From assembly GCA_002841275.1 (NCBI GenBank), contig PHET01000001.1, positions 34,464-98,463 of the forward strand: a stretch of DNA of 64,000 nt, written 5' to 3'. This document shows positions 1 to 64,000 of this stretch, piece by piece. The stretch comes from Actinobacteria bacterium HGW-Actinobacteria-7 (lineage in GTDB: Bacteria > Actinomycetota > Coriobacteriia > Anaerosomatales > PHET01). The notes under the pieces are model-generated. The model worked only from the letters and a program-made list of their open reading frames with translations, did not search any database and was not told the DNA's origin. A program made the position numbers and the translations under genes. Within the stretch, counting starts at the first letter, position 1. Each line of letters starts with the position of its first letter.

Positions 1-1105
<1,105 letters not shown>

Positions 1106-1302
1106 TCGTCTCGGAGCGTCTCTGAGAAGCGCTGAAGACCATGCCCTCACCGGGCGGGAATCAGACTTCTGTCTCCATGGAGTGGCAGAATCCTGGCCTG
1201 GTGCCATCACTGAGTTTCGTGCGAGACAGGCTGACAGCCGGCGTGCTCACACGAGGATTTGACCAGCGGATCAGTCGGCTCGCACTCAGAATGCCGCGAC
1301 TA

Positions 1303-1812
1303 CTAGTTGATCTTCAGCAGTTCCACTTCGTAGATGAGCACGGCGTTGGGGGGCACTGCGCCGTCACGGCCGCCCTTCGCTCCGTACCCGAGTTCGGGCT
1401 GGATGGTCAGCTTACGCTTGCCGCCGATCATCATCCCCGTCACACCCCGCGACAGGCCTGGGATGACCTTGCCCGCACCCAGCGTGAACGTCAGTGGCTT
1501 ATCGTCGCCCAGAGACGAGCCGAACTCCGAGCCGTTGGTCAGCCACCCGGTGTAGTTGATCGTCACCTTGTCTCCAGGTCGGGCAGCATGCCCTTTCCCG
1601 ACCACTTCGTCGGTAAAGACGAGCTCCTTGGGCTTCGCCGGAATGCTGGCGGACTCACTACGTGTTGCGACCTGCGAGGGCGGGGTGGCCTCAGTACTAG
1701 TAGGAGCCAGCCCCTGGGACATACTCCCTGCCAGCTCTTGGCAACCGACCAACCCAAAGACGACGAACACTGCCAGGGCAAGCTTCACGGCAAGTACCAA
1801 TCGCTTGGACAC
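1303..1812 (-). CDS. FKBP-type peptidyl-prolyl isomerase lipoprotein
   Basis: Predicted extracytoplasmic prolyl isomerase/foldase of about 169 aa. A hydrophobic signal at residues 5-23 ends in the lipobox L-V-G-C with Cys24, followed by a Ser/Thr/Pro-rich linker to about residue 62. The FKBP domain then runs to the C-terminus ('GDKVTINYTGWLTNG', 'GAGKVIPGLSRGVTGM', 'LGYGAKG', 'VPPNAVLIYEVELL'). A GTG start at 1812 is chosen because AAGGGG lies 5-6 nt upstream; the frame continues upstream to an ATG at 1866 with no better ribosome site. A weak promoter-like pair (CTGGCA at 1873-1878, CATACT at 1850-1855, 17 nt apart on this strand) lies upstream. It is a single gene between katG and a divergent membrane protein. 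Confidence 0.92.
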   Translation of the reverse strand: MSKRLVLAVKLALAVFVVFGLVGCQELAGSMSQGLAPTSTEATPPSQVATRSESASIPAKPKELVFTDEVVGKGHAARPGDKVTINYTGWLTNGSEFGSSLGDDKPLTFTLGAGKVIPGLSRGVTGMMIGGKRKLTIQPELGYGAKGGRDGAVPPNAVLIYEVELLKIN

Positions 1813-2039
1813 GTCAGCCCCTTCAGACGTCAACCGGTTGCTATGCATGAGTATGCCACGAACCACCCAATATGCCAGTGAGTTGCCGGCCGGGGGCCCA
1901 AGTCAGTGCGTTCGGAAGAGCCGCGACCAATCCGCACAATACGCTGTCTGTCACCAGCGGTATTCATCTGTCATCATGTTGGAGGGGGAGACGCTGCCGG
2001 ACGGCATTCGTCTCTGGAGTTCAACTGCCGAGGTGGAAT

Positions 2040-5000
2040 ATGGCGTCGAACGAATCGCGGCTCGCAGAGATCCAGAACATCGAGTACTTCCTTGCAAATC
2101 TCGAGTTGGCGGTCGAAAAGGGCGAAATCGGGAGCCTTGCATACGACCGGCTGAGCGCCCCCTATCTGGAGCGCCGGCGTGAACTCGAGGCGGAAGCGTC
2201 TCTCGAGGCCGAACAACAGCTCGATGCCGAGACTGCCTCTTTGACGGCAGATGTCGAGCCCGAGCCAACCATACAGGTGGACGCGGCGCCACGAAGCGAG
2301 CCCGAGTCTGCTGTCCCAGTTTCTCCTGAAGCTGACTCACCAGAACACATCTCCGTCGTTGCCGAACCCACACCGCGCGCGGAACGCGCTACCGCGAAAC
2401 CCGATAGCCGCCAGACTTCCTCAGCCCAGCCGTCCGCGGCCAGCGGGCAAGGTGGCGAGGTCGACAGACTCTTCGAGCGCGGCGCACCTCCTGGCGCCGC
2501 CCCTTGGGCGTCCAAACGATCGTCATTCTCACTCGGCAGATGGATCGCGTACGCTGGCGCATTTCTGGCGATTGCCGCTGCACTGGTCTTCGGGTTCCGT
2601 GGCTGGTTCAGATTCCCGCCGATCGTGCTACTTGCCGGGCTGATCGGCGCAACTGTTGTTCTCTATGCCGATGGTGAGTGGCTCCGCAACAAGCTTTCAC
2701 TGCCGGTTGCAGGATCCTGGCTCATGGCGGCAGGATCTGCTCTGTTCCTTCTGGACGGGCTGGCGGTGATGCGGCTGTTGAGCCTATCGGGCGCGATGCC
2801 ATGGGCCATTGTGCTGCTCGCCTGCTCGGTCGGCTACTGGCTGACCGAAGAACGCGTGGGCAACGGTTGGTTTGGTGCGGTAGGCGCGGTATTCCAGGTC
2901 GGCTTTTGGTGGATGTTGGCGTACGCACTGGGGCTAGGGATGACCTGGGCGACTGCGCTCATTGGCGTTGTGGCCGCGTTCTGGGCCTTCGCATCAGCGG
3001 AGATCGACCCCCGGGGAACACTACGCGGTCTGTCGCGCGTGTTGGCGTTCGGTGCAATCATCCTGTCTGCGCTGGTTGCTGTCGCGCTTTCGCTTCAGAT
3101 TCCTGCCGCGATGCTGAAGGGCGCACCCATTTGGGCCCTCGCAGCAGCAGCTGCGGCCGCGATCGCCGCTACTGTCGTGTTTGACCGTGCGCGCCCTTCA
3201 CTGCGCGGACGTGCCGTGGGTGCTCAACTGCCGGTTGTGATGGCGATTGGCATCATGTGGGCGCTGCGCACACGGCCGCCGGAGTTCGCACCTGGAATCG
3301 ACATCGTTGGAATGCTGTTCATACTCACAGCGGCAGACGCTGCCTACGCACTGTGGAGAAGAAGTGCCAGCTTTGCCATAGCCGCGTTCATCGGCTGGCT
3401 GATGATGTGGACAGGTGTGGCCTACGAACTCGGCTTGAACTATCCATTGATGATTGCGGCGACAGCCGGGCTGGGAATCATCTCGCTTGCCGGGGCCGGG
3501 GTCCTCGAGAACATCGCCAAGAACAGGAAGGTACCTGAGCGCAGTATCACCGGCGAGCTCTGGCAGATCGCGGGGGCGTTGACCACACTGTCCGCGGCTG
3601 TCGCGACGGCGACCCTTGGTGGCTTTCCCGGCTTCTTCAAAGCGTACCCGCTCGAGCCGCTCGGACTCAGAGGTCTGCTTGGCTTTCTCGCTGCTTGGGC
3701 ACCTGATCGGATGCCCGCATATCCGATCGTGGCTGCGTGGGTCATGGTCGCGGTCGTTATTGTGTGGATGCTCATGTCGAGAGCCTGGACCGCCACGGTT
3801 GTCGTGCTCTGGTCGTTCATTTTGGCAGCTCATATGGTGTCGATCGTGGCTCCGAACGACCAGGTCGCATGGTACGCGATGGCTCTAGTACTCGTGGCTG
3901 CTGCATGGTCACAGGCGCGGGACCACTTGGACCTCATCAAGAGCATCCCGCGCAACGGCGTAGTCGTCTTCACTCGAGCGGCGTACATCATTCTGCCGCT
4001 TGCCTCGCTCGCTATTCTCGCATCTGGTGGCGGATACCGATCGTACTCCTTCGCTGGACTGCTAGCCGTAGTGGCCGCCGCATGGCTCGCGGATGCGCTG
4101 AGGACTAAGGCTCAGCTTCTGTTCGTGCCCGTCCCCATGTTCGCCATCGCGGCAATCACTATGGCTGTTTGGACCAGCACGACCGTCGAGATCGGTGCCA
4201 TCTCTGGTTCGATTGCGGCGCTCTGTATCGCGGGCGTCGCCTTGCTCGGCGAGAGGGGACGCGGCTCTTGGGCCATTGCGGTACTAGCATCATCCGCTGC
4301 TACCGCGACCGTGCTCGCGCCACTTCTCATCGGTTCGCCTGCGTACCTCGCGCTCGACCTGCTGCTCGGTGCAGTTGTCTGGGCATTACTTGCGTGGGCG
4401 TTCTCGATACCTGAGGTCGTTGGCGCATCTGTGGGATTGGCTGTGCTGGCAATCGCTGCGCTCTTGGCATGGCTCGACCCGGCACCTTGGGTCACGATTC
4501 TGGTGCTTTCCGCGGTGAGCGCCGCGCTCCTCGCGCCACGCATCATCCTCAAGGACTCACCATCTCCTGCCGTCGCGCGCTTCTCGGCGGCAGTTGCTGC
4601 CGCGGGGCTCTTCGCACTTGCAGCGCTTGACGCCATCGGGATCGCCTCATACACGAACTTGAAGATTGCGTCTGCCACATGGTCGTCGGTCAGTGCGGCA
4701 GGTCTCGCGATCGCCCTGCTGATCACCGCCGTCTACGTGCTCGTCTGGACCATGACCGAGCGCGCGGAGATCGGCCTCTATATCGGACTTCTGCTGGTAG
4801 TTCTGGGTCTTCTCATCGGAATGGATGCTGCACAAGTACAGCAGGCCGAGGCGTATCTTCTGCCCGTGGCTCTCTACTTCGGCGCCATGGGCATGCTCTG
4901 GTCTTCGTGGAAGAAGGGCCGACCCGTTCCTGTGGGCACTGATCTGGCGGTCGTGATGCTTGGTGCGGTTGCGGCGCTGATCATCTCGCTCGGTTCGCCC

Positions 5001-5288
5001 GATACGGCGAGCATTCTTCTTCACGGATTCTGGGCTTTGGGATTGTCGGTACTCACTCTGGTGGCCGGGATGATCTTTCGCGCACGGACGCTTCTGTTCG
5101 GCGGGCTGGCGGTTCTGGTGAGCGATGCGCTATGGCTTGGGCGGAACGTCTTGGTTGGCGTACCAGACTGGGCGTGGACCAGCGCAGCGATGGCCGTTCT
5201 TCTGTTCGCCGGCATCCTCTATACGTCGCGTGCACGTATCGGCAGCTACCTGAACGCGTCCGGTGACCGCTTCGCATCCTGGCGCTAG
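2040..5288 (+). CDS. Very large polytopic membrane protein, unknown function
   Basis: About 1082 aa. ATG 2040 is chosen because AGGTGG precedes it by a few nt; the open frame extends back to 1872 without support. Residues 1-60 are charged and predicted helical (E/R/L-rich). Residues 60-160 form a Pro/Glu/Ala/Ser-rich, probably disordered linker. From about residue 165 to the end the protein is almost continuous hydrophobic segments separated by very short loops, roughly two dozen or more membrane spans, many Ala/Gly/Leu/Val-rich. No transporter, kinase, glycosyltransferase or protease motif was recognised. The architecture (short coil, linker, very many spans) resembles the actinobacterial 'SCO7613 C-terminal domain-containing' membrane proteins, but that is a resemblance from memory. 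A hairpin follows the gene. Confidence 0.85.
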   Translation: MASNESRLAEIQNIEYFLANLELAVEKGEIGSLAYDRLSAPYLERRRELEAEASLEAEQQLDAETASLTADVEPEPTIQVDAAPRSEPESAVPVSPEADSPEHISVVAEPTPRAERATAKPDSRQTSSAQPSAASGQGGEVDRLFERGAPPGAAPWASKRSSFSLGRWIAYAGAFLAIAAALVFGFRGWFRFPPIVLLAGLIGATVVLYADGEWLRNKLSLPVAGSWLMAAGSALFLLDGLAVMRLLSLSGAMPWAIVLLACSVGYWLTEERVGNGWFGAVGAVFQVGFWWMLAYALGLGMTWATALIGVVAAFWAFASAEIDPRGTLRGLSRVLAFGAIILSALVAVALSLQIPAAMLKGAPIWALAAAAAAAIAATVVFDRARPSLRGRAVGAQLPVVMAIGIMWALRTRPPEFAPGIDIVGMLFILTAADAAYALWRRSASFAIAAFIGWLMMWTGVAYELGLNYPLMIAATAGLGIISLAGAGVLENIAKNRKVPERSITGELWQIAGALTTLSAAVATATLGGFPGFFKAYPLEPLGLRGLLGFLAAWAPDRMPAYPIVAAWVMVAVVIVWMLMSRAWTATVVVLWSFILAAHMVSIVAPNDQVAWYAMALVLVAAAWSQARDHLDLIKSIPRNGVVVFTRAAYIILPLASLAILASGGGYRSYSFAGLLAVVAAAWLADALRTKAQLLFVPVPMFAIAAITMAVWTSTTVEIGAISGSIAALCIAGVALLGERGRGSWAIAVLASSAATATVLAPLLIGSPAYLALDLLLGAVVWALLAWAFSIPEVVGASVGLAVLAIAALLAWLDPAPWVTILVLSAVSAALLAPRIILKDSPSPAVARFSAAVAAAGLFALAALDAIGIASYTNLKIASATWSSVSAAGLAIALLITAVYVLVWTMTERAEIGLYIGLLLVVLGLLIGMDAAQVQQAEAYLLPVALYFGAMGMLWSSWKKGRPVPVGTDLAVVMLGAVAALIISLGSPDTASILLHGFWALGLSVLTLVAGMIFRARTLLFGGLAVLVSDALWLGRNVLVGVPDWAWTSAAMAVLLFAGILYTSRARIGSYLNASGDRFASWR

Positions 5289-5308
5289 AGGCCCAACGTC
5301 GCAGCGCG

Positions 5309-5326
5309 GCCCGACGGAGGTCGGGC
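5309..5326. terminator. Hairpin between convergent genes
   Basis: A perfect 7-bp GC stem (GCCCGAC / GTCGGGC) with a GGAG loop lies in the 49-nt gap between the membrane protein gene and the convergent hydrolase gene. There is no strong T-run on either side, so bidirectional termination is inferred from stem strength and placement. Confidence 0.5.
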
Positions 5327-5337
5327 AGTTCAGTGTC

Positions 5338-6186
5338 CTAGCGCTTCAGCAGGAACTGCAGCACCCTTGTGCTGAATTCGCCAGGTTGCCCCATCGGGAG
5401 TTCATGACCTGCGCCAGGAATGATCTCAGTCTCGATCTGAGGCGCCACAGCTGCAAGCCGAGAAACCGCCTCCTCGACCGAACACATCTGCTCGAGCTCA
5501 CCGGCCACATATAGGACCGGCACCTCGATACTGCTGAGTTCGGCGTCGCTGAGCATCCGCGGCTCAGTGAGGGCGAGCCGCTCGTCGAAGCCCCCACGAA
5601 GCCCCCATACGATATCGTCCACATGCTCGTCGAACCAGGGAGCGTCGACGGCCTGCGGCATGAGCCAGCGAAGATACGCGCGAACCGAGAGCCGCGCAGG
5701 CGTCAGAAAGGCGCCCATAGACAGCGGTCCGCCCACGTAGCTCTCCAGCGGCGGCGAAATCACCGCAAAGGGCGGGGACAGCCATACTGACTTCGCGAGT
5801 CGATTCGGTTCATGAAGAATGTAGTCAGCGGCCAACCACGCGCCGAACGAGCACCCCACGAGACTGATGCCATCTGTAAGACCGAGCCCGTCGAACAGCC
5901 CACTCAGCCACCCGGCATAGTCGACTGGGCTCGCCGAGTCCTGATGGTTCGTGCTTCGGCCGAAGTTATACGGATTGTCCACCGCATAGGTGCAGAAGGA
6001 TTCTGAGAGCGCCTCGATCACCGGCGACCACATCAGTGAAGTGTCCCATTCACCGGGAAGCAGGACCAACGGTGGTCCGTCGACGGGCCCGCTGATCCGG
6101 ACGTAGGTCTGTTCGTCCTCCGTGACGACTACCCTGATCTCGGAATCCAGAGGCCACGAACCAGCCCGCGCGTCGTAGCGTGCCAA
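5338..6186 (-). CDS. Alpha/beta-hydrolase, start uncertain
   Basis: Serine hydrolase-fold enzyme, 282 aa from the TTG at 6186. The nucleophile elbow is G-C-S-F-G (Ser113), the oxyanion region is 'LVLLPGEWD', and the catalytic His is His261 in 'GAGHELP'. The acid position reads 'GELEQ', Glu rather than the usual Asp. The substrate is unknown. The frame stays open upstream to 6264 and encodes residues that look like a family N-terminus ('YNPFRS' then 'RDRYLARYD'), but no ATG, GTG or TTG occurs there. A GAGGAG ribosome site (6256-6261) sits 6 nt before an in-frame ACG at 6249. The gene may therefore start at ACG, or have lost its start. No operon partners. Confidence 0.85.
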   Translation of the reverse strand: MARYDARAGSWPLDSEIRVVVTEDEQTYVRISGPVDGPPLVLLPGEWDTSLMWSPVIEALSESFCTYAVDNPYNFGRSTNHQDSASPVDYAGWLSGLFDGLGLTDGISLVGCSFGAWLAADYILHEPNRLAKSVWLSPPFAVISPPLESYVGGPLSMGAFLTPARLSVRAYLRWLMPQAVDAPWFDEHVDDIVWGLRGGFDERLALTEPRMLSDAELSSIEVPVLYVAGELEQMCSVEEAVSRLAAVAPQIETEIIPGAGHELPMGQPGEFSTRVLQFLLKR

Positions 6187-6249
6187 GTAGCGATCGCGCG
6201 CCTTGGCCGAGCGGAACGGGTTGTAGGCGGGAAGTCCTGTGGCCGTCGT

Positions 6250-6528
6250 GTCACACTCCTCAGGTCAACTATGCTCCTGTGACGTGACGACGCTCTTGCC
6301 CGACGAATCGCGCTAGCGCCTTGAGCATCTGCATCGCCCGCACACTAGGTGAATGGTATCAGTTCGGGGCATGTGCCCCCACTCGACGCGTCGACTTTCG
6401 AACGGTTTGGTTTGACGGGACGACTCTGCGTTGGTAGATGCACTGCGCCAATTGAATCAAGTGCCCGCCGGGCGCCGCGTCTTATGGGCACATTCTTTCT
6501 GGACATGTGACTCTTATTGGGAGGCCCG
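6250..6528 (+). other. corA upstream region: palindrome and leader hairpins
   Basis: This non-coding stretch separates the hydrolase from corA. It holds GGGGC/GCCCC (6366-6379), a perfect 12-bp palindrome TCGACGCGTCGA (6383-6394) directly followed by TTCGAA (6397-6402), a candidate promoter (6412-6440), and a leader hairpin whose arms are GTGCCC (6461-6466) and GGGCAC (6486-6491). No M-box or other known riboswitch was recognised. The palindrome lies just upstream of the -35 and could be an operator (inference). Confidence 0.4.
6412..6440 (+). promoter_or_regulatory. Candidate corA promoter
   Basis: TTGACG (6412-6417), 17-nt spacer, then TAGATG (6435-6440) preceded by TGG, an extended -10 feature. 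The -35 is good and the -10 is weak. The predicted leader is about 80 nt. Confidence 0.4.
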
Positions 6529-7485
6529 GTGGCAACAGTCAACCTACGCTGGATGGATTCTTCGGGCGTTTTGCACTCTGGCGACCTCGCACAGTTACCT
6601 GATAGTCGCGGAGCCAAGTGGCGGTGGGTAGATGTCATGCCGGTGGAGGAGGACACGCTTAGACAGCTCGCTGTTGAGTTCGAACTTCATCCGCTACTGG
6701 TCGAAGACGCACTTCATGAGCAGCCGCGTCCCAAATTCGATTCCTTTCCCGACGGGTCATTCATCAGTTGGCTCTACGTACTGCCCTCTGTGGACAGTCA
6801 GCTCTTAACTGGCGAGATCGACGCCTTCATAGGTAGCGACTACCTGATCACGGTCCATGGCGCGGAGGTACCTCAGGTGCTCGACGTGTTCCAGGAGTTG
6901 TCACGTCAGCCGACACTCGGTACTGACTGGCTCTTGCACGCGATAGTGGACAGGCTGGTCGACTCCCTACTGCCGTACGTGGACGAACTGGGTGACGCAC
7001 TTGATGACATCGAGGACCGATTGCTCGATCGCCCGACGACGGATGACCTGCAGAAACTCTACACGATCAGACGCCGACTGGTCAGTCTCCATCGGATCAT
7101 CTCGCCTGAGCGTGACCTGATACGTGGGCTTGCCCGAGAGCGCAACATCGTCAGCGAGGATGCATATCGGTACTTCCAAGACGTCGGCGATCACTTGGCG
7201 CACGTTGAAGACTCCATAGAGACCTACCGTGACGTTGGCGCGGCCGCAATGGACATCTATCTATCCGCTCAGAACAACCGAATGAACGAAATCATGAAAC
7301 AGTTGACGGTAGTTGCCACGATATTCATGCCCTTGACCCTCATCTCGGGTATCTACGGGATGAACCTGTTGCGGGGGATGTGGCCGGTCCCTACGGGGTA
7401 TTGGTCTTTCGTACTCGTCATCGGGTCGATGATCTCAATCGCGACAGCCATGTCGCTCTATTTCCGGAGGAAGCAGTGGTGGTGA
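6529..7485 (+). CDS. corA: CorA-family magnesium/divalent cation channel
   Basis: Inner-membrane Mg2+ (Co2+/Ni2+) channel, about 318 aa and normal length. The acidic/helical N-terminal cytoplasmic domain (residues 1-255, with the long stalk 'DEYLGDALDDIED'-like region near 140-160) is followed by two C-terminal spans. The signature Y-G-M-N lies at the end of the first span (GMN at about 277-279), and the basic tail reads 'RRKQWW'. GTG 6529 is chosen because GGGAGG precedes it at 4 nt spacing; the TTG at 6517 overlaps that ribosome site. The stop overlaps the start of the next gene, so the two are probably co-translated. Confidence 0.95.
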   Translation: MATVNLRWMDSSGVLHSGDLAQLPDSRGAKWRWVDVMPVEEDTLRQLAVEFELHPLLVEDALHEQPRPKFDSFPDGSFISWLYVLPSVDSQLLTGEIDAFIGSDYLITVHGAEVPQVLDVFQELSRQPTLGTDWLLHAIVDRLVDSLLPYVDELGDALDDIEDRLLDRPTTDDLQKLYTIRRRLVSLHRIISPERDLIRGLARERNIVSEDAYRYFQDVGDHLAHVEDSIETYRDVGAAAMDIYLSAQNNRMNEIMKQLTVVATIFMPLTLISGIYGMNLLRGMWPVPTGYWSFVLVIGSMISIATAMSLYFRRKQWW

Positions 7486-8144
7486 GCGATTCTGCCAACG
7501 AACCAAAGAACATCGACGCCATCGATCACAGCCACGACGTGTACACCGTGGCCAATATCATCACCGTTCTCAGGCTCATCCTGGTCCCATTCTTCTTTGC
7601 CGTTCTTATCGAGACAGGCAACGACATGCTTTCGTTCACCCTGTTCGCTGTTGCTGCCTCAACAGACTGGATCGACGGCCAGATAGCCCGGAGGACGGGC
7701 ACCGTCACCGAGCTTGGCAAAGCTATCGATCCTCTTGTGGACCGGCTCCTACTCGCATCCGGCGTGCTGGGACTGTACTTGATCGGTCGACTGCCGGGTT
7801 GGCTTGTCGTAGTACTGGTAGCTCGCGATGTGTACTTGTTGGGCGGCGCCTACCGCTTGGCACGACTCGGTGCCGGTAAGTTGCCGGTCGTCTACATCGG
7901 CAAGGCGACGACCGCCCTGCTTCTGTTTGGGTTCTCCGACTTGATCTTGGGCTGGCCTGTCGTGCCCGGGCTTTCGGTTTTGGACAATGCGAACCTTCCC
8001 GGTTTCGGCGGGTCCGGTGTGGCTGTCGGGATGTGGTTCGTCTATCTCGGGACACTCACGTCACTTCTCACCATGCTCGTGTACACGCTCCAAGCGCGAG
8101 CCGCTTTGAGCAGGGTTCGCACAGAATCCGAGCACATCCAGTGA
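7476..8144 (+). CDS. CDP-alcohol phosphatidyltransferase (cardiolipin or PGP synthase type)
   Basis: Integral membrane phospholipid-synthesis enzyme, about 222 aa. The signature D-G-x2-A-R-x8-G-x3-D-x3-D is complete: Asp67-Gly68, Ala71-Arg72, Gly81, Asp85, Asp89. Around six spans follow or flank it. Three consecutive GTG codons (7476, 7479, 7482) follow GGAGG at 7466-7470, so the exact start is uncertain by two residues; it overlaps the corA stop. The canonical pgsA is at 59832-60527 beside rimO and cinA. This copy is therefore more likely a CMP-forming cardiolipin synthase or another head-group enzyme (inference); the motif alone does not tell. Confidence 0.88.
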
Positions 8145-8157
8145 TGGGGGATCAGGA

Positions 8158-10671
8158 ATGAAAGCAGTCATCATGGCGGGTGGGGAGGGCACTCGGTTGC
8201 GACCACTGACGTCCCTGCTTCCCAAACCGATGGTTCCCATCGTGAACCAACCAGTCATGGAACACATCGTCGGTCTGGTCAAACATCACGGGATCACGGA
8301 GATTGTGGCGACCCTCGCGTTCATGCCCCAGGTCATCGCGGACTACTTCGGGGGAGGCGAGGAGTGGGGAGTGGCCCTCGAGTATGCGATTGAGGAGTCC
8401 CCACTCGGCACTGCGGGATCGGTGAAGAACGCTCAAGCGTTGTTGGCCGATGACGAGCCCTTCTTGGTGATCAGCGGCGATGCACTTACTGATATCGATC
8501 TAGGGGAGGTCATCGACTTTCACAAGCGCATGGGTGGAGCGGTCACCATCGCACTCAAGTCGATGCCGGACCCACTGGACTTCGGCGTGGTCATCACGGC
8601 AGCCGACGGGCTCATCGAGAGATTCCTTGAGAAGCCAACATGGGGTCAGGTCTTCAGTGACCGCATCAACACGGGAATCTACGTCGTGGAGCCATGGGTG
8701 CTCAATGAGATTCCTCAGGACACACCCTATGATTTCTCGGCGGACCTGTTTCCTAAGCTGATGGAACAAGGGCACAAGCTGTACGGCATCACCGTGGATG
8801 GCTATTGGTGCGACGTTGGGGGCCGCGAGACCTACGTCCAGGCCCACCGCGACATTCTCTCGGGCATGGCGAGGGTCTACGTACCCGGAATCTCGGCACG
8901 AGAAGGCCTCTGGATCGCAGACAGCGCGCTTGTGGACCCGACTGCCAAGATTGGCGAAAGGGTCGTCATCGGGAAGAACACCAAGATTCGTGCAGACGCG
9001 GTGGTTGGCGACTATGCGGTCATCGGTGACAACTGCATCGTGGGTAGCGAGGCCCGCGTCTCGGACTCGATAGTCTGGGACGACACCTTCATCGGAAAGC
9101 ACACAGAAGTTTCCGGCGCAATCCTGTGCAGACACGTCGATGTCCGAGCCCAGAGCATCGTCGAGCCCGGAGTGTGTATCGGGAGCGAGTCTGTCATCGG
9201 TCTCGGTGCCCATATCGGCGGGAATGTTCAGATCTTTCCCTACAAGCGTGTTGAGCCCTCGGCGATGGTCACTTCTTCACTGATTTGGGAGTCCACGGGA
9301 CCACGTTCGCTGTTCGGCGACGCGAGCATCCTGGGCCTCATTGGCATCGATATCACCCCTGAGCTTGGGCTTCGAGTGGCCGAGGCGTTCGGATCCCTGC
9401 TTCCAAAGGGGGGCCATGTCGTGGTTACCCGGGACACCTCGAAGGCCGCGCGCATGGTGAAGCGTGCCATCGCGGCTGGATTGAACGCAGCCGGTATCAA
9501 TGTGCGCGACTTGAGAGTGGCCTCACCGGCTCTCAGCCGATTCACGACACAGAAGACCAGATGTGTGGGAGGAATACACATCTGCTCCGTTCCCGACGAC
9601 CCGCAATCCTTGGAGATCAGGTTCTTCGACAGGAACGGCCTGGACATCACCCCCTGGGAGCAGAAGAAGATCGAGCGGCTCTACTTCCGCGCGGAGTTCC
9701 GACGTGCCTTCTTCGAGGACGTCGGTGAGATCCTGTACCCGCCGCGACCGCTCGAGTACTACACAGTGGCGCTGAACGAAGCCATCGCGCAGATCGGCAA
9801 CGACGGCGGGTGGCGCCATGTAGTCACGGACATGGGTGGAGGAACGGCGTCATTGGTACTACCTTCCGTGGCCGCTGACTGGCACATCAAGCTAATCGCG
9901 CTGAACCCCGTCGTCGACTTCGAGGCCAGCTCTGCGTTCGCAGAGTCCCAACCCGAAGCGGTCAGCCAGCTCAAGCACGCACTCGAGTTGTTCGGCGCCG
10001 ATCTTGGCGTCGCGTTCGACAAGGGAGCCGAGCGCGTCATGCTCATGATGAAGAGTGGCGCCATGTTGGATGGCGATACCGCTTTGCACTTGATGGTGGA
10101 TCTGTGGTGTCGCACTCGCGGTGATGTTGACGGAGCGATCGCTGTGCCGCTGACAGCCTCTTTGACGGTCGAAACAATCGCTGCGCGGTACGGCCGACAC
10201 GTCGTACGTCCCGGAAGGTCTCGGAGGGCGCTGGCGCAGGCGGTGCTGGACAGACGCGCGGTCTTCGCCGGCGGAGCTACCGGCGGATATATCTTTGGCG
10301 ACTTCTTTCCCGCCTACGACGGAGTGCTCACTCTGGGCATGGTCACACGGATGCTCGCATCCTCAGGCCGAACCATCGACGAACTTGTTGCTGAGCTTCC
10401 TTCGTTCCACAAGACCCATCTGAAGGTCTTCTGCCCGACTGAACGAAAGGGAGCTGTCATGCGCGCAATCATTGATGAGGCCGCGACCATGGCCTCGGAT
10501 CTGACAGAAGGGGTCCGTGTAAGCTACGACGACGGCTGGGCGCTCGTCCTTCCGGATTCCGTCGATCCCGAAGTCGGTGTATGGGCAGAGGCCTCCGACG
10601 CTGATTCCGCACTCCAGCGGGCGGGATACTGGCGCGACGTGGTGACGCGCGCGACACGTCAGCAAGGCTGA
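8158..10671 (+). CDS. Fused sugar-nucleotidyltransferase / left-handed beta-helix / phosphomannomutase-like protein
   Basis: 837 aa, annotated in actinobacteria as mannose-1-phosphate guanylyltransferase/phosphomannomutase. Residues 1-235 form a nucleotidyltransferase with '[13 protein letters not shown]' and the metal-binding 'GDALTDIDL'. Residues 250-370 show hexapeptide repeats. Residues 380-837 follow the phosphohexomutase fold, but its catalytic loops are altered. The phosphoserine loop (T-A-S-H-N-P in active enzymes) reads I-C-S-V-P-D-D-P at 475-482, and the Mg loop D-x-D-x-D-R reads D-K-G-A-E-R at 621-626. The first domain should be active on a sugar 1-phosphate; the mutase domain is probably regulatory or structural (inference). 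It starts 13 nt after the phosphatidyltransferase stop and likely shares its transcript. Confidence 0.9.
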
Positions 10672-10825
10672 TCTATGGCGTAGGGCTTGCTTTCTCTCTT
10701 GTCACCTGCGGTAACGGCCGCATGACATACTGCCCGGGTGACACCATTGTCGCGGTATGCTCCTACCATATCGCTGACGGTCGACTACATGCGAGCCCAC
10801 TCGCATATGAAAGTGAGATTCCTAC

Positions 10826-12712
10826 TTGCCCGAGACACCAGAGACCACGGGGCCGACTATCGACTACGCGCAGCGGCGGCAACAGCGCAGCTCTGAGCGA
10901 GCCGTCAGCAGGCATGCTGGTTCGATCAAGCCGCTACTCATCGTCGCCGTCATCGTGGCGGTCCTGGCCTTGGGCGCCACATTCGAAGCCTTCGCCACAT
11001 GGGGCAAGATCCACCCGGGGGTTTCCATCGGCGGCGTTGAGGTCGGAGGCATGCTCCCAGGCCAGGCGTTGACGGTGCTGGACACGGGACTCGCAAAGCG
11101 TTCAAGCAAACCTGTGGTCGTCACGTACCAGGGCAAGAAGTGGACGGTCGGCGCCGCGGACATAGGGCTCACATTCGATAAGCGGTCCCTAGTCGACCAG
11201 GCCATGACCGTTGGACGAAGCGGCGGATTCCCGTCCAACTTGGGCGACCGCCTAAGATCTTGGACCAAAGGAACGAAGATCGATGCCACAACTCGCGCCT
11301 CCGCGACATCGATCGACAAGACCCTCGACGAGATCGCCTCGGGCACAAACGTAACGCCTGTGGACGCAGGCGTAACCATTAAAGGTGTCACTCCGACTGT
11401 CACGTCGGCCAAGCCCGGCATGGTGCTGGACCGGGCTGCAGCGACACATGCCATCGTGGTCGCCATGTTATCGACCGCACGTGTAGTCGCCGCCCCTGTC
11501 ATCACCGATCCGGTCGCAGTGGACGACCGCGAAGCGCGCGATGCCGCTCTGCGCGCCGAGATGATGCTCTCGGGTCCGGCGACCGTGACGTTCGACAAGC
11601 GCACATGGACGTTCAAACCTTCTCAAATCGCAGAATGGATCGTCTTTCTCCGAAGTGATGCAACCACTGAGCCGGCCACTGGCTCATCGAAGGGTGTCAC
11701 GCTTGAGGCACTCATCTCGCCGAAACACGCGGCCGCGGCGGTCACCAAGGCGTTCGGAGCCAAAGTTGGCAGGCCGGCTGTCGACGCGCGTTTCAAGACC
11801 TCGAACGGTGCCATCTCAATCGTTCCCTCACGCGATGGAATCGGGCCTGATGTCGAGGGGTTGAGCCGCGAGCTCACCACCTCGTTGACGGACCCCAACT
11901 CTGCACGCACCGTGGAGCTCAGGACTACCATCACCAAACCCAAGGTCACTACTGAAGACGCGCGTACCATGGGAATCAAACGGCGCATCTCGGTGTATAC
12001 GACCACCTACTCAGCTGGCAACAAGCCACGCACCAACAACATCCATACGCTTGGCGATGCGCTTGATGGCACCCTTATAGCCCCAGGAGACGTGTTCTCG
12101 TTCAACGGCACCATCGGCCAACGGACTGCCCAGAAGGGATATCAGGAGGCCTTCGCGATTGTGGACGGCAAGCTGGTACCTCAGTTGGGTGGCGGCATCT
12201 GCCAGGTGGGCACAACCATCTTCAACACCATCTTCGAGTCGGGACTCCCGATTCTCGAGCGGAAGAATCACTCCTTCTACATATCGCACTACCCAAAGGG
12301 CCGGGATGCCACCATCTCGTGGGGCGGACCCGACTTCAAGTTCAAGAATGACACCAATCACTGGGTTCTGATCTCTGTGTCCTATACCTCCTCCTCGATC
12401 ACGATCGCGCTGTACGGAACCGATCCCGGATACGAGGTGGAGGCCACCACCAGCGACTGGCGCAATGTGAAGCCCTTCTCAATCGAGACGGTGAAAGACT
12501 CCTCGATGGAGAAGGGGAGCAAGATCATCGAGGATTCGGGTGTGGATGGGCGCACGATCACCGTCGAGCGCACGGTCTCAAAAGACGGTAAAGTGATTCG
12601 GACAGACAAGTTCGTGTCCGTCTACAAGCCCAAGACCCAGGTGGTTAGAGTCGGAACGATGGTCGTCTCGCCATCCAAAGACCCAGCCAAAGGGACGACG
12701 GCCACACAGTAG
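10826..12712 (+). CDS. VanW-family cell-envelope protein with PG-binding-like and G5-like regions
   Basis: 628 aa, membrane-anchored and mostly extracytoplasmic. There is one span at about residues 35-57. Tandem peptidoglycan-binding-4-like modules follow (roughly 75-250 and 255-385), opening with 'GKIHPGVSIGGVEVGGM'. The VanW domain (about 395-535) is recognisable by 'NNIHTLGDALDGTLIAPGD', 'FSFNGTIGQRT' and 'QLGGGICQVGTTIFN'. The tail resembles a G5 region. VanW proteins occur beside glycopeptide-resistance genes but also widely without them; no van genes are here, so a wall role is inferred. The start is TTG 10826, the most upstream start in the frame, with only a weak AAGTGAG site. No promoter was confidently found in the 154-nt upstream gap. 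Confidence 0.88.
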   Translation: MPETPETTGPTIDYAQRRQQRSSERAVSRHAGSIKPLLIVAVIVAVLALGATFEAFATWGKIHPGVSIGGVEVGGMLPGQALTVLDTGLAKRSSKPVVVTYQGKKWTVGAADIGLTFDKRSLVDQAMTVGRSGGFPSNLGDRLRSWTKGTKIDATTRASATSIDKTLDEIASGTNVTPVDAGVTIKGVTPTVTSAKPGMVLDRAAATHAIVVAMLSTARVVAAPVITDPVAVDDREARDAALRAEMMLSGPATVTFDKRTWTFKPSQIAEWIVFLRSDATTEPATGSSKGVTLEALISPKHAAAAVTKAFGAKVGRPAVDARFKTSNGAISIVPSRDGIGPDVEGLSRELTTSLTDPNSARTVELRTTITKPKVTTEDARTMGIKRRISVYTTTYSAGNKPRTNNIHTLGDALDGTLIAPGDVFSFNGTIGQRTAQKGYQEAFAIVDGKLVPQLGGGICQVGTTIFNTIFESGLPILERKNHSFYISHYPKGRDATISWGGPDFKFKNDTNHWVLISVSYTSSSITIALYGTDPGYEVEATTSDWRNVKPFSIETVKDSSMEKGSKIIEDSGVDGRTITVERTVSKDGKVIRTDKFVSVYKPKTQVVRVGTMVVSPSKDPAKGTTATQ

Positions 12713-12742
12713 AGTTCACGACCCGAGGGGAAGCGGGGAGCG

Positions 12743-14047
12743 GTGTACCAGCCTGAGATGGAGTCCATGCCCAGAGACCGCCTGGACGCGCTGCAGCTCG
12801 AGAGAGTGCAGGCACTGCTGGCTCGAGTGTACGAGGGCAACCCTGCCTATCGGCGCAAGTTCGATGAAGCGGGCTTCGACCCGTCCTCGCTGAAATCCCT
12901 CAAGGATATGAGGCGTGTTCCGTTCACGGTCAAAGATGACCTTCGAGCCTCGTACCCGTACGGGTTCTTCTCGGTTCCGCTACATGACATTGTGCGGGTC
13001 CACTCGTCGAGCGGCACTACCGGTCAGGTGACCGTCGTGGGATATACGGCTGGCGACATCGACCGATGGTCCGACCTCATGGCACGCACGTTTGCCTCTG
13101 CCGGGGCAACAGCCGACGATATCGTCCAAGTCACGTATGGCTACGGTTTGTTCACTGGAGGTCTGGGCGCCCACTACGGTTCAGAGCGCCTGGGGGCGCT
13201 GACCGTGCCCGTCTCGGGAGGCAACACCAAAAGACAGGTCCAGATACTCAAGGACTTCGGCGTGACCGTCTTGGCGTGCACTCCCAGCTACGCGCTCCTG
13301 ATTGCCGAGACCGCCCGCGAAATGGGCATCGATCCCCGAGAGCTGCCTGTTCGAGTCGGCGTCTTTGGTGCGGAGCCATGGAGCGAGTCGATGCGACACC
13401 AGATTGAGCAGGAACTCAATCTGACAGCCATCGACATCTACGGTCTTTCAGAGGTCATGGGACCAGGGGTGGCCAGCGAGTGTGAATGCCAATGTGGTCT
13501 CCATGTGTTCGAGGACCACTTCCTTGTTGAAATCGTGGACGTTGATACGCTCGAGCCACTACCCGACGGCGAGACCGGGGAGGTCGTCTTCACGACGTTG
13601 ACCAAGGAGGGCATACCCGTCGTGCGGTACCGCACGCGGGACATCTCCAGAATCATTCCCGAACCTTGCAGCTGCGGGCGAACCATGAGGCGAATCGAAC
13701 GCGTCACAGGTCGCAGCGATGACATGCTCATCATTCGAGGCGTCAACGTCTATCCCAGCCAGATCGAGCAGGTGCTGGTCGGCATCGAGAATGTGGCTCC
13801 CCACTACCAGGTCGTGCTCACAAAGCGCGGGTCAATGGACCACGTTGAGGTCCATGTCGAGGTCGCCGACGACTTCGCATTCGACGAGGTCCGCGAGCTC
13901 GAGAGGCTTCAGAAGCGTGTGAAGGCCGAAGTGGAATCCGCGCTCGCAGTATCGATCGCCGTCAAACTGGTCGAGCCGAAGTCGATAGCCCGCAGCGAAG
14001 GCAAGGCGAAGCGGGTCGTCGATCTGCGGGCAGATGAAGGGCGGTAG
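12743..14047 (+). CDS. paaK: Phenylacetate-CoA ligase family protein (copy 1)
   Basis: AMP-forming aryl-acid:CoA ligase, 434 aa, usual length. The P-loop-like S-S-S-G-T-T-G lies at 88-94; 'YGLSEVMGPGVASECE' and 'RTRDIS' are adenylate-forming motifs; a Cys-rich element 'CECQCGLHVFED' and 'CSCGR' is typical of PaaK; the C-terminal lid starts near 'DDMLIIRGVNVYP'. GTG 12743 follows a GGGGAG site. The product is predicted to activate phenylacetate or a related aryl acid. No paa oxygenase genes are nearby, so aerobic phenylacetate degradation is not implied. It is 5 nt upstream of an ACT-domain gene, a pairing repeated with copy 2 (35379-36677). Confidence 0.92.
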   Translation: MYQPEMESMPRDRLDALQLERVQALLARVYEGNPAYRRKFDEAGFDPSSLKSLKDMRRVPFTVKDDLRASYPYGFFSVPLHDIVRVHSSSGTTGQVTVVGYTAGDIDRWSDLMARTFASAGATADDIVQVTYGYGLFTGGLGAHYGSERLGALTVPVSGGNTKRQVQILKDFGVTVLACTPSYALLIAETAREMGIDPRELPVRVGVFGAEPWSESMRHQIEQELNLTAIDIYGLSEVMGPGVASECECQCGLHVFEDHFLVEIVDVDTLEPLPDGETGEVVFTTLTKEGIPVVRYRTRDISRIIPEPCSCGRTMRRIERVTGRSDDMLIIRGVNVYPSQIEQVLVGIENVAPHYQVVLTKRGSMDHVEVHVEVADDFAFDEVRELERLQKRVKAEVESALAVSIAVKLVEPKSIARSEGKAKRVVDLRADEGR

Positions 14048-14052
14048 CGACA

Positions 14053-14484
14053 ATGGTGGAACAGGTCAGCGTATTCTTGGAGAACAAGTCGGGACGTCTT
14101 GCTGAGCTCACGCGTACGCTTGGCGATGCGGGTATAGACATGCACGCCCTGATGGTTGCTGACACGAGCGAGTTCGGCATCGTACGAATCATCTGCGACG
14201 CGCCCGAGCACGCGAAGGCACTGCTCGATGAACGCGGCTTCAGCGCCTCGATCACACCGGTGCTGGCCGTGGAAGTTCCTGACCGGCCAGCAGGCCTCGC
14301 GGAACTTCTGGAGGCGCTCGATGCCGCGGCCATGGGAGTCGAGTACGCGTACTGTTTTGTCCAGCCCACCGGAACATCGGCCGTCGATGTTCTCAAGGTC
14401 GACAACGCACAGGCCGAGCAGGTGTTGGTGGACGCCGGGTTCAAACCTCTCGGCCCTGCGGACCTCTATACGCCGGACATCTGA
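14053..14484 (+). CDS. Tandem ACT-domain protein (paralogue 1)
   Basis: 143 aa consisting of two ACT-like modules (about 1-68 and 72-140): 'SVFLENKSGRLAELTRTL' opens the first, and 'VPDRPAGLAELLEALD' opens the second. ACT domains bind amino acids or related small ligands and usually act allosterically. With no catalytic domain, this is a candidate regulator or ligand sensor for the adjacent PaaK. It is clearly paralogous to the protein at 29080-29496, which sits in the ior-liv-paaK cluster. It starts 5 nt after paaK. Ligand and partner are unproven. Confidence 0.88.
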   Translation: MVEQVSVFLENKSGRLAELTRTLGDAGIDMHALMVADTSEFGIVRIICDAPEHAKALLDERGFSASITPVLAVEVPDRPAGLAELLEALDAAAMGVEYAYCFVQPTGTSAVDVLKVDNAQAEQVLVDAGFKPLGPADLYTPDI

Positions 14485-14487
14485 GAA

Positions 14488-15300
14488 TCAGCCGGCCAGT
14501 TCCACCTGCGCGATTCGATCCTCAGGAGCCAGACTATCGATGAGCGCGTCAACTGTCGGTTCGGCTCCTGGCATACCGATGCACTCGACGGTCACAGCCT
14601 CATCACGTGCACCGATGGTCTTGCGAACGATGCCTGCGAGACGAACGCATACTACGTTGCCGCCATCGACGGGTGTATGCGGCATGATCACCACAAAGCG
14701 GCCGTCGTTCAATCGCGCCACTTCATCGACCATTCTAATGTCCGAGCGAATGGTATCAGCCACAAGACGGGTCAACGCTCGTTGCCGTGCGGGACGAACT
14801 CCCGTCATGACGGAAGGCGACATGGTCAGAATCACGATGGAGAACGGCTCGCCGTACCGCCGAAAGCGTCCGCGCGCCTGATCAAGCGTCTTGTACGCCC
14901 AGCGCTCGTTGAAGACGCGGCTCCACTCGTCAAGCGCGCTACGACCCTCGACGCTCGCGAGACTGTACCTTATGTGCCCGCAAATCTCACCGCCGGCGAT
15001 GCCGATGAGTCCGAACGCGAGAAGACGAGATGACAGCAGATACAGGGCCGTCGTACTGAGGGTGCCATCCGCTACGAGTTCAAGCCGGAGTAGAACGTAT
15101 ACCGTTGATGCGGATATGGCCGCGACGAGCCCGCCCCGTCGTCCATACTTCACTGCAGCGAAGAGAACGACAAAGAGCAGAAGCTGCGCGATGATTTCGA
15201 CTGTTTCTGGCGAACCACTGGCCAATGCGGTGCCCGTGGAGACCGCCACGGTAGCGCCGCCGATGATCAGGATGAACTTCTCAAGCCGTCCGTAGTCCAT
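14488..15300 (-). CDS. Membrane protein with degenerate GGDEF domain
   Basis: 270 aa. ATG 15300 is chosen because GGAGGAACG precedes it; the frame extends further to 15354. Four or so spans occupy residues 8-108. The C-terminal 150 residues follow a GGDEF-like pattern ('WSRVFNERWAYKTLDQARGRFRRYG', 'RMVDEVARLNDGRFVVIMPHT'). The active-site G-G-D-E-F is replaced by L-N-D-G-R-F at 197-202, and the D-x-D-x-F-K metal loop is absent. Diguanylate cyclase activity is therefore not expected; a ligand-sensing or protein-contact role is possible. It is convergent with the ACT gene (3-nt gap) and divergent from the D,D-carboxypeptidase gene. Confidence 0.75.
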   Translation of the reverse strand: MDYGRLEKFILIIGGATVAVSTGTALASGSPETVEIIAQLLLFVVLFAAVKYGRRGGLVAAISASTVYVLLRLELVADGTLSTTALYLLSSRLLAFGLIGIAGGEICGHIRYSLASVEGRSALDEWSRVFNERWAYKTLDQARGRFRRYGEPFSIVILTMSPSVMTGVRPARQRALTRLVADTIRSDIRMVDEVARLNDGRFVVIMPHTPVDGGNVVCVRLAGIVRKTIGARDEAVTVECIGMPGAEPTVDALIDSLAPEDRIAQVELAG

Positions 15301-15427
15301 CGTTCCTCCGCACACGTCTTGGTTACGACCTACTGAACTGCCAAACAACAGCACACGGGCATGTCATACTCATCACGGTACCATCGCTACGTCGAGCGAC
15401 ATAGAAGAGGAATCCCTGAGAAACACG

Positions 15428-16684
15428 ATGTCGGCCCCATCCCCACGTACTACCAGAGATTCTATCGGCATTCATGCCCGTATCAATAAGCTTCTGACTC
15501 TCTACCTCACCGCGGCGCTGGTGTTCGCTGGTGCGGTGACTCCCACTCTCGCTCAAGCCAAGGTTTCCGCCAGTGACCGGGTGGACGGCCGACGCGCGTC
15601 CGACTTGGGCGTACCGACCGCCGCTATGCCTGATGTGTCGATGAAGTCAGGGACTCTCGTCACGTCGGATGGTCGCATCCTGTGGGAGAGACAACCTACC
15701 GCAGAGCGCTCAATGGCCAGTATCACCAAGATAATGACGGCCGTAGTGGCAATGGAGCGATCCGACCCCGACGAGATCGTGACGGTGACACGTGAATCGT
15801 TGCGCGTTGGCGAGTCCTCCTCGTTTCTGCGTTTAGGCCAGAAGCTGAAGATGTCCGAACTACTCGAAGCGCTTCTGATCAAGTCCGGAAATGATGCCGC
15901 AGTCGCAATCGCAGTGGCTGTCGGCGGCAGCGAGGATGGGTTCGTTGCTCTCATGAACAAGAAGGCGGCCGCGCTGGGTCTTGACCGTACACACTTCGAG
16001 AATGCTCACGGCTTGGACGCACGCGGACACTACTCTTGCGCTCGGGATCTCGCGGTCCTCAGCCGATACGCGATGTCCAAGCCCGAGTTCAGGGCAATTG
16101 TGAAGAAGAAGCGGGCCCGCATCGGCAGTGGAAGCCGCACGACCAAGGTGGAGAGCACCAACCTCCTGATCGGCAACTACTCCGGAGCCAACGGGGTCAA
16201 GACAGGGTTCACATCCAAAGCTGGGTACTGTGTGATCGCCTCGGCGAACCGAGATGATATCGAACTCCAAGCCGTCGTACTGGGAACCAATGGGGAACTC
16301 GCGCGTTTCCGCGAGGCCCGGGAGCTTCTCGACTTCGGATTCGCCCACTACCGTCCTCAGCGGCTTGCGAGCGCAGGTTCTGTGATCGGTGAGGCGCCTG
16401 TAGCCGACTACCTGGACCTCGCCGTGCCAGCCGCAGTCAGTCGCGACGCAACGGTGCCCGTGCTCGATTTCGCGGGTCCGATACATCGGACACTGAGCAT
16501 GGCCGTGGTCGATGCGCCGGTGCATATTGGAGACAAGGTCGGTGTCGCCTCATTCACTCAACAGGGGGAAGTCATCGCCACGCTGTCCTTGGTCGCCACC
16601 AAGGACGTCAAGAAGCCATGGATATTCCAAAGAGTGGGAATCGGGTTCATCCGGGTGTGGCGCTCACTCACCGGTACAAGATGA
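15428..16684 (+). CDS. D-alanyl-D-alanine carboxypeptidase (low-molecular-mass PBP, S11)
   Basis: Trims the terminal D-Ala of peptidoglycan stem peptides outside the membrane; 418 aa. A signal/anchor segment lies at about residues 22-44. The catalytic triplet is complete: S-I-T-K (Ser98, Lys101), S-G-N (153-155) and K-T-G (about 258-260). The C-terminal region (about 320-395) matches the PBP5-like beta domain, and the basic, partly hydrophobic tail 'PWIFQRVGIGFIRVWR' could peripherally anchor it. The ATG at 15428 has only a weak GAGAAA site. It is monocistronic, between a divergent GGDEF-like gene and the gcv operon. Confidence 0.93.
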   Translation: MSAPSPRTTRDSIGIHARINKLLTLYLTAALVFAGAVTPTLAQAKVSASDRVDGRRASDLGVPTAAMPDVSMKSGTLVTSDGRILWERQPTAERSMASITKIMTAVVAMERSDPDEIVTVTRESLRVGESSSFLRLGQKLKMSELLEALLIKSGNDAAVAIAVAVGGSEDGFVALMNKKAAALGLDRTHFENAHGLDARGHYSCARDLAVLSRYAMSKPEFRAIVKKKRARIGSGSRTTKVESTNLLIGNYSGANGVKTGFTSKAGYCVIASANRDDIELQAVVLGTNGELARFREARELLDFGFAHYRPQRLASAGSVIGEAPVADYLDLAVPAAVSRDATVPVLDFAGPIHRTLSMAVVDAPVHIGDKVGVASFTQQGEVIATLSLVATKDVKKPWIFQRVGIGFIRVWRSLTGTR

Positions 16685-16763
16685 CGCGGACCCGGTTGTC
16701 CGATAATGGGTAGCGTCTATTGATAGAGTGCATTCAGATCACTTGTCGAGAAAGGTAGCCGCA

Positions 16764-17867
16764 ATGCCTGAGCCGCTCGTTCGTACTCCACTCTACGATG
16801 AACACCTGGCACTGGGGGCGCGCATGGTCCCCTTCGCAGGGTTCGAAATGCCGGTTCAGTACGAAGGAATCATCGACGAGCATCATGCCGTCCGAACCCG
16901 AGTCGGGATCTTCGATGTATGCCACATGGCTGAGTTGCGAGTCTTCGGATTCGGTGCATTCGACTTCCTACAGAAGACGCTTACCAACGATCTCTCGAAG
17001 ATCGGACAACTCGGCCGCGCGCAGTACACTCTTATGCTCGACGACGATGCCGGAATACTAGATGACCTCATCGTGTATCACTCCGGTGATTTGGAGTACT
17101 TGATCATCGCTAACGCATCAAATCGGGTCGCGGACTTTGAATGGCTTGCAGCACACGCACCCGATGATGTCGAGCTGGTTGACGAATCCGACCGCACGGG
17201 CCTGATCGCGGTTCAGGGCCCCCAAGCGCTCGCGGTCATCGCCGACCTCGCTGGACCGGAGTGGACGGCCCCAGCACGATTTTCACTTGCGGAGGCGACG
17301 CTCGACAACGCGATTCCCTGTTTGATCGCACGGACCGGATACACAGGGGAGGACGGCGTCGAGATTCTGTGCAGGGCCAGCGATGCGGCCGCTGTCTGGC
17401 GTCTGCTCCTGTCGTTTGCGCAGGTCACGCCAGCCGGACTTGGCGCGAGGGACACACTCCGGCTGGAGATGGGCTACCACTTGTACGGAAACGACATGGA
17501 TCGTGGTGTCGATCCCATCTCGGCGGGCTTGGGTTGGGTCGTCAACGCCGCGAAAGGCTCGTTCGTTGGCAGCTCAAGAATCGCAGAGATCCGCGCGAGC
17601 GGTCCTGCTAGACGGCTTTCCTACCTGAGAGTCGAAGGAGCGATTCCACGCCCCGGTAGTCCGATATTGCACGAGGGCACCGAGGTGAGTAAGGTAGCGA
17701 GCGGCACCTTCTCGCCCACGCTCGAATGCGGGATTGCAACCGCGTATCTCCCCAGTGAGCTGGCGCAGACTGGTACTGAGCTGGAAATCACGATTCGTAA
17801 GAAGCATGTGACCGGGCGAGTAGTCTCTGCTCCGTTCGTCACGTCAACATCCTTGTCTGCCTCCTGA
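16764..17867 (+). CDS. gcvT: Glycine cleavage system T protein (aminomethyltransferase)
   Basis: Transfers the aminomethyl carbon from lipoyl-GcvH to tetrahydrofolate, releasing ammonia; 367 aa. Hallmarks are 'RTPLYDEHLALGARMVPFAGFEMPVQY' (split here as N-terminal signature), 'FDVCHMAELRVFG', 'RTGYTGEDGVEI' and 'LGARDTLRLEMGYHLYGND'. ATG 16764 is chosen for the GAAAGG site and family alignment; the frame opens 12 codons earlier. It is first in the operon gcvT-gcvH-gcvPA-gcvPB-lipM-like. The 79-nt upstream gap shows no glycine-riboswitch features and no convincing promoter. Confidence 0.96.
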   Translation: MPEPLVRTPLYDEHLALGARMVPFAGFEMPVQYEGIIDEHHAVRTRVGIFDVCHMAELRVFGFGAFDFLQKTLTNDLSKIGQLGRAQYTLMLDDDAGILDDLIVYHSGDLEYLIIANASNRVADFEWLAAHAPDDVELVDESDRTGLIAVQGPQALAVIADLAGPEWTAPARFSLAEATLDNAIPCLIARTGYTGEDGVEILCRASDAAAVWRLLLSFAQVTPAGLGARDTLRLEMGYHLYGNDMDRGVDPISAGLGWVVNAAKGSFVGSSRIAEIRASGPARRLSYLRVEGAIPRPGSPILHEGTEVSKVASGTFSPTLECGIATAYLPSELAQTGTELEITIRKKHVTGRVVSAPFVTSTSLSAS

Positions 17868-17903
17868 CGGAGGCGGAACCGGACCCAGAAAGGGGTATCG
17901 CTC

Positions 17904-18287
17904 ATGTCTCACCCTTCCGATCGCGTCTACTCGAAGGACCACGAGTGGGTAATGGTTGATGGTGACATCGCCACCGTTGGAATCTCTCACTTCGCGCAAG
18001 ACCAGCTCGGCGAAGTCGTCTACATCGAGTTGCCTGAGTCCGGAGACGCCATCGTCGCTGGGGACACCTTTGGTGAAATAGAGTCCGTGAAGTCCGTTTC
18101 AGAACTCTATGCTCCCGTCACCGGTGAGATCATCGAGGTCAATGACGCGTTGGGAGACTCCCCCGAGACCGTCAACTCCGATCCACACGGTGAGGGCTGG
18201 ATGCTCAAGATCCGGGTGGCCGATAGTGCACAGGTCGATGACTTGATGAGCTCTGAAGAGTACGACGCATTTGTGACTGAGTCGTAG
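17904..18287 (+). CDS. gcvH: Glycine cleavage system H protein
   Basis: Lipoyl carrier that shuttles the aminomethyl group between GcvP and GcvT; 127 aa, standard size. The lipoylation site is Lys63 in 'GEIESVKSVSELYAP'. An AGAAAGG site lies upstream of ATG 17904. In organisms with LipM, GcvH is also the obligate octanoyl acceptor, which suits the acyltransferase gene at the end of this operon. Confidence 0.97.
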   Translation: MSHPSDRVYSKDHEWVMVDGDIATVGISHFAQDQLGEVVYIELPESGDAIVAGDTFGEIESVKSVSELYAPVTGEIIEVNDALGDSPETVNSDPHGEGWMLKIRVADSAQVDDLMSSEEYDAFVTES

Positions 18288-18291
18288 AACC

Positions 18292-19623
18292 ATGAGATTC
18301 ATTCCCGCAACGTGCGAACAGCGAGATGAGATGCTTCGCGCCGTTGGATGCGAGAGCGTGGACGAATTGTTCGCCGACGTTCCCGGTCCGGCGCTTCTGA
18401 ACAAGGAGCTCGACATCCCGCACGGTTTCACCGAGATGGAACTTGCGGCGCATCTCCGCTCCTTGGCCGAAGCGAATATCCCAGCATCACGTCTCGTCAG
18501 CTTCGTCGGCGCGGGTTGCTACGACCACTACATCCCAAGTGTGGTCGACCATGTGATCTCACGACCGGAATTCTTCACCGCCTACACTCCGTACCAGCCT
18601 GAAGTCAGCCAAGGCACTCTCCAGGCCATCTACGAGTACCAGTCGATGATCTGTGCTCTAACCGGCATGGATGTCGCCAACGCGAGCATGTACGACGGTG
18701 CCACCGCCTTCGTCGAGGCCGCCTTGATGGCGTGCCGTGTCACCAAGCGCAACAAGGTGCTCGTTCTAGGAATGGTGAACCCTGAGTGGCTCGACGTGTT
18801 GGGAACCTACTCTGACTCCGGCCTCTTCGAAATAGAAGCAACCGAGGCCGACGCCGCGACTTCAGCCGAACAGCTTCGCACGCTGGTGGGTCCCGATACT
18901 GCTGCGATCCTCATGACCAGTCCGAACTTTGTGGGTGTCCTTGAGGACATCACGGGCCTGGCCGAGGTGGCACACGGCGCGGGAGCCCTTCTTGTCGTCG
19001 GATCCAATCCCATTCTTCTTGGCGTGATCGAGCCGCCGGGGGCGCTGGGTGCCGACATCGTGGTCGGTGAGGGCCAGCCCCTGGGAAGCCCTATGTCGTT
19101 TGGCGGGCCGGGGTTCGGCTTCTTCGCATGCCGAGACAAGCATGTTCGACAGATGCCCGGCCGCCTGGTGGGCAGGGGAGTGGACGTCGACGGCGACACC
19201 GCATACGTGCTGACGCTGTCAACCCGCGAACAGCACATCCGCCGAGAGAAGGCGACCAGCAACATCTGCAGCAACCACGCGCTCAACGCCATGGCCGCCG
19301 GCGTCTACCTGGCGGCTGTCGGTTCTGAGGGTCTCCGCTCCATAGCCACTACGTCTATCGCACGGGCGCACTACCTGCGCGACGAACTGATCAAGACGGG
19401 CAAGTTCACTGCGCCGTGGGAACTGCCTTTCGGAAACGAGTTCGCGCTCGTATATGACGGTGACACCGCCCAGATGTACGACACCATGTTCGACAAGGGG
19501 TACATCGCGGGCATCGTACTTGAGACCGAGGAGGGCGAGCCCGACCTGGTTCTCTTCGCAGTCACGGAACAGCGTACTCGTGCGCAGATAGACGCGTTCG
19601 TCAGGGAGGTGCAGTCGCTGTGA
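18292..19623 (+). CDS. gcvPA: Glycine dehydrogenase (decarboxylating) subunit 1
   Basis: N-terminal half of the two-subunit P protein (PLP fold type I), 443 aa. It works with GcvPB to decarboxylate glycine onto lipoyl-GcvH. Recognisable segments include 'RFIPATCEQRDEMLRAVG', 'SFVGAGCYDHYIPSVVDH', 'FFTAYTPYQPEVSQGTLQA' and 'EKATSNICSNHALNAMAAG'. The PLP lysine is supplied by GcvPB. It begins 4 nt after gcvH and its stop overlaps the gcvPB start by 4 nt, consistent with translational coupling. Confidence 0.96.
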   Translation: MRFIPATCEQRDEMLRAVGCESVDELFADVPGPALLNKELDIPHGFTEMELAAHLRSLAEANIPASRLVSFVGAGCYDHYIPSVVDHVISRPEFFTAYTPYQPEVSQGTLQAIYEYQSMICALTGMDVANASMYDGATAFVEAALMACRVTKRNKVLVLGMVNPEWLDVLGTYSDSGLFEIEATEADAATSAEQLRTLVGPDTAAILMTSPNFVGVLEDITGLAEVAHGAGALLVVGSNPILLGVIEPPGALGADIVVGEGQPLGSPMSFGGPGFGFFACRDKHVRQMPGRLVGRGVDVDGDTAYVLTLSTREQHIRREKATSNICSNHALNAMAAGVYLAAVGSEGLRSIATTSIARAHYLRDELIKTGKFTAPWELPFGNEFALVYDGDTAQMYDTMFDKGYIAGIVLETEEGEPDLVLFAVTEQRTRAQIDAFVREVQSL

Positions 19624-21122
19624 CATCCCGAGCGAACGGCGTCCCATCCAGCGTTCCCAGCACAGGACCGCGCGCCTCGATCTTCGATCTTGGCTCACCC
19701 GAATCACGTTGTGTACTCGCGCCCGACCCTGACGTGCCATTCGACGGCCTTGAGAGCCTACTGGGCTCGGCTGCACGCATCATCCCGCCCACACTGCCAC
19801 ACGTAACCGAGCTGGAGATCATGCGTCACTATGCTCACCTCGCCGAGATGAACTTCGGCGTGGATTCCGGGTTCTATCCGCTCGGTTCCTGCACCATGAA
19901 GTACAACCCGCGAATCAACGAAGACGCCTGTCGGCTCGAGGGTTTCGCGGGTCTGCACCCGTACCAGCCCGTGCACAGCGTCCAAGGCGCACTTGCATTG
20001 ATGGTGGGCCTGCAGGAGGCGTTGGGTGAGATCTCCGGCCTGCCTGCGGTGAGTCTGCAACCAGCTGCGGGTGCGCACGGTGAGCTGTCTGCTCTGATGT
20101 GCTTCAGGGCGGCCCACACCGCCTCGGGCAATCCACGATCGAAGGTGCTGATCCCTGACACCGCTCATGGCACCAACCCGGCCAGTGTGGCGATGTGCGG
20201 CTACCAGACGGTGACCATCCCGAGCAATGCAGACGGGCACGTAGACCTCGAGGCCCTCAAGGCCGCTCTCGACACCGACGTCGCAGCGTTCATGCTCACT
20301 AACCCGAACACTCTAGGACTGTTCGATCCTCAGATTCTCGAGATCACCGCCGCCGTGCACGAGGTAGGTGCTTTCGCCTACTGTGACGGAGCCAATCTCA
20401 ATGCGATTCTGGGTATCACAAGGCCTGGAGACATGGGCTTTGATGCGCTTCATATCAACCTTCACAAGACCTTCTCGACGCCGCACGGCGGGGGCGGCCC
20501 CGGTTCGGGTCCGATTTGCGTCACCGAACCACTCGCGCAGTTCCTGCCCGGACCACTGCCGTCGCGAACCGAGGAGGGCTGGTACACACTGACCACTCCA
20601 CAGGCCTCGATCGGACGCGTGCGTTCGTTCTACGGCAACTTCGGTGTGCTTGTGCGCGCGTATGCCTATGTGCGTGCTCTCGGTTCAGAAGGACTCAAGG
20701 AAGTGGCCGAACAGGCCGTTCTGTCTGCGAACTACCTCAGGGTCCGCCTCAGGGACACCTTCGACCTGCCGTACGACACGATGTGCATGCACGAGTTCGT
20801 ACTCTCTGGCGCCAGACAGAAAAGTGACTACGGCGTCAGGACTCTGGATATTGCCAAGCGCCTCCTTGACTACGGATACCATCCGCCCACGATCTACTTC
20901 CCACTGCTGGTTGAAGAGGCGCTCATGATCGAGCCCACGGAGACTGAGTCTCTGGCTGAGCTTGATGCCTTTGCTGACGCGCTCATCGCAATCGCGCAAG
21001 AGGCCGCGGAAACACCTGATCTCGTCAGATCAGCGCCCTTCAGCACGCCGGTTCGCCGGATTGACGAAGCTGCGGCGGCTCGCAACCCAGACCTTCGCTG
21101 GAAACCGTCTATCACGGAGTGA
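19620..21122 (+). CDS. gcvPB: Glycine dehydrogenase (decarboxylating) subunit 2
   Basis: PLP-carrying half of the P protein, 500 aa. The Schiff-base Lys283 lies in 'HINLHKTFSTPHGGG'; other signatures are 'YPLGSCTMKYNPRINE' and 'DTAHGTNPASVAMCGY'. The GTG start at 19620 overlaps the gcvPA stop. Together the four gcv genes give a complete T, H and split P system; the L protein (dihydrolipoyl dehydrogenase) is not in this window. The overlap and order support one transcript. Confidence 0.96.
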   Translation: MTSRANGVPSSVPSTGPRASIFDLGSPESRCVLAPDPDVPFDGLESLLGSAARIIPPTLPHVTELEIMRHYAHLAEMNFGVDSGFYPLGSCTMKYNPRINEDACRLEGFAGLHPYQPVHSVQGALALMVGLQEALGEISGLPAVSLQPAAGAHGELSALMCFRAAHTASGNPRSKVLIPDTAHGTNPASVAMCGYQTVTIPSNADGHVDLEALKAALDTDVAAFMLTNPNTLGLFDPQILEITAAVHEVGAFAYCDGANLNAILGITRPGDMGFDALHINLHKTFSTPHGGGGPGSGPICVTEPLAQFLPGPLPSRTEEGWYTLTTPQASIGRVRSFYGNFGVLVRAYAYVRALGSEGLKEVAEQAVLSANYLRVRLRDTFDLPYDTMCMHEFVLSGARQKSDYGVRTLDIAKRLLDYGYHPPTIYFPLLVEEALMIEPTETESLAELDAFADALIAIAQEAAETPDLVRSAPFSTPVRRIDEAAAARNPDLRWKPSITE

Positions 21123-21123
21123 C

Positions 21124-21921
21124 ATGAGCACCCCCTGGCGTCTACTGGTCCACAACACGGTCGACGGCGCACTCAACATGGCCGTCGACCGTGCTATCCA
21201 GATCGGTCGGGAAGAAGGTACTTCACCGCCGACGCTGAGGCTTTACCGGTGGTCGCGACCAACGGTCACGCTCGGGAGGTTCCAGAACGTCGAGAGTGTC
21301 GATCTCTCTGAATGCCGCGCCTCGGGGGCCGATGTGGTGCGTAGGTCCACGGGCGGCAGGGGAGTGCTGCACGACGACGAACTCACGTACTCGGTCGTCG
21401 CCTCTCTTGAGGATGGCGTACCGCGTGGCACTGCGGCATCCTACGCCCATCTCTGCGTCGCAATCGTCGAGACCTACAGGTGTCTGGGAATCGACGCATC
21501 ACTGACCTCGAGGCAACGCGGCGTCAGCGGTTCAGCCGCCTGCTACCTCCAGACCACCCGCGCAGACGTCTCGTTCGGGGCGGCAAAGTTGTCCGGGTCG
21601 GCCCAGGTGTGGCACGGATCCACCGTGCTTCAGCATGGATCGTTTACCGTGACTCGTGACACCGCACGCGAAGGGCGGATCTTCTGTCTGGACTCTGACC
21701 AACGCTCACAACTGAGCAACCATACCGTCACCATCGAGGAAGCGCTCAGACGTCGGGTCACTGACACCGAACTACTGACTGCGTGTGTCGAAGGATTCGA
21801 GCGAGGACTGGGTGTTCAGCTCTACCGCAGCGAGCTGACAGCGGAAGAGGCACTGCGCGCAGGAGCGCTGGTGCCAAGGATGCGGATTGAGGACCCCGAG
21901 TTACCCACTGCCGGGGGCTGA
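21124..21921 (+). CDS. lipM: Octanoyl/lipoate transferase of the LipM-LplA superfamily
   Basis: 265 aa. It attaches octanoate or lipoate to GcvH so that the glycine cleavage system works. The BPL/LplA-fold core reads 'RLYRWSRPTVTLGRFQNV', 'VVRRSTGGRGVLHDDELTYS' (71-90) and 'GAAKLSGSAQVWHGS', with Lys155. Cys140 in 'SAACYLQ' occupies the place of the catalytic Cys of Bacillus-type LipM octanoyltransferases, and the R-R-S-T-G-G-R form is also more LipM-like than LplA-like. Octanoyl transfer from acyl carrier protein is therefore favoured over salvage of free lipoate (inference). ATG 21124 is preceded by GGAG and lies 1 nt after the gcvPB stop. The frame extends upstream into gcvPB but without support. 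Confidence 0.8.
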   Translation: MSTPWRLLVHNTVDGALNMAVDRAIQIGREEGTSPPTLRLYRWSRPTVTLGRFQNVESVDLSECRASGADVVRRSTGGRGVLHDDELTYSVVASLEDGVPRGTAASYAHLCVAIVETYRCLGIDASLTSRQRGVSGSAACYLQTTRADVSFGAAKLSGSAQVWHGSTVLQHGSFTVTRDTAREGRIFCLDSDQRSQLSNHTVTIEEALRRRVTDTELLTACVEGFERGLGVQLYRSELTAEEALRAGALVPRMRIEDPELPTAGG

Positions 21922-22000
21922 ATCTACACTTCAGCCTAAGACCGAGGAAAGACGCACTTCATGCGGTACAATCCATTCAGGTCTATTAGGGAGGTTTCAC

Positions 22001-22321
22001 ATGTCCGACATCGACCATAGCGTGCCCGAGGACGTCCTGCTCGACTTGGGGGACAGGACCAATGACGAGCTGCGTGGGCTCCTAGACGATCTCTACGCCG
22101 AGGAGCAGCGGGTCTCGTACCGCAGACGAGTGCTCCATGGCAAGATCGATATCCTTCGCTCTGAACTCGTCAGGCGGCTAAAGGGTGCTCATCAGGGCGG
22201 CGGAGACGTCATCAGCGGCCACGATGTCGAGCGTTTGATTGACATCCTGGCTAACGACTTGAGGGGCGTGTCCCGGTTCGATGTTGCAGATGATGAACCC
22301 TCAGATGAGGCCGACGAGTAG
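22001..22321 (+). CDS. RsiG-like anti-sigma/c-di-GMP-binding candidate, single motif
   Basis: 106 aa, helical and charged. Residues 35-50 read E-Q-R-V-S-Y-R-R-R-V-L-H-G-K-I-D, fitting the RsiG c-di-GMP signature E-x3-S-x2-R-x3-Q-x3-D with His in place of Gln (Glu35, Ser39, Arg42, His46, Asp50). Streptomyces RsiG carries two motif copies and sequesters sigma-WhiG when loaded with c-di-GMP; single-motif, dimerising versions are known from deep actinobacteria. The tail (about 88-106) is acidic. ATG 22001 has an excellent AGGGAGG site; TACAAT at 21967-21972 is a possible -10 without a clear -35. No whiG-like sigma gene is visible here. The function is inferred from the motif. Confidence 0.7.
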   Translation: MSDIDHSVPEDVLLDLGDRTNDELRGLLDDLYAEEQRVSYRRRVLHGKIDILRSELVRRLKGAHQGGGDVISGHDVERLIDILANDLRGVSRFDVADDEPSDEADE

Positions 22322-22352
22322 CCCCTGACTGTACGTATCCGAGGAGGAGTCC

Positions 22353-22607
22353 GTGACCAGCGTAAACGAGCGAATCAAGCTGTTCTTTGACGAGATGGCT
22401 ACTGATGTCGTTGAAGAGCGGGTGATTGAGTATGTCGTTCGCGAGGTGCACAACGGCCGCAGGTTGATGGAGGTCATCGACGATCCGTATGTACGGAATC
22501 GCCTCAGTGAGGACAAGCTTGCCAAGGTACTCGAGAACTCGGAGATCATCGAGGCGCTCGAGCAGGAGATCCGTTCATCAATGAACACAGGTGACTTCAC
22601 CTCTTAA
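22353..22607 (+). CDS. Small helical protein, unknown
   Basis: 84 aa, predicted all-helical, with no transmembrane segment and no recognised motif beyond charged heptad-like patterns ('RVIEYVVREVHNGRRLMEVI', 'RLSEDKLAKVLENSEIIEALE'). The GTG at 22353 is preceded by GGAGGAG at suitable spacing, so expression is well supported. It lies 31 nt after the RsiG-like gene and 51 nt before the FHA gene, on the same strand. A role as a partner of one of these neighbours is possible but unproven. Confidence 0.75.
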   Translation: MTSVNERIKLFFDEMATDVVEERVIEYVVREVHNGRRLMEVIDDPYVRNRLSEDKLAKVLENSEIIEALEQEIRSSMNTGDFTS

Positions 22608-22658
22608 GCGCAGCTGGTGCGGCGCCTTACAATCGCATGACTATCCGGGGTGACAGAA

Positions 22659-23114
22659 ATGCCTACGTGTCAGATATGCGGGCAATCGATCAGTGACGAC
22701 GATGTGAGTTGTCCTGCATGCGGCGCCGCCACTGAGGGACCTACCGCATCATTCAAGCCGGTGTCCTCACAGGCGCCTGTGGGATCTGTGGCGTCTGAGG
22801 ACTCGGGTGACAGTCCTGTTCTCGTGGTTCGCAAGGGCCCGCAGCTGGGCGAAAGGTTCTACTTGGAGAGCCCCCGACTGACGGTGGGGCGCGATCCCAA
22901 CAGCGACATCTTCCTCAACGACGTTACCGTGTCACGCGTTCACGCCCACCTGACCTGCACGAACAACGAAGTCTCTGTTGCAGACGCAGGCTCACTCAAC
23001 GGCACATATGTCAACGGTCAGATCGTTGATGCCGCCGTTCTCAACAGCGGCGACGTTGTGCAGATTGGGACGTTCCAGATGATATTCTTTCCGCGCAAAG
23101 AGTCCGGCGAATGA
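22659..23114 (+). CDS. Zinc-ribbon FHA-domain protein (GarA/OdhI position)
   Basis: 151 aa. The N-terminal zinc ribbon is C-x2-C...C-x2-C (Cys4, Cys7, Cys18, Cys21), followed by a Ser/Thr/Pro-rich linker (about 25-52). The C-terminal FHA domain has 'VGRDPNSDIFL' (76-86), 'VSRVHAHL' and 'SLNGTYVNG' (112-120), the residues that bind phosphothreonine. ATG 22659 is preferred (GGGGTGA upstream) over GTG 22650. Its stop overlaps the MerR gene start. The FHA-then-MerR order is that of GarA/OdhI with FtsR in mycobacteria and corynebacteria, where the FHA protein controls 2-oxoglutarate metabolism; here the zinc ribbon replaces the usual phosphorylated N-tail. Confidence 0.9.
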   Translation: MPTCQICGQSISDDDVSCPACGAATEGPTASFKPVSSQAPVGSVASEDSGDSPVLVVRKGPQLGERFYLESPRLTVGRDPNSDIFLNDVTVSRVHAHLTCTNNEVSVADAGSLNGTYVNGQIVDAAVLNSGDVVQIGTFQMIFFPRKESGE

Positions 23115-23818
23115 GCACAAGGGACTACCTCACAATCGGAGAGGTCGTCCAGAAGCTTCAGCCGTCATATCCGGATCTCTCCATTTCAAAGATCCGGTTC
23201 CTGGAAGAAGAGGGACTCATCGTCCCGGAACGCACGGCGGGCGGTTATCGGAAGTTCGCGCAAAGCGACGTCTCCCGTATCGAGATGATTCTTCGGTTGC
23301 AGCGAGATCACTTCTTCCCGCTTGCGGTCATTCGAGAGAAGCTGGCAGACGTAGACCGCGGCCGCATCCCCGTTGAGCTGCAGCGAGCCGCCACCAGCGT
23401 TGCCGAGCCATTGGCTCTCCCGAACGATGGCGAGGGACCTTTGCTCGTCGAGGATGCCCCGTCCGTGCTCAACATCCCCACCTCGTTCATCCGTGAACTC
23501 CAGGAGTTCGGCATCGTCGAGATTTCCGTTGGGGAGTTTGGCGGCCAGTTGGATCGGGCTGACCTTCCATGCGTGCATGCTGCCTGGGACCTGAGGCGCT
23601 TTGGGGTCGAGCCGCGACATCTCCGCATGTATGAGACGTTCGCCGAGCGGGAAGCGACGCTGTTCGCCCAGATTCTGATGCCAGCCTTCCGGCACAAGAC
23701 TCCAGAGTCGCGTCACAAGCTCGCTGAGACACTCACCGAGCTTGGCACTCTCACGGATAGCCTCAAGGGCAGGTTGCTGCGCAGGGCGCTGGCCCGAGCG
23801 TTCGAGGATCTCACGTAG
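23111..23818 (+). CDS. ftsR: MerR-family transcriptional regulator, FtsR-like
   Basis: 235 aa. The N-terminal winged HTH (about 5-75) reads 'TIGEVVQKLQPSYPDLSISK', 'IRFLEEEGLIVPERT' and 'GYRKFAQSDVSRI', with the extended first wing typical of the Rv1828/FtsR subgroup. A C-terminal helical dimer/effector region follows (about 120-235). FtsR activates ftsZ in corynebacteria; that target is not testable here. ATG 23111 overlaps the FHA stop (ATGA), indicating coupling. The gene order (FHA, then this) supports the subgroup call better than sequence alone. Confidence 0.85.
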   Translation: MSTRDYLTIGEVVQKLQPSYPDLSISKIRFLEEEGLIVPERTAGGYRKFAQSDVSRIEMILRLQRDHFFPLAVIREKLADVDRGRIPVELQRAATSVAEPLALPNDGEGPLLVEDAPSVLNIPTSFIRELQEFGIVEISVGEFGGQLDRADLPCVHAAWDLRRFGVEPRHLRMYETFAEREATLFAQILMPAFRHKTPESRHKLAETLTELGTLTDSLKGRLLRRALARAFEDLT

Positions 23819-23821
23819 ACG

Positions 23822-24283
23822 ATGAATAGCGGCGACAACATCGTCCACTCGGCCCCCGAAGGTAAGATTCCTGACCACCCACCACTCGATCAGATTGCCT
23901 TCGCGCACTCGAGCGAACGAGTAGCGGCAGAGATCCTCGATTACTATCGCGTTCGTTGGCTCTACGAGCCTCGCAGTTTTCCCCTCGAGTGGGACGGCTC
24001 AGGACGACCCATCGCCTATTTCACGCCAGACTTCTATCTTCCGGACTTCGACCTCTACATCGAGCTGACCACCATGAGCCAGAAGCTCGTGACGAAGAAG
24101 AACCGCAAGGTCAAGCGACTCAAGGAGGTCTATCCCGAGGTGAACATCAAGATCTTCTACCAGAAGGACTTCCGTGCGCTTCTCGCACGCTTCGGTATCG
24201 CCAGCACCGCACAAAGCCACGCCTCAGGCGGGGGATTTGTCTCCGCAAATGACTCTAAGACACCCACAAAGGACGAGTTGTGA
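23822..24283 (+). CDS. PD-(D/E)xK-like small protein, altered catalytic motif
   Basis: 153 aa. The middle looks like a PD-(D/E)xK nuclease fold: Glu32 and Glu37 in 'SSERVAAEIL', 'WLYEP' (46-50), 'FTPDFYLPDFDLYIEL' with Asp70 and Glu81, then a basic helix 'KLVTKKNRKVKRLKEVYP' and 'NIKIFYQKDF'. The expected E-x-K reads E-L-T (81-83), with the nearest Lys seven residues on, so the active site is either rearranged or dead. The last 30 residues are low-complexity. It starts 3 nt after ftsR and overlaps hpt by 4 nt. Restriction-like DNA cleavage is not implied; function unknown. Confidence 0.75.
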   Translation: MNSGDNIVHSAPEGKIPDHPPLDQIAFAHSSERVAAEILDYYRVRWLYEPRSFPLEWDGSGRPIAYFTPDFYLPDFDLYIELTTMSQKLVTKKNRKVKRLKEVYPEVNIKIFYQKDFRALLARFGIASTAQSHASGGGFVSANDSKTPTKDEL

Positions 24284-24828
24284 GCAGGACACCTCCGCTT
24301 CCTGACTTCTGCGACTCGATACTGCTGGATGAGACGACCATTCGTTCGCGGGTAGCCGAACTTGGCGCTGAGATAACAAGGGACTTCGCGGGCAAGGACG
24401 TACGACTGGTCACCGTACTGCGTGGGGGACTGTACTTCCTGTCTGATCTCAGTCGGGCCATCACCCTCGACGTAAGCCTGGATTTCCTTGCGGTCGCTCC
24501 CTACGTTCACGGAAGCGGGGGCACGGTCCGGGTGACGAAGGACTTGGACGACTCCGTACGCGGCGCCGTGATCGTCGTCGTGGAGGACGTCGTCGATACA
24601 GGACTCACGCTCAACTACGTGCTCTCATTCCTCAAGGCTCACGAACCTGAACAAGTGCTTGTCTGCGCACTGCTCGACAAACCAGCCAGGCGCATCGCTC
24701 CAGTGAAGATCACCTATCGAGGATTCGAGATGCAGGATGACTTCCTTGTCGGCTATGGCTTAGACGTCGCGGGCCGCTATAGGAACCTACCGTATCTCGC
24801 ATCTGTGCGACCCGAAGCGTTACTGTGA
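24280..24828 (+). CDS. hpt: Hypoxanthine(-guanine) phosphoribosyltransferase
   Basis: Purine salvage: hypoxanthine or guanine plus PRPP gives IMP or GMP. 182 aa. The PRPP-binding loop is 'VIVVVEDVVDTGLTL' (about 95-109); 'VTVLRGGLYFLSDL' supplies the pyrophosphate-contact loop, and 'DDFLVGYGLDVAGRYRNLPYL' is the usual C-terminal signature. GTG 24280 overlaps the preceding stop. The stop overlaps the GTG frame leading into apt, so the two salvage genes are probably co-transcribed. Confidence 0.95.
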   Translation: MSRTPPLPDFCDSILLDETTIRSRVAELGAEITRDFAGKDVRLVTVLRGGLYFLSDLSRAITLDVSLDFLAVAPYVHGSGGTVRVTKDLDDSVRGAVIVVVEDVVDTGLTLNYVLSFLKAHEPEQVLVCALLDKPARRIAPVKITYRGFEMQDDFLVGYGLDVAGRYRNLPYLASVRPEALL

Positions 24829-24866
24829 AACCGCACCAGACACCTACGCTCTCCAAGGAGGCACAC

Positions 24867-25385
24867 GTGGATCTCTCCCCATTCATCCGTGACATTCCCG
24901 ACTGGCCCAAGCCGGGCGTTGTGTTCAAGGACATCACTCCGTTGCTGGCAAGCCCTGAGGGGTTCCACGCGGCGATCGACACGCTCGCGCAGGAGTATGA
25001 AGGCACTGGCGTGACCAAGGTCATGGGGGCTGAGGCGCGCGGATTCATCTTCGGCGGCGCATTGGCCTACCGACTGGGCGCGGGATTCGTCCCAGCGCGT
25101 AAGCCAGGCAAGTTGCCGTGGAACACGTCTGCGGTCTCATATGACCTTGAGTACGGCACTGACTCGCTCGAGATCCACGAGGACGCAGTAGGCCCCGGCG
25201 ACAACGTACTGATCGTCGATGACGTACTTGCGACCGGCGGAACCGCCGCGGCCAAGGCCGAACTCGTGACCATGACCGGTGCCAAGGTGGCCGGTTTCGC
25301 ATTTCTTATCGAACTCGACTTCCTCAACGGCCGTGCCAAGCTTCCTGAGGCCGCCGCAATCACGTCGTTGATCCACGTCGACTAG
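24867..25385 (+). CDS. apt: Adenine phosphoribosyltransferase
   Basis: Salvages adenine to AMP; 172 aa, standard length. Signatures are 'IRDIPDWPKPGVVFKDITPLL' split across the N-terminus, 'GAEARGFIFGGALAYRLG', 'RKPGKLPW' and the PRPP motif 'VLIVDDVLATGGTA'. GTG 24867 is chosen because AAGGAGG sits 5 nt upstream; an earlier in-frame GTG at 24825 overlaps hpt but lacks a ribosome site. It is the last gene of the rsiG-like-to-apt run. Confidence 0.96.
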   Translation: MDLSPFIRDIPDWPKPGVVFKDITPLLASPEGFHAAIDTLAQEYEGTGVTKVMGAEARGFIFGGALAYRLGAGFVPARKPGKLPWNTSAVSYDLEYGTDSLEIHEDAVGPGDNVLIVDDVLATGGTAAAKAELVTMTGAKVAGFAFLIELDFLNGRAKLPEAAAITSLIHVD

Positions 25386-25407
25386 GGAGAGCCCACAGGT
25401 CCTAGCG

Positions 25408-25416
25408 TGGTAGAAT
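25408..25416 (+). promoter_or_regulatory. Extended -10 candidate for NlpC/P60 gene
   Basis: TGG followed by TAGAAT (25411-25416) makes a good extended -10; no -35 is evident. The predicted leader to GTG 25480 is about 57 nt. Confidence 0.4.
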
Positions 25417-25479
25417 GTCCTATATCACCAAACAGGTTCGTTGCCTCGAATCGCAGTCATCGTCGTAGCAGGAGGTAGC

Positions 25480-26598
25480 GTGAGCGCCCGAACGAGTCGG
25501 CGCATAGTTCTCATAATCGCCGCGTTCTTCGTGTGCGCGGTCCAGTTCATCGCTCTCCCAGGTCTTGCCCAACCGGCCGACCAGATTGCCGCCACACGCA
25601 AGAACGCGACGGATGCAAGCGCGAAGCTGGATGACTTGGCGGCCGATCTCGAACTGCGCAACGAGGAGTTCCTGCAGATCGAGGACTCCCTCGCCAACAC
25701 GCGGGCACAGATATCCTCGGTTGAACGTGAACTTGCGGCGGCACTGGCCGACCAGGACGCCGCGCAAGCGCAACTCGAGCGCCGCGTCAGCACAATCTAC
25801 CGAGAAGGTCCTCTCGGATTCCTCGATGTGCTGGTTGGTGCGACCGACTATCACGACCTCGTCACGCGGCTGGACCTTATGCGCTTCATCGGCCGAAGTG
25901 ACGCGAGTGTCGTCATCAGAGTCACCGATGCCCGAGACCGAATCGAGAAGGCGCAGAGCGCGCTGGAGACTCGGCAGCTTGAACAGCTCGCACTCCGTGA
26001 GCGTGCGAAGGTCAAGCAGGCCGAGGTCAGAACAGCCCTCGAATCGCAGCGCACCTATCTCAACACTATCAACACCCGCCTCAAGAAGCTGATCGCTGCC
26101 GAGAAGAAGCGCCGAGAACTCGCCGCGGCCAAGCGGGCTGCAGAGATCGCTGCGGCGGCAGCCAAGACCACCGTGCAGGGCGGGCGTCGTTACGCTCCTT
26201 CTGCTTTGGGCGCTCCACATCCTGAGGCGGTGGCAATCGCGCGCAAGTACGTCGGAAGGACCCCGTACCTTTGGGGCGGCACCACCCCGGCCGGTTTCGA
26301 TTGTTCCGGACTCGTACAGTACTGCTACGCACAGATCGGCGTTTCGATTCCCCGGACGAGCAGCCAGCAGTACCACTTTGGCGCCTTCATCCCGGCCAAC
26401 CGTCTCGACCTCCTCATGCCTGGCGACCTGGTCTTCTTCGGCAGAGGAGGGGATCCAAATGCGGTACACCACGTCGCGATGTACATCGGCGACGGACAGA
26501 TGATCCATGCCCCGCAGACAGGCGAGCTCGTCAGCATCTCCTCGTTACTCTCACGTATCGAGAGCAGAGGCGACTACGTGGGCGCCTGCAGACCCTGA
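25480..26598 (+). CDS. Secreted NlpC/P60 peptidoglycan endopeptidase with coiled coil
   Basis: 372 aa, exported wall hydrolase of the RipA/CwlO type. A signal peptide spans 1-31 (probable cleavage after 'LPGLA'). An Ala/Glu/Arg-rich coiled coil spans about 35-235, and the NlpC/P60 domain about 250-372 has Cys275 in 'GFDCSGLVQYCY' and His331 in 'VHHVAMYIGDG'. Coiled-coil hydrolases of this class are typically activated by FtsEX at the division or elongation site (family knowledge; no ftsEX here). GTG 25480 is chosen for GGAGG 4 nt upstream. The frame reaches 25441 but without a ribosome site. Confidence 0.94.
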   Translation: MSARTSRRIVLIIAAFFVCAVQFIALPGLAQPADQIAATRKNATDASAKLDDLAADLELRNEEFLQIEDSLANTRAQISSVERELAAALADQDAAQAQLERRVSTIYREGPLGFLDVLVGATDYHDLVTRLDLMRFIGRSDASVVIRVTDARDRIEKAQSALETRQLEQLALRERAKVKQAEVRTALESQRTYLNTINTRLKKLIAAEKKRRELAAAKRAAEIAAAAAKTTVQGGRRYAPSALGAPHPEAVAIARKYVGRTPYLWGGTTPAGFDCSGLVQYCYAQIGVSIPRTSSQQYHFGAFIPANRLDLLMPGDLVFFGRGGDPNAVHHVAMYIGDGQMIHAPQTGELVSISSLLSRIESRGDYVGACRP

Positions 26599-26665
26599 TT
26601 CACACCGTTCGCCTGCCAGACCTGCCCGTTCGTACGATTAGCGGAGCAGTTCGGCGCGGTCGCTG

Positions 26666-26674
26666 TGATATCAT
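26666..26674 (+). promoter_or_regulatory. Weak extended -10 candidate upstream of iorA
   Basis: TGA then TATCAT (26669-26674), 63 nt before the iorA GTG. No -35 recognised. This is the only promoter-like sequence seen in the 138-nt gap preceding the ior-liv-paaK run. Confidence 0.3.
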
Positions 26675-26736
26675 TCGCGACACCTCGGCGCAGCCGCAGT
26701 GCGGTCGCGCCAGTCACCGGAATTGAGGGGGAGTGC

Positions 26737-28494
26737 GTGGGACGGATACTGCTCTCAGGCAATGAATCCGTTGCGCAAGGGGCCTGGGAGGCGGGTGCCG
26801 TTGTCGGTGTCGGGTATCCCGGTACTCCGTCCACAGAGACCCTGGCTCACTTCGCCCGCCTGCCTGACGTGTACGCCGAGTGGGCTTCGAACGAGAAAGT
26901 CGCTCTCGAAGTGGCAGCGGGGGTCTCGCTCGCCGGGGGACGTGTTCTCGTCGCGATGAAGCACGTTGGTCTCAACGTGGCATCGGACCCGCTTCTGACA
27001 CTCGCCTATACCGGCGTACGCGGGGGTCTGGTCATTCTGGTCGCCGATGACCCCGGAATGCACTCCTCCCAGAATGAGCAGGACAGTCACAACTATGCGG
27101 CGTTCGCCCGCGTTCCGATGCTCGATCCGTGCGACTCTGCAGAGGCAATGGCCTTCACACGCGAGGCGTTTGGCCTCTCCGAGCGATTCGATGTACCGGT
27201 CCTTGTCCGCTCCACAGTGCGCGTCTCTCACGCGAAATCACTCGTAGAGCCCGGGTCCCGCGCTGTCCCGGACGATCAGCCCGCCTACAAGACCAATCCC
27301 GCCAAGTGGGTCATGATGCCCGCTATGGCCAAGCAGCGCCGCCTCGATCTCGACCGAAGGATCGACGAGCTCACTGCGTTCTCGCGTGAGACCACCCTTA
27401 ATCGTGCCGAGTACCGCGACACGTCACTGGGAGTCGTGTGCTCGGGCGTCACCTATCTGCACGTCCGTGAGGCACTCCCGGACGCTTCTGTGCTCAAGCT
27501 CGGTCTGAGCTTTCCCGTTTCACCAGACCTCATCAGTGAGTTCGCCGAGAAGGTCGACAGACTCGTTGTCGTCGAAGAGGCTGACGGGTTTCTCGGCAGA
27601 ACGCTCCTTGCGATGGGATTCTCGCTTGACTCGGTGCCGTTGCCCACGAGCGGTGAGCTGACGCCGGGCTCGATCAGGCAGGCATTCGGGTTCGAACCGC
27701 CACCCTTGCGCGAGGCCGACACCTCCATGCCTCCCAGACCTCCGCTGATGTGTCCTGGATGTCCGCACCGCCCGGTCTTCAACGCGCTGCGCAAGCTCAG
27801 GGCGGTCGTCACAGGTGACATCGGCTGCTACACGCTGGGCGCGCTGAGGCCCTTGGCCGCCATGGATAGCTGTGTCTGTATGGGCGCCTCCATCAGCATG
27901 GCGCACGGGGCCGAACTCGCCGGCGGCATGGGTGATCGGCCCATCGTGGCGGTGATCGGTGACTCCACATTCGCTCACACCGGAGTCAACGGGTTGATCA
28001 GCTCGGTCTACAACGCGGGCACTTCCACCGTAGCCATACTGGACAACCGCATCACAGCGATGACCGGGCATCAGGGTAATCCCGTGAATGGCATCACTCT
28101 CCAGAAGCGACCGTCGCACGAGGTCGACCTGATTGCCCTGTGCAAGGCGCTTGGCATCGAGCGGGTTCGTGTTGTGGACCCCCATGATCTCGAGGCCGCT
28201 GAGGACGCGCTGCGCGAAGAGGTCACACATGAAGAGATGTCCGTGATCATCTTCAAGGCCCCGTGTGCGCTTCTGGTCAAAGACAAGGGCGATCCCTACG
28301 CGGTTGACGAGGAAGCTTGCACCAAGTGCGGGCTTTGTATAAAGCTCGGGTGCCCTGCAATCGGCAAGAACGAACAGACCAGCAAAGCGTATATCGATAC
28401 CGCCGTCTGCGTCGGCTGCGGCCAGTGTGTCCAGGTCTGCCGATACGGAGCGATCGTCCACTCCGGCCCAGCGTGCGACTTGGGAGGGGTGTGA
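26737..28494 (+). CDS. iorA: Indolepyruvate:ferredoxin oxidoreductase, alpha subunit
   Basis: Thiamine-diphosphate enzyme oxidatively decarboxylating arylpyruvates (indole-, phenyl-, hydroxyphenylpyruvate) to aryl-acetyl-CoA with ferredoxin as acceptor; 585 aa. Signatures are 'LLSGNESVAQGAWEAG' and 'YPGTPSTETL' at the N-terminus, 'CPGCPHRPVFNALR' and 'GDIGCYTLGAL' in the middle, and the TPP motif 'VIGDSTFAHTGVNG'. Two C-terminal 4Fe-4S motifs are 'CTKCGLCIKLGCP' and 'CVGCGQCVQVCRYG'. GTG 26737 is chosen because GGGGGAG lies upstream; earlier in-frame starts lack support. It is the first gene of the amino-acid oxidation cluster, 1 nt from iorB. Confidence 0.95.
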   Translation: MGRILLSGNESVAQGAWEAGAVVGVGYPGTPSTETLAHFARLPDVYAEWASNEKVALEVAAGVSLAGGRVLVAMKHVGLNVASDPLLTLAYTGVRGGLVILVADDPGMHSSQNEQDSHNYAAFARVPMLDPCDSAEAMAFTREAFGLSERFDVPVLVRSTVRVSHAKSLVEPGSRAVPDDQPAYKTNPAKWVMMPAMAKQRRLDLDRRIDELTAFSRETTLNRAEYRDTSLGVVCSGVTYLHVREALPDASVLKLGLSFPVSPDLISEFAEKVDRLVVVEEADGFLGRTLLAMGFSLDSVPLPTSGELTPGSIRQAFGFEPPPLREADTSMPPRPPLMCPGCPHRPVFNALRKLRAVVTGDIGCYTLGALRPLAAMDSCVCMGASISMAHGAELAGGMGDRPIVAVIGDSTFAHTGVNGLISSVYNAGTSTVAILDNRITAMTGHQGNPVNGITLQKRPSHEVDLIALCKALGIERVRVVDPHDLEAAEDALREEVTHEEMSVIIFKAPCALLVKDKGDPYAVDEEACTKCGLCIKLGCPAIGKNEQTSKAYIDTAVCVGCGQCVQVCRYGAIVHSGPACDLGGV

Positions 28495-28495
28495 C

Positions 28496-29083
28496 ATGCT
28501 GACTACCGTCATGCTATGCGGCGTCGGTGGCCAGGGCACCATCCTGGCAGCCGATCTGTTGGCAAAAGTCGCAGCTGCCGAGGGACTCGAAGTCAAGCTC
28601 TCCGAGGTCCACGGTATGTCGCAACGAGGAGGCAGCGTTGATACCGTCGTCAAATACGGCGACGAGCTATTCTCTCCGGTCACGGACCCTGGCATGGTCG
28701 ACCACATGGTCGCCTTCGAACTGATGGAAGCAATGCGACGGATTCACTACGTTCGACCCGATGGTCGGATGCTCGTCAATCCTCGGGCAATCCAGCCGCT
28801 GCCGGTACTCACTGGTGATCTCCCCGCACCACACGGAATGCAGGCCATACTTGAAGAAGAGGGAGCGATCTTCATCGACGCGGACCTTCTGGCATGTGAG
28901 GCTGGCAGCCCCAAGTCCGCGAACGTCGTCTTGATGGGCGCGCTGTCGTGGGGACTGCCTTTCGCCCTTGAGACCTGGAACGACGTCATCGCCTCACGGG
29001 TACCGCCCAAGACCATTGAAGCCAACCTGAACGCATTCCAACTCGGGAGAGCTGCGTGTCAGAAAGGGGAGTGTGCACGGTGA
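28496..29083 (+). CDS. iorB: Indolepyruvate:ferredoxin oxidoreductase, beta subunit
   Basis: Gamma/beta-type subunit of the 2-oxoacid oxidoreductase, 195 aa. N-terminal 'MLCGVGGQGTILAADLLA' and 'SEVHGMSQRGGSV' are diagnostic, as is 'NVVLMGAL' further on. ATG 28496 follows GGGAGGGG and lies 1 nt after the iorA stop. Its 3' end overlaps the ACT gene start by 4 nt. It completes an IorAB heterodimer, which needs ferredoxin; no ferredoxin gene is adjacent. Confidence 0.95.
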   Translation: MLTTVMLCGVGGQGTILAADLLAKVAAAEGLEVKLSEVHGMSQRGGSVDTVVKYGDELFSPVTDPGMVDHMVAFELMEAMRRIHYVRPDGRMLVNPRAIQPLPVLTGDLPAPHGMQAILEEEGAIFIDADLLACEAGSPKSANVVLMGALSWGLPFALETWNDVIASRVPPKTIEANLNAFQLGRAACQKGECAR

Positions 29084-29496
29084 ACGTCAAGCAACTCAGC
29101 GTGTTCATCGAGAACAAAGCGGGACGAGTAAGCGAAATCACCGACGTACTCGGCAAGCATGACATCAATATTCGCGGCTTCTCGATCTCAGACACCGCGG
29201 ACTACGGCATCGTTCGTCTGATCGTTGACGCTCCCGACGCTGGCCGAGCGGCCCTCGAAGAGGCCGGCTTCACGGTCAAGGAGTCCGACGTCATCTGTCT
29301 CAATCTACCCGACCACCCTGGGGGGCTCGCCGGCGTTCTCAAGGTGGTCTCGGATGCGGGAGTCAACATCGAGTACGTCTACAGCCTGATCGGGACCTAT
29401 GTGGTCATCAACGTAGCCGACATCGACCGTTCTTTGTCCCTTCTCAAGGGCCAGCCGGTCGAGCTAGTGACACAGGAGCAGATCGCGCACATATAG
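29080..29496 (+). CDS. Tandem ACT-domain protein (paralogue 2)
   Basis: 138 aa with two ACT-like modules: 'LSVFIENKAGRVSEITDVLG' and 'DHPGGLAGVLKVVSDAG'. It is paralogous to 14053-14484 (same module order, same 'GIVRLI' and 'VFIENK' elements). GTG 29080 is chosen for GGGGAG 8 nt upstream; an earlier GTG at 29056 lies inside iorB. It is translationally coupled to iorB and upstream of the liv transporter, so it is a candidate aromatic/branched-chain amino-acid or 2-oxoacid sensor for this cluster (inference). Confidence 0.88.
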   Translation: MNVKQLSVFIENKAGRVSEITDVLGKHDINIRGFSISDTADYGIVRLIVDAPDAGRAALEEAGFTVKESDVICLNLPDHPGGLAGVLKVVSDAGVNIEYVYSLIGTYVVINVADIDRSLSLLKGQPVELVTQEQIAHI

Positions 29497-29537
29497 CCGT
29501 CGGACGGTGCGATCGACCAACGAAGGGAAGGTTTGAC

Positions 29538-30737
29538 ATGCGCGGAAGGAAGTTGGGGCTGTCGATGGCTGTCTTGGAGGCAGCCATGGCGACGGCACTC
29601 GCGGTGACGCTGGGCGGCTGCTCTCCAAAGGCTCAGACGGTGGAACAGCCCGCCGTCAAGGCCGAGCCGATCAAGATCGGCGCGATCGTCTCTTTGACCG
29701 GAACCTATGCTGGCCTCGGTGACCCGGAGAAGAAGACGATCGAGATGGAAGTCGCACGTATCAACGAGGCCGGCGGAATCAACGGCCGTCCTGTCGAGGT
29801 CATTTTTGAAGACGATGCGACAGACGAGGCCAAGGCCGTCACCGCAGCAACGCGGTTGATAGATCAAGACGGCGTCATCGCTCTGATAGGCGCAACCGGC
29901 TCAGGTCAGACCATGGCCGTCCGCGGTGAAGTCGACAGAGCCAAGATCCCTCAGGTGTCCTTGGCGGGCGCAACCGCTATCACGAAGATCTTCGATCCTC
30001 TGGTCTTTGCCACGCCATGGTCGAACACGATCGTCGCGCCGTTCACACTGGAGGCGCTCAAGAAGGCCGGGCTCACCAAGGTCGGACTCATCACGGACTC
30101 CGGTGGGTTTGGTAAGGACGGCCGTGAGGTCGTCAAGGCCGAGGCCGCGAAGCAGGGCATCGACATAGTCAGCGACCAGACGTTCAACCCCGGCGACACA
30201 GATATGACCGCCCAGCTCACCAAGATCAAGAACTCCGGTGCGCAGGTGCTCTTGATGTGGACGGCTGGTGCAGAGGCCGCGACGATCGTGAAGAGCGCCG
30301 ATCAACTAGGGCTCGACATGCCTGTCTACGGGAGCCACGGCAACGCACGCAAGGAGCTCATCGACGGTGCCGGTCCGGCCGCTGAGGGATTCCGTTTCGC
30401 AGCAGGCAAGATTCTCGTGCCGGCAGCCTACGGGGTAGACACCGACGCGTACAAGGTGGCCACGGACTTCGTGACGCGGTACAAAGCTGCCTACGGCGAT
30501 GCACCCAGCACCTTCGCGGGTCACGCCTACGATGCGCTCTACCTCATTACCGAAGCCGCATCGCGCGTCCAGGGCGATCTGACGCCCGCCGCGTTGCGCG
30601 ATGAAATCGAGAAGACCAACGGGTTCGTTGGCATCGGCGGCACGTTCACCATGTCGCCCACGGACCACAACGGTCTTTCGGTCAACGATTTGACGATGTA
30701 TGAGGTGAAGGACGGAACCTGGCAGACCGTCAAGTAA
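29538..30737 (+). CDS. Branched-chain/aromatic amino-acid ABC substrate-binding lipoprotein 1 (LivJ/K type)
   Basis: 399 aa extracytoplasmic solute receptor of the periplasmic-binding type I fold. The signal ends in lipobox L-G-G-C (Cys28). The mature part opens with 'KIGAIVSLTGTYAGLGDPEKK' and includes 'DDATDEAKAVTAATRLI', 'GATGSGQTMA' and 'NPGDTDMTAQLTKI'. An AAGGGAAGG site precedes ATG 29538. It is closely paralogous to the next gene. It feeds the LivHMGF transporter encoded downstream. Context beside ior suggests aromatic or branched-chain substrates; the sequence alone cannot fix specificity. Confidence 0.93.
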   Translation: MRGRKLGLSMAVLEAAMATALAVTLGGCSPKAQTVEQPAVKAEPIKIGAIVSLTGTYAGLGDPEKKTIEMEVARINEAGGINGRPVEVIFEDDATDEAKAVTAATRLIDQDGVIALIGATGSGQTMAVRGEVDRAKIPQVSLAGATAITKIFDPLVFATPWSNTIVAPFTLEALKKAGLTKVGLITDSGGFGKDGREVVKAEAAKQGIDIVSDQTFNPGDTDMTAQLTKIKNSGAQVLLMWTAGAEAATIVKSADQLGLDMPVYGSHGNARKELIDGAGPAAEGFRFAAGKILVPAAYGVDTDAYKVATDFVTRYKAAYGDAPSTFAGHAYDALYLITEAASRVQGDLTPAALRDEIEKTNGFVGIGGTFTMSPTDHNGLSVNDLTMYEVKDGTWQTVK

Positions 30738-30749
30738 TCGAGTCGATTC

Positions 30750-30779
30750 GCGGGGTGGGCCCTTGTGGGTCCACCCCGC
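30750..30779 (+). repeat. Intercistronic hairpin between the two binding-protein genes
   Basis: GCGGGGTGG (30750-30758) pairs perfectly with CCACCCCGC (30771-30779), extended inward by one G-T and three G-C pairs around TTGT. It is not followed by a T-run. It is more likely an RNA-stabilising or processing hairpin, or partial terminator, setting higher expression of the first binding protein (inference). Confidence 0.6.
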
Positions 30780-30801
30780 TGAGATATGAAGGGGGCCAAT
30801 T

Positions 30802-31995
30802 ATGAGAAATGCCCGGTGGGTGGTGGCGCTTGCACTAGTCGTATCGATGACTGTCGGTATGTCCGGATGTGGCGCGCAGGGCACGCAGGGGGATTCCAAG
30901 ACTGCAGAGCCCATCAAGCTCGGGGCGGTTCTCTCGCTAACCGGAACTTATGCTGCACTCGGCACCGCCGAAAAGCAGGCGCTGGAACTCGAGAGCGCGC
31001 GCATCAACAAGAGCGGTGGCATCGATGGCCATCCTATCGAGCTGGTCATCGAGGACGATGCCACAGACGAAGCGAAGGCCGTCGCAGCCGCCAGCAAGCT
31101 CATCGAGCAAGATGAGGTCGTTGCAATCCTCGGCGCCACGGGTACCGGGCAGTCTATGGCCATACGCGGCGACGTCGATCGCGCCCAAGTGCCTCAGATA
31201 TCGATGGCCGGTGGTACAGCGATCACTCAGCAGTTCGATGCAAATGTGTTTCAAACCCCTTGGTCGAACACGATCGTAGTGCCGTTCGTGCTCGACGCAA
31301 TCAAGAAATCAGGGGTTTCTCAGATTGCGTTGATCACCGATACGGGCGGCTATGGCAAGGACGGCAAGCCAATCATCGAAGCCTCCGCCGCTGAATTGGG
31401 CCTCAAGATTGTCGCCAACGAGACGTTCAACCCTGGCGACACTGACATGACCGCCCAACTGACCAAGATTCGGGCCTCAGGTGCCAAAGCAGTCCTGCTC
31501 TGGACCGCGGGCAAGGAAGCCACGACGATCATGAAGAATGCTCAGGGTCTGGGCATGCGTGACGGCGCGACTGCGGTTCCGTTCTTCGGAGGATCCGGCC
31601 AAGCGAGACTTGAGTTCGGTGAGGGCTCTGGTGACGCAGCCGAGGGCTTCACGTTCGGGACTGGCAAGAGCCTCGTTTCGACGAACTGGGGACCGGATTC
31701 CGAGGAGTTCAAGGTCGTATCTGACTTCGCCAAGCGCTACGAGGCCGCCTACGGTCAGGCTCCAGACATCTTCGCCGGGCACGCGTTCGACGCGTTCTTG
31801 ATCGTTGTGAACGCCTTGAAGGCGGCCGGACCTGATGCTGACGGTGCCGCGATTCGAGACGCCATTGAAGCGACCAACGGTCTCGTTGGCTTCGCTGGCA
31901 CCTTCACGTACTCGGCCACTGACCACAACGGCCTCACCACAGAGGATCTGTCGCTCTATCGTTTTGCCGGCGGTATGTGGGAGCCCGCCGAGTGA
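30802..31995 (+). CDS. Branched-chain/aromatic amino-acid ABC substrate-binding lipoprotein 2
   Basis: 397 aa, same family as the preceding gene and alignable throughout ('LGAVLSLTGTYAALGTAEKQ', 'DDATDEAKAVAAASKLI', 'GATGTGQSMA', 'NPGDTDMTAQLTKI'). The lipobox ends M-S-G-C with Cys23. Divergence is concentrated after about residue 240, in the second lobe, suggesting a different ligand. GGGGG precedes ATG 30802. Tandem receptors serving one permease are common in Liv systems. Confidence 0.93.
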   Translation: MRNARWVVALALVVSMTVGMSGCGAQGTQGDSKTAEPIKLGAVLSLTGTYAALGTAEKQALELESARINKSGGIDGHPIELVIEDDATDEAKAVAAASKLIEQDEVVAILGATGTGQSMAIRGDVDRAQVPQISMAGGTAITQQFDANVFQTPWSNTIVVPFVLDAIKKSGVSQIALITDTGGYGKDGKPIIEASAAELGLKIVANETFNPGDTDMTAQLTKIRASGAKAVLLWTAGKEATTIMKNAQGLGMRDGATAVPFFGGSGQARLEFGEGSGDAAEGFTFGTGKSLVSTNWGPDSEEFKVVSDFAKRYEAAYGQAPDIFAGHAFDAFLIVVNALKAAGPDADGAAIRDAIEATNGLVGFAGTFTYSATDHNGLTTEDLSLYRFAGGMWEPAE

Positions 31996-32032
31996 GCGGG
32001 ACCGACGCCCGAGAGGTTGGATAACGACCGGT

Positions 32033-32905
32033 ATGGCTGAGCTTCTGCAGTTCGTCATAGCCGGACTCAAGAGCGGGTCGATCTACGCGTTGGTGGCGCT
32101 GGGATTCACCATCGTCTACGCGGCCACTGGTGCGATCAACTTCGCCCAGGGCGAGTTCTACATGCTCGGAGGCATGCTGGGGGTCTGGTTCGTTTCACTC
32201 GGACTACCGGTGCCTGTCGCTGCGCTGTGCGCGGTTGTCTCAGCAGCGGCGGCAGGTGCATTGTTCGAGCTGGCAGCCGTACGACCCATCGCCGGCGGTG
32301 ACCCGCTGCGCATCATCATCGTCACGATCGGAGGGTCGGTCGTCTTGCGGCAGCTGGCTCTCCACCTGTTCGGACCCGACGAGCTCACTCTTGCCTCGTT
32401 CACCCCGGGCCCGTCGATCCGGCTCTTCGGCGCAGCGATAGAGCGTCAGACACTGTGGATCTGGGCACTCACACTGGTGGCGGTGGTGGGACTCGTCATT
32501 CTCTACAGGCGTACCGCGTTCGGCAAGGCGATGCGCGCGACCTCTCTCAGGCGAGACGCCGCGAGACTGGTGGGCATCGATGCTCGGGCGATGGTCACCG
32601 CATCATTCGCGCTCGCTGCAGGTCTCGGTGCGCTTGCCGGTCTCGCGGTGACTCCGCTGACTCAGACTGCCTTCGATGTCGGCGCAGGTATCGGGGTCAA
32701 GGGGTTCTCGGCGGCGATTCTTGGTGGGCTCGGCAACCCCATCGCAGCTGTGGGTGGAGGGCTCGTACTCGGGCTGCTCGAGAGTCTGGCAGCAGGCTAC
32801 CTGGACCCGATATACAAAGACGCGATCTCACTCATCGTGCTTCTCGCGGTTCTGTTCTTGCGACCCCAAGGGTTGCTCGGCGGTAGCGGGAAGGAGAAGG
32901 TCTGA
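32033..32905 (+). CDS. livH: Branched-chain amino-acid ABC permease LivH
   Basis: 290 aa inner-membrane permease, about eight spans. Signatures are 'GLKSGSIYALVALGFTIVYA', 'GAINFAQGEFYMLGGM' and the late 'GLGNPIAAVGGGLVLGLLES', which includes the ATPase-coupling loop. ATG 32033 fits the family start; the longer frame from 31835 overlaps the preceding gene and lacks support, though the ribosome site here is weak. Its stop overlaps livM by 1 nt. Confidence 0.94.
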   Translation: MAELLQFVIAGLKSGSIYALVALGFTIVYAATGAINFAQGEFYMLGGMLGVWFVSLGLPVPVAALCAVVSAAAAGALFELAAVRPIAGGDPLRIIIVTIGGSVVLRQLALHLFGPDELTLASFTPGPSIRLFGAAIERQTLWIWALTLVAVVGLVILYRRTAFGKAMRATSLRRDAARLVGIDARAMVTASFALAAGLGALAGLAVTPLTQTAFDVGAGIGVKGFSAAILGGLGNPIAAVGGGLVLGLLESLAAGYLDPIYKDAISLIVLLAVLFLRPQGLLGGSGKEKV

Positions 32906-33876
32906 TGTCGAGCCGACGCGCGCGCGCCATCGTGATCGTCATCAGCACCCTTACAATCGCTCTGCTGCCGCTGGTGGTCCAAGACCGGTTCCTGCTCAAG
33001 ATCTTCACATTCGTCGGACTCAACGCCTTGGTGGTCGTCGGTATATCGCTTCTGTTCGGCTACGCGGGCCAAGTCTCACTGGGGCACGCAGGCTTTGTCG
33101 GCCTGGGCGCGTACACAGCTGCGTTCCTTGTCGCGCGGCTGGACCTCCCATGGCTGTTGGCTATGGTCGCTGCGGGGCTTGTGACCGCTCTAGGAGGTAT
33201 GGTCCTCGCGGTGCCCAGCTTGAGACTCAAGGGTCACTATCTGGCGATGGCCACACTGGGTTTTGGCGAACTGATGACACTCGGGTTCAAGGAGGCTGAC
33301 TTCGTCACCGGGGGAGTCAACGGCTTCTCCGGTGTGCCGTTCCCTTCGGTTGGTGCACTGGTGTTGGACACGCCGCAGCAGCTCTACTGGCTCGTGTGGT
33401 CCGTGGTAGGCGTTGCACTGCTCCTTGCTGGCAACATCGTCGCCTCGCGGCCCGGACGAGCCATGAGGGCGCTTCACGGCAGCGAACTGGGGGCTCAGGC
33501 CAGTGGTGTCGATGTTGTTGGCGTCAAAGTCAGGGCCTTCGTGCTCAGCGCGACATTCGCCGGATTATCGGGTGCGCTCTACGCCTCGATCGTGGGATTC
33601 ATCTCGCCAAGCCTGTTCACCACCGCCGCTTCGGTAACATTCCTGGCTATGGCCGTCATCGGAGGATCGAACTCACTTGCCGGTCCGTTGCTGTCGGTCG
33701 TGCTCCTCACGCTGCTTGAGTACCTTGACGCGCTCGTACCGGGGATTTCCCGGACCACTGCCGAGGTGATCCAGGCGTATCAGGCTGACATCTACGGACT
33801 CGCGATCATCGCTGTGATTCTGTTCGCCCCCTCAGGACTGGCCGGGATGTGGCGACGGACGAGGAGCACCGTATGA
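32905..33876 (+). CDS. livM: Branched-chain amino-acid ABC permease LivM
   Basis: 323 aa, around nine or ten spans. 'FGYAGQVSLGHAGFVGLGAYTAA', 'PSLRLKGHYLAMATLGFGEL' and 'GVDVVGVKVRAFVLSATFAGLSGALYA' are diagnostic in pieces. AAGGAGAAGG precedes ATG 32905, which overlaps the livH stop. The partner of LivH in the heterodimeric channel; the stop overlaps livG by 4 nt. Confidence 0.94.
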   Translation: MSSRRARAIVIVISTLTIALLPLVVQDRFLLKIFTFVGLNALVVVGISLLFGYAGQVSLGHAGFVGLGAYTAAFLVARLDLPWLLAMVAAGLVTALGGMVLAVPSLRLKGHYLAMATLGFGELMTLGFKEADFVTGGVNGFSGVPFPSVGALVLDTPQQLYWLVWSVVGVALLLAGNIVASRPGRAMRALHGSELGAQASGVDVVGVKVRAFVLSATFAGLSGALYASIVGFISPSLFTTAASVTFLAMAVIGGSNSLAGPLLSVVLLTLLEYLDALVPGISRTTAEVIQAYQADIYGLAIIAVILFAPSGLAGMWRRTRSTV

Positions 33877-34646
33877 CGCTGCTCAAGGTGAAGGATGTAA
33901 CGCGTCGCTTCGGAGGGCTCGTCGCCGTCGATTCGGTCTCATTTGAGGTACATGAAGGCACCATCAAGGCGCTCATCGGTCCCAACGGTGCAGGCAAGTC
34001 GACACTCTTCAATACGCTCACTGGGTTCGACCGACCGGACCTCGGCTCTGTGACGTTCGACGGCACCGAGCTCATTGGACGCGCACCGCGCGCGGTTGTG
34101 CGCGCGGGCGTTGCGCGCACTTTTCAGAACACCCAACTGTTCAACCAGATGACGGCTGTCGAGAACGTCATGGTCGGCGCGCAGGCACATCAGGGCCGCG
34201 GCTTCAGTGCGGCGGCGCTACGTCTGCCACGCGCAATGGCCGAGGACGCCGAATCTGGCCGAGAAGCGGCACGTCTACTGCGGCTCATTGGAATCGATGA
34301 GTGGTCAGGCACGCTTGGTGGAGACCTGCCGGCGGGCATCAGGCGTCTCGTCGAGATCGCGCGTGCTCTGGCTACGTCACCTCGGTTGCTGCTCCTCGAC
34401 GAACCCGCAGCCGGCCTGAACGCGACAGAGACTGCAGAACTCATCTCCACTCTCTTCCGTGTCAGAGACAGCGGCATCACGGTACTCGTTGTCGAACACG
34501 ACATGGGACTCGTCATGGAGGTCTCTGACGAGATCGTGGTCCTGGACAGAGGCGCCAAGATTGCAGAGGGGCCTCCTCGGATCATCCAGAAGGATCCCGC
34601 GGTCATCGCCGCCTATCTGGGCGAGGAGGAGCCGGATGACGAATAG
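33873..34646 (+). CDS. livG: Branched-chain amino-acid ABC ATPase LivG
   Basis: 257 aa. Walker A 'GPNGAGKST' (36-44), Walker B 'LLLLDEPAAGLN', and the switch His in 'VVEHDMGLVM'. The ABC signature position reads 'GGDLPAGIRR' rather than the usual L-S-G-G-Q, typical divergence for LivG. ATG 33873 with GAGGAG upstream, overlapping livM. The gene end overlaps livF by 11 nt. Confidence 0.94.
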   Translation: MTLLKVKDVTRRFGGLVAVDSVSFEVHEGTIKALIGPNGAGKSTLFNTLTGFDRPDLGSVTFDGTELIGRAPRAVVRAGVARTFQNTQLFNQMTAVENVMVGAQAHQGRGFSAAALRLPRAMAEDAESGREAARLLRLIGIDEWSGTLGGDLPAGIRRLVEIARALATSPRLLLLDEPAAGLNATETAELISTLFRVRDSGITVLVVEHDMGLVMEVSDEIVVLDRGAKIAEGPPRIIQKDPAVIAAYLGEEEPDDE

Positions 34647-35382
34647 CCACCTTTTGGAGCTTCACAACGTGGACTCCGGTTACGGCCGCACGCAGGTGCT
34701 GCGAGACGTGAGCTTGCATGTCGACGCCGGAGAACTGGTCGCACTTATCGGCAGTAACGGTGCGGGCAAATCGACCCTGCTCAAGACCATCGTGGGACTT
34801 CTTCGCGCCTCAAGCGGAGAACTCAACTTGGATGGGAACTCCATCACACACATGACGCCCGAGAAGCTCGTTCGCCGAGGGGTCGCGCTCGTTCCCGAGG
34901 GCCGCCTTCTGTTCGGCCCTATGACCGTCAGAGAGAACCTTGAGCTGGGCGCCTACAGCGCGGGCGCTCGTAGAGGCACCGCGGTGAAGGACGGGCTTCG
35001 CCGCGTATTCGAACTGTTCCCGGTCCTATCCGAGAGGGCGTCACAGCACGCCGAGACCCTCTCGGGTGGGGAGCAGCAGATGCTCGCCGTGGCGCGAGCA
35101 CTCATGTCGAGCCCCACGCTCCTGTTGCTCGACGAGCCATCGCTGGGGCTGGCCCCCCGTGTCATCGCCGAGATCTTCTCGGCGCTTGAAGTACTTCGCC
35201 GAGAGGGAATGACGATTCTGCTGGTGGAACAGGATGCACGCTTGGCGCTGAAACACGCGGATCGTGGGTACGTCATGCGCACCGGTGAGATTGTGCTGGA
35301 AGGTGCTGCCAGCGACTTGTTGACCGACGAGAGCGTGCGTACGATCTATCTGGGATTGTTGAAAGGGGAGGGAAGCGCGTGA
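34636..35382 (+). CDS. livF: Branched-chain amino-acid ABC ATPase LivF
   Basis: 248 aa. Walker A 'GSNGAGKST' (39-47), signature 'ETLSGGEQQMLAVARAL', Walker B 'LLLLDEPSLGLAP', and switch 'LLVEQD'. ATG 34636 with GAGGAGGAG upstream lies inside the end of livG. It completes the LivHMGF transporter. The stop overlaps the GTG start of paaK copy 2 by 4 nt, so the ligase is in the same operon. Confidence 0.95.
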   Translation: MTNSHLLELHNVDSGYGRTQVLRDVSLHVDAGELVALIGSNGAGKSTLLKTIVGLLRASSGELNLDGNSITHMTPEKLVRRGVALVPEGRLLFGPMTVRENLELGAYSAGARRGTAVKDGLRRVFELFPVLSERASQHAETLSGGEQQMLAVARALMSSPTLLLLDEPSLGLAPRVIAEIFSALEVLRREGMTILLVEQDARLALKHADRGYVMRTGEIVLEGAASDLLTDESVRTIYLGLLKGEGSA

Positions 35383-36677
35383 TCTGGAACCCTGAGTACG
35401 AGTGCATGGATCGGGCGGCGCTCAAGGAACTCCAACTCCGGCGGCTGCAGATGACAGTCTCTTGGGTCTACGAGCGCGTCGCACACTACCGGGCGCTGAT
35501 GGACGAGCGTGGCGTTCGCCCGCGTGACATCCGATCGCTCGCGGACGTGTCAAAGCTCCCGTTCACAGACAAGACGGCGCTCAGGGACACCTATCCATAC
35601 GGGATGTTCGCACTGCCCTTGGACGAGGTCGTGCGAATCCACAGCTCGAGCGGGACCACAGGCAAGCCTATCGTGGTCGGCTATTCGCGAGGCGACATCA
35701 ACACCTGGACTGAACTCACGGCCCGTGTCGCGGCTTCCGCCGGCGTGCACCGCGGCGACCTGGTGGACATGGCTTTCCTCTACGGAATGTTCACGGGCGG
35801 GTGGGGGATGCACTACGGCATCGAACGTATCGGAGCAACGATCATCCCTGCGGGATCGGGACAGACCGAGCGACACCTAATGATGATGGCTGACTTCGGC
35901 ACCACGGTTCTGGTCTCAACGCCTTCCTACGCCCTCTACCTGGCAGAACAGGGGGAGGCAGCCGGCGTGGACTTCTCGAAGCTGCCGCTGCGCTTGGGCC
36001 TGTTCGGGGGAGAACCCTGTTCGGAGGCGCTTCGGTCTGAAGTGGAGTCCAAACTGCACATCCGCGCCTCCGACAACTACGGGTTGTCGGAGGTCATGGG
36101 ACCAGGAGTGGCCGGAGAGTGTGAGTGCGCGTGCGGACTCCACATCGGTGAGGACCATTTCCTGGTCGAAATCATCGATCCGGTCACGGGCGAGCCACTT
36201 CCCGAGGGCGAGGAGGGGGAGCTCGTCATCACCACGCTCACCAAGGAGGCCTTCCCGGTTCTCAGGTACCGCACGCACGACCTCACGACTCTGGATCAAT
36301 CGAGATGCGAGTGCGGCAGGACGCTGGCTCGCATGAGCAAGGTCAGGCAGCGCACAGACGACATGCTCATTATTCGCGGCGTCAATATCTTCCCGAGCCA
36401 AGTGGAAGATGTGCTCTTCGGAATCGAAGGAATCCGTCCTCACTACCTGATCGTTGTCGACCGGAAGAAGAACCTCGACGACCTGGAAGTGCGCATTGAG
36501 GTCGATACCGAAACGTTTTCGGATATCATGGCTGATATGGTCGCGTTCCAGAACAAGGTCGCCGAGAAGCTCCAGTCGGTACTCGGACTCAGAGCGCGGG
36601 TGACCTTGGTAGAGCCGGGTGCTATCGAGAGGGCGGCGGGGAAAGCGAGAAGGGTCCTGGATCTCAGGAACACATAG
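35379..36677 (+). CDS. paaK: Phenylacetate-CoA ligase family protein (copy 2)
   Basis: 432 aa, paralogue of 12743-14047 over its whole length: 'RIHSSSGTTGKPIVVGYS', 'NYGLSEVMGPGVAGECE', 'CACGLHIGEDHFLVE' and 'DDMLIIRGVNIFPSQ'. Predicted to form arylacetyl-CoA (phenylacetyl-, indoleacetyl- or related) from the acid, ATP and CoA, or to run in the opposite physiological direction on the product of IorAB. GTG 35379 overlaps livF, with GGGGAGGG upstream. Its position at the end of the ior-liv run is the best clue to aryl substrates. Confidence 0.93.
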   Translation: MIWNPEYECMDRAALKELQLRRLQMTVSWVYERVAHYRALMDERGVRPRDIRSLADVSKLPFTDKTALRDTYPYGMFALPLDEVVRIHSSSGTTGKPIVVGYSRGDINTWTELTARVAASAGVHRGDLVDMAFLYGMFTGGWGMHYGIERIGATIIPAGSGQTERHLMMMADFGTTVLVSTPSYALYLAEQGEAAGVDFSKLPLRLGLFGGEPCSEALRSEVESKLHIRASDNYGLSEVMGPGVAGECECACGLHIGEDHFLVEIIDPVTGEPLPEGEEGELVITTLTKEAFPVLRYRTHDLTTLDQSRCECGRTLARMSKVRQRTDDMLIIRGVNIFPSQVEDVLFGIEGIRPHYLIVVDRKKNLDDLEVRIEVDTETFSDIMADMVAFQNKVAEKLQSVLGLRARVTLVEPGAIERAAGKARRVLDLRNT

Positions 36678-36728
36678 ACCTGTCGCGCATGGAAGAACAT
36701 CCAGCACCTAGTCGATTGAGGGAGAGCC

Positions 36729-37271
36729 GTGCCCATCTGGGCTGTCATCGTCACTATCATAGGGACCATCGCCCTGATGGCCGCACTTGCCGCTGCAGCC
36801 TGGTACGGTTGGCGTACGTTCGAGCGCCGGTCTCTGCTTCGAATCGTCGTGAGAACTGAAGCTGTCGAGGCGGCCGGTCAGGCACTGTTCGATGTGTTCT
36901 CTCGGCTGGCGGAGGCAGGCGACGAAGAGCTGACGGCGTTCGCCGATGAACCTGAGTCCTCTGAGCGCAGAGCGTTGTACGAAGTCGCGCTGAAGGCGGA
37001 TATGATCTCAGACGAACTCGATCGGATGAGACTTCCGCGTTCACTCATCGCCGTGGCAGGCTCGGTTGCTGACGCTGCTTTTCTGGTTTCGAAGGAGGCA
37101 CGAGCGGTTGACGAGTCGGATACCGGAGACGTCGCCTTGGAACACATGTCAGCTGTGGATCTTGCCACAGTACGTGCGTACACAGACCAGGCCCGCAGAA
37201 GAGTGCACGAGTCCTGCGTCGAGTGCGGACTTGAAGAGACCAACGTCTACGGTGGAGGACTGTACCTGTGA
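36729..37271 (+). CDS. Membrane-anchored helical protein with C-terminal CxxC, unknown
   Basis: 180 aa. One N-terminal span (about 4-27) is followed by a basic stop-transfer and a long Ala/Glu-rich helical region. The end carries C-V-E-C (Cys163, Cys166) then a Gly/Tyr tail. No family recognised. GTG 36729 is supported by GAGGGAGAG. It overlaps the following SH3 gene by 4 nt, so the two are probably functionally linked. Confidence 0.78.
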   Translation: MPIWAVIVTIIGTIALMAALAAAAWYGWRTFERRSLLRIVVRTEAVEAAGQALFDVFSRLAEAGDEELTAFADEPESSERRALYEVALKADMISDELDRMRLPRSLIAVAGSVADAAFLVSKEARAVDESDTGDVALEHMSAVDLATVRAYTDQARRRVHESCVECGLEETNVYGGGLYL

Positions 37272-37642
37272 ACCAGACACTACTGAGGATCGTACGCGCG
37301 GCCGTCGGAGTCGTTGTTCTGTTCGTGCTGTTGACCACCGTTCGTGGCTGGTGGGCAGAGTACAAGGCAGCACCACGCCCTGTGGTCGCCTCAGCTGAGA
37401 CCTCCGCCTCTGTCAATGCGACCCAGGTCGTTCCTGTGAAGGGCACGCTCATCGTCACGATGGAAGGCCTCAACCTGAGAGACAAGCCGGCCATCGACGG
37501 CGATCAGATCCGAGCACTCAAGAAGAACGAGAAGTTGACCCTGCTCGCCAAGCAGGGAGACTGGTATCAGGTAAGTACTTCAAAGGAAGAAGAGGGCTGG
37601 ATATCGGCCAACAAGAGCTATACCAAACTTCAGAAGAAGTAG
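37268..37642 (+). CDS. Membrane-anchored bacterial SH3-domain protein
   Basis: 124 aa. A signal-anchor at about residues 8-25, a linker, then an SH3b-type domain (about 58-122): 'TMEGLNLRDKPAIDGDQIRAL', 'LLAKQGDWYQVS' and 'EEGWISANK'. Such domains usually bind peptidoglycan or wall peptides. It overlaps the preceding membrane protein gene and is 9 nt from the next. Confidence 0.82.
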   Translation: MNQTLLRIVRAAVGVVVLFVLLTTVRGWWAEYKAAPRPVVASAETSASVNATQVVPVKGTLIVTMEGLNLRDKPAIDGDQIRALKKNEKLTLLAKQGDWYQVSTSKEEEGWISANKSYTKLQKK

Positions 37643-37651
37643 GGCTGCTGT

Positions 37652-37996
37652 ATGCGCATCATCGGAGCGGCCAGTGAGTTCTGGCGACTGAGACTCACCA
37701 AGGTAGATACCACCGACGAACTCGATTTCGAGTGGCATGAAGACATCCTCTACCGGGCGCCGCATCCCACGACAGCAGGCGACCTAGAAGTCTGGTATGT
37801 GGAAGCGATCCGCCTTGACGACTACGAGGCGATCGTAGCTCTCGGAACGTTCCGGAACCGTCTGGACGCCGAGGACTTCTTAGAGCGGGCCAATGAAGAC
37901 CTCGCGGCGATGACCAAGACCCAGTTCGAGACCGCCTACCTGACTCCACTGCCACCAGCAGACGAAGCAATGCGCCCCGACGGCTCGAGCGACTGA
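37652..37996 (+). CDS. Small soluble protein, unknown
   Basis: 114 aa, acidic and aromatic-rich ('LDFEWHEDILYRAPHP', 'LEVWYVEAIRLDDYEAIV', 'FRNRLDAEDFLERANEDL'); no transmembrane segment and no recognised catalytic motif. The ATG at 37652 lies 9 nt after the SH3 gene, so it is likely the third member of a small operon. Codon and base use are like its neighbours. Function not assigned. Confidence 0.75.
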   Translation: MRIIGAASEFWRLRLTKVDTTDELDFEWHEDILYRAPHPTTAGDLEVWYVEAIRLDDYEAIVALGTFRNRLDAEDFLERANEDLAAMTKTQFETAYLTPLPPADEAMRPDGSSD

Positions 37997-38105
37997 CTCA
38001 CTAGACGGCCTCTCACGGGGGATGGTGGCCTTCCAAGTCTACTTTACATAAGATACATTATCGCGCATACATCCACGAACAAGTGCAGTTCAGAATGGTG
38101 CTCTC

Positions 38106-38327
38106 CTACGGACTCTCAACATCACCAGAGGACTTCTCCTGCTGATCGATGAGCTGGTTCGCGTCGGACGCGGCGTCACGAGCCCTGTCTGCGGGCTCGA
38201 GCAGCCCGCCGGTCGCAGTGGTCGCACTAGGCTGCTCAGACGAACCGACTGTAGATCCGCCACATGCCACCAGAGTCAATCCGGCCACCAGAACCACAGC
38301 GCCCAGCACCAACGCAGTCCGCCTCAT
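38106..38327 (-). CDS. Very small lipoprotein
   Basis: 73 aa. A signal peptide ends in lipobox L-V-A-C (Cys22), then a short Ser/Thr/Gly linker and a charged helix ('ADRARDAASDANQLIDQQEK'). ATG 38327 has GAGGAG 8 nt upstream. It lies downstream of the uracil-xanthine permease terminator on the same strand. Too small for a domain call; the size and layout recall short outer-surface/wall-associated lipoproteins. Confidence 0.7.
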   Translation of the reverse strand: MRRTALVLGAVVLVAGLTLVACGGSTVGSSEQPSATTATGGLLEPADRARDAASDANQLIDQQEKSSGDVESP

Positions 38328-38378
38328 GGCGCACGCTCCTCGTAGCTAGGACAGCAATTCGAATACCCACACTAAACA

Positions 38379-38418
38379 GCTACGGCTCCAGACCGCCTGA
38401 GCGGCCCAGAGCCGTAGC
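38379..38418 (-). terminator. Terminator hairpin downstream of uracil/xanthine permease gene
   Basis: A 10-bp stem, GCTACGGCTC (38379-38388) against GAGCCGTAGC (38409-38418), with a nested CCGC/GCGG stem inside. On the - strand it is followed by TGTTTAGTG. It lies between the permease stop and the small lipoprotein gene, so the latter likely has its own promoter. Confidence 0.6.
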
Positions 38419-38445
38419 ACACACAACACAGCTCAGCTGCTGCTA

Positions 38446-39789
38446 CTACTCAGACGTAGCAGCCTCGGCCTGGACCTCGGCATCAAATGCCGGAGAATCT
38501 ATTGCAAGTCCTTCGGACTCAGCTGGCAGAATCAGGTTCAAGACGATACCGAGTACTGTCGCGAGCGCCATGCCCGGAATGGTGTACTTGCCAATGGGAA
38601 TGACGAATCCGCCAGTATCCATGCCGATTCCTACCACGAGCACGACACTGGACAGGATCAGGTTGCGGCTGTGACCGTAGTCAATGCCGCTCTTCACAAG
38701 AAGTCGCAGGCCGCTGGATGCGATCAGACCGAAGAGCAACAGCGAGATACCGCCCATAACAGGGGTAGGAATCGAGCTGATTGCGGCGCTGACCTTCGGG
38801 ATGAACCCACCGATGAGAAACGCAAAAGCACCTGCGTACCAGAACACCTGAGTCGCGTAGACCTTCGTGACGGCCATGACGCCGATGTTCTCGGCATAGG
38901 TCGTCGAAGGGGTCCCACCTAGGGCACCGGAGATTGCGGTGGCCAGTCCGTCACCGAACAGCGACTCTGGCAGCATCGGGGTGAAGTCCTTGCCGGTGAT
39001 CTCGTTGATCACCAGGAGGTGTCCGATGTGCTCGACGATGACGACGATCGCAACCGGAGCGATGATCAGCATGGCGCCCGGGTCGAACGTGGGAAATGTC
39101 ACGTTGGGCAGTCCGATCCACGGAGCGGCGGCAACGCCGTCGAAGCTCACGAGGCCCATTGCGATCGCAGCGACGTAGCCGACAATGATGCCGAGCAGTA
39201 CCGGAATCGCCTTGATGAACCCCTTGAAGTAGCTGGAGAAGATGATGGCAGCAGCCAGCGTGATCGCAGCCACGGTCAACCCTTTGAGATCAACGCCCTG
39301 TGTCGGATCCGCGAACGGGAACAGCGACATCTTCACTGCAGTCGCAGAGAGTCCCAGGCCGATCACGATGACCACCGCGCCCACAAGTGCTGGCGGGAGG
39401 ACCCGGTTGATCCATCCGGTGCCGAAGAGCTTCACCAGTCCCGCAACGATCATGTAGACCACGCCGGCGGCCACAAGACCACCAAGTGCCGCGGGCAGAT
39501 TGCCCTTACCGGCTGCAATCGCCGCAGAGCCGCCTCCTACCGCGATGAGGGGCATGATGAAGGCGAAGCTTGAACCCAGATAGCTCGGGATCTTGTTGCG
39601 TGTAGCGATGAGATACAAGATCGTGCCGATACCCGAGGTCATGAGGCCAACCCCGACGTCGAGTCCGGTCAGATACGGTACCAACACGGTTGCGCCGAAC
39701 ATGGCCATCAGGTGCTGCAAAGCGAGCGGAATCGCCCGTGCGATCGGCAACTTCTCGTCGGTCTGCACCACGGTCTGGTTTGCTGCCAC
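38446..39789 (-). CDS. NCS2-family uracil/xanthine permease
   Basis: 447 aa, about 14 spans, nucleobase:cation symporter of the UraA/XanP branch. 'PLALQHLMAMFGATVLVPYL' and 'LGSSFAFIMPLI' near the N-terminus and 'VIVEHIGHLLVINEITG' in the middle (with the substrate-contact Glu) are typical. GTG 39789 is preferred, 6 nt after AAGGAGG; the GTG two codons earlier abuts that site. It is tandem with a second NCS2-type permease and separated from it by a hairpin. Uracil or xanthine specificity is not decided from the sequence. It fits with hpt, apt and dut in the same window. Confidence 0.92.
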   Translation of the reverse strand: MAANQTVVQTDEKLPIARAIPLALQHLMAMFGATVLVPYLTGLDVGVGLMTSGIGTILYLIATRNKIPSYLGSSFAFIMPLIAVGGGSAAIAAGKGNLPAALGGLVAAGVVYMIVAGLVKLFGTGWINRVLPPALVGAVVIVIGLGLSATAVKMSLFPFADPTQGVDLKGLTVAAITLAAAIIFSSYFKGFIKAIPVLLGIIVGYVAAIAMGLVSFDGVAAAPWIGLPNVTFPTFDPGAMLIIAPVAIVVIVEHIGHLLVINEITGKDFTPMLPESLFGDGLATAISGALGGTPSTTYAENIGVMAVTKVYATQVFWYAGAFAFLIGGFIPKVSAAISSIPTPVMGGISLLLFGLIASSGLRLLVKSGIDYGHSRNLILSSVVLVVGIGMDTGGFVIPIGKYTIPGMALATVLGIVLNLILPAESEGLAIDSPAFDAEVQAEAATSE

Positions 39790-39811
39790 TGCCACCCTCC
39801 TTCTGTTTGAG

Positions 39812-39837
39812 GAAGGACCCGGTTTCCCGGGCCCTTC
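39812..39837 (-). terminator. Hairpin between the two permease genes
   Basis: GAAGGACCCGG (39812-39822) pairs with CCGGGCCCTTC (39827-39837) around a TTTC loop, one A-C mismatch on this reading and a G-T wobble on the - strand RNA. There is no strong T-run, so it is a terminator or an attenuating hairpin just upstream of the ribosome site of the next permease. Confidence 0.5.
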
Positions 39838-39852
39838 GGTTTCCCTTTGAGT

Positions 39853-41229
39853 CTAGCCACCGATGAGTTTCTGGATCAGCGGCATGATGAACGTGATTAC
39901 GAACAAGGCGCTCACAATCCACATCAGGGGGTGAATCTCTTTCGACTTGCCATGGAACAGCTTGATGAGCACGAAGCTGATGAACCCAAGGCCGATGCCG
40001 TAGCTGATGTTGTAGGTGAGCGGAATTCCCACGATTGTCAAAAACGCGGGGAACGCATTCTCGAAATCGTCCCAGGGAATGTCCTTCACGGTCGCCATCA
40101 TGAGGAATCCAACGATGATCAGCGCGCCGGCGGTGATCGGCGTAGCACCGCCAATCATTGCGATGATCGGTGAGAAGAACGCCGAGATGAGGAACAGCAC
40201 ACCAACCACAATCGAAGTCAGGCCGGTACGACCACCCTCGGCGACACCAGACGCAGACTCGATGTAGGTCGTGATCGAGCTTGCGCCGAACAGACCGCCG
40301 GTTGCGGCGGCCACTGAGTCGACGGTCAGGATGTTGCGAATGCCCGGAATCTTTCCTTCGTCATCCACGAAGCCAGCCTGCTCGCCGATCGAAATGACAG
40401 TGCCCATGGTGTCGAAGAAGTCCGACAGCATCGTGGCGAACACGAACAGCAGCAGTGTGGGCGCGAGTGCACCGGTGAACAGCTGGAGAATCGCCATTCC
40501 GCCGCCCTCGACGGTCTGGAACGGCGCACCGAACGTACGGAAATCGAGTGGGGCCACAATGGCCGTCGGCAACTTGGTCACGTGAAGCACCAGCGCTGCT
40601 ACGGTCGCCACCAGGATTCCCCAGAGAATGTCGCCCTTCACCTTGAACGCCATGAACGCCATGATGGCGATCAGGCCTACAAGCGTTACCCAAACCTCCG
40701 GCTTGGTGAAATCGCCGAGTGCTACAAGGGTGGCCGGATTCGCAACGACGACCTTGCCGTCAACGAGTCCGATAAACGTGATGAAGAGGCCGATGCCGAC
40801 GCCGATCGCCCGTTTGAGGTTGAGCGGAATCGCATCCATCACAGCTTCCCTAAGCCCGGTCAACACCAGCAGAAGGATGACGAGACCTTCGACGAAGATG
40901 ACCGACATACCTACCTGCCACGGCACCTTGAGCCCGATAATGATGCTGAAGGCCACGACAGCGTTCAGGCCCATGCCTGACGCAAGCGCGAATGGGCGGT
41001 TCGCGAACACCCCCATCGCGATACACATCACAGCTGCGCCAAGCGTTGTGGCAGTGGCCAGTGCGGGAATCCACGCTGCACCCGCTTCAGGCGTGGCACC
41101 AAACGCTGCGGACAACAGGCCGGGGTTCACGAAGATGATGTAGGCCATGGTCATGAACGTGACGATGCCCGCAAGAACCTCCGTTCGAAGGTTGGTCCCA
41201 CGCTCGCTGAGCTTGAAGAACTTGTCCAT
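39853..41229 (-). CDS. AzgA/PbuG-family purine (adenine, guanine/hypoxanthine) permease
   Basis: 458 aa. 'FKLSERGTNLRTEVLAGIVTFMTMAYIIFVNP' (in pieces) is the classical N-terminus; 'GMGLNAVVAFSI' and 'FDTMGTVISIGEQAGF' are family hallmarks; about 12-14 spans. Imports purine bases by proton symport. ATG 41229 with AAGGGAGA upstream. The upstream region was checked for a purine riboswitch and none was seen. Works naturally with hpt and apt at 24.3-25.4 kb. Confidence 0.94.
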   Translation of the reverse strand: MDKFFKLSERGTNLRTEVLAGIVTFMTMAYIIFVNPGLLSAAFGATPEAGAAWIPALATATTLGAAVMCIAMGVFANRPFALASGMGLNAVVAFSIIIGLKVPWQVGMSVIFVEGLVILLLVLTGLREAVMDAIPLNLKRAIGVGIGLFITFIGLVDGKVVVANPATLVALGDFTKPEVWVTLVGLIAIMAFMAFKVKGDILWGILVATVAALVLHVTKLPTAIVAPLDFRTFGAPFQTVEGGGMAILQLFTGALAPTLLLFVFATMLSDFFDTMGTVISIGEQAGFVDDEGKIPGIRNILTVDSVAAATGGLFGASSITTYIESASGVAEGGRTGLTSIVVGVLFLISAFFSPIIAMIGGATPITAGALIIVGFLMMATVKDIPWDDFENAFPAFLTIVGIPLTYNISYGIGLGFISFVLIKLFHGKSKEIHPLMWIVSALFVITFIMPLIQKLIGG

Positions 41230-41372
41230 CCAAATCTCCCTTCGGGCGCCTTGACGGCGATGTTGAGTACGAACTACCGATCAGATCAGACTCAGCCGTG
41301 GGCCTGCACGACCAACACCCCGCTTTCCACGTGCATAGAGCGGGTAGCACACGACCGCACACCTGCGGCCCA

Positions 41373-41837
41373 TCAGGTGGCCTCCGTGAAGAGTGGGCCG
41401 AGGTACTCGAGCCCAACGTTGTCACCATTCAGCACCCGGACCACTGCGGACGCCATAGGTGGACGCAGGTCGAGATCCGATAGTCGGTCTGGGTCGACCA
41501 GGTCCACCGCCTCGACGCGGTCGTCATCCGGGGAATCCACCACAGTCCCTCCGGTGACGTTGGCCAAGAAGGTGACATTGACGACGTGCCGTGAACCGGA
41601 CGGGTCGATCGTGTCGCTCAGAAGTGCCGGTGCACCGACCGTTACCTCGAGTCCGGTCTCCTCTTTCACTTCTCGGATGAGTGCCTGCGCAAGGGTCTCT
41701 CGGTAGTCGACTCCCCCGCCGGGCAAAAGATGATATACAGACGAACCGGCGCGGTGGCGGACGGTGACTACCTTGCCTTCGAGCAGCATCAGGGCAGCTA
41801 CGCGAACGCGAGGCCCTCTAGTGGCCACTGCTGCCAA
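41373..41837 (-). CDS. Nudix hydrolase
   Basis: 154 aa from a TTG at 41837 (GGGGAGG 6 nt upstream); a GTG at 41828 is the alternative. The Nudix box G-x5-E-x7-R-E-V-x-E-E-T-G is complete at 41-62 (Glu47, Arg55-Glu56, Glu59-Glu60), so Mg2+-dependent pyrophosphohydrolysis is expected. It overlaps the 3' end of dut by about 20 nt, suggesting coupling. A role in nucleotide-pool cleaning beside dut is plausible but the substrate is unknown. Confidence 0.88.
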
Positions 41838-42255
41838 AGCCGCCCTCCCCTCTAACGGTCTCGTCGAGGAGCGACACCTCAACGACTCGTGCGCGTTCGA
41901 CCGCCTGGATGACCAGCTGCGCAATCCTGTCTCCGCGTGCGATGTGAATCGGCAGGGCTGGGTCCAGATTGATCGCGATCACCTTGATCTCGCCTCTGTA
42001 GTGGGCGTCGATCAGGCCGGGAGTGTTCACGAACGACAGTCCCGAGCGGAGCGCAAGCCCACTTCTCGGCTGAATGAAGCCCGCGTATCCGTCAGGAATC
42101 GCAACGGCGATACCGGTGCCAACGAGCGCCCTCTCTCCGGCGCCGAGCTCCAGGTCAACCGAAGAGAACAGATCGATACCAGCATCGCCCGGGTGAGCGT
42201 AGCTCGGAAGCGGGAGTCCCTTGTCGATACGCATGATTGCCAGCTCAATTGCCAC
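41818..42255 (-). CDS. dut: dUTP diphosphatase
   Basis: Hydrolyses dUTP to dUMP, keeping uracil out of DNA. 145 aa with all five trimeric dUTPase motifs: 'HPGDAGIDL', '[10 protein letters not shown]', '[11 protein letters not shown]', 'RGDRIAQL' and the glycine-rich tail '[10 protein letters not shown]'. GTG 42255 gives a usual N-terminus; the ATG seven codons later is the alternative. The 3' end overlaps the Nudix gene. Confidence 0.95.
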
Positions 42256-42335
42256 AGTGCGCTCGCGCGTGAATCACAGCGTGCCGGTGGCACGTCGTGA
42301 CGGTGCGCCCCTCCCTTTCATCCCTGTTCGCACAT

Positions 42336-42367
42336 CGCCCCGACGCCTGAACACAGGCATCGGGGCG
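42336..42367 (-). terminator. Strong hairpin downstream of nrdR
   Basis: CGCCCCGACGCCTG (42336-42349) pairs with CAGGCATCGGGGCG (42354-42367) around AACA, 14 bp with one mismatch or wobble. It sits just after the nrdR stop on the - strand and before dut. There is no T-run, so termination strength is uncertain. Confidence 0.55.
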
Positions 42368-42381
42368 TCTGACCCACCCTG

Positions 42382-42828
42382 CTAGCTCAGTCCCTTGAGC
42401 TCAGACATGAATTCATCTAGATCTTGAAACTCCTTGTAGACCGACGCGAAACGCACGTAAGCGACTTTGTCCAGCTCTTTGAGCCGCATCAGCACCATGT
42501 CGCCGACTTGGCGACTGTCGACCTCATAGCGGAACGAGTTGTGAAGCTCCGACATCACGCTGTCGATGAGCGCCTCAAGCTGCTCCATGGGGACGTCACG
42601 TTTGGTTGTCGCGACCGTCAGGCCCCGCAGCAGCTTCCCACGGTCAAACGGCTCAGCAGCGCCGTCCTTCTTCACGACCATGAGGGGCATCTCTTCCCGA
42701 CGCTCGTAAGTCGTGAAACGCTCGCTGCACGAGAGGCACTCCCTGCGCCGGCGAATGGCGTCTTGCGACTCGGACGTACGTGAGTCGACCACCTTCGTCT
42801 CGTCATGACCGCAGAACGGACAGCGCAC
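42382..42828 (-). CDS. nrdR: Transcriptional repressor NrdR
   Basis: Represses ribonucleotide reductase genes in response to ATP/dATP. 148 aa, usual length. The zinc ribbon is 'RCPFCGHDETKVVDSR' with 'CLSCSERFTTYE' (Cys3, Cys6, Cys31 and Cys34), followed by an ATP-cone domain ('VVKKDGAAEPFDRGKLLRGL'). GTG 42828 is chosen to match the family start and has AGGGGTGA upstream. A candidate promoter is at 42859-42887. No nrd genes are in the window. Confidence 0.95.
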   Translation of the reverse strand: MRCPFCGHDETKVVDSRTSESQDAIRRRRECLSCSERFTTYERREEMPLMVVKKDGAAEPFDRGKLLRGLTVATTKRDVPMEQLEALIDSVMSELHNSFRYEVDSRQVGDMVLMRLKELDKVAYVRFASVYKEFQDLDEFMSELKGLS

Positions 42829-42858
42829 CAAATCACCCCTACATGTAGGCTGCTGTGA

Positions 42859-42887
42859 ACCGTAGCACACAACATATGGGGCTACAA
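42859..42887 (-). promoter_or_regulatory. Candidate nrdR promoter
   Basis: On the - strand, TTGTAG (42882-42887), 17-nt spacer, TACGGT (42859-42864). Three or four of six matches in each hexamer with ideal spacing. Confidence 0.4.
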
Positions 42888-42953
42888 TGTCGTCGGGGTA
42901 TTCAGCAACGTCTAGTTGTCCTCAAGCGTCAGTACGACGGCCACGTGACCCGT

Positions 42954-43292
42954 CTAACGCATGGCGTAGACCGTTTGATCCGCCTGTGCTGGAACGCGGA
43001 TACTCTGACCGGCCGGAAGCCGAGATGCCACAACATCGTTGATTCTGATGATCATCGCGGCTGTCTGTGCGGTCGACAGACCATCCACCGGATGAGCCTT
43101 GGCAAGGCTCCATGCCGTGTCGCCTTGGTGTGCCTTGACGGTCATGGTGGCAGGCGGATCGGACTCCACATCGACAGTGCAGGCGGCGGCAGCGACCACT
43201 GCGACGAGCGCCGCCGCGAGAACGAAGATCTCGATTCTGCTCGCGCGAGCACTACGACGCTTCGAACGACCGCATTCATGAGTCCCGATCAT
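42954..43292 (-). CDS. LysM membrane protein, ChiZ/YneA-like SOS cell-division suppressor
   Basis: 112 aa. A cytoplasmic basic head (1-20), one span (about 21-38) and an extracytoplasmic LysM domain (about 50-101: 'VKAHQGDTAWSLAKAHP', 'RINDVVASRLPAGQSIRVPA'). The pairing 'small LysM membrane protein divergent from lexA' is that of YneA in Bacillus and ChiZ in mycobacteria, which delay division during SOS. Two LexA boxes flank the -10 of its promoter (43380-43409), so it should be SOS-induced. ATG 43292 has AAAGGGA upstream; the frame extends to 43496 across the promoters and is not coding there. Confidence 0.85.
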   Translation of the reverse strand: MIGTHECGRSKRRSARASRIEIFVLAAALVAVVAAAACTVDVESDPPATMTVKAHQGDTAWSLAKAHPVDGLSTAQTAAMIIRINDVVASRLPAGQSIRVPAQADQTVYAMR

Positions 43293-43363
43293 GCTCTGTT
43301 CCCTTTCGTCAAGGCCGTATCCACAAGTGCATCCTAGATTCCAGCTCTGACACGCACGGTATA

Positions 43364-43377
43364 CGAACACCTGTTCG
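43364..43377. promoter_or_regulatory. LexA box 1
   Basis: Perfect 14-bp palindrome-type SOS box CGAACACCTGTTCG, matching the Gram-positive/actinobacterial consensus CGAAC-N4-GTTCG. It lies at about +1 of the LysM gene promoter, just downstream of its -10. Confidence 0.9.
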
Positions 43378-43379
43378 TC

Positions 43380-43409
43380 ATTGTACATACGAACAGGTGT
43401 TCGTGGCAA
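43380..43409 (-). promoter_or_regulatory. LysM (division-suppressor) gene promoter
   Basis: On the - strand TTGCCA (43404-43409), 18-nt spacer, TACAAT (43380-43385). LexA box 2 fills most of the spacer and box 1 lies just past the -10, so LexA binding should block polymerase. Confidence 0.7.
43390..43403. promoter_or_regulatory. LexA box 2
   Basis: CGAACAGGTGTTCG, the exact reverse complement of box 1, 12 nt away. It lies between the -35 and -10 of the LysM gene promoter. Confidence 0.9.
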
Positions 43410-43419
43410 GTGACTGCTA

Positions 43420-43433
43420 CGAACGCTTGTTTG
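43420..43433. promoter_or_regulatory. LexA box 3 (imperfect)
   Basis: CGAACGCTTGTTTG, one mismatch from CGAAC-N4-GTTCG in the right half. It overlaps the -35 of the lexA promoter. Confidence 0.7.
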
Positions 43434-43459
43434 CCAGTGCGCGTAGGAGAGGCTACACT
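43431..43459 (+). promoter_or_regulatory. lexA promoter
   Basis: TTGCCA (43431-43436), 17-nt spacer, TACACT (43454-43459). Predicted start near 43466, leaving a leader of about 30 nt. Box 3 overlaps the -35 and box 4 covers the start, giving autoregulation. Confidence 0.7.
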
Positions 43460-43464
43460 CGTTG

Positions 43465-43478
43465 CGTACACCTGTTCG
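43465..43478. promoter_or_regulatory. LexA box 4
   Basis: CGTACACCTGTTCG, one mismatch in the left half. It lies over the predicted lexA transcription start and upstream of the ribosome site. Confidence 0.75.
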
Positions 43479-43494
43479 ATACACGGGGGGACCC

Positions 43495-44118
43495 ATGGCC
43501 TACCAGCGCGAACTCACCAAACGTCAGCAGCAGATCCTGGATTTCATCCGTGCGGAGCTTCACTTGCGGGGCTATCCGCCCAGCGTGAGGGAGATCGGCG
43601 AGGCCATTGGGCTTTCGTCTTCTTCGACGGTTCACTCACATCTGGCTGCGCTCGAAGCCAAGGGGTTCTTGCGCAGGGACCCCTCGAAGCCGCGCGCGCT
43701 TGAGGTTCTCGACTTCAGGGACACCGATACCGCGGTGGACTATGGGCAGGTTCACGCAGTGCCCTTGGTAGGCCACGTCGCAGCCGGAGAGCCGATTCTC
43801 GCAGCAGAGAATATCGAGCAGACGATTCCGTTGCCAGCTGAGTTCTCGGGAGAATCGACGTTCATCCTCCGGGTGCGCGGCGAATCCATGATCGATGCCG
43901 GCATTCTCGACGGGGACTACGTGGTCGTCAAGCAGCAGCAGACCGCTTCCAACGGAGATATCGTCGTCGCTTTGCTCGAGGACAGTGCAACGGTGAAGAC
44001 CTACTACCGCGAGTCGAACCGGATCAGGCTCCAACCCGAGAACAGCACCATGGAGCCGATCTACTCCAGAGAAGTTGAGATCCTTGGCCGTGTGGTCGCC
44101 TTGTTCCGCCGAATCTAG
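43495..44118 (+). CDS. lexA: SOS repressor LexA
   Basis: 207 aa. The winged HTH spans 1-65 ('[16 protein letters not shown]', '[20 protein letters not shown]'). The autoprotease domain has cleavage site Ala97-Gly98 in '[10 protein letters not shown]', catalytic Ser131 in 'VRGESMID' and Lys168 in 'ATVKTYY'. ATG 43495 follows a run of six G. The upstream region carries its promoter with boxes 3 and 4; recA in this window carries an identical type of box. It is convergent with hflX, 12 nt apart. Confidence 0.97.
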
Positions 44119-44130
44119 CGCTCGACGAGT

Positions 44131-45444
44131 TCACTCGTTAGAATCGGCACCGATCTCGAATACGCGGAACTGCGGTGCAATCTCCGGTGGAACGCGCAAG
44201 ATCAGTCGGGTGCCATCTTCGTCGTGACTCTCTGAGACGATCTGCGCATGCTCGTGGGCGACCGCAACCAGATCCCCTCGTGTGAATGGAATCCGCACCG
44301 ACAGCGTGACACTGCTACGTGCAGCCTCCTCGGCGATTCGCGCGATGAGTCGGTCAATCCCCTCACCGGTGGCAGCCGCGGTGCACGCGGCCTGTGGGTA
44401 TCGCTTCTCAAGCGCGGCACGGTCCTGTGCATCGACCAAGTCCCACTTGTTCAAGACCACGACGCCTGGACGATCGATGGCTCCGATATCGGCGAGCACC
44501 TCTCGGACCGCTTGCATCTGCGCCTCTCGCTGCCCCGCGCTCGCGTCGGTCACATACAAGAGCAGATCGGCCTCGTTCACCTCATCGAGCGTCGACTTGA
44601 ACGCCTCGACCAACCCATGCGGAAGCTTGTTGATGAAGCCGACCGTGTCGGTGATAGTGACCTGCCGGCCCTCGGGCAGCTCCATCCGCCGCGTGGTCGA
44701 GTCCAAAGTCGCGAAGAGCATATCCGCCGAGAGAACCCCAGCTCCTGTCAGTGCGTTGAGCAGTGTCGACTTGCCCGCGTTGGTGTAGCCCACCAAAGCG
44801 ATCCGAAACACGCCGCCGCGCGCTCTGCCCTTGCGCTGAAGCTCCCGCTCGACCGCAACAGACGCGAGTTCGCGTTTGAGTTCGCTGATGCGCTTTCGCG
44901 TGAGGCGTCGATCCGTCTCCAGCTGAGACTCACCGGCACCGAACCTCGCCCCGACACCTCCGCCCAGCCGTTCTTTGGTGAGGTGGCCCCACATGCCTCG
45001 GAGACGCGGCAGTGAGTATTCCATACGAGCAAGGTCGACTTGCAGTTTGCCTTCTCTACTGACCGCGTGCTGGCCGAAGATGTCGAGGATCAACGCCGTG
45101 CGATCGAGTACACGCGTATCAGGCAGGAGGTCCTCGACGTTGGCCTGTTGCCGAGGGCTGAGTTCGTCGTCGAATATCACCAGATTCGCTCCGGTGTTCT
45201 TTGCTAGCTCGACGATCTCTTCGGCCTTGCCTGCGCCGATGAAGGTCTTGGGGTGCGGTCGCTCCATCCGCTGCGTGGCCGTTCCCACCACATCGGCTCC
45301 AGCGGTCTCCGCCAGTCGCTGAAGCTCCTCAAGCGATTCCTCGATCGGCCAGTCTGCGCGGCTGCGGTCGACGCCAACCAGAACAGCGCGGTCGCGCTGC
45401 TCGATGCGGTCCTCATCGGTATGGGGATGAATGCGTTCTCTCAC
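44131..45444 (-). CDS. hflX: GTPase HflX, ribosome-associated
   Basis: 437 aa, normal size; splits or rescues stalled 70S ribosomes in other bacteria. The N-terminal HflX domain (about 20-190) has 'TFIGAGKAEEIVELAKNTGA' and 'DDELSPRQQANVEDLL', then a linker 'LARMEYSLPRLRGMWGHL'. The G domain (about 205-370) has G1 'VGYTNAGKSTLLN', G3 'DTVGF' and G4 'NKWD'. GTG 45444 was chosen because the frame upstream (to 45714) overlaps the aminotransferase gene; ribosome site modest. It lies 16 nt after that gene and probably shares its transcript. Confidence 0.94.
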   Translation of the reverse strand: MRERIHPHTDEDRIEQRDRAVLVGVDRSRADWPIEESLEELQRLAETAGADVVGTATQRMERPHPKTFIGAGKAEEIVELAKNTGANLVIFDDELSPRQQANVEDLLPDTRVLDRTALILDIFGQHAVSREGKLQVDLARMEYSLPRLRGMWGHLTKERLGGGVGARFGAGESQLETDRRLTRKRISELKRELASVAVERELQRKGRARGGVFRIALVGYTNAGKSTLLNALTGAGVLSADMLFATLDSTTRRMELPEGRQVTITDTVGFINKLPHGLVEAFKSTLDEVNEADLLLYVTDASAGQREAQMQAVREVLADIGAIDRPGVVVLNKWDLVDAQDRAALEKRYPQAACTAAATGEGIDRLIARIAEEAARSSVTLSVRIPFTRGDLVAVAHEHAQIVSESHDEDGTRLILRVPPEIAPQFRVFEIGADSNE

Positions 45445-45460
45445 TCTGAGAGTATGCCCC

Positions 45461-46618
45461 TCACAGGGAAGTCTTGATGCGCTCAAGCGCCTCGACAAGT
45501 CGATCGTCGGGAGTCGCCAGCGAGATTCGGATGTAGCCCTCGCCATCGGGCCCATACGAACTGCCCGGGGCGACGATGACACCGGCCTTATCGAGCACGA
45601 GGCCTGCATACTCGGCCGACGTGTAGCCCTCCGGTATACGCGCCCAGACATAGATGGTTCCCTTGGGCACACGCGCGGACAATCCGATGCTCGACAGTGC
45701 ATCCATGACCACATCGCGGCGACGCTGGTAGACGGCGCTCATCTCGTGCACGTCGTCCTGCGGTCCGAGCATGGCCTCGATCGCGGCCTCCTGGACTGCG
45801 GTGAAGATGCCGGAGTCGATGTTGGACTTGACGGTGCTCAACGCCTTGATGGCCTGAGCGTTACCGCAAGCGAACGCGGCACGCCAACCGGTCATGTTGT
45901 ACGCCTTCGAGCAACTGAACAGCTCGATGGCCACATCACGCGCACCCGGACGCTCGAGCAGCGCAGATGCGCGGTACCCGTCGAATCCGAGTTCGGAGTA
46001 GGCGTTGTCATGGACCAGCAGGATGTCGTGCTCCTTGCAAAACGCGATCGCACGGTCGAAGTACTCAACCGGAGCAATAGCCGAGGAGGGGTTGTTGGGG
46101 TAGCTGATGAACATCATCTTGGTCTTGGCCAGCACATCCGCTGGAGTCGATTCGAAGTCGGCGAGGAAGTCGTTCTCCTCGGTCATGGGCATCCAGTGCG
46201 TGAGCCCGCCGACCAGAACGCCGCCGGTGTGGTAGACAGGATAGCCAACACCCGGCACCAGCGTGTACTCGCCAGGATCGACGAACGCCGGGAACAGATG
46301 CGCGATGCCTTCCTTGCTTCCGATGAGCGCCAGCACCTCGGTGGCAGGATCCAGCTCCACCGAGAACCGCCGCTTCATCCACTCGGCACAGGCCTCACGG
46401 TACGGCTTCGACCCTGCATACGCCGGGTACTGATGATTCTTGGGCTTCTTGGTCGCCTCTATCATCGCTTCGACAATGCGATTGGGGGTGGGCATGTCCG
46501 GATCGCCGATGCCCAGCGAGATGACGTCTACACCCTGAGCCTGCTTCGCCTCCTTCTTGCGGTCGATCTCCGCGAACAGGTACGGCGGCAGGTTCTCGAT
46601 GCGCTTAGCGGTCCTCAC
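45461..46618 (-). CDS. dapL: LL-diaminopimelate aminotransferase (probable)
   Basis: PLP class I aminotransferase, 385 aa. Catalytic Lys238 lies in 'LFSCSKAYNMTGWR'; 'SLGIGDPDMPTP' and 'HQYPAYAGSKPYREACAEWM' and 'ISYPNNPSSAIA' are typical of DapL2-type LL-DAP aminotransferases. These convert tetrahydrodipicolinate directly to LL-diaminopimelate for lysine and peptidoglycan. dapF lies just upstream on the same strand, which supports the assignment; other aspartate-family aminotransferases remain possible. GTG 46618 with AGGGGAGAGGG upstream. Confidence 0.75.
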   Translation of the reverse strand: MRTAKRIENLPPYLFAEIDRKKEAKQAQGVDVISLGIGDPDMPTPNRIVEAMIEATKKPKNHQYPAYAGSKPYREACAEWMKRRFSVELDPATEVLALIGSKEGIAHLFPAFVDPGEYTLVPGVGYPVYHTGGVLVGGLTHWMPMTEENDFLADFESTPADVLAKTKMMFISYPNNPSSAIAPVEYFDRAIAFCKEHDILLVHDNAYSELGFDGYRASALLERPGARDVAIELFSCSKAYNMTGWRAAFACGNAQAIKALSTVKSNIDSGIFTAVQEAAIEAMLGPQDDVHEMSAVYQRRRDVVMDALSSIGLSARVPKGTIYVWARIPEGYTSAEYAGLVLDKAGVIVAPGSSYGPDGEGYIRISLATPDDRLVEALERIKTSL

Positions 46619-46738
46619 TGATGCCCTCTCCCCTTACAAGTTATCGATTGTGCATGGTTTCTGACAGGTTGTGCGTGACATGGTAGCACTCGCACTGTGT
46701 CATCCGAGGTTCTGATTCGGACGAATTCGCGAGGGCGC

Positions 46739-47620
46739 CTACTCGTCTTCCGCGTCATCTTCGATGACGAGCTCTCCCGAGAATACCTCCTCGGCAGGAC
46801 CGGTCATGAGAACGCGACCGTCTTGGGCCCAGCTGATCTGCAGCTCGCCGCCCGGAAGCTCCACTGTGACGTCGCGATTCACCAGTCCACACAGCACCGC
46901 CGCCACTGTGGTCGCGCAGGCGCCGGTGCCACAAGCGAGGGTCTCCCCTACGCCGCGCTCCCACACGCGCAGCCGGATATGCTCGGAATCGACCACCTCG
47001 GCGAACTCGACGTTGGTCTTGCGCGGGAACGCAGGGTCGGTCTCGATGACCGGGCCCAGTTCGTGCACCGGAGCGTCCTCGGCATCCTCTACGAAGATCA
47101 CGCAGTGCGGGTTGCCCATAGACACACAGGTGACCTCCACCGTCCCGAACTCCGTCTCAAATGGCACCTGAACGATCGCTTCGCCTGAAACGGGCGAAAG
47201 AGTCGTGGGGATTGCCGGCGGATCCAGAATCGGCTCGCCCATATCCACGGTCGCGAGCGCGAGCAGGCCATTCTCATCGCGCGTAACCTCGATGGTGAGG
47301 ACACCGATGGCCGTCTCGACCCGCACGACATCCTGGTCGACGGGAACGAGCCCGTGATCCACCACGTACTTCGCGAAACAGCGGATACCGTTGCCGCACA
47401 TCTCGGCAATCGAACCGTCGTTGTTCCTGAACCACCAGCTGAAATCGGCCGTGTCGACCGTCGCCGGCCTCACCAGCATGAGTCCGTCAGCGCCGATCCC
47501 GAAGTTGCGGTCGCAGAACCACTCGACTGCCTCAGGAGAGAAGTCGAGCTCTTCGGCCCGGTCGTCTATGACCACGAAGTCGTTGCCCAAGCCATGCATC
47601 TTCACAAAAGCCAGTTCCAC
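46739..47620 (-). CDS. dapF: Diaminopimelate epimerase
   Basis: Converts LL- to meso-diaminopimelate with two cysteines as acid and base. 293 aa. Cys75 is in 'EMCGNGIRCFAKY' and Cys230 in 'LACGTGACATT'; the N-terminus 'FVKMHGLGNDFVVID' is diagnostic. The GTG at 47620 is preceded by GAGGAG. The DAP pathway variant with dapL plus dapF needs no succinylase or acetylase genes. miaA lies 39 nt upstream. Confidence 0.96.
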   Translation of the reverse strand: MELAFVKMHGLGNDFVVIDDRAEELDFSPEAVEWFCDRNFGIGADGLMLVRPATVDTADFSWWFRNNDGSIAEMCGNGIRCFAKYVVDHGLVPVDQDVVRVETAIGVLTIEVTRDENGLLALATVDMGEPILDPPAIPTTLSPVSGEAIVQVPFETEFGTVEVTCVSMGNPHCVIFVEDAEDAPVHELGPVIETDPAFPRKTNVEFAEVVDSEHIRLRVWERGVGETLACGTGACATTVAAVLCGLVNRDVTVELPGGELQISWAQDGRVLMTGPAEEVFSGELVIEDDAEDE

Positions 47621-47659
47621 GAGGTGCTCCTCGGCATCAGATGGGGACGGTACCTTGCC

Positions 47660-48631
47660 TCACCAGTCTAGCGCGCGGAGCGCCTGCGTGAGGGCATCTT
47701 CGAGCGACAGCTCGGTGACGTCCAACCAACGAACTCGTGAATCCGCCTTGAACCACGTGAACTGACGCTTGGCATAGCGACGAGTCGCTTGCTTGATCGC
47801 GAGAACCGCCTCGGACAGATCCGCCCCCTGCTCTACGACCGGCACCAGCTCCTTGTACCCGATCGCTTGCTGAGCCGTAAGGGCCTCTCGGAAGCCAAGA
47901 TGCAGCAGCCGCTCCACCTCGCCTGGAAGCCCGAGGGACATCATGGCGTCTACACGCGCGTCGATTCGTTCGTAGAGGTGAGGGCGCTCCATCGTCAGAC
48001 CTATGAAGCGCGCATCGTAGATGCTCTCTCTGACCGAAAACCGCTCGCTGTGCGCCGCATAACTCACACCCGCCTCGTGCATCTCAAGCGCTCGAATGAC
48101 GCGGCGAGTGTTGTTCGGATGGATGAGCGCGGCAGAGGCCGGATCTGCACTCTGGAGCAGGGCGTAGACGCGGTCCGGCCCCTGTCGTTCAGCGACCGCC
48201 TCATAGCGCTCTCGCACCGCGTTCGCACGCTGCTCGCCTTCCGGAAACTCAAACGGGTCGAGCACTGCTCGAACGTAGAGCCCGGTCCCACCGACCACGA
48301 CCGGCACACGCGCGGCGCCCGCGATGCAGGCGATCGCGTCACGAGCAATCTTCTGGTAGAGCGCCGCCGAGAACGGCTCGCCAGGATCCACCACATCTAT
48401 GCAGTGATAGGGCACACGACGATCGCCCGCAGGCGGCTTCGCGGTCCCGACGTCCATGCCGCGATACACCTGCATGGAGTCGGCTGAGACGATCTCGCCG
48501 TCAAGTGCCACGGCGAGCGCCTCTGCGAGCGCCGTCTTTCCTACTGCGGTGGGGCCCACAACAGCGACAACGCGTTGGCGGCGAAGACGGTCTTGGTCAG
48601 TTGATGTCGTTGGTTGAGGTTCTAGGTCCAT
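47660..48631 (-). CDS. miaA: tRNA dimethylallyltransferase
   Basis: Adds the isopentenyl group to A37 of tRNAs reading codons starting with U. 323 aa. P-loop 'GPTAVGKT' (26-33), 'VSADSMQVYRGMDVGTAKP', 'VVGGTGLYVRAVLDPF' and 'QAIGYKELVPV' are family hallmarks. The start at ATG 48631 has a weak ribosome site, 3 nt after the upstream fusion gene. It works directly before MiaB, also encoded in this run (50067-51401), so the full ms2i6A pathway is here. Confidence 0.95.
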   Translation of the reverse strand: MDLEPQPTTSTDQDRLRRQRVVAVVGPTAVGKTALAEALAVALDGEIVSADSMQVYRGMDVGTAKPPAGDRRVPYHCIDVVDPGEPFSAALYQKIARDAIACIAGAARVPVVVGGTGLYVRAVLDPFEFPEGEQRANAVRERYEAVAERQGPDRVYALLQSADPASAALIHPNNTRRVIRALEMHEAGVSYAAHSERFSVRESIYDARFIGLTMERPHLYERIDARVDAMMSLGLPGEVERLLHLGFREALTAQQAIGYKELVPVVEQGADLSEAVLAIKQATRRYAKRQFTWFKADSRVRWLDVTELSLEDALTQALRALDW

Positions 48632-48634
48632 GCG

Positions 48635-50011
48635 CTAAGTGTAGCGGTCAACCTGAAACCGCTCGAACGCGCACGGCTCGCCAGACCCGATCCCTGCTTT
48701 CGCCAGCGCGATTCTCACCTGCGTCTCGACGTCGTCGACGCCCTCAAGCGCGGGCAGAAGCAACCCACGGCGCCAACCGCTGGAGACTATGACGCCGTAG
48801 CGTTCAGGATCGAGATCGGCCAATGAACAACTCTCCGCCTCGTGCAAGACGTCCACCTTGATCTCGAGGTCGTCGAGTTCGTCTGCGCTAAGCGGCGGAA
48901 ACCGTGGGTCTCGGGTGGCAGCCTCGATGGCGTTCCCTGTGACTTCCAAAGCCAGGGACTCACGTGTGGGCACGATGGTTCCAATGCAACCGCGCAACTC
49001 GTTGTTGCGATGCAGTGAGACGAAGCTGCCGGCGCTCGCGGCGTACTCCGAGTTCTGCAACACAGCCGTAGCCATGACTTCCCCGTGGCGCACATAGAGC
49101 TCTATAGCGTGACGCGCCAAGGCCACTATCTCTGCCTCCGGTTGTCCCGGCATACCGCCCTTCAGACCGTGTGACCGCTGTGTGGCGGCAGGCGTAGGCT
49201 TCACCGCTGCATCGCCCACTAACGCCGTCAGATAGCCCACGCCCCACGGGCCTTCGTAGGCGAGTACGCGCGTCGGCACGTGCGGTGTGCCGCAGTAGCC
49301 GGCCAAGGCGATGAACGACCGGAGACCGCACTCACCCCCGGCCTCGATGAGAGCCGGATCGATATCCGCCAGACGGCCCAGCTCACCCGAGCGTACACAG
49401 CCGACAATGGCCTCATCCAACAAGGTCGCGCTCGGCGAATACCCGGCGGGCGCATCAGGCGTCAACCGATGGCTCAAGTCCCCACTCGCGATGAACGCAG
49501 CACGTCTCCCAAGTCGCTCGGCACACAACCGCACAAGTTCGCCGACACGGTGGTGCTCGGCATAATCCAGGAACGAAAGGGACAACACGACGATGGGCAC
49601 GGTACCCGTGGGCTCAAGGAATGAAAGTGGCACGATGGTCGCGTGATCCAGTCCTTCACCCCGTAGCCGTGGTGCCTCGGAACGTGCGACCACCGGAATA
49701 CCTGCGGCGTTGAGCTCAGCTGTCAGCTCCTTGGCAAAGGTGGGATCGCCCGGCCATCGGAACGTAGTGGAGTCGCCGAACTGCGACAGGTCGCCCGCGA
49801 AGTACTCCGAGTCGTCAACGACGAATGCGTCCGAGAAGGCCGGAGCATGCGGCGACATGACAATGAGCATCTCAGGATGAAATCCGACAAGGGCCGCCCG
49901 CGCCCGCGAAAGCGCGCTCAGAGAATCCGCCGTGACCGATGATCGGGCGCCTCCCACTCCCGGCACCATGATGGGTGGATGAGGCGAGATGACGCCGAAG
50001 ACCGGCACCAT
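48635..50011 (-). CDS. AmmeMemoRadiSam A/B fusion: LigB/Memo-like plus AMMECR1
   Basis: 458 aa. Residues 1-265 resemble the Memo/extradiol-dioxygenase (LigB) family: 'VFGVISPHPPIMVPGVGG', 'MSPHAPAFSDAF' and 'FIASGDLSHRLTPDAP' carry His residues in the expected places. Residues 280-458 are an AMMECR1 domain with the conserved 'NNELRGCIGTIVPTRESL' and 'RDPRFPPLSADELDDLEIKV' in pieces. The AmmeMemoRadiSam system normally also has a radical-SAM enzyme; none other than miaB and rimO is here. Function is unknown in bacteria. ATG 50011 with GGGAGG at 7 nt; the longer frame to 50152 overlaps miaB. Confidence 0.85.
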   Translation of the reverse strand: MVPVFGVISPHPPIMVPGVGGARSSVTADSLSALSRARAALVGFHPEMLIVMSPHAPAFSDAFVVDDSEYFAGDLSQFGDSTTFRWPGDPTFAKELTAELNAAGIPVVARSEAPRLRGEGLDHATIVPLSFLEPTGTVPIVVLSLSFLDYAEHHRVGELVRLCAERLGRRAAFIASGDLSHRLTPDAPAGYSPSATLLDEAIVGCVRSGELGRLADIDPALIEAGGECGLRSFIALAGYCGTPHVPTRVLAYEGPWGVGYLTALVGDAAVKPTPAATQRSHGLKGGMPGQPEAEIVALARHAIELYVRHGEVMATAVLQNSEYAASAGSFVSLHRNNELRGCIGTIVPTRESLALEVTGNAIEAATRDPRFPPLSADELDDLEIKVDVLHEAESCSLADLDPERYGVIVSSGWRRGLLLPALEGVDDVETQVRIALAKAGIGSGEPCAFERFQVDRYT

Positions 50012-50066
50012 GGTGAAACCTCCCTCCCAGCAGTCTCGCCCCAACGACGAAGAGAGCCTGCGCTGC

Positions 50067-51401
50067 CTAGGAGTTCGTACCCAACCTCGCGGACAAAAAC
50101 CATGTCTGCGCCTCTTCGATGATGACCGGAAGGATGCGCCCGGCGAAGTCATCTGCGCACCTACCGGGGGGCACCGGAACGTGGGCTACCTTGTTGCCAG
50201 GCGTTCGACCGGTGAGGATGAGCGGATCGCGCTTGCTCGGCCCTTCGAACAGGACCTCCGTGACCGTACCGACCAGCCTTCGGTTATTGTTGAGCGCCGA
50301 TGCCTGCACCACCTCGACCAAGCGATCGAAACGTGCCTGAACCACCGCTCGATCGACGGCACCGTCCATCTCGGCCGCAGGCGTGCCTTCTCGCGGCGAG
50401 TAGATGAACGTGAATGCCTGGTCGTAGTGGCAGCGCTGAACGATGTCCATGGTGCGATTGAAGTCGTCCTCGGTCTCACCTGGGAACCCAACTATCACAT
50501 CGGTTGACAGCGCGAGTCCCGGTATAGCCGAATACAGGCGCTCTACCAAGCCAAGATAATCATCGCGTGTGTACACGCGGTTCATCAAATCCAGCACCCG
50601 GTCAGAGCCCGACTGCACCGGCAGGTGAAGATAGGGCATGACTGCGGGTTCTTCCGCCATCGCCGCGATGGTGGCGTCCGAGAGATCCTTGGGGTGGCTT
50701 GTGGCGAACCGCACACGCGCAACGCCGGTTCTGGCTACCGCGCGCAAGATCTCGGCAAAACGAGGTTCACCATAGAGATCCCGCCCGTAGCTGTTGACGT
50801 TCTGCCCCAGCAGAGTGACCTCGAGAACGCCGTCGGCGACCAAGGCTTCAACCTGACTCACGATCTGCTCGAGGGGTCGGCTCCGTTCGCGGCCGCGCAC
50901 GTAGGGAACGACGCAGTAGCTGCAGAAGTTGTCGCAGCCCACGGTTATGGGAATCCAGGCATGCCATGGGTGTTCCCGCTCGCCGGGAAGATCGCTTGCG
51001 AATTCGAATGACTCATCCAATACCTCAACCTGAGGTTTACGTTGAGAGTACGCAGCGTCAATCAACACTGGAAGGTGTGAGATGTTGTGCGTGCCGAACA
51101 CGACATCCACATGCGGTAGCTGGTCCAGCAGTCGCTGACCGTCTCGCTGGCCGATGCACCCACCCACGGCGATGACCGGTCCCCCTACCCCACCCGGTTT
51201 GAGCACCTTGAGAGACGCAACCTGCCCTCTGAGGCGCTCATCCGCATTCTCACGAACGCAGCACGTCATGAAGACGATGACATCAGCGTCTTCGGCGTTC
51301 TCGACCGGGCGCATGCCCTGCGCGCGCAGCAGTCCGGCGACCCTCTCGGAGTCGTGTTTGTTCATCTGGCACCCGAAGGTACGAATCAGGTAGGTGTCCA
51401 T
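50067..51401 (-). CDS. miaB: tRNA-2-methylthio-N6-dimethylallyladenosine synthase
   Basis: Radical-SAM methylthiotransferase acting on i6A37 tRNA made by MiaA. 444 aa. The N-terminal auxiliary cluster uses Cys11, Cys47 or Cys48, and Cys82; the radical-SAM motif C-x3-C-x2-C is Cys156, Cys160 and Cys163 in 'VGCDNFCSYCVVP'. A C-terminal TRAM-like stretch starts near 'LVGTVTEVLFEG'. It starts at 51401 and ends 55 nt before the fusion gene. 'TFGCQMNKHDSERVAGLL' confirms MiaB rather than RimO. Confidence 0.96.
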   Translation of the reverse strand: MDTYLIRTFGCQMNKHDSERVAGLLRAQGMRPVENAEDADVIVFMTCCVRENADERLRGQVASLKVLKPGGVGGPVIAVGGCIGQRDGQRLLDQLPHVDVVFGTHNISHLPVLIDAAYSQRKPQVEVLDESFEFASDLPGEREHPWHAWIPITVGCDNFCSYCVVPYVRGRERSRPLEQIVSQVEALVADGVLEVTLLGQNVNSYGRDLYGEPRFAEILRAVARTGVARVRFATSHPKDLSDATIAAMAEEPAVMPYLHLPVQSGSDRVLDLMNRVYTRDDYLGLVERLYSAIPGLALSTDVIVGFPGETEDDFNRTMDIVQRCHYDQAFTFIYSPREGTPAAEMDGAVDRAVVQARFDRLVEVVQASALNNNRRLVGTVTEVLFEGPSKRDPLILTGRTPGNKVAHVPVPPGRCADDFAGRILPVIIEEAQTWFLSARLGTNS

Positions 51402-51441
51402 AGGCGTGGGAGTGTATCACGGTCCGCGGCCTGTGTGCCGC

Positions 51442-52275
51442 TCAGAGCTCAGCTCCAGCCCTGAGAAGAGCATCGATGGCGGCATCGGGGATTCGCACGC
51501 TGCCCAAACCAGCGTTCGGCGCATCAGGTCCATGGAAGTCGCTGCCGCCGCTGACAAGCACGCCCAGACTACGAGCAAGCTCGCTGTAGCGTGCTCGCTG
51601 CTCGGGTGAATGATCGGCATGGTATGCCTCGATGCCTCCGAGCCCGACTTCGACAAGACCGACCAGCAGGTCGTCCACCTTGCTCACACCTGGATGGGCG
51701 ACCACTGCGATACCGCCCGCGTCACGTATACGAGCAATCGCCTCTGCGGGCGACGTGACGTCCTTTGTCACGTAGAACGGCCGTCCCCTGCCAATGAACC
51801 GCTCAAACGCCTCTGTGACCGTCTCAGCATGCCCTGCGGATACCAGCGCTCGCGCCACATGGCTTCTCCCCACAGCGCCACCCGCCGAGATTGCGAGAAC
51901 CTCTTCGAAGGGCACCGGATAGCCGGCTGCACCAAGTACCGAAACCATCGTCTCCGCACGTCTGAAACGCGCGTGTCGCAGCGACTCAAGCGCGAGCAAG
52001 AGACTCTCGTCCTCAGGATCGATGAAGTAGCCCAGGATGTGCACATCTCGGCCGGAGTCCGTGACGGAAGAGAGTTCGACAGCGGGAATGAGCTTCAGGG
52101 CAGTGTGACTGGCGGCAGTACGGGCTTCAGTAAGCCCCTCGACAGAGTCGTGGTCAGCGATCGCCAGAACATCAAGCTGTCTCGCTGTCGCGACTTCAAC
52201 GAGTTCCGAGGGCGTGAGCGTGCCGTCTGACGCCGTAGAATGCACATGAAGGTCGGCACGCATCAGCGGACTCAC
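51442..52275 (-). CDS. PHP-domain phosphoesterase
   Basis: 277 aa, metal-dependent hydrolase of the PHP family, close to bacterial nucleoside 3',5'-bisphosphate phosphatase/RNase AM-type proteins. Metal-ligand motifs are 'ADLHVHSTASDGTL', 'IADHDSVEGL', 'IPAVELSS', 'VVAHPG' and 'GSDFHG'. GTG 52275 overlaps the spoVS stop (GTGA-type); the ATG at 52263 is the alternative. Substrate not determined; pAp or 5'-oligoribonucleotide cleavage is the family precedent. Confidence 0.9.
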   Translation of the reverse strand: MSPLMRADLHVHSTASDGTLTPSELVEVATARQLDVLAIADHDSVEGLTEARTAASHTALKLIPAVELSSVTDSGRDVHILGYFIDPEDESLLLALESLRHARFRRAETMVSVLGAAGYPVPFEEVLAISAGGAVGRSHVARALVSAGHAETVTEAFERFIGRGRPFYVTKDVTSPAEAIARIRDAGGIAVVAHPGVSKVDDLLVGLVEVGLGGIEAYHADHSPEQRARYSELARSLGVLVSGGSDFHGPDAPNAGLGSVRIPDAAIDALLRAGAEL

Positions 52276-52277
52276 TC

Positions 52278-52550
52278 TCAGCCGTGCATGTCCCTGGTCT
52301 GTACCAAGAGGCGGATCGCTGTGCGCTCCTCGCCGTTGATCAAGATGTCGGCGAACGCCGGCACGCAGATGAGTTCGACGCCGGACGGAGCGACAAATCC
52401 GCGAGCGATCGCAATCGCCTTGATCGCCTGGTTGAGCGCCCCTGCACCAACCGTCTGCATCTCAACCGCTCCCTGCTCACGCACTATGCCCGCAAGCGCA
52501 CCCGCGACTGAGTTAGGATTGGACTTCGTGGATACCTTGAGGACTTCCAT
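52278..52550 (-). CDS. spoVS: Stage V sporulation protein S homologue
   Basis: 90 aa, an Alba-like small protein: 'EVLKVSTKSNPNSVAGALAG', 'AVEMQTVGAGALNQAIKAIA', 'GFVAPSGVELICVPAF'. SpoVS affects septation and sporulation in Bacillus but is also conserved in non-sporulating Thermus and several actinobacterial lineages. ATG 52550 has AGGAG upstream. Its stop is close to the PHP gene start, so the two are co-transcribed. The GHKL ATPase gene lies 132 nt upstream on the same strand. Confidence 0.93.
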   Translation of the reverse strand: MEVLKVSTKSNPNSVAGALAGIVREQGAVEMQTVGAGALNQAIKAIAIARGFVAPSGVELICVPAFADILINGEERTAIRLLVQTRDMHG

Positions 52551-52682
52551 CACGACTCCTGGAGTGAGCTGATCTACGGGCCGCCTGCACGCCAGCGGCG
52601 TCTGCGTTAATTGCGTCAACGTTGCTACGAGTGTCCTATGTGAATGAGCGCGCACAATTATAACCTGACAGCCAGATGCTCG

Positions 52683-53759
52683 TCAGTCTTCTTTGTCAAC
52701 CTCGAAACGGACCCTGATATCCTCTCGGCCGACAGTGATCTTAGGCTCACAACGCAGGTGGAGGTAGTACTTCTCGGCAATGGCGTCGAAGGCCGATTCC
52801 AATTCGGACCGAAACGCCGCGAGGTCGGAGTGGTGGATCTTCAGACCGCGCCGGTCCCGGTAGATGTCCGGTGCGGACGGGCCTGCGGGTTCCACAGCTC
52901 CCGAGGCAGTCGAGAGCACTGAGCGCAGAGGCGTGATCTCGCCGGCCAGAACACGGTGAGCCGTGCGCTCCGAGACTCCCAACCCGACTTCGGCCGCAGT
53001 ATCCGCCAGCTCACCCGCGTCAGCCGCAGCGCCAGGTCGCTGCCACACCGGCAGTCGTTTCAGATCCTCGCAGAACAGGAGTTCGGACTCGTCCATCTCG
53101 AAGCGTGCAAGCATGACCAGTGTGGACAGAACCTCGCTCGGACTACCGATGAACACGTCGATTCCCGGGTGCTCCAACGAGAACTCGACGGTGCGCCGCA
53201 CGATGTTGTGAGGGCCCCGGGCGACGCGAACCACTCCGGACTCGTCCTTCTCCAGACTGGGCCACGTCGACTGGTCGCTGCGCTCTGTGAGCGTGGCGGC
53301 GTCGGCCACGACCCCGATAGACGCCCCTTTGTGCAGCCCGGAGGCCAGAAGGCGCGCTTCACTCGTGTTGCTCTTGATCGAGAACAGCGCCATCCCTCGT
53401 CCGTGCACACCCCAGCGGTCCATAACCATGGTCTCAAGCTTGCTTGTGACCCGCGGATCGAAGATGCGCTGCTGCATCGCGAGGGGGACGCCTACCCCGT
53501 CATCTATAACGGTTATCGTCCGCTGATCACCATCTCGGCCGGTGGCAAGGAAGATTCGCTGCGCGTGGGCATCGCGAGAGTTCCGAAGGAGCTCAACTAC
53601 GATGTCTTCCACGCTTCTGATGTCGTGCTTCGCTTGGCGCCGTTCAGCCTCAGAGACCTTGAGGACGACGAACCCATCGCCGAGATTCTCCTCGACCTTC
53701 AGGTACGCGTCTCCGGAAACGGAGGCAACGAAATTCAAGAGGCTATTGTCGTCAGTCAT
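52683..53759 (-). CDS. Orphan GHKL-type ATPase with HTH-like segment
   Basis: 358 aa. Residues 20-190 form a histidine-kinase/HSP90-like ATP-binding domain: N-box 'VVELLRNSRDAHA' (Asn60), G1 'VIDDGVGVP' (84-92) and G2 'GVHGRGMALFSI' (118-127). There is no phospho-acceptor His domain, no receiver domain and no membrane segment. Residues 249-272 ('ELADTAAEVGLGVSERTAHR' then V-L-A-G) look like a helix-turn-helix. Residues 305-358 form a separate alpha/beta tail. ATG 53759 lacks a clear ribosome site; the frame runs on to 53816. Neighbours are spoVS downstream and a GNAT gene 20 nt upstream. Role unknown. Confidence 0.8.
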   Translation of the reverse strand: MTDDNSLLNFVASVSGDAYLKVEENLGDGFVVLKVSEAERRQAKHDIRSVEDIVVELLRNSRDAHAQRIFLATGRDGDQRTITVIDDGVGVPLAMQQRIFDPRVTSKLETMVMDRWGVHGRGMALFSIKSNTSEARLLASGLHKGASIGVVADAATLTERSDQSTWPSLEKDESGVVRVARGPHNIVRRTVEFSLEHPGIDVFIGSPSEVLSTLVMLARFEMDESELLFCEDLKRLPVWQRPGAAADAGELADTAAEVGLGVSERTAHRVLAGEITPLRSVLSTASGAVEPAGPSAPDIYRDRRGLKIHHSDLAAFRSELESAFDAIAEKYYLHLRCEPKITVGREDIRVRFEVDKED

Positions 53760-53779
53760 GAGACAAGGATACAGGTAGT

Positions 53780-54268
53780 TCAGCGCCCGCAGGCACATCC
53801 GTCCTTCGCGAGCCAAACCAACCGCACTCCCCGCAGCTCCTCCCGATGGGTCACCCGATAGCCAAGCGCCGAGTACAGAGCCAGCGGAGCAAGCGCGTCC
53901 TCGCCGGTGAAGAGCTCGAAACGGCGGGCCTGTGGGAAGGCGGCCTCGGCGTGATTCATCAATCTCGTGGCTATGCCTCGCCTCAGGTGAGATGCCGAGA
54001 CAACCAGCCTTCCGAATTCCACCGAAGCATCACTGTGTTTCGCCCGGACACTCCCCACGATGCGGCCGTGATCAACAGCGACGAAGAATTCAACACCCTG
54101 CTCGAACAGCGTCAGTAGGTCCGCTGCCTCCTCTTGTAGAGGCGGTAGATCATCGGAATGCAGTCCAAGATCACGGGCGACGCGACCGAACGCCTCATGC
54201 TGAACACACAGAATCGAGGCCAGGTCATCCGCGTGAGCCGACCTGACAATCACACCATCTCGTGTCAC
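53780..54268 (-). CDS. GNAT-family N-acetyltransferase
   Basis: 162 aa. Acetyl-CoA binding motif A is 'GRLVVSASHLRRGIATRLMNHAE', motif B 'FELFTGEDALAPLALYSALGY'. GTG 54268 with GGGGGA upstream, right after the rny terminator hairpin. The C-terminus ends in 'KDGCACGR', with two Cys of unclear purpose. The acetylated substrate cannot be told. It is 20 nt from the GHKL gene and probably in the same transcript. Confidence 0.88.
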   Translation of the reverse strand: MTRDGVIVRSAHADDLASILCVQHEAFGRVARDLGLHSDDLPPLQEEAADLLTLFEQGVEFFVAVDHGRIVGSVRAKHSDASVEFGRLVVSASHLRRGIATRLMNHAEAAFPQARRFELFTGEDALAPLALYSALGYRVTHREELRGVRLVWLAKDGCACGR

Positions 54269-54283
54269 TTCTTCCCCCAAACA

Positions 54284-54314
54284 ACGACACCCCGGCACAG
54301 GTCCGGGGTGTCGT
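54284..54314 (-). terminator. Intrinsic terminator of rny
   Basis: A perfect 12-bp stem ACGACACCCCGG / CCGGGGTGTCGT around a 7-nt loop, followed on the - strand by TGTTTGGGG. It lies 17 nt after the rny stop. The GNAT ribosome site begins directly after it, so readthrough could feed the next genes. Confidence 0.75.
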
Positions 54315-54330
54315 GGCAGCAACAGAGCTA

Positions 54331-55872
54331 CTACTTCGCGAAATCGACCGCGCGACTCTCGCGGATCACCATCACCTTGACCTGGCCAGGATACTCCAGC
54401 TCATCTTCGATCTGCTTGGCGATGTCGCGGGCAAGAACGACCGCATCCGCGTCGTTGATCTGATCAGGCTTGACCATGACACGAATCTCACGTCCTGCCT
54501 GCATGGCGTATGTGCGCTCGACACCACGGTGTGAGTTCGCGACCGCTTCAAGCTTCTCCAACCGCTTGATGTAGCTCTCAAGAGTCTCACGACGCGCTCC
54601 GGGACGAGCCGCCGAGATAGCGTCGGCTGCCTGAACCAAGACGGCCTCGATGGTCTGAGGCTCCACATCGGCGTGGTGGGCTTCGATGGCGTGGACGATC
54701 GGCTTAGTCTCGTTCATTCGCCGTGCAAGGTCCGCACCGATCACGGCGTGAGGACCTTCTACCTCGTGGTCAATGGCCTTTCCAAGGTCGTGCAACAGAC
54801 CAGCGCGCTTGGCCAACGTCGGATCGATACCGAGTTCGCTTGCCATGACCCCTGCGAGCCAGGACACCTCAAGCGAGTGCTTCAGCACATTCTGCCCGTA
54901 GGAGGTACGGAACTTGAGGCGGCCGAGGGTCCTGATGATCTCCGGGTGCAGATTGTGCACACCGCTCTCGAACGCTGCCTGCTCGCCGGCCTCATGAATC
55001 TGTTGCGAGACGAGTGCCTCGGCCTTGTTGAACATCTCTTCGATGCGTGCTGGGTGTATCCGACCGTCCGCGATGAGCGTCTCGAGCGTGATACGACCGA
55101 TTTCACGACGCACCGGATCGAAGCTGGAGATGACGACGGCCTCAGGCGTGTCGTCGATGATCAGGTTGATACCGGTCATCTGTTCGAACGCGCGAATATT
55201 GCGGCCCTCGCGACCGATGATCCGACCCTTCATGTCGTCACTCGGAATGTGAACGACAGAAACTGTCGACTCGGCGGTATGGTCCGCAGCAACGCGCTGG
55301 ATGGCGATACTCACGATATTGCGGGCCTTCTTGTCCGCTTCTTCGCGCGCACGCGCCTCTGCCTCGCGTATGAATCCGGCGGCGTCGCGTTTGACATCCT
55401 CCTGGATTCTGCTTGTCAGTTCCTGACGAGCCTCGTCGGCGGTCATCCCGGCGACGGCCTCGAGACGCTGCCGCTCTTCGGCGACCATGCTCTCCAGCTC
55501 TTCCTCGCGCTTGATGATCTGGCCTGCCTGCGATGAGAGCTGATGCTCGCGCTTGTCGAGGGACTCCGCACGACGATCGATGGATCCCTCGCGCTCGGAA
55601 AGCCGATTCTCCAGAACCGAGATCTCCTTCCGACGCTCCTTAGCGTCGGTCTCCTCTTCCTGCTTCATGCGAAAGATCTGGTCCTTCGCCTCGAGGAGCG
55701 CTTCCTTCTTGGTTGCCTCGGCATGCTTCTCTGCGTCGCGAACCAGGCGTTCAGCCTCTTCCGAAGCACGAACCGCTCTGTCTTTGAGCAGAAAACGGTT
55801 GACGGCATAGCCGAGGGCGACACCGACAATGAGTCCGACGAACGTGAGTATGACTGTGACTACGGCGGTCAT
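54331..55872 (-). CDS. rny: Ribonuclease Y
   Basis: Membrane-anchored endoribonuclease that starts mRNA decay. 513 aa, usual size. One span at residues 4-24, a long coiled coil (30-200), a KH domain with '[20 protein letters not shown]', and an HD domain with '[16 protein letters not shown]' and '[10 protein letters not shown]'. ATG 55872 with AAGGAGGG upstream. The gene stands alone between an upstream ncRNA terminator and its own terminator. Confidence 0.97.
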
Positions 55873-55950
55873 TCGCCCTCCTTCCGATGGTGGCGTGCGT
55901 TCATGTCAAGTGAGCCGCTCGCCGCCTGCAGTCATCCGAACTCCGGATAA

Positions 55951-55978
55951 CAAAAGGCCGGACGACGAAGCGTCCGGC
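55951..55978 (-). terminator. Intrinsic terminator of the recX-rny intergenic RNA
   Basis: Stem GCCGGACG (on the - strand) with CGTCCGGC around CTTCGT, followed by CTTTTG, a classical GC stem plus T-run read leftward. It ends the transcript that starts near 56120. Confidence 0.8.
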
Positions 55979-56121
55979 ATCAGAAGAACCCCTATGACCA
56001 CTCAACCGCGAATACGCGAACTAGGGGCCTGTGGTGCCCATAGTGTCGCGAGTATCCGAACTGCGGTCGAGCAAAACGCCGGAGCTGCACGCGCAGCCAC
56101 GGCAGAGAATCACTGATGCCG
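55951..56121 (-). ncRNA. Candidate free-standing small RNA (6S-like topology)
   Basis: About 170 nt on the - strand between recX and rny, with promoter at 56128-56157 and an intrinsic terminator at the end. Its first 8 nt, GGCATCAG (56113-56120), pair perfectly with CTGATGCC (55976-55983) just before the terminator. Inward, GCCGTGG pairs with CCACAGGC with one bulged A. On the 3' side CCCCTA/TAGGGG (56022-56027 with 55989-55994) encloses CGCG-TATT-CGCG. Closing stem, bubble with a 3' hairpin and distal stem resemble 6S RNA, but no sequence signature was confirmed. No ORF fits. Alternatively it is an rny leader with an attenuator. Confidence 0.55.
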
Positions 56122-56127
56122 CTGTTC

Positions 56128-56157
56128 ATAGTAGCTGTGAGCTGCGCACAGCGTCAA
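56128..56157 (-). promoter_or_regulatory. Promoter of the candidate RNA
   Basis: On the - strand TTGACG (56152-56157), 18-nt spacer, TACTAT (56128-56133). Start predicted near 56120, exactly at the 5' arm of the closing stem. Confidence 0.6.
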
Positions 56158-56202
56158 GAAACAGCACCCTCAGACTGTCCTGAGCTGTGCATTGTGGACT
56201 TC

Positions 56203-56829
56203 TCAAGCGTCGCTCTGGTCTGGTGTGGTCTCGGGCGTGTCTACCGCCGCCAAGGCAGTCCGCAGATCATAGCCTTTTGCCACAAGCTGCCTGATGAAGC
56301 GTTCCCTCTCGCGTCTGTCAGCGGGTACTCTACCGCCGAGAATACCGCGCGCCCGGGCGACCGGCTCTTCGGTCGCGCACTCTGCGATGGCAGAATCACG
56401 AATCTCCGCCGACACACCCTTGTCCGAAAGCTCACGAGCGATCCTCTGATCCCCGAAACCCGACCTGCGGCGTGAGCGGACATACATCTGTGCGTACCGA
56501 CGGTCATCGACCAAGAGGAGCTCGATGAATCGCTCCACCAGCGGGTCAACGACCGATGGAGGGTAGCCGTCGTCCAGCAGCTTCTGTCTGAGCTCACCGA
56601 CCGATCGCTCCCGATAGCCCACGAGGCGCAGAGCACGCTCACGCGCATGACGCAGCTCGGCGTCAAGAAGCTGATCTTCCAATAGCGCCCGGTCCAACTC
56701 GGTGCCCGCCTCGAGACCGATCTCCTTGACCACGGCGGCCGAGGTGAGTCTCACGGTTGTGTCGGAGAAGACGAGACGCCGGGCGCGACTACCTCGCCCG
56801 GCGTCTTCGATGGCTTCCACAGAGAGCAT
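56203..56829 (-). CDS. recX: Regulatory protein RecX
   Basis: 208 aa inhibitor/modulator of RecA filaments. Three-helix repeats typical of RecX: 'RALRLVGYRERSVGELRQKL', 'RFIELLLVDDRRYAQMYVRS', 'GFGDQRIARELSDKGVSAE'. The N-terminal about 45 residues are variable. ATG 56829 lies 9 nt after the recA stop, and AGGA within the recA end may serve as ribosome site. It shares the recA SOS promoter. Confidence 0.9.
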   Translation of the reverse strand: MLSVEAIEDAGRGSRARRLVFSDTTVRLTSAAVVKEIGLEAGTELDRALLEDQLLDAELRHARERALRLVGYRERSVGELRQKLLDDGYPPSVVDPLVERFIELLLVDDRRYAQMYVRSRRRSGFGDQRIARELSDKGVSAEIRDSAIAECATEEPVARARGILGGRVPADRRERERFIRQLVAKGYDLRTALAAVDTPETTPDQSDA

Positions 56830-56837
56830 TGGCTTGA

Positions 56838-57902
56838 TCAGTCCTGCTTCACAGCGACGGCAGCCAGTGCAGCGTCTGATGCAGCGGCATCCGCGGCCGC
56901 ACCAGCAACGGAGGGCAGACCCAGTGCGGACCGCACCTTCACATCGATCTCGCCGCGGAGATCGGGATGCTCGCGCAAGAACTCCTTGGCCGCCTCCCTC
57001 CCCTGCCCGAGCCGCTCCTCGCCGTATGTGTACCAAGCGCCAGATTTCGCGACGATGCCCTCTTCCACACCGAGGTCGAGTATCGAACCTTCTTTGGATA
57101 TACCGGTTCCGTACATCAGATCGAATTCAGCGACGCGGAACGGCGCGGCGACCTTGTTCTTCACAACCTTCGCACGGACACGGTTCCCGACAATTTCCGT
57201 TCCCTGCTTGATGGAGTCAATGCGGCGCACATCGATGCGCACAGTCGAGAAGAACTTCAGTGCGCGCCCACCAGTGGTCGTCTCAGGACTCCCGAACATC
57301 ACGCCGATCTTCTCCCGCAGTTGGTTGATGAAGATGCACGTGGTGTTGGACTTGCTGAGTGAACCTGCGAGTTTGCGCAGTGCCTGACTCATCAAACGGG
57401 CCTGAAGGCCGACGACCATGTCGCCCATCTCACCTTCGAGTTCGGCCCGGGGCACGAGAGCCGCCACTGAGTCGATGATCACGAGGTCTATGGCACCACT
57501 TCTCACGAGCATGTCCGCAATCTCGAGCGCCTGCTCGCCGGTGTCAGGCTGCGAGATCAGAATCTCGTCTATGTCCACGCCCAGACGTGACGCGTAGCTC
57601 GGATCGAGCGCGTGTTCGGCATCGATGAAGGCCGCAATCCCGCCCAAGGCCTGAGTCTCGGCAAGTATCTGAAGCGCAAGAGTGGTCTTACCGCTAGACT
57701 CCGGGCCAAAAATCTCAACGATACGGCCGCGGGGAACACCGCCTATCCCGAGAGCAGCATCAAGCGCCAAAGAACCGGTCGGGATTGCCTCAACCTGAAC
57801 AGTGGCAGCATGCTCGCCCAGCTTCATGATGGTGCCTTTGCCGAACTTCTTCTCTATCTGCTCTTTGGTGACGTCGAGCATCTTGTCCTTCTCGCGATCC
57901 AT
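56838..57902 (-). CDS. recA: Recombinase RecA
   Basis: 354 aa. Walker A 'GPESSGKTT' (66-74), '[16 protein letters not shown]', '[20 protein letters not shown]', and the L2 region '[21 protein letters not shown]'. ATG 57902 is chosen by family start and the AGGAG upstream; the open frame to 58025 runs through the promoter and is not coding. The C-terminus is Ala/Asp-rich. The upstream region holds a canonical promoter with a LexA box in its spacer. It is followed by recX. Confidence 0.97.
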
Positions 57903-57954
57903 GCCGCACTCGCTCCTATCCGGGATACGGGAGAGTCCCGCTGGGGACACCACG

Positions 57955-57983
57955 ACCCTACACGAACACCTGTTCGGTGTCAA
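57955..57983 (-). promoter_or_regulatory. recA promoter
   Basis: On the - strand TTGACA (57978-57983, perfect), 17-nt spacer, TAGGGT (57955-57960). The LexA box occupies 14 of the 17 spacer nucleotides, giving simple steric repression. The leader is about 45 nt. Confidence 0.8.
57963..57976. promoter_or_regulatory. LexA box of recA
   Basis: CGAACACCTGTTCG, identical to LexA box 1 at 43364-43377. Confidence 0.9.
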
Positions 57984-58039
57984 CGAAATCGATGAGCAGC
58001 TCAAACGCAAGTTCCGCGGACACATTCACGCGGCTTTGA

Positions 58040-58618
58040 TCACGCTCGCTTCACCTTCCACGAACCTATCTTTGAGTACTGCGGACCTCGCGGCGTGAGC
58101 TGGCTCGTAAAGAAGGTAACCTCCGGGTCTGACACGCGGAGTAGCCGCAGCCCTGAAGCGTCAAAGACCTCATCGAGGTTCAAAGGTGACTGGACGGGTT
58201 TGCGTGCTCGGACCAGCGTGACGTGCGGCACATACGGTCGCTTGTCGGGTTCGAATCCGAACGGAGCGAGGCCAGCCGTAATGGTCGCCTCGAGTGCCGT
58301 GATCGAGCCCTCCTCGGCCACGTGGGCCCAAATCATCGACGCGCGTCTTGACCTGGGTGCGGCCTGCAGCGTCTCGAATGCAAATTCGAGCGAATCGCTG
58401 CTCACGACCGCATGCCGTATTGTCTCGCTCAGTGCAGGAACGGTCTCGTGTGCGACGTCGCCCAGAAACGCGATGGTCACGTGCAGGTTCTCGGGGCGCA
58501 CCCATTTCTGGTCGGCCCACTGCTGATTGCTCGTCCTGATACCTCGTTGGCACTGCTCCAGTGACATGAGCACGGCTGGCGGCAGCCTCAGACCGACGAA
58601 ACACCGCACAGCGCTCAT
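58040..58618 (-). CDS. thpR: RNA 2',3'-cyclic phosphodiesterase (2'-5' RNA ligase family)
   Basis: 192 aa. The two H-x-T-x motifs are 'NLHVTIAFLG' and 'VPHVTLVRAR', forming the 2H phosphoesterase active site. 'MSAVRCFVGLRLPPAV' is a typical start. ATG 58618 overlaps the cinA stop by 4 nt. Its position between cinA and recA is common in bacteria; the physiological RNA substrate is unknown. Confidence 0.93.
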   Translation of the reverse strand: MSAVRCFVGLRLPPAVLMSLEQCQRGIRTSNQQWADQKWVRPENLHVTIAFLGDVAHETVPALSETIRHAVVSSDSLEFAFETLQAAPRSRRASMIWAHVAEEGSITALEATITAGLAPFGFEPDKRPYVPHVTLVRARKPVQSPLNLDEVFDASGLRLLRVSDPEVTFFTSQLTPRGPQYSKIGSWKVKRA

Positions 58619-59835
58619 CTGGCTTGCACCGCCCTCCTGAGGAGGTCCAAGGCCACAGATGTGGCTCGCTCGCGGATGGCCTCTCGGCCAGTTGCCGGAA
58701 AGAGCCGCCGCATAGCCACGACGCCCCGTGAGTTCGCGACAGCAAACCACACCAGACCAACAGGCTTGTCGTCGGTTCCGCCACCAGGTCCAGCGACACC
58801 TGTGATCGAGACAGCGATATCTGCGCCCAAACGGCTACGCGCACCCTGTGCCATCTCACACGCAGCCTGCTCACTGACCGCCCCGTGGAGTCCCAGCGTC
58901 GCCTCACCGACACCCAGCAGGTCGATCTTGACCTGATTGTCGTACGCGACCACGCCTCCGCAGACCGCTTCCGAGGAACCCGGAACGGCCGTCAATGCTG
59001 CAGATACGAGCCCACCGGTACACGACTCAGCGGTCGCCAGCCGGACCCCACGATCGACTGCTTCGACAACCACCACCTGTGCCAGCGACCGACCGTCTGC
59101 GGAGTACACGGCATCGCCCAGTACAGCAGTCACCGCCGTTGCGGCCTCCGCGAGCACAGCGGCTCCACCGCCGTCATCGAGAAGTAGCACACGAACGTCA
59201 CCGGGCTTGGCGAGTATCGTGAAGCCGACCCCCTCGTAGTTCCCAAGGGCCCGCTGGGCAGTCACCTGAACGTCGGACTCGGACATCCCCGTGACCGCGA
59301 GTTCGTGGTGCTCGGCGGCGGTTCGAGGCAACTCCTCGACGACTTCACGGAGCATCGGACGCATCTCAGAAGGTGGGCCGGGTAGCAAGACGAGCCGCCC
59401 GGCAGACGTCGGAACCACGAGTCCGGGAGCGGTTCCCGTTGTGGGATCGATCACGCGAGCGTTCTTGAACACCTCGGCTTGCACCAGGAGTTGCCGTCCT
59501 GCCTCCGGATCTCGGTGTCGCGAAACGAACGGTTCAAGCAGTGCCACCAGACGCTCGTCGCGGACAAGCTCCAACCCCAAAGCATCGGCTGCGGCTTGTC
59601 GAGTGACATCGTCGTGAGTCGGTCCGAGGCCCCCTGTGGTGATGACGAGTTCACACGAGGCGCACAGCCGTCTGAGTGTCGCGGCCAGCACGTTCACATC
59701 GTCGGCAATACTTATCGCCTCGATGACGCTGCAGCCCCGGGGAGCAAGTGCCCGTGCGATCTCCGCGGTGTTGGTGTCCAGCCGCAGACCGGTGGTCAGC
59801 TCAGAACCGACAGTGACGATAGCGGCTGTAGTCAC
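58615..59835 (-). CDS. cinA: CinA: competence/damage-inducible protein, NMN deamidase domain
   Basis: 406 aa. The N-terminal MoaB/MogA-like domain (1-170, 'VTVGSELTTGLRLDTN' and 'TTGGLGPTHDDVT') is followed by a C-terminal nicotinamide-nucleotide amidohydrolase domain (about 245-406, 'TAESCTGGLVSAALTAVPGSS', 'SITGVAGPGGGTDDKPVGLV' in pieces). It recycles NMN from NAD-consuming ligase reactions. GTG 59835 overlaps the pgsA stop. The order pgsA-cinA-thpR-recA is conserved widely. Confidence 0.95.
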   Translation of the reverse strand: MTTAAIVTVGSELTTGLRLDTNTAEIARALAPRGCSVIEAISIADDVNVLAATLRRLCASCELVITTGGLGPTHDDVTRQAAADALGLELVRDERLVALLEPFVSRHRDPEAGRQLLVQAEVFKNARVIDPTTGTAPGLVVPTSAGRLVLLPGPPSEMRPMLREVVEELPRTAAEHHELAVTGMSESDVQVTAQRALGNYEGVGFTILAKPGDVRVLLLDDGGGAAVLAEAATAVTAVLGDAVYSADGRSLAQVVVVEAVDRGVRLATAESCTGGLVSAALTAVPGSSEAVCGGVVAYDNQVKIDLLGVGEATLGLHGAVSEQAACEMAQGARSRLGADIAVSITGVAGPGGGTDDKPVGLVWFAVANSRGVVAMRRLFPATGREAIRERATSVALDLLRRAVQAR

Positions 59836-60527
59836 CGGCCGGATCCCTCTTCTGAGTCACCCTGCTCCGTCCGAACGGTCTTCGGCGAACCGATATCACC
59901 GGCCGAGGACCATGGGCCGACCAAAACGTCCGCTGCGTGCCTGAAATAGTCGACCATCGACATGATCGTGAGAACGACTGCGGCACCCATAACCGCCCAC
60001 GAGCCAGATTGGATGAACACCTGCGCTCCCACGCCCAGTGGCAAGAGCAGAGATGAGTCTTTGATGATGAAGAGGAGGATCGCGATGATCTGAACGACTG
60101 TCTTGACCTTTCCGTACCATGAAGCGGCGATCACCAGACCCTCTGCCGAGGCGACCATTCGCAGTCCGCTCACGATGAACTCGCGAGCAACGATCACGAA
60201 GGCGACCCAGGCCGGCAGCACCCCGATCTCAACCAGCGCCAGCAGCGCAGCGGTGACCAGGAGCTTGTCGGCGAGCGGATCGAGGAACTTTCCGAAGGTT
60301 GTGACCTCGTTTCGCGATCGCGCGAGATAGCCGTCAACGCCATCCGTGGCAGCCAGCAGGCCGAAAACCGCCGCAGCGAACCAAGGCCTGAGAGCGGCGA
60401 TCAGCCCTGAAGCACCCGTCCATGTAGGCCAGTCGGCAAGCAGTACAACCAGGAAGACCGGAATGAGCACCATCCGGGTGAGCGTCACCGTATTGGCCGC
60501 GTTGAGCTTCGAGCCGTTCGTGGCCAT
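59832..60527 (-). CDS. pgsA: CDP-diacylglycerol-glycerol-3-phosphate 3-phosphatidyltransferase
   Basis: 231 aa membrane enzyme of phosphatidylglycerol synthesis. The CDP-alcohol motif is complete: Asp65-Gly66, Ala69-Arg70, Gly79, Asp83, Asp87 in 'TDGVDGYLARSR' and 'FGKFLDPLADK'. 'NTVTLTRMVLIPVF' opens the protein. ATG 60527 has GGAGG 7 nt upstream and overlaps the rimO stop. A hydrophilic, Ser/Glu-rich tail follows the last span. Gene order makes this the canonical copy, versus the paralogue at 7476-8144. Confidence 0.94.
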   Translation of the reverse strand: MATNGSKLNAANTVTLTRMVLIPVFLVVLLADWPTWTGASGLIAALRPWFAAAVFGLLAATDGVDGYLARSRNEVTTFGKFLDPLADKLLVTAALLALVEIGVLPAWVAFVIVAREFIVSGLRMVASAEGLVIAASWYGKVKTVVQIIAILLFIIKDSSLLLPLGVGAQVFIQSGSWAVMGAAVVLTIMSMVDYFRHAADVLVGPWSSAGDIGSPKTVRTEQGDSEEGSGR

Positions 60528-61837
60528 CAGCACACCTCCGCCTCGAGGTCGTAGCCGAGAGCATCCACCACGGTTGCCCGCACCATCTGTCCGGGCTCAC
60601 CTCGGTCGAGCACAACCAGGCCATCGATCTCAGGCGCCTGACCGCGCCACCGCCCCATGATGAAGCCCTCGTCCTCGTCGGTGCCCTCAACGAGAACCTC
60701 CAGAGTCTCACCGACCCGAGCAGCGGCTCGCTCGAACCCAAGGGTGTCCGCAAGATCCCGAAGACTCTGTGCTCGAGCCCGCCGAGTGCGCAACGGCACT
60801 TGGTCGGCCATGACAGCGGCTTCGGTTCCCTCCTCGGGGGAGTAGGCAAAGACGCCCACGTAGTCGAATCGCGCCTCGGCGATGAATCGCTTCAGCGCAG
60901 ACACATCACTGCGTGTCTCACCGGGAAAGCCCGCGATCAGAGTCGTTCGGAGCACCGCATCAGGCATCACCGCTCGAATTCTCTCTATAAGCCTCAAGTA
61001 CTCCGGACCATCACCTCTGCGCCGCATAGACCGCAATACTGGTGCACTCGCGTGCTGCAACGGCATATCGAGATACCGGCAGACCGTGGGGTTCGAAGCC
61101 ATGACGGACAGCAGTTCGTCGGTCACTCCGTCGGGCTGCAGGTACATCAGCCTCAGCCAACTCAAGCCCTCGGTGGCGGCCACGGTCTTCACCACATCCG
61201 CCAAGACAGTGCCGTCCTCGCGGTCGCGCCCGTATGCCGTGATGTCCTGGCCAATGAGCACGATCTCGCGTGCCCCGAGAGCCACCAACTCCCGTGCCTC
61301 CTGAGCAATGTCCTCCAGAGCGCGACTTGTGTACGGGCCCCGAATCGTAGGAATCGTGCAGTAGGCACATGCCCGATGACACCCATCCGAGATCTTCAGG
61401 TACGCCGAGAAGCCCTCGACGCTGCGCGTGGCGGAAACGGCGGCGGTGGCACGGGTCTCGGTGCCCGTCAAACGCCCAATCACCGAGACAATCTCACCCT
61501 CGTCCTTGACCGAGACGAACGCGTCGACCTCAGGCATAGAAGCGGCAAGGTCATCGCCGTAGCGGCTGGGCATACAACCGGCCACCACGACGCGGCGACC
61601 ACCTAGCGCCGGAACCCATTCAGAGACCGCTTCGAGCACCGTGGAGACTGACTCCTCGGTGGCCTCCCGAATGAATGAGCACGTGTTGATGACCAACACG
61701 TCAGCATCATCGAGATCGTCCACGACGCTAAGCGCGGACGCGGCGACGGAGGCACGCATCGAATCGGTGTCGACCTCGTTTTTGGGGCACCCCAGAGTCA
61801 GAAAGGCGACACGGGGACTGTTTCGAGTCTCAGCCAC
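60527..61837 (-). CDS. rimO: Ribosomal protein S12 methylthiotransferase RimO
   Basis: Radical-SAM enzyme that methylthiolates an Asp of ribosomal protein S12. 436 aa. Auxiliary-cluster Cys17, Cys53 and Cys88; radical-SAM Cys153, Cys157 and Cys160 in 'DGCHRACAYCTIP'. 'FLTLGCPKNEVDTD' separates it from MiaB. A C-terminal TRAM region is present ('VGETLEVLVEGTDEDEGFIMGRW' in pieces). GTG 61837 lies 3 nt after the yajQ stop. Confidence 0.95.
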   Translation of the reverse strand: MAETRNSPRVAFLTLGCPKNEVDTDSMRASVAASALSVVDDLDDADVLVINTCSFIREATEESVSTVLEAVSEWVPALGGRRVVVAGCMPSRYGDDLAASMPEVDAFVSVKDEGEIVSVIGRLTGTETRATAAVSATRSVEGFSAYLKISDGCHRACAYCTIPTIRGPYTSRALEDIAQEARELVALGAREIVLIGQDITAYGRDREDGTVLADVVKTVAATEGLSWLRLMYLQPDGVTDELLSVMASNPTVCRYLDMPLQHASAPVLRSMRRRGDGPEYLRLIERIRAVMPDAVLRTTLIAGFPGETRSDVSALKRFIAEARFDYVGVFAYSPEEGTEAAVMADQVPLRTRRARAQSLRDLADTLGFERAAARVGETLEVLVEGTDEDEGFIMGRWRGQAPEIDGLVVLDRGEPGQMVRATVVDALGYDLEAEVC

Positions 61838-61840
61838 GGG

Positions 61841-62338
61841 CTAGCGGTAGTTCGTGAACTGAAGGGGAATTCCGTAGTCCTTGTCCTTGAGGAATGCGAT
61901 CACAGCCTGCAGTTCGTCGCGAACCGATCCTGACACCCGCAACTTCTCGCCCTCGATCTGGACTTTGACCTTGAACTTCTCGTCTCGGATCTCCTTGTTG
62001 ATCTTCTTGGCGAGCTCCGTCTCGATTCCCATCACCAGTGTGCCGACGTAACGAACGGTTCCCCCTGTTGCAGCCTGAGGCGCGCCCCAGGCAACAGCCT
62101 TCAGGTCGATCTGTCGCTTGACGAGCTTGCTGTTCAGTACGTCTTTGACCTGGCCGCCCACAAAGTCGCTGGGAGCGGACAACGTGAATGACTTGTCGGC
62201 CTTGCTGAACTCCAAGGTTGCCCCTGAGTCCTTGAGGTCGTAGCGCTGAACGAGTTCCTTGGACGCCTGCTGGAACGCGTTGTCCACTTCTTGCAGGTCG
62301 ACCTCGGAAACCACGTCGAAACTGCTGTCCTTCGCCAT
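61841..62338 (-). CDS. yajQ: YajQ/DUF520-family nucleotide-binding protein
   Basis: 165 aa, standard size: 'SSFDVVSEVDLQEVDNAFQQ', 'GATLEFSKADKSFTLSAPSDF', 'VQIEGEKLRVSGSVRDELQAVI'. Two RRM-like folds. The Xanthomonas homologue binds c-di-GMP; others bind tRNA or GTP-like ligands, so the ligand here is open. ATG 62338 has GGAGAGAGG upstream. Clean operon position between rodZ-like and rimO. Confidence 0.95.
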   Translation of the reverse strand: MAKDSSFDVVSEVDLQEVDNAFQQASKELVQRYDLKDSGATLEFSKADKSFTLSAPSDFVGGQVKDVLNSKLVKRQIDLKAVAWGAPQAATGGTVRYVGTLVMGIETELAKKINKEIRDEKFKVKVQIEGEKLRVSGSVRDELQAVIAFLKDKDYGIPLQFTNYR

Positions 62339-62362
62339 GCTCTTGTCCTCTCTCCGGGTAGG

Positions 62363-63115
62363 CTACTCAGTGGGCGCTGCATCGAGGGTGACCGATGGGG
62401 TCGACCCGCCGTTCGGAATCTTCACTGACGTTCCATCGCGCTTCACAGTCACAACAGAAGGCTTTCCAATCAGGACAACTGCCCTGGTGGACACTTCGAA
62501 CGTCTCGCTCTGCCCACCTGCGAGCGTGCCCTCGTACGCCTTCTTGCCGTCGACCGTCACCTTGAGCCATGAGGCCCCGGACGCGGCGACGGCGACCACG
62601 AGCGTGAATGGCTGACGTTTGACTGCCTGTTGGGTCGTCGGCTTGGCGACGGCCGTTGCGGTATCCACCTCACCGGTGCTCGAGCTCTCGATTAACGGTG
62701 AGGGTTCAGGCAGTGCGGTCTCGGGGCCGTGCCAGATTCGAGCCACCGCCCAGATCGACAACGAGAGCAACGCCACTACGAGCACCACTATCACTGCCGC
62801 ACGTGCGGGAATCGCGTGCTGCTGAGCGCGGTGCGGTACCGCGACCTCGGCCTGAGGAAGACTGATCTCGTGGAAGCGGCCGGAACCTGTCTCGGACTTG
62901 TACAGATTCAGCAGCGTCACCGAATCGAGTTCAAGCAGCCGGGCATAGCTTGAGATATAACCACGTACGTACCCTGGATTAGGCAGGCGTGCGTAGTCGC
63001 CGTCCTCCAGCGCACGAATCAGGCGGGCGCGGATTCGCGTTGCCGCCTCTGCCTGGTCGAGCGTCATCCCGACAGCGATGCGCCGCTCTCTCAGTGTGTC
63101 TCCGAGTTTTCCCAC
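62363..63115 (-). CDS. RodZ-like helix-turn-helix membrane protein
   Basis: 250 aa. An N-terminal HTH (1-75, 'LGDTLRERRIAVGMTLDQAE', 'YARLPNPGYVRGYISSYAR'), a span at about 103-122, and an extracytoplasmic DUF4115-like domain (about 165-250: 'WLKVTVDGKKAYEGTLAGGQ', 'IGKPSVVTVKRDG'). RodZ proteins link MreB to the wall-synthesis machinery; no mreB is in view. GTG 63115 lies a nucleotide or two past the ftsK stop. Confidence 0.9.
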   Translation of the reverse strand: MGKLGDTLRERRIAVGMTLDQAEAATRIRARLIRALEDGDYARLPNPGYVRGYISSYARLLELDSVTLLNLYKSETGSGRFHEISLPQAEVAVPHRAQQHAIPARAAVIVVLVVALLSLSIWAVARIWHGPETALPEPSPLIESSSTGEVDTATAVAKPTTQQAVKRQPFTLVVAVAASGASWLKVTVDGKKAYEGTLAGGQSETFEVSTRAVVLIGKPSVVTVKRDGTSVKIPNGGSTPSVTLDAAPTE

Positions 63116-63116
63116 G

Positions 63117-64000
63117 TCAGAGACCTTCCGCTTCTTCTCGCTCGAATACTTTCAAGGACTCCAGGTCCTCGATGTCGCACAGTACCTCTCTTGGTTTGCT
63201 TCCGTCCGGTGGCCCCACTACGCCCTTGGACTCGAGCATGTCCATGATACGACCTGCCCGCGCGTAGCCCACCTTCAGACGTCGCTGCAGCAGCGACGTC
63301 GAACCCAGCCCGCTGGTCACCACGATATCGGCTGCTTCCCAGATCAGCGGGTCGTCATCGTCTCCGGTGTCCACTCCCCCGCCAACCGAGGAGACCTTGA
63401 GATGCAGTATCTCCTCGTGGTAGTCGGGCTCCGACTGCTGCTTGAGGTGTTCGACGATCGCTTCGATCTCGCTCTCTGCGACGTAGCAGCCCTGGATACG
63501 TTTGGGCTTGGGCCAGGCCGGCGTAGAGAAGAGCATGTCACCAAGGCCGACCAGCTTCTCGGCACCCGGCTGATCGAGAACCACGCGGCTATCGATCGCG
63601 CTGGCCACATTGAATGCGATCCGGTTGGTGATGTTGGCCTTGATAAGGCCTGTGACAACGTTTGCCTCAGGACGCTGAGTCGCCACGATGAGATGAATAC
63701 CAGCGGCCCGTGCCAGCTGCGCGATACGACAGATCGATTCCTCGACCTCCTTGGCGGCCACCATCATGAGGTCCGCCAACTCGTCGATCACTATGACCAA
63801 GTAGGGAAGCTCGGCACCCCCCTCGGGGCCCTTGCCGTCTTGAACCATCGCGTTGTAGGCACCGATATTCCGTGCACCCGCGACTTGAAGAACCTTGAGC
63901 CGCCGCTCCATCTCAGTGACGGCCCATGCCAGAGAGCTGGCGGCCTCCTTGGGCTCGGTCACCACCGGCACATACAGATGCGGCACCCCGTTGTACAGGG
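63117..64000 (-). CDS. ftsK: DNA translocase FtsK/SpoIIIE, C-terminal part (5' truncated by window edge)
   Basis: The frame is open through 64000, so the Walker A region, membrane part and start lie outside. The 294 visible residues cover the end of the RecA-like motor ('YNGVPHLYVPVVTEPKEAA', 'LPYLVIVIDELADLMM', 'VATQRPEANVVTGLIKANI') and the gamma winged-helix domain ('SLLQRRLKVGYARAGRIMDML', 'ESKGVVGP') that reads KOPS-type sites. It pumps chromosome ends through the closing septum. Confidence 0.96.
   Translation of the reverse strand, partial: LYNGVPHLYVPVVTEPKEAASSLAWAVTEMERRLKVLQVAGARNIGAYNAMVQDGKGPEGGAELPYLVIVIDELADLMMVAAKEVEESICRIAQLARAAGIHLIVATQRPEANVVTGLIKANITNRIAFNVASAIDSRVVLDQPGAEKLVGLGDMLFSTPAWPKPKRIQGCYVAESEIEAIVEHLKQQSEPDYHEEILHLKVSSVGGGVDTGDDDDPLIWEAADIVVTSGLGSTSLLQRRLKVGYARAGRIMDMLESKGVVGPPDGSKPREVLCDIEDLESLKVFEREEAEGL

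What the first reader, a model, noticed from the sequence alone, without database searches (positions are those of the whole stretch)
22001..22321. Single-motif RsiG-like protein with a His-variant c-di-GMP signature
Residues 35-50 match E-x3-S-x2-R-x3-Q-x3-D except His for Gln. Two-motif RsiG in Streptomyces holds sigma-WhiG only when bound to c-di-GMP; single-motif forms that dimerise are known in deep actinobacteria. This one leads an operon with an FHA protein, FtsR and purine salvage genes, a setting I do not recognise for RsiG. It may define a variant switch with another sigma factor or ligand.
Basis: partly seen in the sequence, partly recalled or inferred. Interest (0 to 1): 0.75.

Follow-up and report, generated by a model that had tools for sequence, protein, structure and literature searches.

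The report
Single-motif RsiG, a c-di-GMP sigma switch
This small gene encodes an ordinary single-motif RsiG, a protein that uses the messenger c-di-GMP to lock up the sigma factor WhiG, and its less ordinary side is that in this bacterial order WhiG sites precede the type IV pilus gene and often also genes carrying a second c-di-GMP sensor, a riboswitch.

Summary
In detail: window 22001-22321 encodes a 106-residue RsiG (Pfam PF22802, 66.8 bits, cut-off 27) with E35-S39-R42-H46-D50. The proposed novelty is not. The His form is published and binds c-di-GMP (Conexibacter woesei RsiG), and His is the commoner residue in single-motif RsiGs (139 of 149 loci). The genome has a WhiG sigma factor carrying the K-x3-G-R c-di-GMP contacts, and 23 GGDEF domains. 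In 400 genomes of the class, RsiG and WhiG are both confined to this order. The 'unrecognised' setting is the standard one: single-motif rsiG precedes a GarA/OdhI-like FHA gene and ftsR in practically every locus checked; twin-motif rsiG never does. Neither source paper reports this.

Following the sigma factor: the genome's only exact intergenic WhiG-type promoter lies 66 nt before pilA, and 30 of 30 pilA genes of the order carry such a site. About 50 of 63 c-di-GMP-I riboswitches of the order also follow a WhiG-type site at a fixed distance, including the one in this genome, before a secreted GH26 protein. So c-di-GMP probably acts twice on one transcript.

Verdict: new lineage of a known switch, with unreported wiring. 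Binding and regulation are inferred, not measured.

The parts
22001..22321 (+). rsiG: single-motif RsiG, 106 aa, predicted homodimeric c-di-GMP-dependent anti-sigma factor of WhiG
   Evidence: Pfam PF22802 66.8 bits, cut-off 27; PDB relatives 6pfj, 7lq2/3/4; one copy in the genome
22103..22150 (+). codons 35-50, motif E-x3-S-x2-R-x3-H-x3-D
   Evidence: sequence; all five positions invariant in 26 orthologues; H in 139, Q in 9, F in 1 of 149 single-motif loci
22353..22607 (+). 84-aa conserved protein of unnamed family (P84) between rsiG and the FHA gene
   Evidence: no Pfam or NCBIfam match up to E 10; homologue in the same place throughout the order and in some other deep lineages, not found in the Solirubrobacterales loci
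22650..23114 (+). zinc-ribbon plus FHA protein, GarA/OdhI-like
   Evidence: PF00498 68.8 bits; best NCBIfam OdhI 118.5 bits, below its cut-off of 200
23111..23818 (+). ftsR: MerR-type regulator
   Evidence: NF050798 208.2 bits, cut-off 150
23822..24283 (+). 153-aa conserved protein, unnamed
   Evidence: no Pfam or NCBIfam match; conserved position
24280..24828 (+). hpt: hypoxanthine phosphoribosyltransferase
   Evidence: TIGR01203 170.2 bits, cut-off 150
24825..25385 (+). apt-like phosphoribosyltransferase (name from reading the translation, no family search run)
   Evidence: 68-78% identical homologue in the same neighbourhood throughout the order

Best explanation
The gene encodes a canonical single-motif RsiG. 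Two copies pair as an antiparallel coiled coil, hold a c-di-GMP dimer between their two E-S-R-H-D motifs, and in that armed state hold the sigma factor WhiG (encoded about 73 kb away on the same contig) off RNA polymerase. When c-di-GMP falls, WhiG is released and transcribes from TAAAG-N14-GCCGATAA promoters, above all that of the major type IV pilin pilA, and in most members of the order also a secreted protein gene whose leader carries a c-di-GMP-I riboswitch. Shown here by sequence: family membership, motif conservation, a WhiG partner with the c-di-GMP contacts, shared distribution, WhiG-type promoters before pilA and before riboswitches. Inferred from the published R. radiotolerans and C. 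woesei proteins: dimer, c-di-GMP binding, sequestration, direction of control.
For: Family. Motif invariant in the order. His form binds c-di-GMP in C. woesei: PMC8325347. WhiG equivalog in the genome; K37-G41-R42 equal R. radiotolerans K53/G57/R58 and are invariant in 31 of 31 WhiGs of the order, while FliA lacks the G-R pair in the alignments seen. RsiG in 65 and WhiG in 66 of 69 genomes of the order, neither over cut-off in the other 331 genomes of the class. 23 GGDEF domains. No flagellin. Exact WhiG promoter 66 nt before pilA in a pilB-pilC-pilA-pilD cluster. Order-wide exact promoter pattern 29 hits against 1 in the reversed control. 30 of 30 pilA upstream regions with 0-2 mismatches, 85-113 nt from the start codon, each at most 3% in shuffles. 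c-di-GMP-I riboswitches in 56 of 69 genomes; about 50 of 63 preceded by a WhiG-type site.
Against: No binding, dimer or transcription was measured. Two WhiG-RsiG contacts of R. radiotolerans are not strictly kept: WhiG R43 is Q27 and variable here, RsiG K60 is Q36. The sigma4 c-di-GMP contacts (T237, R239, K243) could not be mapped. The predicted model is a single-helix monomer of modest confidence (mean pLDDT 69.8) and its fold search found nothing. In the own genome the riboswitch promoter has two mismatches.
Confidence: 0.87

Rival explanations
1. His for Gln changes the ligand or tunes the protein to something other than c-di-GMP.
For: The residue does differ from the consensus built on Streptomyces.
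Against: His is the usual residue at this position in single-motif RsiG (139 of 149 loci), frequent in motif 1 of twin-motif forms, and a His form binds c-di-GMP but not c-di-AMP (PMC8325347). The guanine-reading R and D are invariant.
Confidence: 0.03
2. RsiG here restrains a sigma factor other than WhiG, for example the SigB/SigF-type or SigH-type one of this genome.
For: Six sigma-70-type genes exist in the genome; whiG is not next to rsiG.
Against: WhiG and RsiG have the same taxonomic distribution in the class, and WhiG carries the c-di-GMP contact residues. The SigB/F-type gene has its own upstream gene resembling an RsbW-type kinase (my reading, not tested).
Confidence: 0.05
3. RsiG also works with its operon neighbours: the FHA protein, FtsR and P84 form a functional module coupling the c-di-GMP/WhiG switch to cell division or central metabolism.
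For: rsiG-FHA-ftsR order is kept across Anaerosomatales, Aquicultor, Solincola and Solirubrobacterales-type genomes: 79 of 80 named loci (the other cut by its contig end) and 43 of 43 sampled single-motif loci for FHA.
Against: Conserved order may only be a slowly decaying ancestral operon; garA/odhI-ftsR is conserved without rsiG in other Actinobacteria (PMC6683498). No fusion or direct contact is known.
Confidence: 0.3

Closest known systems
RsiG of Rubrobacter radiotolerans and Conexibacter woesei (Schumacher et al. 2021, PMC8325347)
   Same: Single motif, about 100 residues, same Pfam family; C. woesei also has His; partner WhiG in the genome; WhiG-type promoters in the type IV pilus cluster, as in Rubrobacter.
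   Different: Different class (named relatives are Coriobacteriia/Anaerosomatales, a group not mentioned in that paper); longer linker after the coiled-coil helix; here one strong site at pilA, and riboswitch-bearing transcripts as further apparent targets, not described there.
Twin-motif RsiG of Streptomyces (6pfj, AmfC protein)
   Same: Family, motif, WhiG partner.
   Different: Monomer with two motifs, about 180-200 aa, not located upstream of garA-ftsR, controls sporulation.
odhI/garA-ftsR cluster of Actinobacteria (PMC6683498)
   Same: FHA gene directly followed by ftsR.
   Different: In deep lineages rsiG is the gene in front; that paper says the upstream region varies and does not mention RsiG.
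c-di-GMP-I riboswitch (RF01051)
   Same: Full-length matches well over the gathering score.
   Different: Here placed directly behind promoters of a sigma factor that is itself under c-di-GMP control.

Membership tests
RsiG (PF22802) | family profile above curated cut-off | tested here: met
   66.8 bits against 27
RsiG (PF22802) | E-x3-S-x2-R-x3-[Q/H]-x3-D c-di-GMP motif | tested here: met
   E35 S39 R42 H46 D50; invariant in 26 orthologues
[quoted passage not shown]
   106 aa, one motif, GGG after the helix at 66-68
single-motif RsiG | long motif helix able to form an antiparallel homodimer | tested here: inconclusive
   AlphaFold monomer gives a helix 21-65 (pLDDT 83-92 in the core); dimer not modelled
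RsiG | binds c-di-GMP | not testable with these tools
   needs a binding assay
RsiG | WhiG partner encoded in the same genome | tested here: met
   NF004935 372.7 bits, cut-off 343; c-di-GMP contacts K/G/R kept
RsiG | c-di-GMP-dependent sequestration of WhiG | not testable with these tools
   needs co-purification or transcription assay
WhiG regulon controlling type IV pili (Rubrobacter type) | TAAA / GCCGATAA promoters in the type IV pilus cluster | tested here: met
   own genome exact site before pilA; 30 of 30 pilA of the order

The most novel reading that the evidence does not exclude
In this order c-di-GMP controls the same transcripts twice: through RsiG it sets whether WhiG can start them, and through a c-di-GMP-I riboswitch in their leader it sets whether they are completed or translated. 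RsiG is further built into an ancient operon with a GarA-like FHA protein and the division regulator FtsR, so the switch may tie pilus production and surface remodelling to metabolism and division.
Probability: 0.55. Interest if true: 0.75.

Novelty: new member of a known kind. Interest (0 to 1): 0.5.

Why it matters
It extends the c-di-GMP/WhiG switch, with type IV pili as its target, to an order of deep-branching actinobacteria, which supports the published view that the single-motif RsiG is the ancestral state. Two things follow that can be tested at once: whether the invariant neighbourhood with garA and ftsR is functional, and whether a sigma factor and a riboswitch that sense the same messenger act as a tight off-switch (both shut by c-di-GMP) or as a band-pass (opposite signs).

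Tried and rejected
Own-genome promoter search with two mismatches: 54 hits against 44 in the reversed control, too noisy, dropped in favour of order-wide exact matches. Other own-genome matches: C26:177759 and C32:129568 lie inside genes, taken as chance. AlphaFold model and Foldseek: a lone helix, no informative match. Sigma-70 promoter scan of the rsiG operon: nothing. Rfam scan of the window: nothing. Considered and rejected: a new ligand, a new sigma partner, a novel setting.

Full report
What is there. Window 22001-22321 (+) is a 106-codon gene with a good ribosome-binding site. It is the first of seven closely spaced or overlapping genes: rsiG, an 84-aa unnamed protein, an FHA protein with a zinc ribbon, ftsR, a 153-aa unnamed protein, hpt and an apt-like gene. 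The protein is a clear RsiG by Pfam and by relation to the solved RsiGs. Its motif is E35-x3-S39-x2-R42-x3-H46-x3-D50. The genome has a single copy.

The His is not a new signature. The 2021 study of single-motif RsiGs (PMC8325347) reports that the Gln is often His in motif 1, that His can make the same stacking contact, and that the His-bearing single-motif RsiG of Conexibacter woesei binds c-di-GMP (Kd 25 uM; 1.7 uM with WhiG) but not c-di-AMP. Among the single-motif loci collected here, 139 of 149 have His, 9 Gln and 1 Phe. In the 26 aligned orthologues of this order all five motif residues are invariant.

The partner. Six sigma-70-type genes were found. One, at G000:C26:129149-129913 (-), about 31 kb beyond the right end of the window, is a WhiG equivalog (372.7 bits against 343) and aligns over nearly its whole length with S. 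venezuelae WhiG (E 4e-92). The residues with which WhiG touches c-di-GMP in R. radiotolerans (K53, G57, R58) are K37, G41, R42 here and invariant in 31 WhiGs of the order. In 400 genomes of the class, RsiG passes its cut-off in 65 of the 69 sampled genomes of this order and in none of the other 331; WhiG passes in 66 of the 69 and in none of the other 331. The exceptions are mostly incomplete assemblies. The genome has 23 GGDEF domains.

The order. Named relatives in genome contigs are Coriobacteriia, one labelled Anaerosomatales. That the order is Anaerosomatales is my inference. The RsiG paper names only Rubrobacteria and Thermoleophilia as carriers of single-motif RsiG and does not mention Coriobacteriia.

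The neighbourhood. In 80 named loci with up to 6 kb flanks, an FHA gene and ftsR follow rsiG in 79; the remaining contig ends first. These include Aquicultor, Solincola, Conexibacter and Solirubrobacter genomes. In loci sampled over the phylum outside this order (partly the same genomes), all 43 single-motif rsiG have the FHA gene next and 42 have ftsR (one contig is cut), while none of 26 twin-motif loci has either (four of the twin-motif loci were classed by length and by two profile matches per genome). The FtsR paper describes odhI/garA-ftsR as a conserved actinobacterial cluster with a variable upstream region (PMC6683498). No paper in the library holds both RsiG and FtsR. So the setting is the standard one for single-motif RsiG, apparently unreported, and was lost or left behind by the twin-motif form. 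Whether it is functional is open.

The regulon. WhiG recognises TAAA and GCCGATAA (PMC8325347). An exact search of the order with spacers of 14-16 gave 29 sites against 1 for the reversed pattern, nearly all continuing TAAAG. About ten lie just before a type IV pilin gene. In the window's own genome the exact site C14:64001-64027 sits between pilC and pilA, 66 nt before the pilin start, in a pilB-pilC-pilA-pilD cluster. I then took the 30 pilA loci fetched from the order: all 30 have the site with 0 (8), 1 (14) or 2 (8) mismatches, 85-113 nt before the start codon, and shuffled upstream regions reach the same score in at most 3% of trials. The genome has no flagellin. This repeats, in another class, what was inferred for Rubrobacter.

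A second c-di-GMP layer. Three of the exact sites were followed by an RNA that Rfam identifies as a c-di-GMP-I riboswitch. A search of the order found this riboswitch in 56 of 69 genomes. Of 63 aptamers tested, 50 have a WhiG-type site upstream at the 5% level of shuffles, nearly all at 66-84 nt before the aptamer; three of these were the discovery cases. The own-genome aptamer (C4:24433-24507, -) has TCAAGTAGGGTCTCTTCGCGGCCGATAG 81 nt upstream and precedes a secreted GH26-domain protein. In other members the controlled genes encode secreted glycosidase-like proteins or small secreted proteins ending in a HE[VI]WHIIDWRDNG[RVKS]IDW motif (family not tested). So one messenger appears to act at initiation and again in the leader. 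The sign of the riboswitch is unknown, so this may be a double lock or a band-pass. I found no paper describing it. The own PilB also has an MshEN domain; MshE, which carries this kind of domain, is a c-di-GMP-controlled pilus extension ATPase (PMC8325347 discussion; the domain assignment to c-di-GMP binding is from my own knowledge), so pilus extension may be a third point of control.

What is shown and what is inferred. Shown by computation: identity, motif, partner, distribution, synteny, promoters and riboswitch coupling. Inferred: dimerisation, binding, sequestration, direction. Structure prediction of the monomer gave only a long helix (residues 21-65) and adds little.

Verdict. The surroundings are more interesting than the residue: a fixed operon with garA-like and ftsR genes, and a WhiG regulon in which pilA and riboswitch-bearing genes stand under c-di-GMP.

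Noticed in passing
22353-22607: 84-aa protein (core EERVVEYVIREVHNGRKL..DPYVKNRL...LENPEV) without any Pfam or NCBIfam match, conserved between rsiG and the FHA gene in the order and several other deep lineages; 45 homologues collected.
   Followed up: partly
L228, L230, L233, L234, L235, L243, L333 directly after WhiG-type promoters: A structured RNA of about 130 nt with a GTCAGG...CCTGAC hairpin, an almost invariant GTGG-CGCCCCT-CCAC hairpin and a GC-rich stem-loop near its 3' end that could be a terminator; no Rfam match; a few compensatory pairs in five sequences. Possibly a WhiG-dependent small RNA. Not searched for in the own genome.
   Followed up: partly
L359 / L404 (G000:C4:24433-24507, -): c-di-GMP-I riboswitch in the own genome, before a secreted GH26 plus FlgD-Ig-like protein, with a WhiG-type site 81 nt upstream.
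   Followed up: yes
L338:3011-4690: PilB of the own genome carries an MshEN domain (77.9 bits), so pilus extension may sense c-di-GMP directly as well.
   Followed up: no
G502, G458 and G745 (phylum search): Genomes with six, five and three matches to the RsiG profile instead of one or two; possible expanded RsiG sets.
   Followed up: no
G000:C26 56464 and 129149; also G041, G054, G003, G005, G008, G017, G066: rsiG and whiG lie about 73-78 kb apart on opposite strands in many members of the order, so this long-range arrangement is kept.
   Followed up: no
L079 (G000:C1:66761-66787, -): A second relaxed WhiG-type site (TCAAG-N14-GCCGATAC) 36 nt before an ORF of unknown function in the own genome.
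   Followed up: no

Follow-up and report, generated by a model that had tools for sequence, protein, structure and literature searches.

In leaders that switch between a terminator and an antiterminator, such as riboswitches and protein-leader attenuators, an aptamer-like closing stem lies beside an intrinsic terminator and has bases in common with it. RNase Y initiates much of the mRNA decay in Gram-positive bacteria. According to the available text of one report (PMC10303841), B. subtilis RNase Y lowers the level of its own mRNA, partly through a 164-nt 5´ UTR. The enzyme favours single-stranded AU-rich sites near structure; its cuts fall in the AU-rich UTR and in the first part of the open reading frame (ORF), and RNase J1 removes what remains (PMC10303841). 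The same text describes an element of E. coli rne which binds RNase E and speeds cleavage of the mRNA (PMC10303841). The words "terminator" and "readthrough" are absent from its main text. In the literature searched, as far as its available text goes, control of RNase Y dosage is described only for B. subtilis.

The locus presented here has the minus-strand order recA, recX, gap, rny and lies in the window, i.e. the whole stretch of 64,000 nucleotides that was analysed. Judging from sequence comparison, we consider it probable that the gap encodes a 5´ leader of rny which acts as an attenuator, with RNase Y feedback as its presumed purpose. The features are as follows.

54331..55872, minus strand: rny, ribonuclease Y, the gene proposed to be controlled (TIGR03319 of NCBIfam, 736 bits against a cut-off of 454)
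55952..55956, minus strand: U-tract of the terminator, CTTTT, read from the sequence
55957..55978, minus strand: intrinsic terminator hairpin of 8 bp, from a pattern scan, with hairpin pairs kept in 43 relatives
55957..56121, minus strand: putative leader RNA body with terminator, ~165 nt; 5´ end placed from the -10 box; supported by the fold (z -4.58) and family covariation
55976..55983, minus strand: 3´ arm of the closing stem P1, CTGATGCC, from sequence, fold and covariation
56000..56072, minus strand: long arm P3 and apical stem P4, predicted fold; P3 and P4 covary in relatives
56078..56103, minus strand: hairpin P2, predicted fold; P2 covaries in relatives
56113..56120, minus strand: 5´ arm of P1, GGCATCAG, from sequence, fold and P1 covariation in 43 relatives
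56128..56157, minus strand: promoter TTGACG-18-TACTAT, 9/12 matches, with the same promoter in the same place in relatives
56203..57036, minus strand: recX ORF, the gene 5´ of the leader (RecX models cover residues 90-275 at E 5e-27, below cut-offs)

The recA gene is clearly identified by NCBIfam. Because the recX ORF overlaps it, the true start of recX is probably internal. On the other side, a minus-strand ORF at 52683-53816 gives a weak match to ATPases of the MutL/histidine-kinase type, well below family cut-offs. The initial annotation stated that the element contains no ORF. The one notable minus-strand ORF, 45 aa at 56129-55992, starts within the -10 box and hence ahead of the predicted RNA 5´ end, and is therefore not a leader ORF.

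The -35/-10 pair, the 8-bp closing stem and the terminator made of a GC stem and a T-run, all noticed earlier, are present. The promoter, which appears to be of sigma-70 type, is the sole promoter-like site in 2.5 kb scanned, where 0.6 would be expected; relatives carry TTGAC[G/C/A] and TANNAT with a spacer of 17-18 nt. P1 pairs 56120-56113 with 55983-55976. The terminator reads GCCGGACG-cttcgt-CGTCCGGC and then CTTTTGTTAT (55978-55947), and GCC at 55978-55976 belongs both to P1, as the last three bases of its 3´ arm, and to the base of the terminator stem. The body is predicted to form a three-way junction of P1, the small hairpin P2 and the long P3/P4 arm, and not the proposed succession of closing stem, bubble and distal stem. 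It might be argued that such a fold is functionless, a chance product of GC-rich sequence in a short gap: hairpins are common in such sequence, and 2 terminator-like sites in 2.5 kb compare with 1.5 expected by chance. The probability of this reading is negligible. The predicted energy of -80.9 kcal/mol is equalled by 0/200 shuffles (-62.4 ± 4.1), promoter and place are conserved, and covariation, given below, already refutes it.

The succession of closing stem, bubble and distal stem had been likened to the plan of 6S RNA, and searches with the 6S and other Rfam covariance models were recommended. At curated cut-offs over the window, no family matches the element. At E up to 10, only chance matches appear on it and RF00013 gives none. 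Further, no convincing match was found at the loci of 15 relatives (E up to 1), and none at 20 further loci of the class at curated cut-offs. The 6S model does match elsewhere in the same genome (G000:C14:42227-42399, i.e. L114:528-700) with 42.0 bits, just under the cut-off of 46.4, and it matches in 53/61 genomes searched, in 37 of them above cut-off. Instead of the large central open bubble of 6S RNA, the element has P2 on its 5´ side and the long P3/P4 arm. The 6S identity is thus rejected, and the label should be dropped. Some bacteria have two 6S RNAs, and together with similar size and closing stem this might speak for a further 6S-like RNA, one that binds the RNA polymerase holoenzyme. 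The missing RF00013 match, the 6S match elsewhere in this and most genomes searched, the three-way junction and the fixed link to rny make such an RNA highly improbable.

The 6S matches of the same order (G000:C14:42227-42399, L200-L215) have a peculiarity of their own. They lack a recognisable terminator and run into a downstream ATG, which has a GGAGG site and a similar protein start, MR[K/R]...; 6S may be co-transcribed with this gene. In the genome of the window, the ORF just 5´ of the 6S match ends, by eye, like aspartyl-tRNA synthetase. These loci were intended as a control for terminators and were dropped, because they are directly continuous with an ORF.

As judged by covariation, the RNA is a structured family of the Anaerosomatales (Coriobacteriia). 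Searched with blast, the RNA of the window gave only short matches of 19-36 nt in relatives. Several of these lay in front of rny, which led to comparison of the gaps upstream of rny, a comparison also advised in the initial annotation. From 90 such loci (6 without the N-terminus of rny), 59 have a promoter followed by GGC/GCA. After 4 spurious ones were set aside, together with 7 without a hairpin by pattern, 48 were left, and removal of 5 near-duplicates gave the 43 sequences of alignment A1. All 48 relatives encode an RNA closed by GGCA...UGCC between promoter and hairpin. In A1, a plain sequence alignment, 91.7% of cells are paired in P1 and hairpin, against 25.7-41.9% after sliding; two-sided changes occur in 31 cells, against 7.1 ± 2.5 in shuffled alignments. 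RNAalifold recovered only the terminator from A1, because the middle of this alignment is misaligned, and the analysis turned to a subgroup alignment and to covariance models. The subgroup of 11 sequences gave the full consensus fold. For the whole fold, the 30 model-aligned sequences of A6 (matches drawn from 32 of the 90 sources) have 193 two-sided cells against 65 ± 6, with two-sided changes in 37/46 pairs, in an alignment that is fitted to the structure and biased towards it. Model R1 also matched these near-palindromic RNAs in antisense; to keep such matches out of A6, the limit was tightened and some sources were omitted.

Among 296 genomes of the class, covariance model R2 matches in 43, once in each and always in the same order, with no match away from rny; in 246 genomes of the phylum, the model search gave 3 matches, again all in this order. 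The copy in the window is a weak member. R1 at E 0.05 does not find it, and the genome-scale R2 search missed it, so that its own genome is outside the 43. With filters off, R2 gives it 15.1 bits (E 0.076), more than any other match at this locus, and at the expected position. It is accordingly assigned to the family by position, promoter, P1 and hairpin. Within its own family, P1 displays a two-sided change, AGCATC/GATGCT in one genome (G003) versus GGCATC/GATGCC; the same genome keeps a P1-like stem and has no recognisable form of the terminator. Another family (f12, L068-L086) keeps the hairpin behind P1 with a weak U-tract, often 2-3 T of 8 by a count whose pattern runs past the hairpin in some rows (among them L075, L079, L085 and L086). 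The hairpin may therefore not terminate in all members. Its retention in f12 despite a largely lost U-tract raises the question of its role. The family is apparently undescribed: in the available text of the literature searched (PMC8040213, PMC2864571, PMC6429828, PMC7247131), unnamed motifs in supplementary lists apart, no rny leader of this kind is described.

There are two important aspects of the link to rny. Firstly, an attenuator is expected to have a promoter upstream on the same strand and to keep a constant position just ahead of a single gene. Both are found, the promoter in the 48 leaders and the position in the R2 matches, of which 43/43 share contig and strand with rny and precede it by 86-233 nt. 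In one genome (G048) the RNA, scored at 118.8 bits, stays with rny where the gene 5´ of it is not recX, and in several genomes of the class (L090, L093, L098) rny has a similar promoter and leader behind other genes. Secondly, an attenuator should have no separate promoter after its terminator. Between hairpin and rny, the 48 leaders reach a best promoter score of 5.4 against 5.6 in shuffled sequence, and a site with 9/12 matches occurs in 1/48. The promoter score found in 47/48 is circular, because the 48 were picked partly by promoter; the downstream score is not. An intrinsic terminator between promoter and rny is strong in the window and in Eggerthellaceae, and its U-tract is weak in many f12 members. 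In other families of the class (L094, L095, L098, L099), the same kind of promoter precedes rny with terminator-less leaders; two of them (L094, L095) form a strong closing stem, unrelated in sequence.

Genomes of the class family f19, which we take from named Coriobacteriia relatives to be Eggerthellaceae, appear to carry a shorter analogue, with no homology to the leader of Anaerosomatales implied. In 28/33 loci, a GC hairpin with at least 4 T ends 23-56 nt before rny; by pattern, L239, L240, L245 and L100 have no terminator and L243 gave a wrong hairpin. The terminator is preceded by P1 (of GCUUGAGU...GCUCAUGC type), P2 and a U/A-rich linker. P1 and P2 covary, with 21 two-sided cells against 10.7 ± 2.4 shuffled in alignment A7, which holds 26 of the 28 leaders (L225 was omitted for its closeness to L222; L244 has a P1 too different to align). 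Individually, the z-scores of the P1 duplex are modest, with a median of -1.6 and at most 1/100 shuffles as good in 7/28. P1 and terminator overlap by at least 3 nt in only 11/26. The core shape differs from that of Anaerosomatales, and R2 does not match this leader. In L216-L244, AUA is invariant in the linker after P2 and is a possible RNase Y site. Since 23-56 nt leave no room for a second promoter, rny of Eggerthellaceae would have to be read through the terminator.

This spacing bears on the proposal of a free-standing RNA of ~170 nt. A structured RNA of ~165 nt with its own promoter and terminator stands, supported by covariation; its independence is less likely, as comparison favours an rny leader. 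A trans-acting regulatory RNA beside rny, the gene being expressed by incidental read-through of its terminator, would fit the single copy per genome and the promoter, the closed 5´-3´ stem and the terminator of most members, features typical of stable small RNAs. We nevertheless regard it as unlikely. All 43 matches adjoin rny, even in the absence of recX, a further promoter for rny was not found, the terminator of Eggerthellaceae is close to rny, and in some families (L098, L099) the same kind of promoter drives rny via a terminator-less leader. Taken together, the link, the loss of recX, the lack of a later promoter and the spacing in Eggerthellaceae argue for an rny leader. The attenuator that the initial annotation named as its alternative is thus favoured by the link, the promoters and the terminators of Eggerthellaceae alike. 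Comparison shows that the fold is conserved, that it is invariably tied to rny, that a second promoter is lacking and that GCC is shared. Against the leader reading stand the weak copy of the window in R2, G003 without a recognisable terminator, the weak U-tracts of f12 and the 11/26 overlap in Eggerthellaceae. Transcription of rny could also come from upstream of recX.

An attenuator further needs a pairing that competes with its terminator. In 41/43 sequences of Anaerosomatales, GCC has two partners, the 5´-terminal GGC (P1) or the GGC before the U-tract. The mean energy of the hairpin is -14.6 kcal/mol with the shared pairs and -6.2 without them, and the median difference between the P1 and terminator states is 1.9 kcal/mol. 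The common GCC therefore suggests that P1 acts as an anti-terminator. The same layout, a junction fold beside P1 with an overlapping terminator, is usual for a ligand-binding riboswitch, which would control rny by termination. Few bases are invariant outside P1 and hairpin, however, the core shape differs between Anaerosomatales and Eggerthellaceae, and no Rfam family matches, so that we consider a riboswitch very improbable.

We suggest the following model of the rny leader. Transcription from the promoter would start an RNA of ~165 nt, which folds into a closed three-way-junction domain of P1, P2 and P3/P4, the 3´ strand of P1 continuing straight into the terminator hairpin. Some transcripts would end at the terminator as short RNAs and others would continue into rny, and termination would be partial and regulated. 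Because P1 forms first, the closed domain could prevent the terminator from reaching full length and so allow transcription of rny. If the domain were opened or cut, termination would be favoured. The signal may be RNase Y itself, which by cutting or binding the leader would limit its own synthesis; such feedback, for which autoregulation of B. subtilis rny by a different mechanism is a precedent, is the likely purpose of the leader. In a more specific and rather doubtful version, RNase Y acts on the nascent leader, cutting or opening its closed form, the freed GCC completes the terminator, and transcription of the enzyme's own gene is switched off. If this is true, an RNase would be controlled by transcription termination instead of mRNA decay, across Anaerosomatales and, in a shorter form, Eggerthellaceae.

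The place is an ordinary one for a regulatory leader, the cis link to the RNase Y gene is clear and a switch is plausible. For Coriobacteriia, gut Eggerthellaceae among them, an rny leader with a structured body and a terminator would mean a new family of RNAs and an independent way of controlling RNase dosage. This reading replaces a tempting annotation as 6S RNA (SsrS, RF00013), which is alike in its ~170 nt and closing stem but differs in topology, has no match here in sequence or structure and has its matching locus elsewhere in the genome. RF00040, which we take to be rne5, the 5´ UTR sensor of enterobacterial RNase E, is alike as a structured leader of the gene for a major endoribonuclease; enzyme and RNA are unrelated, and RF00040 does not match at the element. 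With terminator/antiterminator leaders the element shares the closing stem beside an intrinsic terminator and the bases common to both, whereas only 3 basal bp are shared here, the gene encodes an RNase and there is no known ligand. The 5´ UTR of B. subtilis rny, as far as the available text on it goes, is the leader of the same gene and of similar length (164 nt). There, however, it is AU-rich and cleaved, whereas the fold described here is GC-rich, covaries and lies next to a terminator.
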